Below, piece by piece: positions 1 through 41,565 of a DNA stretch of 41,565 nucleotides (the stretch's first letter is position 1; each line of letters begins with the position of its first letter). Origin of the DNA: a virus; the IMG/VR virus record IMGVR_UViG_3300045975_000079, positions 1 to 41,565 of that record; one strand, written 5' to 3'. The notes under the pieces are model-generated. The model did no database searches. It was not told where the DNA came from and was given only the letters and a program-made list of their open reading frames with translations. Position numbers and translations under genes: made by a program.

Positions 1-135
1 GTTTGAAGCGCGCCGACCATGGTTTTAAGGTCCGCGATTAGCGCATTGACGCCACCGCCAGCGGCACCGGTGCCGAGCGTTACGCCGTTAAGCAAGCCCT
101 TCGGACGCACACCGGCCACCGCCGCCGCACTGTCG
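1..135. repeat. Terminal overlap (left copy) of a circular assembly
   Basis: The first 135 bases are repeated at the right end of the window with a single C/T difference (position 9 against 41439). The overlap lies inside the capsid gene and keeps its frame, so it is an assembly overlap of a circular or circularly permuted genome, not a biological repeat. The difference turns an Ala codon GCG into GCA, which is silent. Confidence 0.93.
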
Positions 136-1649
136 AGCAACGATTTGTCTAGCAGGTTCGCCGTTGCTTGGCGCAGCATTTGCCGCATTACTTCAACCGC
201 GCTTGGATCGCTCGTGCGCGCAAGCTCGTTCGTAATCGGGATGATCCCGGCGAGCTTGTTTCGCGTGATCCGTTGCGACGTGATGGCGCCTTTCACAACC
301 GGAATCACGCCGGCTTCGCCGACCCATGCCGGTTCCAACGCATCTTGAAAGTTCGATGCGCTCGGAATGGTGATGGCGGGTGCGCCGTTGAAGTTCAGCG
401 GCAAGCCAGCGGCGGCGAGTTGCGACCAAACACCCATCGGCGCCAAGTCGGTTTGCATCATGGCGCGCGCGTCGCTGCGCACGAGTTCCGCGGCCCATCC
501 CGCCGTCGTGGTGTCGGCCACCGTGGCGGCGGCGCGAGCCACCGCTAGCGCGGCTTGGTCCGTGCCGAAGATTTCGGCCGCCACAACGTCTAGCGGGCGC
601 TTTTCCTTGTAGGCGAAATATTTGGCGATCGCCAATTGCGCGATGCGATACCCGCCGGGTCTGTCGGGCTCCGGCATGCGATGGATGAGCGACGGCGCGA
701 GCGCGCGCGAAACTGGCGGCATGTTCGGTTGCCGCACCGCGAGATTGGCGCCGGGGTTGTCGGGCACGATGCGCGATGGCACGTCGATCACGTTGCCATT
801 GCCGTTCGCGCCCGCGGCGCGGCGTGCTGCGGCGGCTTGCGCGTTGCGCAACACTTGCACGCGATCGTAAGCGGCATTCACCGCGGCGGTGGCGTCGGCC
901 ACGGCTTGCAGTGATGCCGCGTTGCCATCAATGGCGGCGTTCGCCGTCGCCAATGCTTCGTCGGCTTGCGTCGCTGCGGCTTCCGCGGCGGCGATTTGGT
1001 CGGATAGGTCCATGCGTGGCCCCATGCTTCGTGCCACCGCTTGCGCGGCGGGTGGCGCCGCAACCGCGGCCACCGGTGGCGCACCAGACGAATCGGCACT
1101 TGTGCGCAACAGCGCGGCCAATTCGTCGGATGCAAAACCGAGCGAGCGCGCCACCGCCACCGCGGCGGGGTTGGCTGGCATCGGTGTGAGGGTGATTTCG
1201 CGGACGGTGCCGCGCTTAAAGCGCGTTCCGGTGCGAACCTCTTGCCCGTTCCGATCGCTGCGCGTTATCGGCTCGGTGTCCGCGCGCGAAGTCATAAAGA
1301 AGACGGAAGACGCGAGCCCGTGCCCGCCTTCGTAGAGCGCGCGCGCCAAGTCGGCGAGCCGTGACGTTCCACGGGGAACAAGCCGCAGCGTTGCGCGCGT
1401 CTCGTGTTCGGTGGTTTCGAACTCGGACCACGAACCCACTTGCGCTTGCAAGCGGTGATCGTGGTCAACAAGGGCCGGCACGCTGCCGGGAAAGCTCAAC
1501 CCGCGTTGCACCACCACGTCGCCAAACTCGTCCGGGGTGTCGCTGCTGACGACGAAGCGGATTGCATCGGACGAGCCCGCCGGCGCATCGGTGGCGCGAC
1601 CCTGCGCGGTGCCGCGCTTGCTTATTCGCAACAGCCCGGCATCACCCAC
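1..1649 (-). CDS. Prohead protease-major capsid protein fusion (N-terminal 549 residues; continues at the right end)
   Basis: One frame runs without a stop from 1700 down to base 1 and continues across the circle junction to 40938, giving about 713 residues from the GTG at 1649. Residues about 30-160 look like a S78 (HK97-type) prohead protease: RFVVSSDTPDEFGDVV, then LVDHDH (candidate catalytic His63/65) and GLASSVFF (candidate nucleophile Ser114/115), ending near TPMPANPAA. An Ala-rich, probably coiled-coil segment follows (delta domain/scaffold-like), then an HK97-fold capsid domain (EPAWVGEAGVIP, KLAGIIPITNELA). Protease and capsid are usually separate genes. The start is uncertain: GTG 1649 is the most upstream standard start in frame and has no clear Shine-Dalgarno. 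The gene lies between large terminase and portal. Confidence 0.88.
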   Translation of the reverse strand, partial: MGDAGLLRISKRGTAQGRATDAPAGSSDAIRFVVSSDTPDEFGDVVVQRGLSFPGSVPALVDHDHRLQAQVGSWSEFETTEHETRATLRLVPRGTSRLADLARALYEGGHGLASSVFFMTSRADTEPITRSDRNGQEVRTGTRFKRGTVREITLTPMPANPAAVAVARSLGFASDELAALLRTSADSSGAPPVAAVAAPPAAQAVARSMGPRMDLSDQIAAAEAAATQADEALATANAAIDGNAASLQAVADATAAVNAAYDRVQVLRNAQAAAARRAAGANGNGNVIDVPSRIVPDNPGANLAVRQPNMPPVSRALAPSLIHRMPEPDRPGGYRIAQLAIAKYFAYKEKRPLDVVAAEIFGTDQAALAVARAAATVADTTTAGWAAELVRSDARAMMQTDLAPMGVWSQLAAAGLPLNFNGAPAITIPSASNFQDALEPAWVGEAGVIPVVKGAITSQRITRNKLAGIIPITNELARTSDPSAVEVMRQMLRQATANLLDKSLLDSAAAVAGVRPKGLLNGVTLGTGAAGGGVNALIADLKTMVGALQ

Positions 1650-1871
1650 GATGGGGCGCCGGTTGCGGCGTCGGTGTGCGTTGCTGCGGGGCGCTACGGC
1701 TTACCGGGATCGGCGCGGCGGCGCGCTCTTCGCGGCCGGGGCGTTGTCGTGGGTGCATCGGTGGTGGCCCTTTCGGTGCCACCGTCGGCCCACCACAAGC
1801 CCGGATTTACGCGCGGGCCGGAGTATGCCCGCAAACACAATGATTGCAAACGGGGATATTAGGGTCGCACC
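1642..1871 (-). other. Gap between large terminase and capsid fusion; no convincing gene
   Basis: About 220 bases separate the terminase stop from the fusion start. Three short overlapping minus-strand frames are open here: a Pro/Arg-rich 46-codon frame from GTG 1782 to a TGA at 1642-1644, a basic 45-codon frame starting with GTG near 1836, and an Arg-rich frame ending at the TAG near 1694. None has a good ribosome binding site or a recognisable motif. The space may be a leader, or it may hide a small head protein. Confidence 0.4.
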
Positions 1872-1874
1872 CTA
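1860..1874 (-). other. Small perfect hairpin at the large terminase stop
   Basis: TAGGGT and ACCCTA are separated by CGC, giving a six-base-pair stem that includes the terminase stop codon. No T-run follows, so this is not a classical terminator. It could modulate readthrough or mRNA processing between terminase and capsid, or be chance. Confidence 0.35.
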
Positions 1875-3563
1875 GCCGATCATTGCTTCGGCGTCGAAGG
1901 CAACCGCGGGCACGCGCCGCGCGCCGACACACATGGCAAGCGACACGACGCCATCAATGCGGCCGGTTGACTTGCGCTTGGACAAGATGCGCGACAAGTG
2001 CGCGTCTTGCTCGGTCACCGCACTGGCGGCGTTCCACGTCAACACCGGATTGCGCCGCACCCGGAGTTCACGCCGGAGAATGGCGCCTTCTAGCTCGGTG
2101 ACTGATTGCGGCATCCACAAGCCAGTCTCGCGCACCTTGACGAACCCTTGCGGGTGTTCCACCAGCGGCACCGATAGGTCAATGTCCGCCATGGCGGCTT
2201 TGAGGTAGCCAATGCGCCACCGGTCGAAGAGCACTTGGCGCACGTTCGCAATGGTGGCGATTTCGCCGATGCGCTCGGCGATCGGCGCATAGTCGAGCAC
2301 TTCGCCGGGCACGGCGCGAATATGCCCTTGCTTCGCCCAAAGCTCAAAGTCCACGCCGTCACGCTCGCCGCGCGCGCGCATCGTGTCGGCCGGCGTCCAG
2401 AATTCGACGGCGGCATGCAACTCGGGCGGCTCGTCTTCCCACGTGATAGCCAGCGCCGTAAGGTCCGTGCTCTTGGACAAGTCAACCGCGAGCACCACGT
2501 CGCGCCCGCGAATCACTTCGTCAAGCTCGCCGGCGGGCTCGACTTCGCATGCGCGCCATGCTTCGCCAGATATCCACGGCGACGCGGCGTCTACCCATTC
2601 GCAAAAATGCAAGCGCCGCACCACCGATTCTTTTGCCGGCATTTGCAATGCCTCGCGCACTTGGTCGCGCAAGTAAGCCGGTTGAATGCTCACGCCTAGC
2701 GACGGATTGGTCTTCGGCCAACACGCTTCGTCGTGCAGCGGGTCATTGCCCTTGTCGAGCGCGCACACGTACGAGAAGAAGCGGTCATCGTCAACGACGC
2801 CGGCGGCGACTTTGCATGCTTTGTCGTGATACCGCCATGCGACCGTTTGCCGATCAACGCCCGAGTTCGTGATGACAAAGAGCAGCGGTTGACGGCGCCC
2901 CTTGAAGCCGGCGCGCATCATTTCCAATACGTTATCGTCGTGATGCTCGTGCAACTCGTCGATAAGCCCGCAGTGTGGGCGCGGCCCCGATTGCCCTTCG
3001 TCACTGGCGATCGGCCGAAAGAATGAATCCGCGAAACTCAGATTCCACACCGGCGTGCGGCCCGTCTTGCGCACCCGCGTCGCCAGCGACGGCGATAGGT
3101 CAACCATCGCCACGGCGTCGCGAAACAAGATTTGCGCTTGCTCTTTCTTCGACGCCGCCGCATAGATTTCGGCGCGCGCTTCGCCATCGGCCACGAGCAT
3201 ATAGAGCCCGATGCCGCCGGCTAGCGGCGACTTGCCCGAGCCCTTGCCCGTCTCGACGTAGGCCACGCGGAAGCGCCGGAAGCCATCGGCGCCGATCCAT
3301 CCGAAGAGCGAGCCGACGACGAAGCATTGCCACGGCAAGAGTTCAAACGGCGCCGCTTCGAAGTGCCCGGCGGTGAGCCGCAGAACGTCGCGGAAGAAGT
3401 CAAACGCGCGCGCCGCGCGCTTTACATCGAACCGCCACCCGCGATCGGCCGCGGTGTCTAGGTCTTTCAGGTGACGCGCGCACGCGGCGCGCACGTGCGG
3501 GCCGGCAAGCACCTTGCCAGTGGCCACAGATTGCGCGTAAGCGGTGACGGCATCACGCGGCAT
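1872..3563 (-). CDS. terL: Terminase large subunit (Terminase_1 type)
   Basis: 563 residues from ATG 3563, which overlaps the end of the small terminase by 11 bases; an upstream in-frame extension is ignored. This is the ATP-driven DNA packaging motor and headful or cos nuclease. Walker A is ETGKGSGKS (residues 104-112), and Walker B with the catalytic pair is CGLIDELHEH (D202, E203). The C-terminal RNase H-like nuclease has candidate acidic residues D361 (VLAVDLSKSTD), D447 (VLFDRWR) and D537 (GRIDGVVSLAM). The length is normal for the family that pairs with P27-type small subunits. Confidence 0.95.
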   Translation of the reverse strand: MPRDAVTAYAQSVATGKVLAGPHVRAACARHLKDLDTAADRGWRFDVKRAARAFDFFRDVLRLTAGHFEAAPFELLPWQCFVVGSLFGWIGADGFRRFRVAYVETGKGSGKSPLAGGIGLYMLVADGEARAEIYAAASKKEQAQILFRDAVAMVDLSPSLATRVRKTGRTPVWNLSFADSFFRPIASDEGQSGPRPHCGLIDELHEHHDDNVLEMMRAGFKGRRQPLLFVITNSGVDRQTVAWRYHDKACKVAAGVVDDDRFFSYVCALDKGNDPLHDEACWPKTNPSLGVSIQPAYLRDQVREALQMPAKESVVRRLHFCEWVDAASPWISGEAWRACEVEPAGELDEVIRGRDVVLAVDLSKSTDLTALAITWEDEPPELHAAVEFWTPADTMRARGERDGVDFELWAKQGHIRAVPGEVLDYAPIAERIGEIATIANVRQVLFDRWRIGYLKAAMADIDLSVPLVEHPQGFVKVRETGLWMPQSVTELEGAILRRELRVRRNPVLTWNAASAVTEQDAHLSRILSKRKSTGRIDGVVSLAMCVGARRVPAVAFDAEAMIG

Positions 3564-4050
3564 CGCCAATGAAACGCGCCAACGGGTCGGCCGGTTTCCT
3601 CGCTTCGCGCGGTGCGTTGGCCAACGCGGCGCCCATGCCAGCGATGCGCGAGCGCGCCGCCGGCGTGAAGCCGTATTCAATCAACCATTGCCGGACGTGC
3701 GCCCAATTCAACCGCATTTGCCGCAAGCAAACCGCGCCGGCTTCGCTCAACGGATCGGCGCCGGCTTCGTTGTATCGCCGCTGCAATGCGTGTTGCGTGT
3801 CGAGCATGACAACGAACGCGGCCAACCCGTCCGTGTCGATCCGGCAAAGCAAGCCGGCGGGGCTATCCGCCACTAGATCGGCCCACAACGCGCGTTGACT
3901 GCCCGTAAGGTAATCCGGCACCGGCCGAACGCCGATCGTGGCTTGTGGCTCGATCGCGGCCCGCGCGCGCTGTTGTTTGCGCCGTAGCTTGCCGCCATTC
4001 TCGACGAGCACCAGCGACGTTGGCTTGGGGGGTGGTCCGCGTCCGGCCAT
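3553..4050 (-). CDS. terS: Terminase small subunit, P27 family
   Basis: 165 residues. The N-terminus MAGRGPPPKPTSLVLVENGG is the hallmark of the P27/Terminase_4 family (GRGRxPKP...L). The middle contains helices typical of the DNA-recognition oligomer (YLTGSQRALWADLV, LNWAHVRQWLIEYGFTPAARSR). It recognises the packaging site and hands DNA to the large subunit, whose start overlaps its end. It lies directly downstream of a GC-rich intergenic region that may contain the packaging site. Confidence 0.93.
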   Translation of the reverse strand: MAGRGPPPKPTSLVLVENGGKLRRKQQRARAAIEPQATIGVRPVPDYLTGSQRALWADLVADSPAGLLCRIDTDGLAAFVVMLDTQHALQRRYNEAGADPLSEAGAVCLRQMRLNWAHVRQWLIEYGFTPAARSRIAGMGAALANAPREARKPADPLARFIGDAA

Positions 4051-4241
4051 GTGAATTACTGAGACCCTGCACGGTGCAAACGGAGGGGCGAGCCCCGGTG
4101 AAAAGCCGCGCTCAATTTTCCGAAGTCATCCCCCCCCTGCCGTTCCCCCGCGAAAACGCGACGGGCGGGGGGGGTGTTTTCAAACCCAACAAAACCCATT
4201 GCGATTGGATTTGCGATGTTGATTGCACGCACGTGCACAAC
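4051..4241. other. Intergenic region upstream of the small terminase; hairpins and a G8 tract, possible packaging site
   Basis: About 190 bases with no convincing gene (a GTG-started 60-codon frame at 4056-4238 has no ribosome binding site). It contains CGCG-AAAA-CGCG within a longer imperfect GC stem (about 4140-4175) and a run of eight G. In HNH/terminase-type cos phages the cos site usually lies here, so this is the first place to look for genome ends. The function is inferred from position only. Confidence 0.4.
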
Positions 4242-4514
4242 CTAGTCCGTTGCCACGTCGTCTTGGTGAATCCACGTGTCTTGGCTCACACCACGCACGT
4301 CGGAATGGGTCATACCGCCTTGCACCACGACGAAGGGCGGCCCCATGCAACCCCCATAGAGCGAATCGAAATACGCTTTCCGCGCCTCGATTTCCCGGCG
4401 GGGCAACCCGAGGGGGAACGGTGGACCGTCGCCGCCCAAGTCGGGAACTTCAACAGTGACGAAGAAGCATGCCCCTGCTACTGGCGGATATCCCATGCGG
4501 TGATCGTTTCTCAT
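4242..4514 (-). CDS. Hypothetical protein, 90 residues
   Basis: Starts at ATG 4514 behind a good Shine-Dalgarno (AAAGGGGAAAG, about 5 bases before the start). The sequence (MGYPPVAGACFFVTVEVP, IEARKAYFDSLYGG, PPFVVVQGGMTH) resembles no family I can name. No signal peptide or membrane segment. Position between HNH and small terminase suggests a packaging or late accessory role, without direct support. Confidence 0.7.
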   Translation of the reverse strand: MRNDHRMGYPPVAGACFFVTVEVPDLGGDGPPFPLGLPRREIEARKAYFDSLYGGCMGPPFVVVQGGMTHSDVRGVSQDTWIHQDDVATD

Positions 4515-4545
4515 ACGCTTTCCCCTTTCCAACCGCCCTTCGGGC

Positions 4546-4848
4546 TCATGGTTGATTCCAATGATGGGTCGGGCTCGTAGGCCACCCGTCCGCATTCGCC
4601 CCGCCTTCGTAGGTGCGCCCCTTTTCAACGTGGCGCCGGTTGTCGCATGCCGGGCATAGCGCGCGCACGTTTTCCGGGTCGAGCGCGCGTGCGGGGAATG
4701 AAAAGCGCGGGCGAATGTGATCGACCCTTGCGCCACCATGCCCCGCAATGGAAGCGTCGCACCACAGACACCGCCACCGCTGACGGTTGAGCACTTGCAA
4801 GCGAAGTGCCTTCCATTGGCGGGTCGAATAGAACGGATCGCCCGGCAT
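4546..4848 (-). CDS. HNH endonuclease
   Basis: 100 residues with the phage HNH layout: N-terminal FYSTRQWKALRLQVL, zinc pair C27xxC30, the ββα core VDHIRPR (D43, H44), N60 in DPENVRALC, and a second zinc pair C65xxC68 followed by H73. Such proteins sit beside terminases in HK97-like phages and act with large terminase, portal and capsid in specific cleavage of the packaging site. It is two genes upstream of the small terminase here, which fits that role. Confidence 0.92.
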   Translation of the reverse strand: MPGDPFYSTRQWKALRLQVLNRQRWRCLWCDASIAGHGGARVDHIRPRFSFPARALDPENVRALCPACDNRRHVEKGRTYEGGANADGWPTSPTHHWNQP

Positions 4849-4851
4849 GGA

Positions 4852-5238
4852 TCAAGGCCAGCCGCCTAGCTGGCGCAATTCGCAATAGTCCATGGCGGCA
4901 ATCGTGGTGGTGGCCCCTGGCGCTAGTTCGCTTTCGTTTTCGACGTTGCCGGGGACGATGCGCACCGCCGATTCCCCCTCGTTCGTGAACCCGAGTTCAA
5001 GCGCGATGCCTTTATCGCCGCCCACACTTTCGCGGAGCTTGACGAATGCGGCAATCGTCTTTAAGACGGTTTCCAAGCCCTCTTTGATGTTGTCAAGATG
5101 GCTTGGCTTGGCGCCCACGATCCACACACCGCCGGGCTTGTCGAGCACCGCGCTTGCGCCGGGTTGGATCGTTTCGGCCCAATCGTCACCGGACACCGGC
5201 ACCACCACCGGCGATCCGTTCGTTATGCGAAGTTTCAT
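4852..5238 (-). CDS. Hypothetical protein, 128 residues
   Basis: Starts at ATG 5238, overlapping the preceding gene by 53 bases. The sequence begins MKLRITNGSPVVVPVSGDDW, alternates short beta-like stretches with Gly/Pro turns (QPGASAVLDKPGG, ELAPGATTTIAAMDY), and looks like a small beta-sandwich protein with a central helix (HLDNIKEGLETVLKTIAAFVKLRES). I do not recognise the family. It ends three bases before the HNH start and is probably cotranscribed with it. Confidence 0.75.
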   Translation of the reverse strand: MKLRITNGSPVVVPVSGDDWAETIQPGASAVLDKPGGVWIVGAKPSHLDNIKEGLETVLKTIAAFVKLRESVGGDKGIALELGFTNEGESAVRIVPGNVENESELAPGATTTIAAMDYCELRQLGGWP

Positions 5239-5374
5239 GCTTGATCCTTTCGTCTATCTCGCGCTCGATTGCTTCGATCGCTGGGCGCGCGTCCCATGGG
5301 CCGACGTAGCGCCGCCACGCCGCTAGTCGCTTGCGGAGCACGTAGAGCGACGGCGCATAGCGGCGCTTGGTCAT
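5186..5374 (-). CDS. Small basic hypothetical protein, 62 residues
   Basis: Starts at ATG 5374 with an ATGA overlap on the stop of the Ig-like gene, so it is translationally coupled. Rich in Arg and predicted helical (YVLRKRLAAWRRYVGPWD, AIEAIEREIDERIKH). No recognised domain. Its 3' end overlaps the next gene. Confidence 0.7.
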   Translation of the reverse strand: MTKRRYAPSLYVLRKRLAAWRRYVGPWDARPAIEAIEREIDERIKHETSHNERIAGGGAGVR

Positions 5375-5874
5375 GGCTTCGGCATCGGCTCGCCAACCGG
5401 GGTGATCGTGCCGGCCACGGCTTCGCCGCCAACGACCGTCACGTCCAGCAGGGTCACAAGCTCGCGCACACCGCCACCCAAATCGGCGTCGGCATGTGCG
5501 CTGATTTGGCAATTGCCGATCTTGGTGCCGGGCACGAGCATGATTGCGCCGCCCTCGGGCGTGCCCGGCGGCAACGGCGAAATTGGTTCCCACGTGGCGA
5601 TTTCGTCGTCTGACGAATCCCACGTGACGGCGCCGTCAACCGATGCGGGATTGCCGTTCGCGTCCACGTAGGCGATTTGGAGTTGCACCACCTTGTCGGC
5701 GGGTAGGGTGTAGGCCATATGGGTTGCTCCGGTGTGGGTTGTCGTGATGCCGCCGTAAGTGGTGGTCAGTTTCACCGCGAGCCCGGCGGCGGGCTTCGGC
5801 TCGGCGGTGATCTTGATGCGTGCTTCTATGTTCCATTCGGAAGCGCGATCGACGGAAAGGACAAGCGGGGTCAT
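5371..5874 (-). CDS. Ig-like (BIG2-type) domain protein
   Basis: 167 residues from ATG 5874, four bases after the previous stop. The segment from about residue 52 (MAYTLPADKVVQLQIAYVDA, then NGNPASVDGAVTWDSSDDEI) has the BIG2 pattern of an Ig-like domain: a hydrophobic strand, 'DANGNPA', then 'VTWDSSD'. Such domains decorate phage capsids or tails and may bind glycans weakly. The gene is unusual in lying between replication genes and HNH rather than among structural genes. Met52 could be an internal start giving a shorter form. Confidence 0.75.
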   Translation of the reverse strand: MTPLVLSVDRASEWNIEARIKITAEPKPAAGLAVKLTTTYGGITTTHTGATHMAYTLPADKVVQLQIAYVDANGNPASVDGAVTWDSSDDEIATWEPISPLPPGTPEGGAIMLVPGTKIGNCQISAHADADLGGGVRELVTLLDVTVVGGEAVAGTITPVGEPMPKP

Positions 5875-5878
5875 AGGC

Positions 5879-6136
5879 TCACCGCTGCGGGCGCACGCCG
5901 GCCAACGGGTCGGCTTTCTCTCGCACTTGTGCATCGTGCGCGTGCATGCTGATTTGCTTGCCCACGAACACGTCGGCCCAATGCAACGCCATTTCGGCGA
6001 CTATCTCGGGCTCGCTTGCGTCGGGGTCCGTCATCATCCGCACGAACAAGTCGCGCGCCACGCGATCGCGAACGGCTTGCATGGCTTCGAAGTAATCGGG
6101 CTCGCCGAGCTTTACCGCGCTTCGGGAAATGGCCAT
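5879..6136 (-). CDS. Hypothetical protein, 85 residues
   Basis: Starts at ATG 6136 inside the 3' end of the RusA-like gene. Begins MAISRSAVKLGEPDYFEAMQ; predicted almost all helix (AVRDRVARDLFVRMM, EPEIVAEMALHWADVFV). No recognised domain. Its place after the resolvase suggests an accessory early protein. Confidence 0.7.
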   Translation of the reverse strand: MAISRSAVKLGEPDYFEAMQAVRDRVARDLFVRMMTDPDASEPEIVAEMALHWADVFVGKQISMHAHDAQVREKADPLAGVRPQR

Positions 6137-6519
6137 ACGCGCGACCCTTCGATTTCCAATTGCGCGCCGCGCACGGGCTCGCCGAACTCTACGAAGACCA
6201 TGTGCGCATGGCCACGCTGTTGTGCGTACCGAAAACGCACGGTGAACGAATCCCGATCGTTGATGCCGAGCCATTGCGATATCTCGTCGCGTACGCCTTT
6301 CAATGCAGAAACCAAGTTGTCATCGTCCAAGCCATGCGACGGCGCCACGCGCGTAAGCAACACGGAGCACGGAAGCATGGGGCGCTCGCAATGCGCTTCG
6401 CGAAGCGCTCGTGCAGTGGCGGCGCGTTCACGTCGGACACGTGTTGCACGCGCGCCGAAGTGCTCGCGCGCGTTCATTCCCGACACCGTGCGAAGAATGA
6501 TGGTTACGGCTTTGCCCAT
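6112..6519 (-). CDS. RusA-like Holliday junction resolvase
   Basis: 135 residues from ATG 6519, overlapping the upstream gene by 16 bases. The motif LDDDNLVSALKGVRDEI (residues 64-80) followed by WLGINDRDSF matches the RusA signature, in which clustered Asp residues bind metal: candidates D65-D67, D78 and D88. It would cut branched intermediates of phage replication and recombination before packaging, and fits an operon with initiator and helicase loader. Confidence 0.87.
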   Translation of the reverse strand: MGKAVTIILRTVSGMNAREHFGARATRVRRERAATARALREAHCERPMLPCSVLLTRVAPSHGLDDDNLVSALKGVRDEISQWLGINDRDSFTVRFRYAQQRGHAHMVFVEFGEPVRGAQLEIEGSRVWPFPEAR

Positions 6520-6875
6520 TGCGTGACGACGTTGCAATGCACCCGTGGGTCCGTGGCTTCCACATAGCCACGCTTGCGATAGAGCCCGGCCACGAGACCA
6601 CGGCGCATGACGTGGCCCCATGCGCGGTTATCCGGCGGGGATGACAAGCCCGAGCGCTCGGCATAGTCGCGCACTTGCTCGCACGTGAATGCGGCGCCAT
6701 GGTCAAGTGGCGCAATGTATGCGCGGAGCTTGGCGTACGCGCTTTCGCTCCACTCGTGGGCCACTGCGTCGGCATGATCGACGGCGGTTTGCATGCCAGC
6801 GTCACGCAAGCGCCGGGCACGCTGGCGGCGATGCTCGGGCGGCTCGGCGAACAAGTCGGCTTGGTTCGTCATCAC
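6504..6875 (-). CDS. Hypothetical early protein, probable winged-helix
   Basis: 123 residues; ATG 6875 overlaps the stop of the preceding gene. After a basic N-terminal helix the C-terminal part (AAFTCEQVRDYAERSGLS, then PPDNRAWGHVMRRGLVAGLYRKRG) reads like a winged-helix domain: helix, DNRAWG turn, recognition helix, wing. Similar small proteins sit between helicase loaders and RusA in proteobacterial phages. The function is unknown; DNA binding is inferred. Confidence 0.75.
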   Translation of the reverse strand: MMTNQADLFAEPPEHRRQRARRLRDAGMQTAVDHADAVAHEWSESAYAKLRAYIAPLDHGAAFTCEQVRDYAERSGLSSPPDNRAWGHVMRRGLVAGLYRKRGYVEATDPRVHCNVVTQWAKP

Positions 6876-7348
6876 TGCCCCTTGATCCGCCGCCCGTTAC
6901 TGGCCAGCGACGCTATCCCGTTGCGCTCGTGGCGATGCCGAAATGCCTTGTACGCCTCAACGAAGCGCGCTTGCAGAAATCCATTGTGCGATTCGTCGGC
7001 CCGCCGTACCACCGACACGCCGCCTAGGGATTGGAGCGCCATGATTGCGGCCGGATCGAATGCGGACATTCCGTCGCCACTGCGCACTGCGCGCAACACG
7101 TCGGCCCACGCCAGCGTGGCCGCTTCGTCCACATTCCCGCGGATTTGGCGGATCACGTCCGCCGGCTTGGGGCAGTAGTGGCCGGCGTCGGGATCGGCCA
7201 TGTGCGCTTTGAGCGCGGCAACGACTTGCGATGGGTGGAAATCCGCGAGCACGTCGGCCCAAATCGCCAACGCTGCGTCGCCTAGCTCGCGGTCATAGAA
7301 CGCATACACCGCGGCCACTTCGCGCGCGATGCGGTCGGCATGACTCAT
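6872..7348 (-). CDS. Putative helicase loader-like replication protein
   Basis: 158 residues; ATG overlaps the stop of the DUF1376 gene. The N-terminal half (VAAVYAFYDRELGDAALAIW, then FHPSQVVAALKAHMADPDAG and FCPKPADVIRQI-like HYCPKPADVIRQIRG) has the pattern of phage G40P-loader-like proteins: 'A...w...l.....vv.Al..h..d...G.f.P.pad'. In that role it would bring the host replicative helicase to the origin melted by the upstream initiator. The assignment rests on pattern and gene order. Confidence 0.68.
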   Translation of the reverse strand: MSHADRIAREVAAVYAFYDRELGDAALAIWADVLADFHPSQVVAALKAHMADPDAGHYCPKPADVIRQIRGNVDEAATLAWADVLRAVRSGDGMSAFDPAAIMALQSLGGVSVVRRADESHNGFLQARFVEAYKAFRHRHERNGIASLASNGRRIKGQ

Positions 7349-8286
7349 GGCGGGTTACCTTTGGCTTCGAACCGGCGCACCGCTTCGGCATTGCGTCGCG
7401 CTATGCGCTCGCTCTTCGTCTCCGCCTTGCCCATCGTCACGCCGAGCGCGGCTTGCAACCACGCCACGGGCTCTACGGGGCGCGAGTTCGCGCAGCGGTT
7501 GAGCGCGTCAACCACCGCCGCTTCGCCGTGGGTCTTCGACAAGAAACCGAGCATGGACCGGGCACGCGGCTCGGTGACGCCGCCGGCGGTGAGCAGGGGA
7601 AGCCCGAGCGCGAAAACGGCGTCGCGGGGGGTTGGGGGCGACGCTTGCGGCGCGGTAAACCCGTCAGGGTTTACCGAAGTATTGGTATTAACGTTCCGTT
7701 CCGTTCCGCTCCGTTCCGTTCCGTTGGAGCTTGTCACAGACAACGCGCGCGCACTGTCACTGCCACTGTCGCATTGCTTGTCGTCGCCACTGTCGCGTCG
7801 CTTGTCACTGCCACTGTTGCGTCGCTTGTCACTGTCACTGTCACTGCCGGCGCGTGCCGCGCGCGCCTTCGCCGTGCGCTCTTTGCGTTCGAGCTTGCCC
7901 GTCCATGCTTCCATGACATATTCGGCCACGACGGGGTGATAGAGCCGCCCGTCGCTGCACTTGACGAAGTGCGCCAGTGCGCGCGGCTTGACCCGTTGCC
8001 ACTCTTCCGGCGTGCAGTGCGCGAAGCCGGCTAATAGCTCGTCGTCGTCGGGCAACGATGCGTGCGGCGTTTGGACCCATGCCGCCATCCATAGCGACAC
8101 CGCAGCGTGAGCCACGCGCGGATCATTCGTCGCTCGGCGCCACAGTGACGAGCCGTCGAGCTTTACCACGTCAACGGGCATGCGGTTAAAGCCGCGGATA
8201 TCGACTTCGGCCGGCACCAATGGATCGGGGGCGCGCGGCGTCCCCCTCGCCACGTCGGGCGAAGCCACCGCGCGCCCTTTCACCAT
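7345..8286 (-). CDS. DUF1376 replication initiation-like protein with an internal repeat array
   Basis: 313 residues from ATG 8286, which overlaps the stop of the tiny membrane protein. The N-terminal half (about residues 25-130: RMPVDVVKLDGSSLWRRATN, AHAAVSLWMAAWVQTPHASL, EWQRVKPRALAHFV) fits DUF1376, a family of phage initiator-like proteins. A low-complexity Ser/Asp/Lys/Arg linker containing three 8-residue repeats (SDKRRNSG, SDKRRDSG, DDKQCDSG) joins it to a small C-terminal domain (residues about 215-290). The linker DNA holds tandem iterons, a 5-bp array and an AT-rich stretch, the same arrangement as lambda O with its origin. Likely role: origin recognition. Confidence 0.82.
   Translation of the reverse strand: MVKGRAVASPDVARGTPRAPDPLVPAEVDIRGFNRMPVDVVKLDGSSLWRRATNDPRVAHAAVSLWMAAWVQTPHASLPDDDELLAGFAHCTPEEWQRVKPRALAHFVKCSDGRLYHPVVAEYVMEAWTGKLERKERTAKARAARAGSDSDSDKRRNSGSDKRRDSGDDKQCDSGSDSARALSVTSSNGTERSGTERNVNTNTSVNPDGFTAPQASPPTPRDAVFALGLPLLTAGGVTEPRARSMLGFLSKTHGEAAVVDALNRCANSRPVEPVAWLQAALGVTMGKAETKSERIARRNAEAVRRFEAKGNPP
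7654..7675. repeat. Perfect inverted repeat beside the candidate origin
   Basis: GGTAAACCC and GGGTTTACC are separated by GTCA: a perfect nine-base-pair dyad inside the DUF1376 gene, next to an AT-richer stretch (about 7670-7695). Together with the neighbouring direct repeats it looks like part of a replication origin. Confidence 0.6.
7693..7725. repeat. GTTCC pentamer tandem repeat
   Basis: Six consecutive GTTCC units (one with GCTCC) and a partial seventh. They code in the DUF1376 linker for the NGTERSGTERN stretch. They separate the AT-rich segment from the 24-bp repeats. Confidence 0.8.
7762..7833. repeat. Three tandem 24-bp direct repeats (candidate origin iterons)
   Basis: Copies at 7762-7785, 7786-7809 and 7810-7833 start GCCACTGT and contain CTTGTC; the last two differ by one base and the first by about five. 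Extra CACTGTCACT words flank both sides. They encode the three 8-residue repeats of the protein linker. Iterons within the initiator gene beside an AT-rich stretch match the lambda O/ori plan. Confidence 0.75.
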
Positions 8287-8393
8287 AGGAACCACCACGC
8301 AAGCGACACGGCTAGCGCGATGCATGCGACCACGCCGGCTAGGACGATGGCGGAACGGGTCCACCATGGCGGCGCCGTCTCAAGCGTTGGCAT
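8280..8393 (-). CDS. Tiny single-pass membrane protein, 37 residues
   Basis: ATG 8393 to TGA 8280. The sequence starts MPTLETAPPWWTRS and then has one strongly hydrophobic segment (IVLAGVVACIALAVSLAWWF) to the end. Its ends overlap the preceding zinc-ribbon-like gene and the DUF1376 start (ATGGTGA), which argues for a real coupled gene. Possible membrane regulator, toxin-like or lysis-related; no homologous family recognised. Confidence 0.6.
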   Translation of the reverse strand: MPTLETAPPWWTRSAIVLAGVVACIALAVSLAWWFLW

Positions 8394-8547
8394 AGCGGCC
8401 ACCGCTCGGACGCCGGCGGGCGATGGCGGCGAGCCGCGCCAAAGCGGGGAACTCGCATCGCTCGTGCGGCGGCGCGTTGATCTGGCGGTGGCACACCGGG
8501 CAAAGCAAAACGGGCGACGTTTCGTGGCGCTTGGGATTGTGGTTCAC
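8380..8547 (-). CDS. Small Cys/His protein, 55 residues
   Basis: GTG 8547 with GGAG nine bases upstream. The sequence begins VNHNPKRHETSPV and contains LCPVCHRQINAPPHERC, giving a CxxCH...HxxC arrangement likely to bind zinc. It is the first gene of the leftward early operon, just downstream of a palindromic promoter region, so it may be a regulator. Too short to name. Confidence 0.65.
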   Translation of the reverse strand: MNHNPKRHETSPVLLCPVCHRQINAPPHERCEFPALARLAAIARRRPSGGRYANA

Positions 8548-8580
8548 GGCGCGCGCTCCGCGTGGTGTTGAAAGTGGGCC

Positions 8581-8612
8581 GACAGTGTGAGCGGTTTTTC
8601 GCCACTGTCAAA
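8581..8612 (-). promoter_or_regulatory. Palindromic operator with -35 TTGACA for the leftward early operon
   Basis: GACAGTG (8581-8587) and CACTGTC (8603-8609) form an inverted repeat with a second GCG/CGC dyad inside. On the minus strand a perfect -35 TTGACA (8612-8607) overlaps it, about 60 bases before the first gene; the -10 match is poor. The word GACAGTGGCGA also occurs in the 24-bp iterons, so the initiator could bind here and control its own operon. Confidence 0.6.
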
Positions 8613-8680
8613 TCGACCCCTAACACGCCGCGCAAGTAGCTAAGGACTTTCCCGCATGCCTTTTCGTGGCATCCCGATTT

Positions 8681-8717
8681 ATTTCGGGCGATGCCGATTT
8701 ATTTCGATTTTTCTGCG
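8681..8717. promoter_or_regulatory. Shared upstream element, copy A
   Basis: A 37-base stretch containing GCCGATTTAT and CGATTT, AT-rich against its surroundings, matching 18763-18799 at 32 of 37 positions. It lies about 95 bases before the exonuclease gene; copy B lies before the lipoprotein-integrase operon. Just upstream is the dyad CCCGATTTATTTCGGG (8673-8688). Probably a common operator or promoter for rightward operons. Confidence 0.6.
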
Positions 8718-8773
8718 TTGCCGTGGCGGCGTTTTTTGTCGCTTGATGCAATCCCGAGTGCCTTGCGTGGGCA

Positions 8774-8801
8774 TTGACGCCGGCACTCGACTTCGGACAA
8801 T
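8774..8801 (+). promoter_or_regulatory. Weak candidate promoter for the recombination operon
   Basis: TTGACG, 16 bases, GACAAT, placing transcription start just before the exonuclease start at 8812. Match to sigma-70 is moderate and this part of the genome is GC-rich, so the call is tentative. Confidence 0.35.
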
Positions 8802-8811
8802 GCGCCCCCCT

Positions 8812-9723
8812 ATGGGTACGGAAGCAACAACGAGCCAAACAATGCCAGCGCCGAGCCAAAGCCCGCTCGGCGTCGTGCGCGGCGTCCCCGCTGACGATTA
8901 CCACAAGGGGCCGGGCTTATCGCATAGCGACGTGAAGTTGATTCTTCGCACGCCGTTTCACTATCGCCAGAAAACAAGCGGCGACGTTCCGGCCAGGATG
9001 CCTAACGAAGCCATGCGCAATGGAACGGCGGTGCACTGCGCCGCGCTTGAGCCAAGCGAATTCGTCAACCGCTATGCGTGGCCAAAGTTCGATGGCGCGT
9101 CGGTGCTCGTTGCCGTCGAAGCGCTACGCGAACGGCTCAACGACAAGCGCACGAAGGATTGGAAGAACTTCGCGGCGGAAGCGGCCGAAGACGGGTTGGA
9201 GCCGTTGACACCGATGGAACACGACGCCATATGGCGCCAAGCAACGGCGGTACGCGCGCACCCGCGCGTGGCCGACTTGCTCGCGCGTGCCGGCGACGCC
9301 GAAGCGTGCGCGTTTTGGATCGATCCCGAAACGGGCGTGTTGTGCAAGTGCCGGCCCGATCGGTGGTGCGACGCCGATGATGGAATTGTGTTGCTCGACG
9401 TGAAGACGACGAGCGACGCGAGCGCCGATGCTTTCTCGCGCAGCGTGCACACGTTCGGTTATCACACCCAAGCCGATTGGTATTGCGCCGGATGGGAAGC
9501 GGCTTCGGCGCGCATGGTGTTCGGGATGGTGTTCGCCGTCGTTGAATCGGAATACCCGCACGCGGTCGCAGCATACGTGCTCGACCAAGACGCACTCGAC
9601 CGCGCGAAAGCGCGCAACCGCCGAGCGCTCGACTTGTTCGTGCAGTGCACGCGCAGCGGCGTATGGCCCGGCTATTCCGCCGAAGTCGAAACGATCGGGC
9701 TTCCACGATGGGCGGCGGATTGA
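8812..9723 (+). CDS. RecE/YqaJ-like recombination exonuclease (PD-(D/E)XK)
   Basis: About 303 residues from ATG 8812; ATG 8800 or 8842 are alternatives because no good Shine-Dalgarno marks the start. The pattern GVPADDYHKGPGLSHSDVKL, NGTAVHCAALEP, GVLCKCRPDRW and IVLLDVKTTSDASADAF is that of DUF3799/YqaJ-like exonucleases: D in CRPDRW and D-x-K in LLDVKTT form the PD-(D/E)XK metal site, with QADWYCAGWE the conserved Q/Y motif. It degrades one strand of a duplex to give the 3' tails bound by the Bet protein encoded downstream. Confidence 0.88.
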   Translation: MGTEATTSQTMPAPSQSPLGVVRGVPADDYHKGPGLSHSDVKLILRTPFHYRQKTSGDVPARMPNEAMRNGTAVHCAALEPSEFVNRYAWPKFDGASVLVAVEALRERLNDKRTKDWKNFAAEAAEDGLEPLTPMEHDAIWRQATAVRAHPRVADLLARAGDAEACAFWIDPETGVLCKCRPDRWCDADDGIVLLDVKTTSDASADAFSRSVHTFGYHTQADWYCAGWEAASARMVFGMVFAVVESEYPHAVAAYVLDQDALDRAKARNRRALDLFVQCTRSGVWPGYSAEVETIGLPRWAAD

Positions 9724-9811
9724 ACGGCGCGCGCAGCGTTACTGCGCGCCCACGCAATCAGACTCGCGACGGCTCGTTGCGTGGCCACGAAGTCGCACAA
9801 GGGGTTATCAC

Positions 9812-10474
9812 ATGGCATTCGGAAAAAGCGACGGCATCGCCGTTGTCGAGCCCGCGAACTTCGTTCGCGCGACGTTCAAGATTCGCGGCACTGCGCCGCT
9901 CGTAATGAACAAATTTAGCGCCGAAGCACGCGCGCAAATGATGGCGGCGATGAGCACGCCGAAGGCGGCGAAGAAATCCAAAGCGGCACGCCCGCCGCGC
10001 GATTTCTCGCGCGACTTCGAAGAGGCGAAACACATTTCGACGGCGGGGTGGATCGGCATGCCATGCGTGGCATTCCGCGCCGCCATGGTGGATGCGTGCC
10101 GCACTGTCGGGCTTGTGATGACGAAAGCCAAAATGGCGGTGTTCGTCGTGCCCGAGGGATTCGACCGCGACGAAGGGTCACCGCTCGTGCGTGTTCAAAG
10201 CGAGCGCGAGCCCGAGCGGCTAGAAAGTTTCGTGCGCAACGATACCGGCGTGGCCGATATCCGAATTCGCCCCATGTGGCGACAGTGGGGCGCCGATGTG
10301 ACGGTGGAGTTTGACGCCGACATGATTTCGATTGACTCGGTGGTGAACTTGCTTGACCGCGCCGGCCGACAAGTCGGCATCGGCGCCGGGCGCCCGTTTT
10401 CGACAAGCTCGGTTGGGCAGGGTTGGGGCACGTTCGAAGTTATCACCGGCGATGGGAAGGAAACGCGACAGTGA
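9812..10474 (+). CDS. Conserved hypothetical in the recombination operon, 220 residues
   Basis: ATG 9812 behind AAGGGG. Begins with a strand-like FVRATFKIRGTAPLVMNKFS, a Lys/Arg-rich segment (AKKSKAARPPRDFSRDFEEA), a middle region (GWIGMPCVAFRAAMVDACRT), and a Gly-rich tail motif (RAGRQVGIGAGRPFS, VGQGWGTFEV). The 'apply G-rich end loop' layout recalls RAMP/ferredoxin-like nucleic-acid-binding folds, but that is only an impression. Its constant place between exonuclease and annealing protein suggests help in recombination or ssDNA handling. Confidence 0.8.
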   Translation: MAFGKSDGIAVVEPANFVRATFKIRGTAPLVMNKFSAEARAQMMAAMSTPKAAKKSKAARPPRDFSRDFEEAKHISTAGWIGMPCVAFRAAMVDACRTVGLVMTKAKMAVFVVPEGFDRDEGSPLVRVQSEREPERLESFVRNDTGVADIRIRPMWRQWGADVTVEFDADMISIDSVVNLLDRAGRQVGIGAGRPFSTSSVGQGWGTFEVITGDGKETRQ

Positions 10475-10983
10475 AGACGACTCAACAAGACATTACGTTG
10501 GCCGCGTTCGAAGCACTGCTAGCGAAACACGGCGAACGCATTAGCCCGCGCGCGTTGCTTGACGAAGCGCGCGACTTCAATAGCCCGTTTCACGATTTCT
10601 TCAATTGGAACGACGACGAAGCCGCCGAGCAATACCGCTTGATTCAAGCCGGCCAACTCTTGCGGCGGTGGAAGGGCTCGGTTATCCGCATCGATAACTC
10701 GGCAAAGCTCGTGAGCGTGCAAAGCGTGCGCCGCGTGCAAAGCCCGCTCGGGCAGCGCGCACGAGGGGGCACGAGTTATGAGGCAATCGAAAGCATCATG
10801 GCCGACCCTGCCAAGCGCGCCGACATGGTGGCCACGGTGCTTCGCGAATTGAGTGCCTACCGAAAACGATACGCGCAAATCGAAGCGCTCGCCGACGTGT
10901 GGCGCGCGATCGATGAAGCGAACGAAGCGAACGCGCCAGCGGAACACGCCGCAGCGCATGCGCAACCATCCGCCAATGTGTGA
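10471..10983 (+). CDS. Hypothetical protein, 170 residues
   Basis: GTG 10471 overlaps the preceding stop (GTGA) and has GGGAAGGAAA upstream. N-terminal part resembles a small phage family with 'isPraLldEAr...SPlHdfFnWdDd.AAe.yR...A..Li' (here ISPRALLDEARDFNSPFHDF and FNWNDDEAAEQYRL). C-terminal helical segment (LRELSAYRKRYAQIEALADV). Function unknown; the operon context is recombination. It is the last gene before the repeat tract. Confidence 0.78.
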   Translation: MKTTQQDITLAAFEALLAKHGERISPRALLDEARDFNSPFHDFFNWNDDEAAEQYRLIQAGQLLRRWKGSVIRIDNSAKLVSVQSVRRVQSPLGQRARGGTSYEAIESIMADPAKRADMVATVLRELSAYRKRYAQIEALADVWRAIDEANEANAPAEHAAAHAQPSANV

Positions 10984-11690
10984 ACCGACTTTCTCGGCTG
11001 CGCTAGGCGGGCGGAGCACCGCCCGGCGGGGCCATGAACGGCGGGGCGGGGCACGGCGCGGCATGGCGGGCATCGCATGTTGAGGCGTGGCCAAGCGCTG
11101 TTGGGTCGGGCAAGGCTCGGCACGGCGGGCGGTGCGTGGTTCGGTAGAGTGGAGCGACGCGGGGCATGGCATCACATGGCGGGCAGGGCACGCCCCGGCC
11201 TCGCTCGGTCTGGCGCGTCGTGGCAACTCTGGGCCCGGCGCCGTGGGGCACGGTATGGCATGGCAGGCGCGGCACGGCGTGGTTGGGCCGGGCAAAGCTC
11301 GGCTGGGCAAGGCATGGCAGGCGCGGCACGGCGTGGTTGGGTCGGGCAGAGCCACGATGGGTCAGGCATGGCAGGCGAAGCGTGGTTGGGTCGGGATGGG
11401 TCGGGCATGGCGGGCGCGGCGCGGCGTGGCCAAGCGCCACGCGGTTTCGCCAAGCGCGGCGCCGCGGGGCGTGGCGGGGCGCAACAGTGCACAGCGGGCG
11501 CCGTCAGGTCAGGCTCGGCTGGGCAAGGCAAGGCAGGTGCAGCGTGGCCCGGCCTGCATAGGCGGTGCCATGCGGTGTGGGGTTGGGTCGGGCGAAGCAT
11601 GGCAGGCATGGCGGGGACCGGAGTGGCTCCGCCGGGCGGGGTTTGGCAAGGCAGGCACGGTGGTCGGGCGTGGTAGTGCGTGACGCCGCA
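10984..11690. repeat. GC-skewed degenerate tandem repeat tract, no gene
   Basis: About 700 bases made of variants of GGCATGGCAGG, GGCGTGGTTGGGTCGGG and GGCAAGG on the plus strand. A 31-base unit occurs exactly at 11257-11287 and 11311-11341 (54-base period), with partial copies at 11365-11395 and 11404-11430, and looser ones elsewhere. The G-rich strand is always the plus strand. All frames on both strands stay open only because the words contain no stops; none has gene-like composition. Possible origin-associated, G-quadruplex/R-loop-forming or structural RNA region. Confidence 0.8.
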
Positions 11691-11704
11691 TGGCATCAAC
11701 TCTT

Positions 11705-11711
11705 GGAAAGG
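11705..11711 (+). promoter_or_regulatory. Ribosome binding site that decides the Bet start
   Basis: GGAAAGG lies eight bases before GTG 11720, whereas the upstream in-frame ATG 11690 lies at the end of the repeat tract without a Shine-Dalgarno. The GTG is therefore preferred. Confidence 0.7.
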
Positions 11712-11719
11712 CACGCAAC

Positions 11720-12616
11720 GTGAATACCGAAGTTATCGAACGCCCCGCGCCGGCAGCGCGCCCCGTTTCTCTTGTCGCCAAGATGGCGGCACGTTTCAAC
11801 GTCGAGCCCGGCAAGCTCGTTGCGACGCTGAAAGCAACATGCTTTAAGACCGAACGCCCGGTGTCCGACGAACAACTAATGGCGTTGCTCGTGGTGGCGG
11901 ACCAATACAACCTAAACCCGTTCACGCGCGAACTCTTCGCGTTTCTCGACGCCAAGAGCGGCGGCATTGTCCCCGTCGTGTCGGTGGACGGGTGGTCGCG
12001 CATCGTCAACGAGCACCCGCAGTGCGACGGCTTCGAAGAGCGCATGGCCGATGACGGCTCGTGGGCAGAATGCACCATCTATCGCAAGGACCGCTCGCAT
12101 CATTTGACGCATCGCGAATGGCGCAGCGAATGCCAGCGCAACACCGCACCGTGGAACCAAAGCCCGCGGCGCATGCTCGGGCATCGGGCGTTCATTCAAA
12201 CGGCCCGCAAGACGTTCGGCTTTGGTTTCATGGACGAAGACGAAGCGGCGCGCGTTATCCACATGGGCAAAGCCGACGAAGTGACGGCGGACGCCGCCGC
12301 GCGCGCGGCCGGCTTGCGCAACGCCATCGCTGGCGGGCCGCCACCCACGCCCGAGCCGCCCGAGCCCATGCAAGAGCCGTTGACGCCACCGCCGCCACAC
12401 AAGCCGCCGTCGCGAGCGGAAGCCGAACCGCCCGGCGACCCCTTCGACCCCGAAGTGCCAGACCCCGCCGAGCTTGTCGCTGGCATTCAACGAGCAACGA
12501 GCGTCGAAGGGGCGCAACTCTTCGTCGATCAAGCGCGCGGGTTGGCCTACGACGAGCGCGCGCTAGTAGAAGCGGCATTCGCGGCAAAGTGGGTGCCCCC
12601 CGGGGTTGTCAAATGA
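11720..12616 (+). CDS. bet: Bet/RecT single-strand annealing protein
   Basis: 298 residues from GTG 11720. The N-terminal two thirds fit the Bet family: DEQLMALLVVADQYNLNPFT, RELFAFLDAKSGGIVPVVSV, DGWSRIVNEHP, then ECTIYRKDRSHHLTHREWRS and MLGHRAFIQTARKTFGFG. This core coats ssDNA and pairs complementary strands. A Pro-rich linker (residues about 205-245) leads to a short C-terminal helical part. It works with the exonuclease three genes upstream; the repeat tract separates the two. Confidence 0.93.
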   Translation: MNTEVIERPAPAARPVSLVAKMAARFNVEPGKLVATLKATCFKTERPVSDEQLMALLVVADQYNLNPFTRELFAFLDAKSGGIVPVVSVDGWSRIVNEHPQCDGFEERMADDGSWAECTIYRKDRSHHLTHREWRSECQRNTAPWNQSPRRMLGHRAFIQTARKTFGFGFMDEDEAARVIHMGKADEVTADAAARAAGLRNAIAGGPPPTPEPPEPMQEPLTPPPPHKPPSRAEAEPPGDPFDPEVPDPAELVAGIQRATSVEGAQLFVDQARGLAYDERALVEAAFAAKWVPPGVVK

Positions 12617-12870
12617 GCGAGCCCCGAGCGCTTCGCGTCTTGAATCGGCCGGCGCTCTTGATGCGCCTGGCCATGAGTAAGAAAAGTCTTCAACGGCGCA
12701 TTAACGAAGGGCTCTTCCCGCAAGGTTTTTACATCTCGGGTAATCGCCTCGGATGGCTAGAGCGGGAAGCCGACGACTATGCGTGCTTGATGGCGAGCGA
12801 AGCGACGGACCAAGACGTGCGGACGTGGGTTGCGAACGCCAAAGCCGCGCGTAAGCGTCTCAAACGGTGA
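12613..12870 (+). CDS. AlpA-like DNA-binding regulator
   Basis: 85 residues; ATG 12613 overlaps the Bet stop (ATGA). The run LLMRLAMSKKSLQRRINEGL, FPQGFYISGNRLGWLEREAD is the AlpA/excisionase winged-helix pattern: helix-turn-helix, 'G.FP', wing with G.r.gWle. Members act as transcriptional activators or recombination directionality factors. It is far from the integrase, so a transcriptional role is slightly favoured. Confidence 0.85.
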   Translation: MSEPRALRVLNRPALLMRLAMSKKSLQRRINEGLFPQGFYISGNRLGWLEREADDYACLMASEATDQDVRTWVANAKAARKRLKR

Positions 12871-12883
12871 GAGGGAACAAGCC

Positions 12884-13405
12884 ATGCCACTGCACTTCGA
12901 CAAGCCAGTAAGAGCCACGCTAACAAGCGTGAACCCACAGAGTGAGAATCACGGACCCGACGAGCTTGTGCCTTCGCTGCACTTGCGCTTCGCGATGGAC
13001 GCGCCGGCGTCCGTGCTCGCGGACTATGACCCGGACTTGCCGGCATACCTCTTCAATGGCCCCGCTCCGCGCTTCTCAAAGCTCGCGCAACCCTTGAAGT
13101 GGGACGAAGAGTGCACCGGCGCTCGGCTCACCATTGACTACGGAATCGACGGGGAGGATAACCCCGAGACTCTAGAATGCCGGGTGCACCGCCACGTCAT
13201 CACGGTGAGACAAGGGCCGGCGGTGACGCTTGAATTCACGTGCTCGTGCGTGGACAAGCAACTATCCGAAGCCGTTGTGGGACGGCTCGGCATGCTCGTA
13301 AAGCACGCCCTCTGGATCGCCCTAACACCCGGCAAGCCGTCCGAAAAGGGACCGGTAGCCGGGGACGGCAACCCGGCGCAAGGGGCATTGTCGCTCGTTA
13401 CCTGA
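12884..13405 (+). CDS. Hypothetical protein, 173 residues
   Basis: ATG 12884 with GAGAGGGA about eight bases upstream. Mostly beta-strand-like (FDKPVRATLTSVNPQSENHG, LHLRFAMDAPASVLADYDP, ARLTIDYGID, RHVITVRQGPAVTLEFTCSC) with a C-terminal helix (EAVVGRLGMLVKHALWIAL). No family recognised with certainty. It resembles conserved early proteins of unknown function found beside phage recombination genes. Confidence 0.78.
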   Translation: MPLHFDKPVRATLTSVNPQSENHGPDELVPSLHLRFAMDAPASVLADYDPDLPAYLFNGPAPRFSKLAQPLKWDEECTGARLTIDYGIDGEDNPETLECRVHRHVITVRQGPAVTLEFTCSCVDKQLSEAVVGRLGMLVKHALWIALTPGKPSEKGPVAGDGNPAQGALSLVT

Positions 13406-13462
13406 ACTCTTCCCCCTGCTGGGCGGTGTCTCGCTGCGCCCACTTTGGGAAGCCCGCAGGGA

Positions 13463-13492
13463 TTGCTAAGGGATATCCTCAAAGCGTATAAG
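13463..13492 (+). promoter_or_regulatory. Candidate sigma-70 promoter
   Basis: TTGCTA, 18 bases, TATAAG in the 136-base gap before the next gene. It is followed by a small CCCC-TGA-GGGG hairpin (13497-13507) and GTTT. It would transcribe the small-gene block from 13542. Confidence 0.45.
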
Positions 13493-13541
13493 GTAGCCCC
13501 TGAGGGGGTTTGGCCCGCTTTTGACAAGGATTGACCCACTT

Positions 13542-13847
13542 ATGAGCACACCACGGACAAGCAACCGCAAGCCCGCCAAGCGGGAAGCCGAGCCGAAACG
13601 GCCGTTTAAGACGCACTACGCTTCGAACCTCCGCATTGGTTCGTGCAAGACCATTCAAGGGGCAATGATCTGCGCGTTTGCGCACGTAGTCCGCGGCGAA
13701 GCCACAAAGGCCAACGTTCTAGACAACAACGGAAAGGACGTGGTGCGCATCCACTGGACTAGCTTCGGCATTAGCACCTACTGCCCGCCGAGCAACATGG
13801 AGCGCCCGGCCGAAGTGGTCAAGCCGAAGCTAAAGCGGGTGGCCTAA
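13542..13847 (+). CDS. Small basic hypothetical protein, 101 residues
   Basis: ATG 13542 is preferred over an in-frame TTG at 13521. Basic N-terminus (TSNRKPAKREAEPKRPFK), then HYASNLRIGSCKTIQGAMIC, AFAHVVRGEATKANVLDNNG and VVRIHWTSFGISTYCPP, a compact strand-rich part. No family recognised. Its stop is one base before the next start, so both are cotranscribed. Confidence 0.72.
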   Translation: MSTPRTSNRKPAKREAEPKRPFKTHYASNLRIGSCKTIQGAMICAFAHVVRGEATKANVLDNNGKDVVRIHWTSFGISTYCPPSNMERPAEVVKPKLKRVA

Positions 13848-13848
13848 C

Positions 13849-14427
13849 ATGCCGTCCAAGCAGCGGCGCGCTCGAACGTTAGCCCTCGCAGCGCAGCGGG
13901 AGCAGGCAGCGAAGGACGAAGCGGGCTTGGAGAGTAGACGCGCAGCGGCGGCGAATGCGCGCAAAGTGCTAGCGGAGAAACGAGCCGCGGGGCTCGCGAA
14001 GCCGCCGCGCAAGCGCGCATCAGTGGCCGACGCCACAACGTTCGTCGGGCGGATCGAGTCGCGCTTGGCCGCCATGGGCAAGACGGTCCAAGAGTTCGAA
14101 GCCGCCATCGGGGTCGGCCGGTACTATGTGCGCCACGTGCGCCGCGCGGGATATAAGTTCCGCCCTCCGCTCATGCTCAAGGCGGCCGAATGGCTAGGGG
14201 TGTCCCCCGAGTGGCTGGCGAACGGCGACGCCGGCGCAGTGGTTGCCGTTCCGAAGCCGAACGGGCATGCGGTGCCGCTGCACTCCAAAGTCGAAGCGGC
14301 GTTGCACTCCAACGCCGACGCCGCCATGGCTTCGCTATGGGGGTTGCTCGCCGCCGACGTGAAAGTGTTTCTTGTGGCGCGCGCCGCTGAGTTGCTGGCG
14401 CAGCACGCACGCCAATCGAGAGGTTAG
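13849..14427 (+). CDS. XRE/Cro-CI-like DNA-binding regulator
   Basis: 192 residues. A charged Ala/Arg/Lys-rich N-terminal half (AREQAAKDEAGLESRR region, PPRKRAS) precedes an HTH domain at about 63-125: FVGRIESRLAAMGKTVQEFE, AAIGVGRYYVRHVRRAG, LKAAEWLGVSPEWLANG, the last block being typical of phage repressors ('l..ia..LgVs.eWL..G'). No S24 peptidase domain follows; instead there is a short helical tail. It is a candidate lysogeny repressor or Cro-like factor, without proof. Confidence 0.75.
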   Translation: MPSKQRRARTLALAAQREQAAKDEAGLESRRAAAANARKVLAEKRAAGLAKPPRKRASVADATTFVGRIESRLAAMGKTVQEFEAAIGVGRYYVRHVRRAGYKFRPPLMLKAAEWLGVSPEWLANGDAGAVVAVPKPNGHAVPLHSKVEAALHSNADAAMASLWGLLAADVKVFLVARAAELLAQHARQSRG

Positions 14428-14546
14428 GTTTGTGGGGGCGTATGCGCCGCCCCGGTCGCGCTCGTTGTAGCGGGTGGCTCGGTTGCTTCCGAACTCGCGT
14501 TTTGCACGAACGGACTTGCGGCGCTTTGGCGTATTCACCACCCGGA

Positions 14547-14565
14547 GGGGGCGCCCCCTTTCTTT
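14547..14565 (+). terminator. Weak hairpin with T-rich tail
   Basis: GGGGGCGCCCCC followed by TTTCTTT, in the gap after the XRE gene and only 14 bases before the next start. Stem good, loop small and T-run interrupted, so at best an attenuator. Confidence 0.35.
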
Positions 14566-14578
14566 GGAGCTTGAGACT

Positions 14579-14806
14579 ATGGGCATCAACCGCACTGCCG
14601 TCGCGTTCGTGCTCGGCGTCATCACCGCCGTGACGCTTGAAGCGGTCGCGCAACGGACGGAACCAGTAGACCCGAAGACGTTGCAACCGCCCGGCGGCGG
14701 GCGCGTCGTGCCGTTCGTTCGGTTCGGCCCCGACGAGCACGGCGTGATTTGCTATGTCGCCCACTTGCAGACCGCCGGCGGGCTTTCGTGCTTGAAGTTG
14801 AAGTGA
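14579..14806 (+). CDS. Small secreted or membrane-anchored protein, 75 residues
   Basis: ATG 14579 with GGAG nine bases upstream. N-terminal INRTAVAFVLGVITAVTLEA is a signal peptide or anchor (possible cleavage near AVAQ), followed by a short exported part (PGGGRVVPFVRFGPDEHGVI, CYVAHLQTAGGLSCLKLK) with two Cys that could form a disulfide. Exported phage proteins in lysogeny regions often alter the cell surface; function unknown. Confidence 0.65.
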   Translation: MGINRTAVAFVLGVITAVTLEAVAQRTEPVDPKTLQPPGGGRVVPFVRFGPDEHGVICYVAHLQTAGGLSCLKLK

Positions 14807-14810
14807 CGCC

Positions 14811-14999
14811 ATGAGCGCGTTTGAAGACCCCGAAGTGCGGCAACTCATTAAGTGGGTGGCCGGGGCAACCGTGCTAGCCGAGCAAGCGGTGAGCGCTTGG
14901 CGCGAAGGCAACCCCGAGCGGTTGCGCGATGCCATGCAAGACTTAGAGCGGCTTATCGCCGTCGTGAAAGCGGCGATGGACCCCCCAAAGAAAACGTGA
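14811..14999 (+). CDS. Small helical hypothetical protein, 62 residues
   Basis: ATG 14811, four bases after the previous stop. Predicted to be nearly all helix (VRQLIKWVAGATVLAEQAVS, LRDAMQDLERLIAVVKAAM). No recognised domain. Its stop overlaps the next ATG (TGATG). Confidence 0.65.
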   Translation: MSAFEDPEVRQLIKWVAGATVLAEQAVSAWREGNPERLRDAMQDLERLIAVVKAAMDPPKKT

Positions 15000-15268
15000 T
15001 GCAGCGCAGCGACTTCGAACTTTCGCGCAGTGAACGCGACACCATGCGGCCGATGACAAGCGCCGAGCTTGAGCGGTGGAACGATCGCCAGTGGCCATGC
15101 TGCGGTGCGAGCGCCACCACCGCACTACGCGGGCCGCGCGGCGGCTTGTCAATCAATCTGGCGTGCCCGTTGTGCGATATGCGCTTGAACGTCATTGCGC
15201 CCGAGCTTGTCGAGCACTACGGGGCCGGGCAATGGCCTTTCGGGCAAGTGATCCGCGAGCCGCGTTGA
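14999..15268 (+). CDS. Small zinc-ribbon-like protein, 89 residues
   Basis: ATG 14999 coupled to the preceding stop. Two Cys pairs, QWPCCGAS (about residues 37-39) and LACPLCDMRLNV (about 62-65), fit a zinc ribbon. The rest includes RPMTSAELERWNDRQ, a short helix often seen before such ribbons. Last gene of this rightward block; converges on the XRE gene across a terminator. Confidence 0.65.
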   Translation: MQRSDFELSRSERDTMRPMTSAELERWNDRQWPCCGASATTALRGPRGGLSINLACPLCDMRLNVIAPELVEHYGAGQWPFGQVIREPR

Positions 15269-15271
15269 AAT

Positions 15272-15294
15272 GAAAACGCCCCGCAAGCGGGGCG
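15272..15294 (-). terminator. Rho-independent terminator for the leftward XRE operon
   Basis: On the minus strand CGCCCC/GGGGCG with a GCTTGC loop is followed by TTTT (15276-15273). It lies between the convergent genes ending at 15268 and 15317 and serves the minus-strand operon. Confidence 0.75.
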
Positions 15295-15316
15295 CAGTGG
15301 CGGCACGAGCGAAGCG

Positions 15317-15523
15317 CTAGCGCACGGCGGGCACGTAGTCAGGGTGCCGCCCGAGCTTGATGCAAAACAACTCAAAGCGCGCGGGGTCGATCGGCACCAC
15401 GCCGCGTTCGTGTTCGCCCCAACGCTTCGCGTCCGAGAGAAACACGAGCGCCGCGCACTCCGCTTGCGTCATACCGGCGGCTTCGCGCATCGCGCGCAGG
15501 GTTTCGGGTGTTGCGTCAATCAT
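15317..15523 (-). CDS. XRE-family HTH protein, 68 residues
   Basis: The whole protein is an HTH: TPETLRAMREAAGMTQAECA (helices 1-2), ALVFLSDAKRWGEHERGVVP (recognition helix and following turn), then ARFELFCIKLG. Pattern fits Cro-like or antitoxin-like XRE proteins, single-domain and with no oligomerisation tail. It ends a leftward operon with four other small genes and could repress one of the nearby divergent promoters. Confidence 0.78.
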   Translation of the reverse strand: MIDATPETLRAMREAAGMTQAECAALVFLSDAKRWGEHERGVVPIDPARFELFCIKLGRHPDYVPAVR

Positions 15524-15749
15524 GGGTGCGCCCCCGTTCTAGCAGAAACACCGCCGTGGCGGGGATGCCGGGTGCACCACCCGCACCGCGCGTGCGCACG
15601 GTCGGGTGCCCGTCGAGCGTGACGAAGCCGCCGCGTACCAATTCGTCGAGCGCGGCGGAAAGCCCCGAGCCGATCACTTGCGATTCAAGCAAGCACCCGG
15701 CTTCGGTGTCTTGCAACCACCGCAAGAGCCGTTGAGCGCGCGGCGTCAC
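15516..15749 (-). CDS. Small winged-helix-like protein, 77 residues
   Basis: GTG 15749 overlaps the upstream stop (GTGA); an ATG start in this frame would lie far inside that gene. The region RAQRLLRWLQDTEAGCLLES, GLSAALDELVRGGFVTLDG reads like a winged helix (three helices, then a wing). Overlaps the XRE gene start by eight bases. A regulator by inference. Confidence 0.6.
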   Translation of the reverse strand: MTPRAQRLLRWLQDTEAGCLLESQVIGSGLSAALDELVRGGFVTLDGHPTVRTRGAGGAPGIPATAVFLLERGRTHD

Positions 15750-16009
15750 GTCATGCCCCCGAGCTTGCGGTGAAATTCGCTTTCCGGCCCGAGCACCGCC
15801 CAATCGCCGGGAACCATCTTGATTCGCGAACCGACGATGACAAGCCCTTGCGCAATCGCGTTGGCCACGTAGTGCCCTTGCCGTAGCACGTGCAGCGGCA
15901 CTACGTCGAGCGTCCGCGCCCCCGTGCCGGGCACGTATCGCCACCCGCTACCGTCGTCGTCCGTCACTAGCGACAGATCAAGCGTTGCGTTGTAGTCATG
16001 GAACTTCAT
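15746..16009 (-). CDS. Hypothetical protein, 87 residues
   Basis: ATG 16009 behind AAGGGGAAG. Begins MKFHDYNATLDLSLVTDDDG; mixed strand/helix composition (VVPLHVLRQGHYVANAIAQG, SRIKMVPGDWAVLGPES). No family recognised. Coupled to the next gene. Confidence 0.68.
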   Translation of the reverse strand: MKFHDYNATLDLSLVTDDDGSGWRYVPGTGARTLDVVPLHVLRQGHYVANAIAQGLVIVGSRIKMVPGDWAVLGPESEFHRKLGGMT

Positions 16010-16031
16010 TGCTTCCCCTTGTTGATGGGTG

Positions 16032-16865
16032 TCATGCCGCCACCCGCTGCGCCGTGACGTGCCGCTCATACACCGCGACGGCTTCGGCCACTTCGGCGAA
16101 CGTCGCGCACCAGTGCGAGCCGTCGAGCGGATCGGTTGTGGCTTCGTTGTCGTCGTCCGGGTGCGTCACGTACCACCCGCCGCCGCCCTCGCGGTCGATT
16201 TCAACGCCGATCGCCGCCGCGCGCTCGCGCACGAGTTGCCACGGACCCTTGCGCTTCGGCGCCGGCTTGGCTTCCGGGGACAGCGAGGCGCGCCTCGCGG
16301 CGGCGCGCCTCGCGGCGGCGCGCACTTTGCGGTTATGCGCGGCTAGTTCCCACTCGACGCGCGAAACGGCGTTCGCCGCAAGCTCTGCCTTGCGCTGCCA
16401 CCCGGCCAAGCGGGTTTCGATGCGCGCGCGCTCGGCCGCGTGCTTCGCCGCGAGCGCTTCGGCCGGCGTCGGTTCCGGTTTTGGCGCCGACTTCAATGTG
16501 CCGTCGAGCCATCCGCGCTTGAGCACTTCGCGAACCATCTTCGCTTCGAAGCGCGCGTGGTCGGTGCCGTGATCGGGATGCGTCGGCGCGTAGCGACGCC
16601 ATAGCGTATGCGATAGCTCGTGCACGAAGTGGCGCCAACCGTTGTCGGGGTTGACGTGCAACCCGAAGCGCCGGCCGCGCTTGATGCCCGTATACCGGTG
16701 GCCGCTGGTGACGTAAATGTCAACCGTGGGCGACACCCCGAGCGCGAAGCGCCAGAGTTTCGCCGCTGCGCGCACGGCTTCGGGCGCGGTGAGCGGCGGC
16801 ACTTCGGCGGGCCACGTGTCGTTCGCTACGGCGTAGAGCGCGGCGGCTCGCTTGGTGGTGGCCAT
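16032..16865 (-). CDS. SprT-like zinc metalloprotease
   Basis: 277 residues from ATG 16865 (overlaps the upstream stop). HELSH (H82, E83, H86) is the zinc-binding HExxH, preceded by LHVNPDNGWRHFV and followed by TDHARFEAKMVREVL, whose H103 could be the third ligand; this is the SprT layout. The second half (about 130-215) is a charged Ala/Arg coiled coil containing two copies of ARRAAARR encoded by a 15-bp tandem repeat (16293-16322 region). The C-terminus may be a small separate domain (WYVTHPDDDNEATTD). SprT proteins cleave DNA-protein crosslinks or unknown targets; its phage substrate is unknown. Confidence 0.8.
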   Translation of the reverse strand: MATTKRAAALYAVANDTWPAEVPPLTAPEAVRAAAKLWRFALGVSPTVDIYVTSGHRYTGIKRGRRFGLHVNPDNGWRHFVHELSHTLWRRYAPTHPDHGTDHARFEAKMVREVLKRGWLDGTLKSAPKPEPTPAEALAAKHAAERARIETRLAGWQRKAELAANAVSRVEWELAAHNRKVRAAARRAAARRASLSPEAKPAPKRKGPWQLVRERAAAIGVEIDREGGGGWYVTHPDDDNEATTDPLDGSHWCATFAEVAEAVAVYERHVTAQRVAA

Positions 16866-17071
16866 TACCGTTGCCCCTTCGCCAAGAGCCACGCATCGGC
16901 GCCGATTTCGCCGCGTGCGATGGCGTTTTGGAAAGCGTTGTCGGCGACGGCTTGCACTGCGTCGGCTTTGCGATAGCCGATCGCGACTAGCTCGCGCACC
17001 GAGTCGCCGTTGACGACAAGCGCGACAGTGCGGCCGGTGCCGTCGCGCATTTTGATCGTTTGGTCTTTCAT
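16865..17071 (-). CDS. Small hypothetical protein, 68 residues
   Basis: ATG 17071 with GGAAGCAAC upstream; first gene of the leftward operon from the palindromic divergent promoter. Sequence MKDQTIKMRDGTGRTVALVV, NGDSVRELVAIGYRKADAVQ has a short sheet then helices. No family recognised. Stop overlaps the protease start. Confidence 0.68.
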   Translation of the reverse strand: MKDQTIKMRDGTGRTVALVVNGDSVRELVAIGYRKADAVQAVADNAFQNAIARGEIGADAWLLAKGQR

Positions 17072-17111
17072 GGTTGCTTCCGTGGTGGTGGTTGCTTGCC
17101 GGGATGGCGAA

Positions 17112-17189
17112 GCCATCATACCCGAAAATCGGGTGTGCTTTCGTGATGGTTTCCACGTACGGCGACACCCGTTTTTCGGGTATGATGGC
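17112..17189. promoter_or_regulatory. Divergent promoter pair in a 25-bp inverted repeat
   Basis: Left arm 17112-17136 and right arm 17165-17189 are inverted copies with one mismatch. Each contains an operator-like dyad, ACCCGAAAATCGGGT (17120-17134) and ACCCGTTTTTCGGGT (17167-17181), directly joined to a TATGAT -10 box pointing outward, about 44 bases from the minus start (17071) and 40 from the plus start (17226). No good -35 is visible. One dimeric regulator could switch both operons symmetrically. Confidence 0.75.
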
Positions 17190-17225
17190 GCCATCGCATC
17201 AACCACCACCACCAAGGGAACCACC

Positions 17226-17897
17226 ATGACGAACACCACCACCCCCCGCGCCGACGTGCAATTGCGCGGCCACTGCCAGCGTTGCGGCCGGCAACAAGCC
17301 ATCACCCGCGACGCCACGATGGCGCACCACGGCTACACCGTCGAAGATGGTTACTTCAACGGCAAGTGCACCGGCCACCGTTACGCGCCGATCGAACATG
17401 ACCGCGTGGTGGCCGACGCGCTCGTGGCCCGCGTGCGCGCCGAAGCCGTCGAGCACCGCGCCGCGGGCGCGCGGCTCGTGTCGGGCGAATCGCACCCGGC
17501 TATCGTCGTCGTCGGCCGGTCGTGGGACCACAAAGCGCGCCGCTTCGTAAACGCGACGGCACCGTGGGCCGAAGCGAACGACTTGCAGCGCGCCGAAGCG
17601 ATGCGCGGTGCCATCGCCAGCGCCGAGCAACGCGCGAAGGCGGCCGACGCATGGGCCGGCCAAATGACCGCACTGTGCGATCGCGTGCACGGGCAACCGC
17701 TCGTGGAAGTGCAGCGCGCCGAAGCGCCGGAAGCGATCCCGCGCGGCGACAAGCGCTTGGCCGCGGGTGGCCCCGTGCTCGTGTGTGAATACGTGGAGCG
17801 CGGCATGGTGCACTACGCATACACCCGCCCGAACGGCTCGACGTACCGAACCAAGATGGCGACGCGCTCGTGGCGCGTGCTCCCGAAAACCGAGTGA
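17226..17897 (+). CDS. Hypothetical protein with Cys/His N-terminus, 223 residues
   Basis: ATG 17226 behind AAGGGAACC. N-terminal QLRGHCQRCGRQQAITRDAT, MAHHGYTVEDGYFNGKCTGH holds a CxxC...C..H set likely to bind zinc. The middle is a long charged helix (DLQRAEAMRGAIASAEQRAK, AADAWAGQMTALCDRVHGQ), and the C-terminus is strand-like (PVLVCEYVERGMVHYAYTRP). Single gene between the divergent promoter and a terminator. No family recognised; phage proteins of this shape are common beside small nucleic-acid-handling genes. Confidence 0.78.
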   Translation: MTNTTTPRADVQLRGHCQRCGRQQAITRDATMAHHGYTVEDGYFNGKCTGHRYAPIEHDRVVADALVARVRAEAVEHRAAGARLVSGESHPAIVVVGRSWDHKARRFVNATAPWAEANDLQRAEAMRGAIASAEQRAKAADAWAGQMTALCDRVHGQPLVEVQRAEAPEAIPRGDKRLAAGGPVLVCEYVERGMVHYAYTRPNGSTYRTKMATRSWRVLPKTE

Positions 17898-17917
17898 ACC
17901 GCCACAACTCCAACGAA

Positions 17918-17938
17918 GCCGCCGCAAGGCGGCTTTTT
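17918..17938 (+). terminator. Rho-independent terminator
   Basis: GCCGCC-GCAA-GGCGGC followed by TTTTT, 20 bases after the stop at 17897. The hairpin is symmetric enough to stop transcription from the convergent gene 17982 as well. Confidence 0.9.
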
Positions 17939-17981
17939 CATTGGTGCCGCCGGGCACCCCGTGCGCGGGCTTGGAGCGCGC

Positions 17982-18245
17982 CTAGGATCGCTCCCGCTTT
18001 GGCGTCGGTGTCGGTGTGGCCCCCGGCGGCGGCGTCGATTGTGCGCGATCGTGGCGGCACCGAAGGCACATGCCGTTGTGGTGCCACGTCTCGCCGGTGC
18101 CGTCCGGCTGGCAGCACACCGGGCAATGCCGGGTCATCACTTCGCCATCAAGCCGAGAAACGCACGCGCCGGGCGGCTCGACGAAGTGCATGCACCGGTC
18201 GGGCGGGCATCCGCACGGGCCATCGGCGCCGATGTTTATGGCCAT
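17982..18245 (-). CDS. Small Cys-rich protein, 87 residues
   Basis: ATG 18245 inside the end of the YkgJ-like gene (an upstream ATG at 18275 is possible). Three Cys clusters, GPCGCPPDRCMHF, RHCPVCCQPDG and GMCLRCRHDRA, suggest two or more zinc sites. A Pro/Thr tail ends the protein. No family recognised; coupling to the YkgJ-like gene suggests joint function. Confidence 0.7.
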   Translation of the reverse strand: MAINIGADGPCGCPPDRCMHFVEPPGACVSRLDGEVMTRHCPVCCQPDGTGETWHHNGMCLRCRHDRAQSTPPPGATPTPTPKRERS

Positions 18246-18577
18246 TGCCGCATCAACTCGCGCCCGCGCCGCCATACCTCGATGCGCACGCGCCCGTCAC
18301 GGTCAGCGCGACGCGCTTGCGTGAACGTCATACGCGCGGCAATCAAGCGGCAATCGAATTGCTTGCACTGTTGCGGCTTGGTCTGGTGGATCGTGCACCC
18401 GTGGTCGCCTAGGTAGTAGCAATCTCCGTTTGGCTTGTGCGCGAGCATGCGAAATCGCTTGTCCCAATCGTGGGGCTCGGTGCGCCATTGCGCGGGGTCT
18501 TCGTCGGGCAGGATGCGCACGGCGTCGCCATGGCAACAACGGGTGCACCCGTTGCACGGAACGTCGCCGAGTTTCAT
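18236..18577 (-). CDS. YkgJ-like CxxCxxCC protein
   Basis: 113 residues from ATG 18577. The N-terminal PCNGCTRCCHGDAVRI gives C8xxC11xxC14C15, followed by GDCYYLGDHGCTIHQTKPQQ and CKQFDCR, the signature of the YkgJ/UPF0153 family thought to bind zinc or iron. Phage versions are common in lysogeny or accessory regions; their role is unknown. It faces the lipoprotein-integrase operon across a 340-base regulatory gap. Confidence 0.88.
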   Translation of the reverse strand: MKLGDVPCNGCTRCCHGDAVRILPDEDPAQWRTEPHDWDKRFRMLAHKPNGDCYYLGDHGCTIHQTKPQQCKQFDCRLIAARMTFTQARRADRDGRVRIEVWRRGRELMRQWP

Positions 18578-18762
18578 GGCGCCCATTGTCCGCCCGGCGT
18601 ATGCTCGACGCCAGAAAACCGGGGTGCCCCGTAGTGGCTCCGGCCAATTCCCCCGCACCGGGGAAAAAAACGGGGAAAACGGCGCCTCTCACCTATGGGA
18701 ATCGTGCAGGGTTCGGCTCACACCGTCTCCGCCACCCGTGCTTTTCCCCCGAATTTGGGGCG

Positions 18763-18799
18763 ATTTCGGGCCACGCCGATTTATCCCGATTTATCTGCG
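18763..18799. promoter_or_regulatory. Shared upstream element, copy B
   Basis: Matches copy A (8681-8717) at 32 of 37 positions and contains the direct repeat CCGATTTAT twice, ten bases apart. Lies about 120 bases before the lipoprotein-integrase operon and 25 bases left of the candidate attP core, so it may be an operator, a promoter part, or an arm-type site for integrase or excisionase. Confidence 0.6.
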
Positions 18800-18823
18800 G
18801 CCACCGTGGCCCTAGAATGGGCC

Positions 18824-18841
18824 GGTTCGAATCCCTTGCGG
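18824..18841 (+). other. Candidate attP core (tRNA T-loop-like sequence)
   Basis: GGTTCGAATCCCTTGCGG looks like the T-loop and following strand of a tRNA gene, but the flanks do not fold into a tRNA (the 5' side of the T-stem does not pair). Such fragments are typical of phage attP cores that match the 3' end of the target tRNA. It is about 500 bases upstream of the integrase gene. Confidence 0.45.
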
Positions 18842-18921
18842 TGCCCGAAATTTGGGCAAGCGGGCATCGGACGGGGAAAAACCGGCGGGGAAACGCTCCC
18901 GCCACCACCACGGAAGCCACC

Positions 18922-19338
18922 ATGAAACACACCACCACCGCCACGGCGCTAGCCATGGCAACCCTGCTAGGCGCGTGCGCATCGAACACCGTCGCCGAGT
19001 TGAAAGCGGACGCCGCGTCATACGACGGCACCACCACGTCGGCCACGCCATACGCCGTCACCTATCGCGCGCTCCGCGATGCCGCCCGGCAATGCATGGA
19101 ACATAACTTGTTGGGCTACCCCGTCACCGTCGATAGCGAATCGGACGGCGCGACCGGCCAGCTTCGACAACGGAACATGGCCACCACAACCACCGTGATC
19201 GAAGTCGAGGCGACCGGCGACAAAGCGGCGGTGCGGCTCTACACCGTAAAGGGGCCGCTCGCGGCCGGCGTCAACGTGCCGACCATGGTGGAAATTCAAC
19301 GTTGGGTCAGCGGCGAAATCCGTTGCACGCCACGATGA
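18922..19338 (+). CDS. Putative lipoprotein, 138 residues
   Basis: ATG 18922 with GGAAG upstream. Lys-His N-terminus, hydrophobic segment and lipobox LLGACAS (Cys20) mark a type II signal peptide, so the mature protein would be anchored in the periplasm or outer membrane. The rest (TYRALRDAARQCMEHNLLGY, VTVDSESDGATGQLRQRNMA) is a small alpha/beta domain. Such genes are often expressed from prophages and alter the cell surface or exclude phages; that role is inferred. ATGA overlap with integrase. Confidence 0.8.
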   Translation: MKHTTTATALAMATLLGACASNTVAELKADAASYDGTTTSATPYAVTYRALRDAARQCMEHNLLGYPVTVDSESDGATGQLRQRNMATTTTVIEVEATGDKAAVRLYTVKGPLAAGVNVPTMVEIQRWVSGEIRCTPR

Positions 19339-20687
19339 GCACGACACTTGCCCGCCACTTGGTCGGCATGGACCCGAAGAGCACGCGCCAAGACGGAGAC
19401 GTGCCCCAAGCGTGGTGGTATCGCGGCGCCGACTCGGTGACGTTATATCAACGCATCGCCGGCCGCGATGCCAAGGTGTGCCGCGTGGCGATCGAGTCGC
19501 TTACGGCTGGCGGCGCGCACGCCACCGAAGCCATGCGCAACGCGCGCCACGCTGCGCGCGAGCTTGTCAACCGGGTGGCCACCGAAGCGGCGCAATCGCC
19601 GGTGCCGCCGCGTGGACGTGGCCGCCCGGCCGGGCAGGTTGCGGCCAATGCGACGTGGGCCGACGTATGGGCGGAGTTCCGGCGCGAAGTCGAGCGGCAC
19701 CACAAGTGGGGCGCCCGCACGGCGTCACAGAATGACTACAGGATCGAACGCCACTTGGCCGGGCGCGACGCCGACGAAGCCGCCGGCGAAGAAGCGATCG
19801 AGCGGCACCCCTTGTGGGCGAAGCCGATGCGCAACACGACGGGGAGTGACGTGGCGGCGGTGCTCGCGCCGCTGCGCGCGACCAAGCCCGGCGAAGAGCA
19901 CAAGTTGCGCGGCTTGCTTAATCTCGTGGTGGCGACGGGGTGGACGAAAGGCGCGCTTGCCGAAGGGTCGCACCCCGTCCGCGACGCGCTCGCCATGATC
20001 CGCGCGACCACGAAGCGCGCGCCGAAGAAGCGGCTAGCCGCAACCACCGACATTCCCGCGCTTCGCGTGATCGTGCAGCGGATTCAAGCGGAGATACCCG
20101 GCGCGCAAGTCTTGCGCGATGCGCTCACGCTGCAAGCGTTCACCGGCCACCGCTCCGACCGGATCATGCGCGCGCGGCTAGAGCACTTCCACCCGCCGAA
20201 GGATGGCAAGCCGTGGCGTTGGGTGACGCCGCGAAAGTTCATGAAAACGAAAGACGCGGCCGGCATGGTGTGGGACCACGAGCTTTGGCTTCCGCCGCAA
20301 GTCGTCGCGCTGTTGGAGCGGCAACCCACATGGAAGGACCGCGCGAAGGGCGGATGGCTCTTCCCCGGCCGCACCGGCGCGTCACGCTGCGGCCATATCA
20401 CGAACCTAGACGGGCCTATGCGCGAATTGCTCGGCAAGGGGAAACACACGCCGCACGGCTGGCGCAGCGCCATCAAGACGAATGCACAAGGGCAAGTCGT
20501 GATGCACAACGGCACGCCGCTTCCGCGCTTTGATCGGTCGTGGATTCAAGCCGTGACGGACCACAAGCCCGAGGGGATCGACGAGCACTATGTGCGCGAA
20601 GCCGCAGTGCAGGGCGGCGCGCACGTGCTCGCGTGGTGGTGCGCGGAACTCACGGGCACCGCTCAACAGCGGAAACGCGGAACGTAG
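19335..20687 (+). CDS. int: Tyrosine integrase
   Basis: 450 residues; ATG 19335 overlaps the lipoprotein stop. An N-terminal arm-binding part (to about 100, with an RGRGRP AT-hook-like patch), a core-binding helical domain (about 105-225), and the catalytic domain. Conserved active-site residues are visible: R273 in TGHRSDRIMR, H374-x-x-R377 in TPHGWRSAIK, H410 in TDHKPEG and Y419 in DEHYVRE. It inserts and excises the prophage at an attB that may be the 3' end of a tRNA gene. The fusion of lipoprotein, integrase and downstream small genes makes one operon. Confidence 0.95.
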   Translation: MSTTLARHLVGMDPKSTRQDGDVPQAWWYRGADSVTLYQRIAGRDAKVCRVAIESLTAGGAHATEAMRNARHAARELVNRVATEAAQSPVPPRGRGRPAGQVAANATWADVWAEFRREVERHHKWGARTASQNDYRIERHLAGRDADEAAGEEAIERHPLWAKPMRNTTGSDVAAVLAPLRATKPGEEHKLRGLLNLVVATGWTKGALAEGSHPVRDALAMIRATTKRAPKKRLAATTDIPALRVIVQRIQAEIPGAQVLRDALTLQAFTGHRSDRIMRARLEHFHPPKDGKPWRWVTPRKFMKTKDAAGMVWDHELWLPPQVVALLERQPTWKDRAKGGWLFPGRTGASRCGHITNLDGPMRELLGKGKHTPHGWRSAIKTNAQGQVVMHNGTPLPRFDRSWIQAVTDHKPEGIDEHYVREAAVQGGAHVLAWWCAELTGTAQQRKRGT

Positions 20688-20711
20688 AGCGCAGCGACAA
20701 CCACAAAGCGC

Positions 20712-20749
20712 GGCCCGCGTCCATTGGCCCTTCGGCCAACGCGCGGGCC
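20712..20749. terminator. Strong two-step hairpin after integrase
   Basis: Outer arms GGCCCGCG / CGCGGGCC enclose an inner TTGGCC-CTTC-GGCCAA stem. No T-run follows on the plus strand, so it may be a Rho-assisted terminator, an mRNA 3'-end stabiliser or a regulatory structure. It lies in the 180-base gap between integrase and the next gene, which also carries TTGACG (20774) and, at 20824-20833, the TCGATTTTTC word of copy A. Confidence 0.55.
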
Positions 20750-20865
20750 AATCTCCCTATATGCCGAGCCGTCTTGACGTTTCCGTGACGCCGGCGCCAA
20801 ATACCGGCCCCCCTCGCTCAATGTCGATTTTTCACACGTGATCCGTAACCACGAAGGCATTCCCC

Positions 20866-21321
20866 ATGACGACACGCCAACCGCGAGCAACGCGGGTAGT
20901 GTCGCCGGCGGCAAACCCGACGAAGCAACCCGGCAAGACCAAGACGAAGGCGGCAACGCCGCCAGCTAGTGACATTCCGAAACGTGCACCAGCAATAGGC
21001 AAAGCACCGCGCGCCCCCATGGCGGGGCGCATGCACACCGCGCAAGAGTTTTACGAATTCATGGCCCCCATGGGGCCGGTTCGTTGCGAACAACTCTTCT
21101 TGCGCGATCCCCGATTTCCGGCACCGCTTGTTGGCACCGGAAGCCGGCTATGGCTTACCGCGCCATCGATCAAGGCCACCACGCGGATTCTGCGCGAGGG
21201 GTGGCCCGAGCAACCCGCCGCACCACCGGCGCCACGCAAGCGCACCGCGCAAGCCCCCGAGCCACCGAAACGGCGCGGGCGCCCGCCCAAAACCGAAGCC
21301 ACCGCCACCGCCACCGCTTAG
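20866..21321 (+). CDS. AT-hook and AlpA-like DNA-binding protein (possible excisionase)
   Basis: 151 residues. N-terminal 50 residues are Pro/Lys-rich. About 55-110 (AQEFYEFMAPMGPVRCEQLF, LRDPRFPAPLVGTGSRLWLT, APSIKATTRILREG) has the AlpA-type winged-helix pattern with 'RFPaPlvGtGsrLWl'. The C-terminal KRRGRPPKTE is a classic AT-hook. It directly follows integrase, where a recombination directionality factor is expected, so excisionase is the first guess; a transcriptional regulator is equally possible. Confidence 0.75.
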   Translation: MTTRQPRATRVVSPAANPTKQPGKTKTKAATPPASDIPKRAPAIGKAPRAPMAGRMHTAQEFYEFMAPMGPVRCEQLFLRDPRFPAPLVGTGSRLWLTAPSIKATTRILREGWPEQPAAPPAPRKRTAQAPEPPKRRGRPPKTEATATATA

Positions 21322-21330
21322 GGGGTAGCC

Positions 21331-21552
21331 ATGCCGATCACATTGCCCGGCATGGCGTCGCTCGACGCCATGCTGTACGAAGTGCGCCGGGAACTCGCCA
21401 TGCGAGCCAGCGTTTACCCACGCATCATTGCGTCGAAGAAGATGCGGCAAGAGGACGGCGATTTGCAAATCGCGCGCTTGCGCGAAGTGCTCGCCGTGTT
21501 GGAAATGTTGCGCACCGAAAGGGGCAAGCATGACAACGAACCAAACCGCTGA
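21331..21552 (+). CDS. Small helical hypothetical protein, 73 residues
   Basis: ATG 21331 behind GGGGGTAG. Mostly helix (LDAMLYEVRRELAMRASVYP, DLQIARLREVLAVLEMLRTE). No recognised domain. Its 3' end overlaps the next gene by 23 bases. Confidence 0.68.
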   Translation: MPITLPGMASLDAMLYEVRRELAMRASVYPRIIASKKMRQEDGDLQIARLREVLAVLEMLRTERGKHDNEPNR

Positions 21553-21922
21553 CGAGCGCGAAGCCGTCGTATTTCTCGGCGTGCGCCGCGCGATCGGGCA
21601 AACGCAAGTGCGCGTGGAGTATCCCGGCCGCAGGATGGAACACCTGCCGTTGCGGCTCGACGTTTGCAACCATAGCCCCTCGGGCTTCGAGTGGGGCTAT
21701 TCTGGCAGTGGCCCGGCGCAACTCGCGCTCGCCATGTTGCTAGCGCTCGGCATCGAACCGGATCGCGCCGCGCTATGGCACCAAGACGTTAAGCGCGATT
21801 TAATCGTGCGCCTGCAAACCGACGTGTGGCAACTCACCGGCGCCGCCGTGTTGTCTTCGCTGCACAACGCCGAGCAACGAGCGGAGCGGGTTTTTATGGC
21901 GAACGATCCATGGCGACAATGA
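21530..21922 (+). CDS. DUF6166-like protein, 130 residues
   Basis: ATG 21530 with AAAGGGG upstream. The stretch LPLRLDVCNHSPSGFEWGYS, GSGPAQLALAMLLALG is very characteristic of DUF6166-type phage proteins ('L.lrldl.nHSP.GFeWGYgGSGPaQLALAiL'), whose function is unknown. The N-terminus carries EAVVFLGVRRAIGQTQVRVE. Found in phage early regions and mobile elements. Confidence 0.8.
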   Translation: MTTNQTADEREAVVFLGVRRAIGQTQVRVEYPGRRMEHLPLRLDVCNHSPSGFEWGYSGSGPAQLALAMLLALGIEPDRAALWHQDVKRDLIVRLQTDVWQLTGAAVLSSLHNAEQRAERVFMANDPWRQ

Positions 21923-22068
21923 CGGGCCGCGCGTTCGCTCCGTGGATCGAGCCCGCAGAAATGCCGGAGTGGTGCCACCGGCGCCCAGGGGCGCGCATCC
22001 CCTGGGCCGGGATAGCGGGCGGCGCGGCCCTTTGGGCGGCCCTAGCTGCGCTCGTGTGGTGGTGGTGA
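21910..22068 (+). CDS. Small membrane protein, 52 residues
   Basis: ATG 21910 inside the end of the previous gene. Acidic/aromatic N-terminus (FAPWIEPAEMPEWCHRRPG) and a C-terminal membrane segment (IPWAGIAGGAALWAALAALV) ending in WWW. One-pass tail-anchored topology. Could be a small inner-membrane accessory or lysis-related protein; no family recognised. Confidence 0.6.
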   Translation: MATMTGRAFAPWIEPAEMPEWCHRRPGARIPWAGIAGGAALWAALAALVWWW

Positions 22069-22069
22069 C

Positions 22070-22351
22070 GTGGCAGTGCGGGTGCTAATCCTGGGGCTTG
22101 TGGCGGGGCCGCCGGACGGCAACGAAGGGCGGTGGCTCGTGTGGTGCGACGTGGACGCCAACCGCGGCCGGGGCGCAATCCGCACGACGGAGGACCGCGC
22201 CGACGCCGCGAGCTTTCCCGACGCGGCCGAAGCCATGCGCTACTGGAAGCGCACTAGCCACGTTCGCCCCAAGCGGCCGGACGGCAAGCCCAATCGGCCC
22301 CTGACTGCCTACACCATCGAAATCGTGCGCGATGGAACGGAGCCAATATGA
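22070..22351 (+). CDS. Hypothetical protein, 93 residues
   Basis: GTG 22070 immediately after the preceding stop. Strand-rich start (VRVLILGLVAGPP) and RWLVWCDVDANRGRGAIRTT, then a helix (DAAEAMRYWKRTSHV) and a final strand (TAYTIEIVRDG). No family recognised. ATGA overlap with the next gene. Confidence 0.65.
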   Translation: MAVRVLILGLVAGPPDGNEGRWLVWCDVDANRGRGAIRTTEDRADAASFPDAAEAMRYWKRTSHVRPKRPDGKPNRPLTAYTIEIVRDGTEPI

Positions 22352-22551
22352 ACGACCGAATTTATCGGCGCGCGCTCGCGCTCGTGTCTGAGCTTGTCAA
22401 CGAAGACCCGGAGCGCGACACCCCGGACGGGCAATTACTCGACGCCGTATCGAGCGCGATCGAGCAACACGAGCGCAGCTATTACCAATTCGTCGAGCCG
22501 TCGCCGGCCGACTTGGCGGCATTCCGCCGGGCGGTGATGCGCGGCGAGTGA
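22348..22551 (+). CDS. Small hypothetical protein, 67 residues
   Basis: ATG 22348 coupled to the previous stop. Helical, acidic (YRRALALVSELVNEDPERDT, LLDAVSSAIEQHERSYYQF). No recognised domain. It ends exactly where the convergent minus-strand structural operon ends, with no visible terminator between. Confidence 0.65.
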   Translation: MNDRIYRRALALVSELVNEDPERDTPDGQLLDAVSSAIEQHERSYYQFVEPSPADLAAFRRAVMRGE

Positions 22552-22740
22552 CTACGGCGGCGGCGAAAGCGCGGTGCACATAAGCACCAAGAGCACGCCG
22601 AACGCCACCACGACTATCGTAGCCATGAGCCGCACCGCGCGTTGCGGGCGGTCCAGCCATTTCGCGCGCTCGTCGGGGAATGCTTCCCGCGTGCTGCGCG
22701 GAAACTTGCGGGTTGTCGGTGTGTCGTCGTCTTCGTCCAT
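22552..22740 (-). CDS. Small membrane protein at the end of the structural operon, 62 residues
   Basis: ATG 22740 overlaps the tailspike stop (TGATG). Highly charged N-terminus (DEDDDTPTTRKFPRSTREAF), then one membrane segment (LMATIVVVAFGVLLVLMCTA) and a short Pro tail. The last gene of the late operon with N-in/C-out topology is where a holin or antiholin often lies, but no endolysin is beside it. Holin function is only a guess. Confidence 0.65.
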   Translation of the reverse strand: MDEDDDTPTTRKFPRSTREAFPDERAKWLDRPQRAVRLMATIVVVAFGVLLVLMCTALSPPP

Positions 22741-23789
22741 CACGCGAGCACGCCAACCGGGCCGCTTTCGTACGGCGTCACTATCGCATCGTCGCAACGA
22801 TAGTCGGGGTCGGCGTCCACTAGGTTCGCGTCAATCAGCATGCGGTCGGCATATTCGGTGCGTGCGTCAATGCCGCCGTAGTAGTCCGAAAGGATCACGT
22901 TGCGCGCCAGCGTGACGCCAACCACCGGGTAACCCTCGCGCCCGAAGATCAGTGCCGCGTAATGCCCCTTGTCGGGGTTGCCGCAATCGCGAATCAAGTT
23001 GTGCCGCACGAGCACGTTGGCCACGCCGAAAGTGTTGTAAGACGATTCGCTCGCGATGTAGAGCCCGGCGGCGTTGTGGTTGCCAATCAGCGAATTGTTT
23101 TCGTAGAGCACTCGTTCGCCGCCGACGACGGACATTGCGCGCCCGCCCCATTGATTCGTGATGATGTTGCGGCGCGCGGTTATGTCGTGGCACGGGCCGG
23201 CATCGGGGTTGCCTTCGTCGATGTAGGACACCACCGCCACGCCATCGTCGCCGCAGTGGTCGGCGTGGTTGTCTTCGATGGTGACGTAAGCGGCGCCGTC
23301 CGTCACATGGATGGAATCGGCCAACGTCTCACGGATGCGATTGCCGATGATGCGCCCGTGACTCGCTCCCAAGCCGACGTGCAAGCCCGCGCCGATGCCT
23401 TGATCGATCAGATTGCGCGACACGAGAAAATCGGTAGCGGCATCGCGGACCACTATGCGCTTGCCTTCGTAGTTCGGCCACCGCATTTCGGGCTCAAGCA
23501 TTGGCCCCGTGAAGCGCAACCGGGTAACCACGCTGCCGGCGCCGATCACGTACAGTGCCGCCGCTTGCGGGTTGAGCGCATACAACACGGACGCATCCCC
23601 TTCGCCGCGCAGCGTGCAAGCGTCGCACGTCAACACCCCGTCATAAGCGCACGTGAGCCCTGCGGGGATCAACACCGGCAAGCGTTCGTCGCGGCCGGCG
23701 TCTAGCGCGCGCTGCAATCCCTCGTGATCGTCGCTGCACCCGTCACCGACGACGCCGAAGTAACGCACGTCAAGCGGAAGCGCTTTCAT
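22740..23789 (-). CDS. Right-handed beta-helix tailspike (pectate-lyase-like)
   Basis: 349 residues from ATG 23789 (overlaps the upstream stop). Repeated short strands with Asn/Gly turns: DFLVSRNLIDQGIGAGLHVG, RIIGNRIRETLADSIHVTDG, VTIEDNHADHCGDDGVAVVS, ITARRNIITNQWGGRAMSVV, NVLVRHNLIRDCGNPDKGHY are parallel beta-helix rungs. The N-terminus (RYFGVVGDGCSDDHEGLQRA) matches the 'D.t' start of pectate-lyase-like tailspikes. It probably binds and may cut a host surface polysaccharide. No catalytic residues can be assigned by eye. Confidence 0.9.
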   Translation of the reverse strand: MKALPLDVRYFGVVGDGCSDDHEGLQRALDAGRDERLPVLIPAGLTCAYDGVLTCDACTLRGEGDASVLYALNPQAAALYVIGAGSVVTRLRFTGPMLEPEMRWPNYEGKRIVVRDAATDFLVSRNLIDQGIGAGLHVGLGASHGRIIGNRIRETLADSIHVTDGAAYVTIEDNHADHCGDDGVAVVSYIDEGNPDAGPCHDITARRNIITNQWGGRAMSVVGGERVLYENNSLIGNHNAAGLYIASESSYNTFGVANVLVRHNLIRDCGNPDKGHYAALIFGREGYPVVGVTLARNVILSDYYGGIDARTEYADRMLIDANLVDADPDYRCDDAIVTPYESGPVGVLA

Positions 23790-24910
23790 ACCGGGCGAAG
23801 CGGCGACGTGCGCGGCGCTCCCACTCGACGGGTGAAGCCGCCCGATTGCTGGCGCGCGAGCGCGGCGATTTCCTCGGGCGTTTCCTTCACGATAACTTCG
23901 ATCAAGTTTTCTTGCCGCTCGGGCTCGGGCGCCGTGCCCTCTTGATAAATCAACACGATTAGCCGCCCCTGCGTCACTTGCGCGCCGCTGGCTAGGCATA
24001 GCGTCGCAAATTCCATGTAGGTCGTTTGATCGATGGGCGGCGCCGTCACTTGATAGCGCGCCCATCGCGCCGAATCGGCTTTGTCTTGGATGTAGATTTC
24101 TGAGCCCGCGTCTAGCGTCGTCATTAGGTTTTTGGTGTCCACCGAATCGGCGGTGGTGTAGTTGATCCACACGAGCGACGCGAGCGCTTGCGCAGCGTTG
24201 TTCAGACGCATTCGGCCACCGCCCGGCCCGGCGGTGACTTGCGCGTCTAGCGTCCATTCGTAGTTGATAAGCGGCACGTCGCCGACGCGCGGAACGAGCT
24301 TGCGCCGGGGAATGCTGCGCACTTGCTGCGTTACCGCCATCGTCGTCGGGTCAACGATTTGGCCGCGAAGCCGCGTGCCGGTGTCGCTCACGTTGCGCCC
24401 CATGCTCAAGCCGGCGTCGAGGTTCACGTAAACGAGTTCGCCGTATTCAGGATCAGGCGTGACACGGTGGAGCGGTACGTACATCATGGCGAACCCCTCA
24501 ACAATGGCGGGCGTCAGCACGTCCACCGGCGGTTGATATTCGGCGGCAACGCGAAGCGTCCACCAGTTAGCGCGGTGAAATTGCATCAACGACGTTTGGA
24601 TATCGCCCATGCAACGCACCGCGATCGGCATGGATTCGACGCCGGCTTGCGATGCTTCGATGCCGGCCAACGTCAGATTGAACCAGTCATAACCGAACTC
24701 GTTGAGCCAAGAAAAGAGCGGGTGCAATTGCGCGTTGCTCACCCGCCACGCCAAAGCGATTTCGGTTGGCATGCGCGCATGCAAGCGCCGCTGGCGCGAG
24801 TTGCCGGCTTCGAACGGCGTGCGAATCACTGCACTTGCGCTCGTGGCTTGGTAGCCGTCGATCCGCGAGACACACGGCAAGTCGTCGGGAAAGTCCACGT
24901 CTACGGGCAT
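23786..24910 (-). CDS. Tail protein (distal tail/minor tail-like), 374 residues
   Basis: The pattern RTPFEAGNSRQRRLHARMPT, EIALAWRVSNAQLHPLFSWL, NEFGYDWFNLTLAG, PIAVRCMGDIQTSLMQFHRA, NWWTLRVAAEYQPP is seen in minor tail proteins downstream of J-like genes. The second half has strands and a short Glu-rich helix (ENLIEVIVKETPEEIAALAR). No enzymatic motif. Lies between fibre and tailspike, so it may join the tailspike to the baseplate. Confidence 0.75.
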   Translation of the reverse strand: MPVDVDFPDDLPCVSRIDGYQATSASAVIRTPFEAGNSRQRRLHARMPTEIALAWRVSNAQLHPLFSWLNEFGYDWFNLTLAGIEASQAGVESMPIAVRCMGDIQTSLMQFHRANWWTLRVAAEYQPPVDVLTPAIVEGFAMMYVPLHRVTPDPEYGELVYVNLDAGLSMGRNVSDTGTRLRGQIVDPTTMAVTQQVRSIPRRKLVPRVGDVPLINYEWTLDAQVTAGPGGGRMRLNNAAQALASLVWINYTTADSVDTKNLMTTLDAGSEIYIQDKADSARWARYQVTAPPIDQTTYMEFATLCLASGAQVTQGRLIVLIYQEGTAPEPERQENLIEVIVKETPEEIAALARQQSGGFTRRVGAPRTSPLRPV

Positions 24911-24925
24911 TGCGCGTCCCCTCGT

Positions 24926-25405
24926 TCAATAGCATTCGTTCCAAGCGTGCAGCGTTGGCGATCCGCCGGTGGTGTTGAGTCGGTAAAACCAGTCTTCGGG
25001 AATGATGCCATTCACATACGCTTCATTGGTGCCCGTCTCAGGGGACCAAAAGCCGCCGACAGTCATCCAACCCGTCGAGCCATCCGCGCTCACTTCCAAT
25101 TGCCACGTGTTGTTGTTCCCGGTAAACGAGCCCTGCACCATCGCGGCCATTGGTGCGCCGTGCGTGTTTTCGTAGACGGTCCCTAGCGAGCGCGAAGCGG
25201 TGTTGTTATGCCACGTCGGGAATTGCTCGGTTTGTTGATACGGCAACGCCAAGAAAGTGTCGGTGCCGTTGCCTATCTTGAGCTTGGCCGAGCCATCGGC
25301 TAGCCGCTCGATAGCGATTTCGCCGTCACCGATTACCAAGTCATCAACCGCCCAATCGGCAGTGGCGCCGATCAATTGACGTTGCCTTGCAAGAATGTCA
25401 GACAT
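24926..25405 (-). CDS. Tail fibre-like protein, 159 residues
   Basis: N-terminus MSDILARQRQLIGATADWAV, IGDGEIAIERLADGSAKLKI, GNGTDTFLALPYQQ is the common 'G.GEI.ie...g.lKiGdG.t.f..LpY' motif of phage fibres that attach to the tail tip. The C-terminal half is strand-rich (TWQLEVSADGSTGWMTVGGF), probably a receptor-facing trimer. Starts 13 bases after the J-like gene. Confidence 0.85.
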   Translation of the reverse strand: MSDILARQRQLIGATADWAVDDLVIGDGEIAIERLADGSAKLKIGNGTDTFLALPYQQTEQFPTWHNNTASRSLGTVYENTHGAPMAAMVQGSFTGNNNTWQLEVSADGSTGWMTVGGFWSPETGTNEAYVNGIIPEDWFYRLNTTGGSPTLHAWNECY

Positions 25406-25417
25406 AGCGGCCCCTCT

Positions 25418-28400
25418 TCAAATGTCCGCGCTCGGATCGGACGGCGTGCCCGCTAGCACTTCGTCCGCAAACGTGCTCGACGGAATACCGGCTATCACTT
25501 CGTCGGGCGCCGATGGGTCTGCCGGCGTGCCGGCGACTATCCACGTGCCAACGTCGCCCGGCAACGTGCCGCCGCCTTGATGATCGAGCGCGCCGATATA
25601 AACGTCGGGGTTGTATGTGACGCCTTCGACGCGCACTTGCGTTTGCGTTTGCGGCGTCACCGTGACGCACACCCAATCACGCACTTCGCTTCCCATCGTG
25701 CCGAACGCGATGCGCGTTGGCTCTTGGTGGTCGCCCTTCCCGAACAGCGGGAACGGGTCAGGCTCCAACAGCAAGACGATATGGTCAGCGGCGCCGCGCT
25801 CGCATAGCACCGACTCGCTAACGCCGTTCACTTCGCTCGACAACAAGACGGCGTGCGGCTCGTCTTCCGCGTCCCAATCCAAGCCACGATCGAGGTAGAG
25901 CGTCGAAGTCGCCGGCCCTATTACCGGGTCTTCAAACGCTTCCGTTTCCGGGGTGTAGTCATCCGTATAGGCGGCTTCGGGAATCACGCTGATTTCGTCG
26001 AGCCATCCGGGGAATGCGCCGCCGCCACTCACCGACCCGGCGCTATCACCGGTCAAGAGTGCGAGCGGCGCTTGCGGCGGATAGAAATTCGCGGTGTAGA
26101 CGGGCTCGCCGATCGTAAGCCGCGGGTTGTCTATCTGGCCACTAAACGACATGGTGATACTTGCATTCGCACTGTCGGTGTAGGAACCACCGAGCCGAAG
26201 GCCGAAGTCCGCGCGCGTGGTGTCGAGCCCAATGAATGTCGATTGCGCGCCGGTGGTGACAACGAACGAGCCAGCGCATAGCGCGCCGTCCACATAGATT
26301 TTTGGGATGCCGTTTTCGATCACGAACGCCACGTGTTGCCACATGGACGATACGGAAATGTCTTGCTCGGTTTGCCATGTTGACCAATAGGTGCCGCCGG
26401 TCACGTTTTTGCTAACCGTGATGGCGAAGCGCCCATTCTCGGTGTAGCACCACCACCCGCCGCAACCGTTGCCCGTGCTCGTCGGATAAGCGTGCGTCGC
26501 AAGAATGCGCTTCGCAAACGGGTTTTGCCACACGAAGCATTCAAAGCAAAAGTCGGTGCCCGTGCCGATCACGCCTAGGTCATAGCTGGCGCTTGCCGGC
26601 GCGGATATCGTGTCGCCCGTGCCATCAAAGCTCAACGCTTGCGAAGCGAAGAAAGCATTGTTCCGCGTCATCATTGCTTCGCCGGTGACGGTGAGCGCGG
26701 CGCGCAGCGGCGATAGGTCCGTGAATGACTGTTGCCCGTGATAGCCGGCCGGGCGCATCAACAGTTTGCAAGTCGCGTCGGACAAGGGCCGCGGAGTTTC
26801 GGCGGATGCGTACCAAGGGAACGGGCGCGAAGGCGGCGTAAACGTGGCGGTGTAGCGGCACACCCCTTCGGTAATCCGCACGTTGTCGATATAGCCGCGG
26901 AACCCCTCCGATCCACCGTGGCCACCGATGTTGTAAGCCGGCGCTCCCGCTGGCGATACGCTCGACGTGGTGTTAGCGACGGACACACCGTCGAGCCAAA
27001 TGTCGATGCGGCCGGAGCCGTCGCGCGTAACCGCGACGTGATACCACGTCGTGTTGTTCGTCGTGATTGTGGCAACCGTCGTTAACGTGAGAAGCGCCGG
27101 CGAGCCCGCGGCGTTGCGCAGTAGAAAACTCAGCGTGCCGCCTAGATTCGTCTTCAACGCGATTACCGCGTTTGCCGATCCGCTTTGCGACGAGATGATG
27201 CGGCCGGCGGAATTGGTGTCGCACCTTATGTGCGCTTCCCATGTGAACGGACCCGAGCCGACGTTTTGCGCGCGCGTGGTGCCGCAGTAAGACCCGGCGC
27301 TAGAGCATTGCAAAGCCCCTAGGCTATTGAACTTCTTTTGCGTCGTTTGCTGCGATGCGCTCGACCCGGTGCAAACCGAAGGGGTCGCCGCGTAGTCTTG
27401 ACAACGCGCGCCCGATTGCGCATCGAAGACAAGCAGTAGCGCCACGCTGGCGAAGTCGGCATCAATGAACGGCGCGGTATAAACCGGGTCGTCGCTAACG
27501 TACGTGAAGCCCGTTGGCACGGTGTAAAGCGCCGACGTGCACAAATCAATCTTGCAGACACCGCCAGCGCCGGGGCTGAACGGCGTGCACGCCGGATACC
27601 AATTGCGATCGGTGATCGGTATGTGCGTTGATGACTGCGGCGTGCCGCCCGGCGGCGCAGCGGTTAGCCACGTGCCATTCTTGCCGAGCCACAACGAACC
27701 CAACGCCGCGTCAAACGCGAACATCAACCGATCGCCGGTGGTGTATGTGGCGACCGATGCGACCGACGCATTGTTGTAAGTCACTTGCCCATTGCTCGAC
27801 CATGCGACGGTGTAGTAACCGCCGCCGACGCCGGCGCCGTTGGAGCCCGAGCCGCCATTGGTGGTCATGCCGATGTGCACGAGGTTGCCACGGCTCACGC
27901 ATATGACTTCCCAATATGCCTTGCCCGTTGGGAGGCACGCCTTCGTCGCCCGCGTGAATTGCGGATGCGCCGTGCCGCTCGCATCGCCATATTGCACGCG
28001 CAACCGGTCGGCGGACATAAGCCCCGGAATGCTCGTTGTCGCCGCGTCCCATGTGAGCGCAACGATTGGCGGTGCGTCGCTCGGCGCCGCGATGCGCAGC
28101 GGCCACCCTGCGCGCGTCGTGTCGAGCCCTATGAACGACGATTGCGAGCCGTCACCGCCGACCCATTCGCCGGCGCGCTCGGTGCCATCAACGAAGATGC
28201 GCGGCACGCCGGCTTCAATCACGAACGCGAGCGCGTACCACGAGCCCGCCGCCACCACCGCCGCCGTGGTCTGCCACGTGGCCCAGTAAGCGGCGGCCGG
28301 CGCGTTGTGCGAAACCGAAATGGCGAGCTTGCCGCCGACTTCATAGATGACATAACCGCCCATCGGTGCGCCGGGGCCGCTGCCGGTGATCGTGGGCGGA

Positions 28401-31400
28401 TTCGGAAACGGGCCGCTCGCGGTGTAATCGGTGGTATAGAGCGCGCGCTTCGTGAAGCGCACTTCGTCTATGCGGCCGACCCATCCGTTATTGAAAACGG
28501 TACGGTTGCCAATGTACCAATTAGCCGGCGTGCTGGCAGTGCCGGCGCCCGGCGTCACCGCGCTTTCATGCGTCAATGCGCCGTTGACGTAGAGCCGATG
28601 CTTCGTGATGTTGATTGTGTTGCCCTTGGGCACCACGATCGCCACGGCGTACCACGTATTGAGCGCCGGTGTCCACGTGGTGATTACGTCACCGCCGCCG
28701 CGCAAGCCATAGGTAAGCCGGTTCGCCGAATCCACGGCGACGTGGAATTGCATGCTCGACACTGAATCCGTTTGAAAGACATAGCGCAACGCGGATGCGC
28801 CGCCTTCGATGCGGATTGAAAACTCGATCGTTGTTTCTTCGGTGGACGCGAACAAGCCGGCTAGGCTCGCGGTGTAGGCAATGCGCGCATTGTTGCCGGC
28901 GGCGCCACTCCAATACGCCGAGCCCGCGCCATACGCCGGCGTGGTGCCGCTGATTGCAACCGCGCCGGTGGACGTGCCGGCGATGCCGGATGGCGCGTCG
29001 GCGTCGTCGTGCGAATCGTAGTGCGCCAGAAAGACGACGGAGCTTGGCACCGCATCCACCGCGGACACCGGCACACCCTGCGCGCGGGAGAAGAGCACGC
29101 GCGGCACCGCCGCAATGGAAGTCCACCGCGCACGAAGCCGCCAAGTGTGGTTCGTGCTCGCGTCAATCGCGCCCAGGTCGTAACGGTCATCGTCGGTCGT
29201 CTCGATGTAGTCACCGATCGCGCCGAACACCATGGAAGAGCCGCCGAAGACGGATTGCGCCGTGTCAATCTGCGCGCCACCGACAACCGAAACGGGCTCG
29301 TCATATAGCGACGTGTCTACGATCGACGTAGAGCCGTCCGAGCCGTCGCCGTGCACTAGAAGCGTGGTTGCATCGGGCGGCCCGGCCGCCGCGCTTATCT
29401 CGTCAACGATGCCGACTTGCCCCCAGTGCGGCATGGCGTGTTGCATGGCGAACCGATCGCCCGGCAAGAGCAAGAGCCCCTCTAGCTCGGTATCAAACGT
29501 GATCGTTTTGCGCTGCAAGCGCTTGCGATTCCACAAGAGCCGCGCGTATTGGTTCGCCGTTGTCTCGCTCGTGCACCCGAAGAGCGACACCCCGTCCACG
29601 TCGGTTTCGTCGTCGGGATACAGCACGAAGGCGGCATCAAACGATTGTGGCTCGCGGTATTCCACGCGCACGCCGGGCGATGCGCCTACCTTGTCGAACT
29701 CGTAGGCGACGACAAGGCCACTCGTGTTCGCTTCGGTGAACATCGCCACGCGCGACGGTTTCACGGCGTCGGTTGTCACCGACAAGAGCCCGCCGAGCGG
29801 AAGCGGCGATGCGGCGACGACTTGCAGCGCCATGGCCAACGCTTCGAACACGGTGGATTTCTGAGCGAACACCGCATTAAAGCCACTGTGCGCGGCCCAT
29901 GTGTCGCGCAGCGTGGTAAGCGCCGGCAAGTCAATTTCGCTCGCCACTGGCGGCGGACGCGCGGCGCCATAGTCGGCCATGACGATATCGGCGAACGCAT
30001 CGGCGGGGTTCACCGTGGGCACAAGCTCGGCGGTTGGGTCGGCGAGTGGGCGCAACAGGCGCCGCACGCGAAAGCGAATGCGCGACGTGGCCGCCGATGC
30101 AATGCCGTTCGTGGCACGGATGCGCACCGCTACTAGCGTCGTGTTGCCATAGACGCGCCACGTCGTCGGCTTGCGGACAATCCTTAGCTTCAAGCCGAAC
30201 CACGTGCACCGATCCGACGTGGTGGCTAGGCCAGTAGACGCGGTGTCGCGGTGACACCGGACCATGTAGCGGCCGGCGGCAAGCGTCTTGCTTCGCGTGA
30301 ACCGCTGCGCCGTGGTTGATGCGGCGGTGAACGTCCACGATTGCGAAACCACCGAACCATATGGCACGCCTTGATCGGTGATCGTTTGAAACTCGGCGGT
30401 GACGGTGACGGATGCGGACGCAAGTTCGCCGGTGCCCGAGTCGGTGTTATAGAGCCCGGCCGCGAACACAAAGTCAAGCATTGCCAAGTCACCGCGCGCG
30501 CCGGGCTTGCACGCATCAAACCATCCGATCCACGGCCCTTCAATCGTCGTTGGCGTGGACGGCGGAATGACCGAGCCCGGCGGATAGGGCGGCCCGGTGT
30601 AGGCGGTGGCGACGACGATATTCCACGTGACGACGGGCACCATATCAACGCCAACGCTGGCGTAATCGCCCCAGTAGTACGTGGAGCCGATGGCTTCGCT
30701 TGGGTGCGATTGGAGCCACGCCAAATCTTGTTCGGTGTAGCCGCCCGGCGGCGGGTTGTCGGCGACCAAGCCATAGTCTTGTGAGACACAACGCCAATAG
30801 ATAGCGGGCGGATCGGAGCCCGCCGTTTCCGGCAATAGCTCTTGGTCTCCGACTTCGGGCGAAGTCACCACGTTTTCATAGATGCCGTGCGCGTCTTCTA
30901 TGCGCCCCTCTTGCATCAAGTGGTCGGCCGGGCCGAATTTGTAGTAATCGACAACGCCAACCGGAAGATTCGCGATCGTCGATTCACCGACCATCATTTC
31001 GTCGATCAGATAATCGCCCTGCCCCAACACGAGGATTTGCGCTAAATATTGGTCGTTGGCGTCGTCGAAGTAGGTGTATGGCTGCGACCCGAAGTCCGGC
31101 ACTTGCACAAATTCGCCATAGCCAACGGGGATCGGCTCACCGAGCCGCGCCGCATTCTGCGAACCGGTGATGGAATAGACGGGCGAGCTTGCCGCTTGAT
31201 CCACCAGTGCGGCCGGTTTCTTCGGCCGAAAGATGGCGGAAACGACGGTCGAGATGGCGAGCGCGATTAGCGCTTGGATAACGTAGACGCCGACTTGCGC
31301 CCACGCCGGAATCATCACCAGCGCCACATGGTCGCCGGCCACGAGTTCGCGCGCGTCGTCGCGCGGCACGCGCTCGCCGTTCACGTTGACGACTAGCACG

Positions 31401-31534
31401 CCGTCGCGTTGCGCCACCGGCCAATCGGCAATGACTTGCGCCAGCGATTGCGGGCGCACACGCTCTATCGTCCGCTCGGTTGGGCGCAGCGGGTTCGCAA
31501 CCTTAACGACGGTAACGCGCTTGGCGAACATCAT
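25418..31534 (-). CDS. J-like tail-tip hub with an inserted LamG/SPRY array, 2,038 residues
   Basis: ATG 31534 overlaps the NlpC/P60 stop. Residues 1-75 are a ubiquitin-like tail I-type domain (RVTVVKVANPLRPTE, GVLVVNVNGERVPRDD), 81-102 a membrane-like helix, then the J/TipJ core (VYSITGSQNAARLGEPIPVG and following, to about 718). From about 720 to 1875 there is an array of concanavalin A-like LamG domains (for example SSMVFGAIGDYIETTDDDRY; NWYIGNRTVFNNGWVGRIDE) and one SPRY-like domain (GKAYWEVICVSRGNLVHIGM, about 1200-1330). J-type sequence resumes (ATSTLYLDRGLDWDAEDEPH) and ends with a Pro/Asp-rich tail. Hub plus glycan-binding array implies host recognition. Confidence 0.9.
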   Translation of the reverse strand: MMFAKRVTVVKVANPLRPTERTIERVRPQSLAQVIADWPVAQRDGVLVVNVNGERVPRDDARELVAGDHVALVMIPAWAQVGVYVIQALIALAISTVVSAIFRPKKPAALVDQAASSPVYSITGSQNAARLGEPIPVGYGEFVQVPDFGSQPYTYFDDANDQYLAQILVLGQGDYLIDEMMVGESTIANLPVGVVDYYKFGPADHLMQEGRIEDAHGIYENVVTSPEVGDQELLPETAGSDPPAIYWRCVSQDYGLVADNPPPGGYTEQDLAWLQSHPSEAIGSTYYWGDYASVGVDMVPVVTWNIVVATAYTGPPYPPGSVIPPSTPTTIEGPWIGWFDACKPGARGDLAMLDFVFAAGLYNTDSGTGELASASVTVTAEFQTITDQGVPYGSVVSQSWTFTAASTTAQRFTRSKTLAAGRYMVRCHRDTASTGLATTSDRCTWFGLKLRIVRKPTTWRVYGNTTLVAVRIRATNGIASAATSRIRFRVRRLLRPLADPTAELVPTVNPADAFADIVMADYGAARPPPVASEIDLPALTTLRDTWAAHSGFNAVFAQKSTVFEALAMALQVVAASPLPLGGLLSVTTDAVKPSRVAMFTEANTSGLVVAYEFDKVGASPGVRVEYREPQSFDAAFVLYPDDETDVDGVSLFGCTSETTANQYARLLWNRKRLQRKTITFDTELEGLLLLPGDRFAMQHAMPHWGQVGIVDEISAAAGPPDATTLLVHGDGSDGSTSIVDTSLYDEPVSVVGGAQIDTAQSVFGGSSMVFGAIGDYIETTDDDRYDLGAIDASTNHTWRLRARWTSIAAVPRVLFSRAQGVPVSAVDAVPSSVVFLAHYDSHDDADAPSGIAGTSTGAVAISGTTPAYGAGSAYWSGAAGNNARIAYTASLAGLFASTEETTIEFSIRIEGGASALRYVFQTDSVSSMQFHVAVDSANRLTYGLRGGGDVITTWTPALNTWYAVAIVVPKGNTINITKHRLYVNGALTHESAVTPGAGTASTPANWYIGNRTVFNNGWVGRIDEVRFTKRALYTTDYTASGPFPNPPTITGSGPGAPMGGYVIYEVGGKLAISVSHNAPAAAYWATWQTTAAVVAAGSWYALAFVIEAGVPRIFVDGTERAGEWVGGDGSQSSFIGLDTTRAGWPLRIAAPSDAPPIVALTWDAATTSIPGLMSADRLRVQYGDASGTAHPQFTRATKACLPTGKAYWEVICVSRGNLVHIGMTTNGGSGSNGAGVGGGYYTVAWSSNGQVTYNNASVASVATYTTGDRLMFAFDAALGSLWLGKNGTWLTAAPPGGTPQSSTHIPITDRNWYPACTPFSPGAGGVCKIDLCTSALYTVPTGFTYVSDDPVYTAPFIDADFASVALLLVFDAQSGARCQDYAATPSVCTGSSASQQTTQKKFNSLGALQCSSAGSYCGTTRAQNVGSGPFTWEAHIRCDTNSAGRIISSQSGSANAVIALKTNLGGTLSFLLRNAAGSPALLTLTTVATITTNNTTWYHVAVTRDGSGRIDIWLDGVSVANTTSSVSPAGAPAYNIGGHGGSEGFRGYIDNVRITEGVCRYTATFTPPSRPFPWYASAETPRPLSDATCKLLMRPAGYHGQQSFTDLSPLRAALTVTGEAMMTRNNAFFASQALSFDGTGDTISAPASASYDLGVIGTGTDFCFECFVWQNPFAKRILATHAYPTSTGNGCGGWWCYTENGRFAITVSKNVTGGTYWSTWQTEQDISVSSMWQHVAFVIENGIPKIYVDGALCAGSFVVTTGAQSTFIGLDTTRADFGLRLGGSYTDSANASITMSFSGQIDNPRLTIGEPVYTANFYPPQAPLALLTGDSAGSVSGGGAFPGWLDEISVIPEAAYTDDYTPETEAFEDPVIGPATSTLYLDRGLDWDAEDEPHAVLLSSEVNGVSESVLCERGAADHIVLLLEPDPFPLFGKGDHQEPTRIAFGTMGSEVRDWVCVTVTPQTQTQVRVEGVTYNPDVYIGALDHQGGGTLPGDVGTWIVAGTPADPSAPDEVIAGIPSSTFADEVLAGTPSDPSADI

Positions 31535-31920
31535 TCGATCCACCGCGCGAAGCGTGCGTGCGGATAGATGACTAAGAATTGCGCGAGCCGTTGCCAGATC
31601 ACGCCGACCATGCGGGCACAGTGCAACACCGAGCCGCCCCAATACAACCCTAGGTGTCCATGCGTTGCGTCGAAGACGAAGCACCACGGCTCGGGCTTGT
31701 CGATCCATTCGGCGTGGTTCGTCGCGTGCCCCTGCACGAGCGCGAGCGTTTGCGCGTGACTCAAGCCGCGCGCTTCGTAGTCTGGCAGCGCGATGCCGCG
31801 ACGCCGGTAGACTTCGGCGCACAAGCCCCAACAATCGAACTCGTGCGGGCCGCGCGCGCCCGGCCGGTACGGCTTGCCGATCAAGTCTTGCACGTCAGCG
31901 ATATCAAGCGGCGGCGTCAT
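31531..31920 (-). CDS. NlpC/P60 tail assembly peptidase (lambda K-like)
   Basis: 129 residues from ATG 31920. Catalytic Cys30 in HEFDCWGLCA, His89 in ATHGHLGLYW and His100 near VLHCARMVG fit the NlpC/P60 triad. Lambda K and relatives act in tail tip assembly and possibly local peptidoglycan degradation during DNA entry. It lies, as usual, just upstream of the J-like gene; the next gene downstream overlaps its stop. Confidence 0.93.
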   Translation of the reverse strand: MTPPLDIADVQDLIGKPYRPGARGPHEFDCWGLCAEVYRRRGIALPDYEARGLSHAQTLALVQGHATNHAEWIDKPEPWCFVFDATHGHLGLYWGGSVLHCARMVGVIWQRLAQFLVIYPHARFARWIE

Positions 31921-32435
31921 CGATCCAGCCCCGGCCATTCGGTGACGCGATAGACGAACGCGGGGAAAGCGCGGTTCAGGGTGTCCGGCCGCCCGGCCAC
32001 GCCGACGACGGCGGCGTTCGTCGCGTTGACGGCGGAAAACGAAAGTTGAAGCGGCACATTCTGCGGCCCGGCCGCCAAGTCGTCTTCGACGAAGAGCCGC
32101 AAGACGACTTGGATGCGCTCTTCGGGTTGCGTGTTCGCAAGCTCCAATTGATCGACGATGATGCGATCCACATTTTGCAAACTGATTTGCGCGTCTTGCT
32201 GGCCGGCGTTGTCGAGGCGCGGCAACTTCAATTCAAAATACGCCGCTTCGTAGTCTTGCTCGCTGTCGTCTTCCAATGTGGCGGTGATGGCGTACGGGCG
32301 ATTGACGAGCCAGAATGAATGGTCAGCCGGCGTGAACATCGGGTGCGTTAGCGTCATGCCCCACAGTGGCGCCGCCAGATTCGGCGCCGACGCGAGCACC
32401 CGTTGTGCCGGGGTGAGATATTGCGGGGTCGGCAC
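31917..32435 (-). CDS. DUF1833-family tail protein
   Basis: 172 residues; the pattern RPYAITATLEDDSEQDYEAA, YFELKLPRLDNAGQQDAQIS and LQNVDRIIVDQLELA is the DUF1833 family of phage tail proteins found between tape measure and NlpC/P60 genes. Likely a tail tip or baseplate adapter. ATGA coupling with the downstream peptidase gene. Confidence 0.9.
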   Translation of the reverse strand: MPTPQYLTPAQRVLASAPNLAAPLWGMTLTHPMFTPADHSFWLVNRPYAITATLEDDSEQDYEAAYFELKLPRLDNAGQQDAQISLQNVDRIIVDQLELANTQPEERIQVVLRLFVEDDLAAGPQNVPLQLSFSAVNATNAAVVGVAGRPDTLNRAFPAFVYRVTEWPGLDR

Positions 32436-32436
32436 G

Positions 32437-34473
32437 TCAAGCCCGCGCGCGTCCTAGCGCATACGTTGATTCAAGCGCACCAGAGAAGAGGGAACCACCG
32501 GTGCGCACGTCTTGCGCGAGCGCGCGCCGCGTGCGATCGATGATTACGTCAATGCGCGCGCCGTCTTCGCTCGTCTCGACGCTGACTTGCGAACCGTTGT
32601 TGTTGTGCACGTGGACTTGCATTTGATTCGATGCCCCTTGCTGCACGCTCGGCGTGGGCAGTGGCACCAAGCCGGACACCGGCAACGGCATCGGCGGCGC
32701 GACGCCAGCGGCCATCGGCATCGCGCCGACGCCGGTGCGCGTTTGCGGCGTGGCGACACTCGCCGGCGGGGCGGCGGCGGCGAACGGCGCGGCGATGCCG
32801 CCGCCACCCATAAACGGTTGCGAAGAGCCGCCACCGAACATGCCCGAAAGCGCTTCGATAATGTATTTTTTCGCCCACAGTTGAAGCAGGTTCGCAATGA
32901 TCGATTGAATAGCGCGCTTGAAAAGCTCCGACGCATCGGCGGCGCCGCGCCCCAAGTTGTCGAAGAATGCTTGCGCCCCCTCGGTCAGCACGTCCATTTC
33001 CGTGCGTTGCTTCTCAAGCGCTTTCGTGTTTTCCTCGGTGGCTTTCATGGCTTCGAGTTGCGCGTTCGCGAAGGCGCGCTCTTTGTCGGTGCCGAGCACC
33101 GCCATACGCGCTAGCTCTTCGCGCGTCAAAATTTCTTGTTTGCGTTTCTTGTCGAATTCGTCGGCTTGCTTGGCCAAGTCCATTTGCACTTCTAGCCGCT
33201 CTTTGTCGGCTTGATTCAATCCGGCGGTGACGCTGAGGTTTGTACGCTGCAATTCGGATGCGCTCACCGCGGCTTCCGCCGTCTTGCGGATCGCGTCTTG
33301 CATGCGCTCTTGCGCTTCGATAAATTGCCGCGCCTCTTTCGCGCGCGCTTCGCCGATCGATTCGTGGGACTTCGTAATCAAGTCGTCAACAAGTTTTTTC
33401 CTCGCCGCCGCTGCGGCTTCGGCGTCGGCTTGTGCCTTCGCTTTGGCGATCGCTTCGTCAGCGAAGCGCGCCGCTTGCCGCGCAAACTTGGCTTTGTCGG
33501 CGGCTTGCTCGCGCTCGACGCGCGCTTGCTCGCGCAAGACTTCTATTTGCGCGTTAATGCTATTCAAGTTGAGTTGCGCTAGGACATTAAAGCCGCCTAG
33601 CGTCTTGGTCTGCACTTCGTCGCGGCGCTTCAACAAGACTTGCAAGCGCTCTTCGGCGGACCCGAGTTCGCCGCTCGCGCTTTGCATGATGGTTTGCACC
33701 GTGCCGGCCCAGAAACCTAGTTGCTTGATGTTTTCGACGAGCGCGCCCGTCAGATTGACAAGCTCGGGCAGGATCGTTGACGCGATTGCGCGGCCGGTGC
33801 CCGCCGCTGCGGTTTTGATTTTTTCCATGTTGTCGTTGAACTCTTCGGCGCGCTTCGCGTCTTCGGCGGTGAACGTCCCTTGCAGCAAGCCGAGTTCACG
33901 ACGCATCGCCGCGATGCCGGCGGCGCCGGAGTTCATTAGCGGGATCAACTCTTTACCCGCCTTGCCGAACACGTCGAGCGCAAGCGCCGTTTTTAACGGG
34001 CCATCGCTCATGCGCGAAAACCCATCGATCAACTTTTCTAGCGCTTGGTCGCTCGTGTCTTTGGCGGTGACGCCGAACGCGCGCAACGCTTGCGTTGTCT
34101 TGTTGATTTCGCCGGCGTCAATGTCTTGGATGCCTTGCGCGACTTTGCCAACCGCCGTCGCGAACGTGCCGGCGTCAACGCCACTGAGCCGCAACGCGAA
34201 TTGCCACTCTTGCAGGGATTCAACCGAGATGCCGAGCCGTTGCGATGCCTTTACGGCTTCGTCCATGGCGTCGATTACGCCTTGAATGCCCGAGATGATT
34301 TCGCGCGCCGTGAACGCGAGCCCGATACCGCCGGCAAAGTTGCGAATGGCCTTCCCCGCCTTCGCCATTTTTTCTTCGACACCCTGCGTGGAGTTCGCGA
34401 CCCGTTGTAGCTGGCGCACGGCTTCGCCGCCGTCCACCGTCAGTTTGTAGATGCGCTCTAACGTATCGGCCAT
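32437..34473 (-). CDS. Tape measure protein, 678 residues
   Basis: Long helical protein, Ala/Lys/Glu-rich coiled coils (LDVFGKAGKELIPLMNSGAA, REQARVEREQAADKAKFARQ) with tape-measure motifs (IRNFAGGIGLAFTAREIISG, LRLSGVDAGTFATAVGKVAQ). A Gly/Pro-rich C-terminal segment (about 555-640) and a final LQMQVHVHNNNG-like region. Sets tail length; at roughly 0.15 nm per residue it suggests a tail near 100 nm, hence a siphovirus. Short for the class but complete. Confidence 0.93.
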   Translation of the reverse strand: MADTLERIYKLTVDGGEAVRQLQRVANSTQGVEEKMAKAGKAIRNFAGGIGLAFTAREIISGIQGVIDAMDEAVKASQRLGISVESLQEWQFALRLSGVDAGTFATAVGKVAQGIQDIDAGEINKTTQALRAFGVTAKDTSDQALEKLIDGFSRMSDGPLKTALALDVFGKAGKELIPLMNSGAAGIAAMRRELGLLQGTFTAEDAKRAEEFNDNMEKIKTAAAGTGRAIASTILPELVNLTGALVENIKQLGFWAGTVQTIMQSASGELGSAEERLQVLLKRRDEVQTKTLGGFNVLAQLNLNSINAQIEVLREQARVEREQAADKAKFARQAARFADEAIAKAKAQADAEAAAAARKKLVDDLITKSHESIGEARAKEARQFIEAQERMQDAIRKTAEAAVSASELQRTNLSVTAGLNQADKERLEVQMDLAKQADEFDKKRKQEILTREELARMAVLGTDKERAFANAQLEAMKATEENTKALEKQRTEMDVLTEGAQAFFDNLGRGAADASELFKRAIQSIIANLLQLWAKKYIIEALSGMFGGGSSQPFMGGGGIAAPFAAAAPPASVATPQTRTGVGAMPMAAGVAPPMPLPVSGLVPLPTPSVQQGASNQMQVHVHNNNGSQVSVETSEDGARIDVIIDRTRRALAQDVRTGGSLFSGALESTYALGRARA

Positions 34474-34476
34474 GAT

Positions 34477-35202
34477 TCACCGCCGCTTGAGTTGCACCAC
34501 GATTTGCCCGGTGCCTTGCCGTGTGGATAGCTCGCCGGGCACGCTATAGCGCTTCGAAAACACAACCGTGATTGCGAATTGCCGGAACTCCGCGCGCGAG
34601 CGCAGCGCGCGCACCGTGGCACCGAGAAAGCCGAGCGAACGCGCCGGCTTGCGCTTCGTCTTGCGCGTGGTCAGCGTGCCGGAGCCGCGAACGCGCATGT
34701 TCGCGAGCGTCGCGTAGGGCACTTCGAACGGCTCTAGGACTAGCACCATGCCGCGCACGAATGGCGGCAACTCGGTTGCGCTCGTGACGATGCGCGAGCC
34801 CTTGCCGGGGATCACGAGCCGCCACCGCCACGCCGCGGTGACATTGCGAAGCCGGCCGGTGCGTTGATCGGTAACGCGATCGATGTTGGCGCGCAACTCT
34901 TGCTCGATCGCGCGCATTGCCGCCGATGCGAACTTGGCGCCGAAGAAGACAACGATGTTCCGTTGCGCGGCATCGAATTGCCGCGTTGGGCGGTTGTCAA
35001 CAATGATCGAAGACGGCGGGTTGCCAATGTTGATTTGCTCGGCGGTGTCAGCGGCGGCGATGCTGCGCAACAGCCATTGCACGTCGGCAGTGCCCTGCTT
35101 TTGCAAGTCAACGTGGAACCGCTCTTGTGTGAATGCTTCGCCGCTCACGACGCGGGTGCGCGTCTTCGGCACGACAAGCGGCGGCGCCAGTGGAATCGCC
35201 AT
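34477..35202 (-). CDS. Tail protein of unknown function, 241 residues
   Basis: Lies between the tail terminator-like gene and the tape measure. Basic (MAIPLAPPLVVPKTRTRVVS, NIVVFFGAKFASAAMRAIEQ, TTRKTKRKPARSLGFLG). Resembles minor tail/HK97 gp10-like tail completion proteins in composition and position but no motif is decisive. Three bases before the next gene. Confidence 0.7.
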   Translation of the reverse strand: MAIPLAPPLVVPKTRTRVVSGEAFTQERFHVDLQKQGTADVQWLLRSIAAADTAEQINIGNPPSSIIVDNRPTRQFDAAQRNIVVFFGAKFASAAMRAIEQELRANIDRVTDQRTGRLRNVTAAWRWRLVIPGKGSRIVTSATELPPFVRGMVLVLEPFEVPYATLANMRVRGSGTLTTRKTKRKPARSLGFLGATVRALRSRAEFRQFAITVVFSKRYSVPGELSTRQGTGQIVVQLKRR

Positions 35203-35206
35203 GGCA

Positions 35207-35587
35207 TCACGACGCCGCTAGCGGGCCGACGTTCACCCATTGCGCCGAAATCCGCCACGCGCGAAAGACGGCATCGTAGGCGTCTTGCTCGCCGGTGAGA
35301 TTCCAACCGGTGCCGACCACGACGGCGCGCACTTGGTCTTGCAGCAAGCGCGCGTCTTCGTAGCCAGCGGCCCATGCGTGCGTTTCAAGCGTGGTTGCGC
35401 CCACGATGTTGTCGCCGCGGCACATATCGGCCACCGATTCAACATCGGACGAAAGCCGCGTGAGCGTGACCACAGGCAGCGCCGGCGGCGTCCACGCCGA
35501 TTCCATCGCATGCCATCCCCATCGGAACGCGGCCACGCCGGCCAGCCCGGCCGCGAGCGCTTGCGAAACTTCGCGCTCGCTTATCAC
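35207..35587 (-). CDS. Tail terminator-like protein, 126 residues
   Basis: ATG 35587 overlaps the stop of the GT chaperone. Pattern (VVTLTRLSSDVESVADMCRG, DNIVGATTLETHAWAAGYED, TGEQDAYDAVFRAWRISAQW) is seen in tail completion/terminator proteins. It would cap the tail tube for head joining. Placement between chaperone and tape measure is less usual than between connector and tube, so confidence is moderate. Confidence 0.68.
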   Translation of the reverse strand: MISEREVSQALAAGLAGVAAFRWGWHAMESAWTPPALPVVTLTRLSSDVESVADMCRGDNIVGATTLETHAWAAGYEDARLLQDQVRAVVVGTGWNLTGEQDAYDAVFRAWRISAQWVNVGPLAAS

Positions 35588-36152
35588 TTGCGCGCCTTCC
35601 GCGCCGGGAACATCCGGCGTAACTCGGCTTGCGAAAGCTCGCGCACGTTCACCGCGTCATCGGGTGGCGCAGCGATCGCCGGTGCCTTCGCCGCTTGGCC
35701 GAACCATGCGAGCCACCCGAACACTTCGCGCGGGCTCATGCGCTCGACGGCGGTAACCGACAAGTGCAAGCGCTCGGCGATAAAAAACAACACGCGATGT
35801 TCCGGCGTTAGTGTTTTGGGGCGGTGGCCGCTTCGTCTTGCGTGGCTTGCTCGGGCTCCGCGTCGGCGTCAGCACGCACGAGCCCGTGCAAGCGGATCAC
35901 TTCGGCTACGGCGTCGCTGATTGCGCCGGCGAATCGGCCGGGCGCACGCAAGACGCGCTCAAGCCCGACGGGGCCGCCGTCCACGTGCAGCGACGCGCCT
36001 AGCAATGACTCGGTGGCGCGCTTTTGCGTGCCGCCGGCTTGCATTGCTTCGGTCAACTCGCCGTAATCGAGTTCGCGCAACTCGGCGGTTGCCCCTTCGA
36101 ACGCTTCGGCAAGCCGAGCGGGCATCGGCTTGCGTTGAAGTTCGAACGCCAT
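35584..36152 (-). CDS. G-GT tail assembly chaperone, full form by -1 frameshift
   Basis: Extended product (about 189 residues) made by -1 slippage at CCCAAAA (35820-35814), joining the 114-residue G product to a second frame (HRVLFFIAERLHLSVTAVER, then RMSPREVFGWLAWFGQAAKA) that ends at 35584. The T part has the 'lhls..eve.Ms..e...Wlayf' motif of HK97/lambda-like GT chaperones. The long form binds the tape measure and the short form the tail tube during assembly. Confidence 0.85.
35808..36152 (-). CDS. G-type tail assembly chaperone, 114 residues
   Basis: ATG 36152, one base after the tube protein stop. Helical chaperone (FELQRKPMPARLAEAFEGAT, AELRELDYGELTEAMQAGGT, SDAVAEVIRLHGLVRADADA) with an acidic C-terminus. 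The frame ends at TAA 35810-35808, five bases after the slippery heptamer, so most ribosomes should make this short form. Confidence 0.82.
   Translation of the reverse strand: MAFELQRKPMPARLAEAFEGATAELRELDYGELTEAMQAGGTQKRATESLLGASLHVDGGPVGLERVLRAPGRFAGAISDAVAEVIRLHGLVRADADAEPEQATQDEAATAPKH
35814..35820 (-). promoter_or_regulatory. Programmed -1 frameshift slippery heptamer
   Basis: On the minus strand C-CCA-AAA fits X-XXY-YYZ (CCCAAAA) at the end of G, with the -1 frame leading without a stop into the T domain. Pairing of both tRNAs after slippage is perfect. Downstream structure was not modelled. Confidence 0.8.
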
Positions 36153-36153
36153 G

Positions 36154-36834
36154 TTAGAGCGCCCATGAGTAGGTCGGCATTTCCGTGAACACGCCCGAGC
36201 CCGAGAAAGCCAAGCCAGCATTGACGCCAGCAGTCACCGACACTTCGCCGATTTCGACGGGGCCGAAGATGTAGCCGCCGTCCGGGCCAAAGTCGATCAG
36301 TGCATAGCGCTCCGTCTTTGGCGACTCCAATGACGCTTGGATGAGATTGCCGAAGCCCTCGCTTTCCTTGTCCACCCATCCGGTAAACGTGAACGTCGGT
36401 GGCTTCGGTGCGCCAAGCACCGTGGTGCTTGAGCACATATCGTCCAGATTCAGCGCGTCCGGCGCTTGCCCGTTGATCGTGATTGTTGCCATGCACGCTT
36501 CTAGCAAGCCGTCGCCGCTATCGGTCGGATGGAAGGTCGCCGCGGTGCCAACCGCGCCAACCGCACCGGCGTCGGTGCTATCGAATTCAAGCGTTGCCGC
36601 GCGCGTGCCGCTGTTGTATGCGGTGATCTTGAACGCTTTGCCGTCATATGCCGCGTTGCCGGTGTCTTCGATCAGCATGTAATCGCCGACCACTGGCGCC
36701 GGCGTCGGCTCCGGCGCGGTCAACGTGAGCACCGCGGGATTGGCCGCGCTAATCGAAGTGATCGGCGCCGCGGTCGGCGCGGCATCGCCGGTTTGGGTCA
36801 GGTACAGGTGCGCATCGCTGCGGATTTTTGCCAT
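36154..36834 (-). CDS. Major tail (tube) protein, 226 residues
   Basis: ATG 36834 with GAGGGAAG. Strand-rich with Ala/Gly/Thr repeats (LTLTAPEPTPAPVVGDYMLI, EFDSTDAGAVGAVGTAATFH) and, near the end, the tail-tube pattern EIGEVSVTAGVNAGLAFSGS, GVFTEMPTY. First gene after the connectors and strongly translated start fit the tube protein. The G chaperone start is one base after its stop. Confidence 0.85.
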   Translation of the reverse strand: MAKIRSDAHLYLTQTGDAAPTAAPITSISAANPAVLTLTAPEPTPAPVVGDYMLIEDTGNAAYDGKAFKITAYNSGTRAATLEFDSTDAGAVGAVGTAATFHPTDSGDGLLEACMATITINGQAPDALNLDDMCSSTTVLGAPKPPTFTFTGWVDKESEGFGNLIQASLESPKTERYALIDFGPDGGYIFGPVEIGEVSVTAGVNAGLAFSGSGVFTEMPTYSWAL

Positions 36835-36847
36835 GTTGCTTCCCTCG

Positions 36848-37198
36848 CTAGGGTTGTGCCGAGCCGCTAGACGCCATCAACACAAGCTCGGCGCGGTTGT
36901 GCGATGGCAACGGGGTCCGAAAGTCATAAATCCATCCGGTATCCAGATCAACGCCGCGCCAATCGGCTTCAATCTGAACACCGGGCGTTTCGCGCAACGT
37001 GATCCGGTGAGTGATCCCGGACAACTCACGGTCGGCGCCGAAAAACTCACGCGAGCCGATCGGGTCGATTGACGCGGGCACGACTTCCAAGCCGGTCACA
37101 GTCACCCACGCGGGCTTGACGACACCCACGAAGCCATCAACCGCCGCGGTGGCTGGCCTTTCAATGCGCATTGCGTGGCGAAGGCGGCCGGCTTTCAT
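36848..37198 (-). CDS. Head-tail joining (head closure) protein, 116 residues
   Basis: MKAGRLRHAMRIERPATAAV at the N-terminus is the common opening of head-tail adaptor/closure proteins ('m..GrLrhrv.iqrp'), followed by strands (WVTVTGLEVVPASIDPIGSR, HRITLRETPGVQIEADWRG). Overlaps the connector stop (ATGA). Confidence 0.88.
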   Translation of the reverse strand: MKAGRLRHAMRIERPATAAVDGFVGVVKPAWVTVTGLEVVPASIDPIGSREFFGADRELSGITHRITLRETPGVQIEADWRGVDLDTGWIYDFRTPLPSHNRAELVLMASSGSAQP

Positions 37199-37782
37199 AC
37201 AGTGGGCCGCCAGATTTGCATTAGCTCGGCATCGAAGCCGCCATCGGTCAATGGCGAAATGGCTTCGCGGTGTTCGTAGGCGGACGCGGCGATACGCTGC
37301 ACGGCTTGCACCACTGCGGGATCAAGCGCGGCCACGTCGTCTACGCCTACGTCTAGCTCGATCACGGCGCCGCCGGCGGCGCTAGCGCCGTTCGGATTGA
37401 CCGCATACGCTTCGGCGTTTGATCCGAAGCGCTCTTGCACAATCGCCCATGCGCCCGTTATGTCTACGTCTTCGGCATCGAACAAGCGCAGTGCGCGAAC
37501 GTTGTTGAATGGCAAGCGATAGCCGAACGTGCCGGCCATAGGGCACCAGCAGTGCCCATAGCAAGCGGTGGCCACTGCGCCGGCGCTCCGGTACGTGGCC
37601 GCGTGCAGATTGATGTTCGCGCGGCGCTCGACGGTGGAAAGCGCCCACGCTAGGTGCCGCTGCAAAATCGCATCGTCACGGGTGTGATAGACGCGGCTTT
37701 GCGCTTTCATATCGTCGAGCATGGCCGCCGCGAGCGTCACGTAATCGACTTCGGTTTGCTTCCAAAGCGTGCGCGCCGTCAT
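37195..37782 (-). CDS. Head-tail connector (gp6-like), 195 residues
   Basis: ATG 37782 overlaps the lipoprotein stop. Helical N-terminal part (ILQRHLAWALSTVERRANIN), a central strand region, and a final helix (AALDPAVVQAVQRIAASAYE) fit gp6-like connector proteins that form a ring under the portal. Normal length for this family. Confidence 0.85.
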   Translation of the reverse strand: MTARTLWKQTEVDYVTLAAAMLDDMKAQSRVYHTRDDAILQRHLAWALSTVERRANINLHAATYRSAGAVATACYGHCWCPMAGTFGYRLPFNNVRALRLFDAEDVDITGAWAIVQERFGSNAEAYAVNPNGASAAGGAVIELDVGVDDVAALDPAVVQAVQRIAASAYEHREAISPLTDGGFDAELMQIWRPTV

Positions 37783-37958
37783 GGGTGTTCCCCCCGAAAC
37801 CATTCCGGCGGCGTGATCGTGAAGCCGGATTCACGTTCGCACCGCGCGCGCTCGGAGCGCGCATCTATGTCGCACTTCCGCGCGACATGGAGTGCGCACC
37901 CGGCGATCGCGAGCAAGACGGTGACGACGGCGACGAATGCGGCGGCTAGCACTTTCAC
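37779..37958 (-). CDS. Small lipoprotein, 59 residues
   Basis: GTG 37958 overlaps the preceding stop. N-terminal KVLAAAFVAVVTVLLAIAGC ends in a lipobox (IAG-C), followed by a short charged tail (ALHVARKCDIDARSERARCE, FTITPPEWF). Outer-membrane lipoprotein, possibly a Rz1-like or exclusion protein, but its place within head genes is unexpected. Confidence 0.65.
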   Translation of the reverse strand: MKVLAAAFVAVVTVLLAIAGCALHVARKCDIDARSERARCERESGFTITPPEWFRGEHP

Positions 37959-38884
37959 ACGGCTTTCTTTCGCACGAGCGCGAGCAAGCCCGGCGCGTGC
38001 TCGTTGATCCATTCCACCGCTTCGCGCGCGTGTGCATCGGCAGTGCGCGCAAGCTCCGCGACGGTTGACACGTGTTGTGCGGCGTCGGTGGCGTTCGCCG
38101 CGAGTTCGCGCAAGCCGCTGCGAATCGGCTTCAATTCGCGCGCCGCATCGCCGGCGGTGTAGCCGCGCGCCGCCACGAGCCACGAGCGCGCGCCATCGAA
38201 CATAAAGGTTCCGCCCTCGCGCATGTGCAAGTCGCCGGGCTCGGCGGGATCGCGCCCGCCGATGTTGCGAAGCCCGGCGGTGCCTATGCGCTTCCAGTGC
38301 GGCGAATCGCCGGGCTCGTCGGCGGTGTCGGCCACGGCTTCGTAAGTGCGGCCCATGAAATGCGAGACGCGGACGCCGGCGCGATAGACGCCGGCCAGCC
38401 ACGGATCGCACGGGGCGCCGGGGGCGCCGGGTTCGCCACGCTCGCCGCGTTCGCCGCGCGGCCCGCGCTCGCCCTTTTCCCCTTGCGCGCCGTTTTCGCC
38501 GGGGTCGCCGCGCAGGGTGCCGAGATGCTTTTCGACGACGTGAATTGCGATGGCGTCGGGATCGGGGCGCGGCGGGGTGGCCCGAAGTTCGGTGCCGTTG
38601 GCCAACGTCAAAACAAGCTCGGGGCCATCGGTGCGAAAGCCGGTGATAAGTCCGCGCGCGATGGCGTCGGCTTGCGCTCGCGCTTCGCCGGCGGCGCGCT
38701 CGTGCTCCGCGAGCCGCGCGCGGAGTTCCACCGCGCTGCATTCGACGGCGCGCAATTGCGCTAGCGTCGCCTCGCACCGCGCGAGCAAGTCGGCCGCGGT
38801 GGTGTCGAGCCGTCCGCGGAGCAGTGCGAAGCCATGTTCCATCGCGCGACCAAAGCCGTGCATTTCCGGGGTGCCGTTCGTCAT
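37955..38884 (-). CDS. Collagen-like protein with carbohydrate-binding-like domain, 309 residues
   Basis: ATG 38884 overlaps the portal stop. Residues about 25-80 are a coiled coil (LRGRLDTTAADLLARCEATL, EHERAAGEARAQADAI), 126-158 are 11 uninterrupted Gly-X-Y triplets (collagen-like), and 160-205 resemble a small carbohydrate-binding domain (WLAGVYRAGVRVSHFMGRTY, WKRIGTAGLRN). The shape predicts a trimeric fibre, probably a head fibre or decoration, because it follows the portal rather than the tail genes. Binding target unknown. Confidence 0.82.
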   Translation of the reverse strand: MTNGTPEMHGFGRAMEHGFALLRGRLDTTAADLLARCEATLAQLRAVECSAVELRARLAEHERAAGEARAQADAIARGLITGFRTDGPELVLTLANGTELRATPPRPDPDAIAIHVVEKHLGTLRGDPGENGAQGEKGERGPRGERGERGEPGAPGAPCDPWLAGVYRAGVRVSHFMGRTYEAVADTADEPGDSPHWKRIGTAGLRNIGGRDPAEPGDLHMREGGTFMFDGARSWLVAARGYTAGDAARELKPIRSGLRELAANATDAAQHVSTVAELARTADAHAREAVEWINEHAPGLLALVRKKAV

Positions 38885-40368
38885 TGCATGGCCCTTGCGA
38901 TGTATTCAAGAGCAAGTGCGCGCGCGGTCTCTTCGCGCTCCGCGTCGCTCGGCCCGGACGGCGGCGCCGGCGGTGGCGGGCCGCCGTCGTCATCGGCCGG
39001 TGGTGTGGCCGGCGGCGCCGGAGGGGGCGGCGGCGGGGCGGTGAGCTTTTCAAGCTCGGCGGCGGCTAGTTGCTCGGTGAGTTCAAGCGGGATCATTTGC
39101 CGCTGCACTAGCAGTTGATCCCCGCCGCCTGCCGGCCCTTCGCCGACTTGCTTACGCGCTTCGTTCGGCTTGAGGACGCCGCCTTGCACGAGCTTAGAAA
39201 GCGCTTCCGCATGCGCCGCAAGCGACGTGCGTAAGAGCGCTTCCACCGATAGGTCGATATAGTCGCGCCGCCCGTCCATGCCGAAGAGCCGCTCTAATGC
39301 GCGTTCGAATCGCTCGATCAGGCCGCCGAGCGACACGGATAGCCAGTGGTTAATAAGCGCTTCGGTGTCCGTCACGCCGCCACTGGTTACGTCGCCGTAC
39401 AGTGGCGGGGCCACGAGCACGCAACGCGCAATGTCTTCGTTTGAGTAGCGCAGCGATGCAACCACGCTTGCGTCGATCGCCGCCAGATTCGAGCTAGACA
39501 ACTTCAAGCCCCATCCGAGAATCGGAAGCCCGCCGGTTGCAAACCCCTTCGCTTGCTCGTCGAAGCGCTCGCGCAGGGTTTGCATTTGCCCTTTGTCTAG
39601 CTTTTCGTCGGTGGAAAGCACCGACGACGGGCGGCGCATTTGCTGCACAAAGACGAGTTGCGACCGGGATAGCGCGACATTGACGCCGGCCGCCAGCCCG
39701 GCCGCCGCGAGCGCCGATTCACCGATCAGCGGATGGCGCGGCGTGCACCACCGCAAATGCATCACGCTCGACGCCGGGAGAACGCGAATAGCCCCGTTTT
39801 CGACGTTCACGAGCGAAAACGGGCGGAAAAGCGCTTCCGGTTCGTCAGCAATCAAATAGAAAACCGTGCGCGTTTCCGGGTCAATGCGCGGCGTCCATTG
39901 CCCGGCCGGCGCTAAGTGCAACTCGGCGATTTCCTGCCGGTCGTTGCGAATCGCGACCACGAGCGCTTCGCCGTCTAGCCAATCGTCAACGATGCGGCCG
40001 AACAAATCGGCGCCGGATTCGTATGCGTTGGGCCGCACGAGCACGCGAGACGCGGCGCTCGTGTGCACTTCGTCAATGGCGCCGGTGTCAAGGTTCGCGC
40101 TCTTGTGGTGTGGCCGCAATTGCGCGAACGCCGATCGGTGTAGCTGGTGAATGGCGGCGATAACCGGCACGCCTTCGCCGCCGATCGCCGCTAGGTTGCG
40201 CTGCCAACCCGTGCCGTCGAGTGCATCGAACTCGTGAAGACAACCGCCTAGCGTGCGGTCATAGCCCCATTGGGAGAAGAGCGCGCCGAGTTGTGGTTGG
40301 CGATTGCCGAACGTGAAGCCGAGCCCTCCGGGGCCGAACCACGAGCGGAGCGAGCCAAGCGCAGTCAT
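38881..40368 (-). CDS. Portal protein (HK97 type), 495 residues
   Basis: ATG 40368 overlaps the previous stop (ATGA). Fits phage portal: GCLHEFDALDGTGWQRNLAA region, DEVHTSAASRVLVRPNAYES (clip/stem), DDWLDGEALVVAIRNDRQEI, LHLAPAGQWTPRIDPETRTV, SVMHLRWCTPRHPLIGESAL, AAAGLAAGVNVALSRSQLVF, MQTLRERFDEQAKGFATGGL. The C-terminus has a Pro-rich unstructured tail. It forms the dodecamer at one vertex. It follows the capsid gene instead of preceding it. Confidence 0.92.
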   Translation of the reverse strand: MTALGSLRSWFGPGGLGFTFGNRQPQLGALFSQWGYDRTLGGCLHEFDALDGTGWQRNLAAIGGEGVPVIAAIHQLHRSAFAQLRPHHKSANLDTGAIDEVHTSAASRVLVRPNAYESGADLFGRIVDDWLDGEALVVAIRNDRQEIAELHLAPAGQWTPRIDPETRTVFYLIADEPEALFRPFSLVNVENGAIRVLPASSVMHLRWCTPRHPLIGESALAAAGLAAGVNVALSRSQLVFVQQMRRPSSVLSTDEKLDKGQMQTLRERFDEQAKGFATGGLPILGWGLKLSSSNLAAIDASVVASLRYSNEDIARCVLVAPPLYGDVTSGGVTDTEALINHWLSVSLGGLIERFERALERLFGMDGRRDYIDLSVEALLRTSLAAHAEALSKLVQGGVLKPNEARKQVGEGPAGGGDQLLVQRQMIPLELTEQLAAAELEKLTAPPPPPPAPPATPPADDDGGPPPPAPPSGPSDAEREETARALALEYIARAMQ

Positions 40369-40721
40369 ACCGCCTTCGGTGGCGGTGCGTCGGATGCCTT
40401 TGCCGTCGTCTTGCGCACCGCTGGCGGTGGCGGCGGTGTCGGTGTCGGCGCCGGTGTCGGCGCCGGTGGCGGGTAACCCGTCCACGCGCCGTTGTTGCCG
40501 TGATGGTAGGCGGCCGGTAGCGCCGGGCTCGTGCGATCGTAGGCCCACTCATTCGCCACGAGCCACGCGCGTTCGGCGGGGTCTTTGACCGTCACGTAAT
40601 CGCCGACGAGCCCGTGATACGAAGCGGCCACACGTTCGTCGGAGATATAGAGCACGTCGTCGCCGGGGAAGATGCTTGCGAAGGGCGCCGGTGCGGCGTT
40701 GGGTTTTGGTGCGTTCGTCAT
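40365..40721 (-). CDS. Pro-rich hypothetical head protein, 118 residues
   Basis: ATG 40721 just after the small membrane gene. N-terminal PAPFASIFPGDDVLYISDER, VAASYHGLVGDYVTVKDPAE is a small domain; from about residue 85 the sequence is almost only Pro/Thr/Ala (PPPAPTPAPTPTPPPPPAV). Possibly a head decoration or linker protein; no family recognised. Overlaps the portal start. Confidence 0.68.
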   Translation of the reverse strand: MTNAPKPNAAPAPFASIFPGDDVLYISDERVAASYHGLVGDYVTVKDPAERAWLVANEWAYDRTSPALPAAYHHGNNGAWTGYPPPAPTPAPTPTPPPPPAVRKTTAKASDAPPPKAV

Positions 40722-40725
40722 GGCA

Positions 40726-40869
40726 TCACACCGAATAGCGGCCGGCAATGAAAGCGCCGACGAAGCACGCTAGGCCAGTGGCCAGCAAGTTCGCTCGCGG
40801 GTGGTTGACACCCACGGCCGACAAGATCAGCAACACGAGCGCGGCAATCAACAAACCGAGTTGCAACAT
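40726..40869 (-). CDS. Small membrane protein, 47 residues, two membrane segments
   Basis: ATG 40869 with AAAGGGGG. LQLGLLIAALVLLILSAVGV and NLLATGLACFVGAFIAGRYS are two likely membrane helices with a short positively charged loop. Sits right after the capsid terminator. Could be a holin-like, moron or superinfection protein; no proof. Confidence 0.68.
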   Translation of the reverse strand: MLQLGLLIAALVLLILSAVGVNHPRANLLATGLACFVGAFIAGRYSV

Positions 40870-40884
40870 TGGTGGCCCCCTTTC

Positions 40885-40913
40885 GAAAAGCCCCGCGGCT
40901 TGTGGCCGCGGGG
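40885..40913 (-). terminator. Rho-independent terminator after the capsid gene
   Basis: Minus strand CCCCGCGGC / GCCGCGGGG (nine pairs, five-base loop) followed by CTTTT, 25 bases after the capsid stop. It probably limits transcription into portal and tail genes, favouring capsid protein. Confidence 0.85.
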
Positions 40914-40937
40914 TTCACTTATGGCAACCGCGAAAGC

Positions 40938-41565
40938 TCACCAAGTGATGTCTTCGAGCCCTTGCACTGCGCCGGTCATCGTCACGGCGAAGCCCGCCGG
41001 CCACACGAGCCGAATTGCGGTGCTCCACGTTTGCCACAAGCTAATGGCTTGATAGCCGACATTGGCCGCACCGCTGACACCGCCGGCAACGTGGATGCCG
41101 CGATCGGGCAAGACTTGATGCGCAGTGCCGAGCGCGCCGACGTTATCCATTGCTTGCGTCGGCGCAGCGGCGCCAGCATCGGCCATGGTGAGCGTCGCTT
41201 GTTCGCTCACGTCGAACTCGATCGGGTCGAAGGCCGAATAGAAGTATGCGGCGTCTAGCATAATCACCGTATCTGCCGGCACGAACGGTGACGACAAAAC
41301 CGGCATGCCCGCGACATTGCCGCCCGAGATGATCGACGGCACTTGGCCAAGCGGGTTCACCAGCAAGCCGAGCGACAACTTCGTGGCCGAGTTGACGATG
41401 AGCACCACGCGCGACGAACCAAGATGCGCGGTTTGAAGTGCGCCGACCATGGTTTTAAGGTCCGCGATTAGCGCATTGACGCCACCGCCAGCGGCACCGG
41501 TGCCGAGCGTTACGCCGTTAAGCAAGCCCTTCGGACGCACACCGGCCACCGCCGCCGCACTGTCG
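40938..41565 (-). CDS. Prohead protease-major capsid fusion, C-terminal part
   Basis: Continuation of the gene at 1-1649 across the circle junction; the right-end repeat overlaps its first 135 bases, so 164 new residues are added. It ends the HK97 capsid domain with VVLIVNSATKLSLGLLVNPL, GQVPSIISGGNVAGMPVLSS, VIMLDAAYFYSAFDPIEFDV and the P-domain/E-loop-like end (ISLWQTWSTAIRLVWPAGFA). Normal for the C-terminus of this fold. Followed by a terminator. Confidence 0.9.
   Translation of the reverse strand, partial: DSAAAVAGVRPKGLLNGVTLGTGAAGGGVNALIADLKTMVGALQTAHLGSSRVVLIVNSATKLSLGLLVNPLGQVPSIISGGNVAGMPVLSSPFVPADTVIMLDAAYFYSAFDPIEFDVSEQATLTMADAGAAAPTQAMDNVGALGTAHQVLPDRGIHVAGGVSGAANVGYQAISLWQTWSTAIRLVWPAGFAVTMTGAVQGLEDITW
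41431..41565. repeat. Terminal overlap (right copy)
   Basis: Same 135 bases as 1-135 with T at 41439 instead of C at 9. See the left copy: circular assembly overlap with a silent variant. Confidence 0.93.

Follow-up and report, generated by a model that had tools for sequence, protein, structure and literature searches.

Predicted nesting of LamG and SPRY-like domains within the OB loop of a J-type phage tail hub

The tail hub protein encoded in the 41,565-nucleotide viral stretch analysed here (hereafter the window) contains an insert of 1164 residues, spanning residues ~714 to ~1876 of J. Judged from sequence comparison, this insert is nested: one outer LamG domain has been broken twice by other lectin-type domains, and the insert is not a tandem array. 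The best explanation of the whole, to which we give a probability of about two in three, is that a single LamG was gained in the OB loop of the hub, that later gains nested within it, and that the product would form lateral, glycan-binding adsorption arms. Functional insertions in siphophage hubs are already known, but nested lectins in the OB loop of a J-type hub look new; searches of open-access papers turned up no report of nested lectin insertions, or of LamG or SPRY domains in phage hubs.

The assignment of the carrier as a J-type hub rests on several lines of evidence. Two Pfam domains score over their cut-offs ahead of the insert, FNIII-A_GpJ at residues 353-446 and Phage-tail_3 at 644-705, and the protein matches the J-type tail families phrog_469 and phrog_31 as well as LamG families in PHROGs. 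The hub domains of gpJ are recognisable by sequence, with profile matches to Sf11 gp14 (E 1e-43) and lambda gpJ (E 1e-16). The gene comes after the tape measure gene (32437-34473), a DUF1833 gene and an NlpC/P60 gene, which is the usual neighbourhood of J. The protein ends ~50 residues past the hub and has none of the C-terminal FNIII domains, central fibre or receptor-binding domain of lambda, making it a short J-type hub; most of its relatives likewise do without this lambda-type part. A near-identity search against phages with the first 25 kb of the window as query returned no match, and two scans of bacterial genomes found no host or prophage. A protein with collagen-type repeats (E 4e-7) is encoded at 37955-38884, with the portal gene on one side and the tail genes on the other.

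Aligned to nine J homologues from known phages, the J-type sequence halts at residue ~713 and picks up at ~1876-1878, close to the limits of ~718 and ~1875 that a sequence-only reading had proposed. The insert site falls exactly between WGQVGIVDEI and LYLDRGLDW, in a hairpin turn where the nine homologues have few residues. By profile alignment this loop maps to lambda residues ~499-503 (VLAV-NSQTR-TLTLDRE). These residues lie within the beta-sandwich 483-569, which is itself inserted in HDIV (PMC10721106) and is named the OB domain in PMC11101478, so the nesting would read HDIV > OB > LamG > LamG at one break, and SPRY + LamG + LamG at the other. Lambda gpJ, which has the same hub fold and domain order, is itself built by insertion within insertion, with HDII-ins2 within HDII-ins1 and both HDIII and OB within HDIV (PMC10721106, PMC11101478). 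It differs in having a 5-residue turn where the window has 1164 residues, and in binding its receptor at a C-terminus that follows FNIII and fibre domains, both of which are absent here.

Pfam finds four Laminin_G_3 stretches in the insert (whole protein E 5e-40) and a SPRY stretch at residues 1206-1293 that is significant (E 1.8e-4) yet under the Pfam cut-off (22.0 of 26.3 bits). Together with the homologue alignment, these matches agree with the earlier suggestion that LamG and SPRY-like domains sit within J and not at its end, the SPRY match being below threshold. The paired motifs on which that reading relied are where it had placed them (YWATWQ at 28271-28288 and YWSTWQ at 26372-26389; FIGLDTTRA, preceded by S or T, at 28109-28138 and 26210-26239), and the two internal copies are 48% identical over 102 aa, well beyond chance. 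However, the first of these supposed copies covers just the central piece of a LamG that is itself interrupted. The complete LamG at 1584-1825 aligns through its first half with residues 717-795 (E 3e-8) and through its second with residues 1047-1148 (E 7e-31). A profile of the outer-type LamG, built from the unbroken copies in two related hubs (L022 and L021) and window domain E, meets the window, besides E itself, in three ordered pieces: profile 8-110 at residues 723-829, 106-202 at 1054-1150, and 213-245 at 1838-1869 (A, C and F in Table 1). Scored apart, these pieces give 120, 77 and 23 bits; joined, they give 230, and only then do they score as one domain. What had been described as an array is therefore better read as a nest of domains within domains. 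The first break encloses one complete LamG (B); the second, residues 1159-1825, holds the weak SPRY-like domain and two complete LamGs (D and E). A degenerate search for a conserved stretch common to the six LamG modules found none. Single LamG, tandem LamG and SPRY fragments were left out of the insert alignment because MAFFT stretched each of them over several domains.

Table 1. Positions in the window of the J-type hub gene, the parts of its insert and the tail genes downstream
Feature	Position	Strand	Basis
J-type tail hub gene, 2038 aa	25418..31534	-	Pfam, PHROGs, homologue alignment, gene order TMP-DUF1833-NlpC/P60-J
Hub N-terminal part, residues 1-713, ending with first strand of OB hairpin	29396..31534	-	Pfam, alignments
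Outer LamG piece A (putative), residues 721-823, outer-LamG profile 8-110	29066..29374	-	Self-comparison, L022 alignment, profile
Nested LamG B, residues 828-1046, within first break of outer LamG	28397..29053	-	Pfam, profile
Outer LamG piece C (putative), residues 1054-1150, profile 106-202; YWATWQ and SFIGLDTTRA	28085..28375	-	Motifs, self-comparison, profile
Nested SPRY-like domain, residues 1159-1344, opening second break	27503..28060	-	Pfam E 1.8e-4 under cut-off, phrog_10080, viral relatives
Nested LamG D, residues 1359-1575	26810..27460	-	Pfam, profile
Nested LamG E, residues 1584-1825, complete outer-LamG paralogue; YWSTWQ and TFIGLDTTRA	26060..26785	-	Motifs, self-comparison, profile, tree
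Outer LamG piece F (putative), residues 1834-1872, profile 213-245, last strands	25919..26035	-	L022 alignment, profile
Hub C-terminal part, residues 1876-1986: OB hairpin strand 2 and remaining OB/HDIV	25577..25909	-	Alignments
J C-terminal tail, ~15-aa repeats (IVAGTPADPSAPDEVIAGIPSS...AGTPSDPSADI), candidate docking peptide	25421..25561	-	Comparison with relatives
159-aa protein, fibre-type N-terminal adaptor domain (ARQRQLIGATADW...LVIGDGEIA), adjoining such tails in relatives	24926..25405	-	PHROGs, relatives
374-aa tail protein, phrog_384; homologue bears repeat tail in relatives	23786..24910	-	PHROGs, relatives
Beta-helix (pectate-lyase-like) tailspike-type protein, start inferred	22740..23789	-	Pfam, PHROGs

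Relatives of the hub range from empty to heavily occupied loops. Scanning IMG/VR with the hub alignment gave 79 loci, and the loop could be measured in 60 distinct hubs with both flanks. It is at most 8 residues long in 48 of these and 9-25 residues in five (25 aa or fewer in 53/60), leaving seven hubs with more than 25 residues. Two of the seven (L058 and L069) are weak end matches, one (L096) has an unrelated insert, and four are of the LamG type, with loop contents of 250 aa (L022), 498 aa (L021), 710 aa (L064) and 1164 aa (the window, counted via the near-identical L005). The L022 loop, in a hub 53% identical to that of the window, is a single unbroken LamG that aligns in order to window pieces A, C and F, and an unguided MAFFT alignment splits it onto the same three pieces. 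The L064 loop is the same outer LamG, interrupted twice by other LamGs. Its second break falls where that of the window does, at profile position ~203, but its first lies at 133/134, as against ~108 in the window. Profile residues 108-133 thus join the first piece in L064 and the middle piece in the window, which argues for one domain broken at different places and not for decayed tandem copies; in sequence terms, the first breaks appear to be independent. In L021 (3288-4814), the LamG is flanked inside the loop by ~85 and ~170 residues that match no assigned domain, perhaps another interrupted one.

The possibility that A, C and F are what is left of three LamGs that stood apart in a linear tandem array, the copies having decayed, deserves consideration, since LamGs of other phage proteins do stand in tandem and piece F is short, at 23 bits. 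We regard it as very improbable. The three pieces follow one another along a single profile with hardly any overlap, an unbroken orthologue stands at the same place in L022, the displaced first break in L064 shifts residues from one piece to the other, and the joined window sequence groups with the joined L064 outer LamG (100/91). This split is absent from ~40 other LamG ORFs of phages, whose copies stand in tandem and are for the most part full-length. The tandem LamG proteins of cyanophages and other phages, which include baseplate and virion structural proteins, belong to the same Laminin_G_3 family, but their copies run head to tail, un-nested and outside J hubs.

The trees bear on how the nest was assembled. 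In a tree of 45 LamGs, the joined outer domains of the window and L064 are sisters, followed by L022 (100/99) and then by L021 together with window E (99/99), so that the outer LamGs and window E form one clade (99/99). Domains B and D and both nested LamGs of L064 group instead among LamGs of other phages, with weak inner support. The hub tree places the four occupied hubs, the window included, in one clade (100/100). On these sequence data, the simplest account is that the outer LamG was gained once in the clade of occupied hubs and that separate gains then followed inside it. Within this clade the hub tree and the outer LamG tree disagree slightly on branching order, a hint of exchange though not a proof.

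The unrelated insert of ~180 residues in L096 (NLLRYSEQFDNAVYSKINITV..., 10759-11328) lies in the same OB loop of a distant J lineage with a long C-terminal extension, and suggests that the loop is a repeated landing site. From this insert and the independent first break in L064, we put forward a broader proposal, plausible but somewhat short of probable: that J-type hubs have in their OB hairpin a landing site, at which lectin modules accumulate by repeated insertion into the loops of earlier modules, giving branched adhesin trees and no linear fibres. The usual picture of tail-tip adhesins is of fibres growing at their ends. Here a single family presents an empty loop, one LamG, and LamGs within a LamG, which would offer a stepwise view of adhesin growth by insertion into its own loops and would identify a tolerant site in the lambda-type hub. 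It also carries a caution: automatic annotation reads such nested proteins as tandem repeats.

Structure prediction was informative for the simplest of the occupied hubs. An AF2 model of the L022 hub, built with 41 sequences, has a mean pLDDT of 81 and, by Foldseek and VIA-align, matches Sf11 gp14 (Z 28.2, 558 residues) and lambda gpJ (Z 19.9, 539 residues). For its residues 742-978 the matches are jelly rolls of the ConA-like type (Z 16-18, ~200 residues, ~3 A). The LamG portion beside the exit (943-981) is of low confidence. In L022, then, the model presents a discrete jelly roll with the hub continuing on both sides; the contrary case named in the sequence-only reading, a central region that continues the hub fold, does not hold for this model. 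Clostridial neurotoxin binding fragments, which are numerous among the jelly-roll matches, were set aside as sharing the ConA-like fold only, and no kinship or function was read from them. The AF2 model of the window insert, made with four aligned sequences, had a mean pLDDT of 31 and was discarded; the fold of the window insert thus rests on homology, and its domains presumably adopt the corresponding folded form.

We propose the following scheme. The hub would consist of HDII-HDIII-HDIV, without FNIII or a central fibre behind it. The OB domain, a decoration of HDIV, probably acquired a LamG jelly roll a single time, in the loop of its first beta-hairpin, and modules gained later would have landed in loops of this LamG, one LamG at the first break and a SPRY-like domain and two LamGs at the second. 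Each J subunit may then bear a branched cluster of five beta-sandwich domains of lectin type, or about fifteen per J trimer. These clusters would project sideways from the tail tip and bind surface glycans in an initial, multivalent adsorption, and the contacts that come later would fall to separate tail proteins encoded downstream. The sideways projection, the glycan binding and the role in adsorption are inferred, partly by analogy: the insert is dispensable across the family and variable in size within one clade, its folds are of lectin type, and loop insertions in hub and Dit proteins are known.

LamG domains may also act in protein contacts or in stability, and not in glycan binding. The insert could accordingly be structural and non-adhesive, acting as a collar to stabilise the hub or to keep its neighbours among the tail proteins in place, for instance the 374-aa protein or the tailspike. 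Such a collar would suit a J that lacks the FNIII and fibre region that closes the lambda tip and whose gene is directly followed by tail protein genes; the L022 model shows fold only, and all six SNPs in the insert (see below) are synonymous. We nevertheless consider a collar unlikely, because close relatives with the same hub have no insert and yet keep the adaptor domain and a 374-aa protein homologue, and because insert sizes that differ between sister phages, from 250 to 1164 aa, are more in keeping with an adhesin than with a scaffold.

A close parallel is the 'evolved Tal' of streptococcal phages SW13 and TP-778L, in which domains are inserted in the siphophage tail-tip hub beside separate receptor-binding proteins. 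Those inserts project away from the trimer axis; the linker-borne insert holds lysins in an AF2 study and CBMs in an earlier HHpred account (PMC9437275, PMC7291167). More generally, loop domains of the hub and Dit of streptococcal and lactococcal phages project off axis, and for some of them binding to host saccharide has been demonstrated (PMC7291167, PMC9437275). The window hub, too, has an extra domain in a loop of a structural tail-tip protein that is absent from close relatives. However, the carrier of the evolved Tal is the gp27-like Tal of Gram-positive phages, whereas here it is a J-type hub, with the OB hairpin as the site and nested LamG and SPRY-like domains as the cargo. By analogy, the window hub may work like an evolved Tal, yet by descent of its carrier, which is not a gp27-like Tal or Dit, it would not be one. 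The 'evolved Dit' likewise has a module of carbohydrate-binding type in a loop of a tail-tip protein, where it adds adhesion; in the available excerpts of its descriptions, the CBMs number one or two and lie in galectin-domain loops of a six-copy Dit ring, and nesting of module in module is not reported (PMC6669499, PMC7291167). Among J-type and related hubs, Sf11 gp14 (the best sequence and fold match of the hub), Jersey gp32 and LSH1 also lack the receptor-recognition parts of lambda (PMC12724387, PMC13243795), but their OB loop is free of inserted LamG or SPRY domains, and Sf11 gp14 aligns there with a short turn.

SPRY-like domains were found at 13 loci in other viral contigs. A SPRY-like domain in a phage hub, which the earlier suggestion had called unusual, is therefore less odd than was supposed. 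Several of these domains (L101:3743-4342 and L102-L106) have a common WLGKNGTW motif and may represent a little-described viral SPRY-like group; that of L101, at 24.1 bits, is likewise just under the cut-off.

It had also been suggested that the insert diversifies receptor binding. An adhesive role is likely by analogy, but our data do not support rapid diversification. A diversity generator, which would switch receptor specificity rapidly through recombination among the internal copies or their editing by a retroelement, would be in keeping with the presence of internal copies, a RecT-type annealing protein encoded in the window, the slight disagreement of the outer LamG and hub trees, and the clustering of SNPs: six of the nine between the window and contig L005 fall in the insert (27350-29066; p 0.0075, small numbers). 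Yet all six of these are synonymous, the insert protein sequence is identical in a second contig, and the copies are only about half identical. Their identity by codon position is 63/65/46%, with third positions not conserved, which indicates that the copies are old and led us to reject recent gene conversion between them; signs of recombination among the copies were a check that the sequence-only reading had proposed. The 41,565-base record, possibly incomplete, has no RVT_1 match and hence no reverse transcriptase was found, on which basis a diversity-generating retroelement was rejected. We therefore consider a diversity generator highly unlikely. The annealing protein, of the RecT family (11690-12616, E 4e-19), might aid module exchange. 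Chimeric assembly was also ruled out, as two contigs from other samples agree with the window, one of them, from a second sample, at 99.94% over 14.7 kb.

Repeat tails like the short C-terminal one of J occur in relatives as well. Wherever the fibre-type N-terminal domain of the 159-aa protein occurs, the protein encoded just upstream usually ends in xAGTPxxPS repeats (~49/55 occurrences, near-identical contigs included). Most relatives have the repeats on a homologue of the 374-aa protein; the window and L064 have them on J. We infer that the repeat tail of J may be a docking peptide for the fibre.
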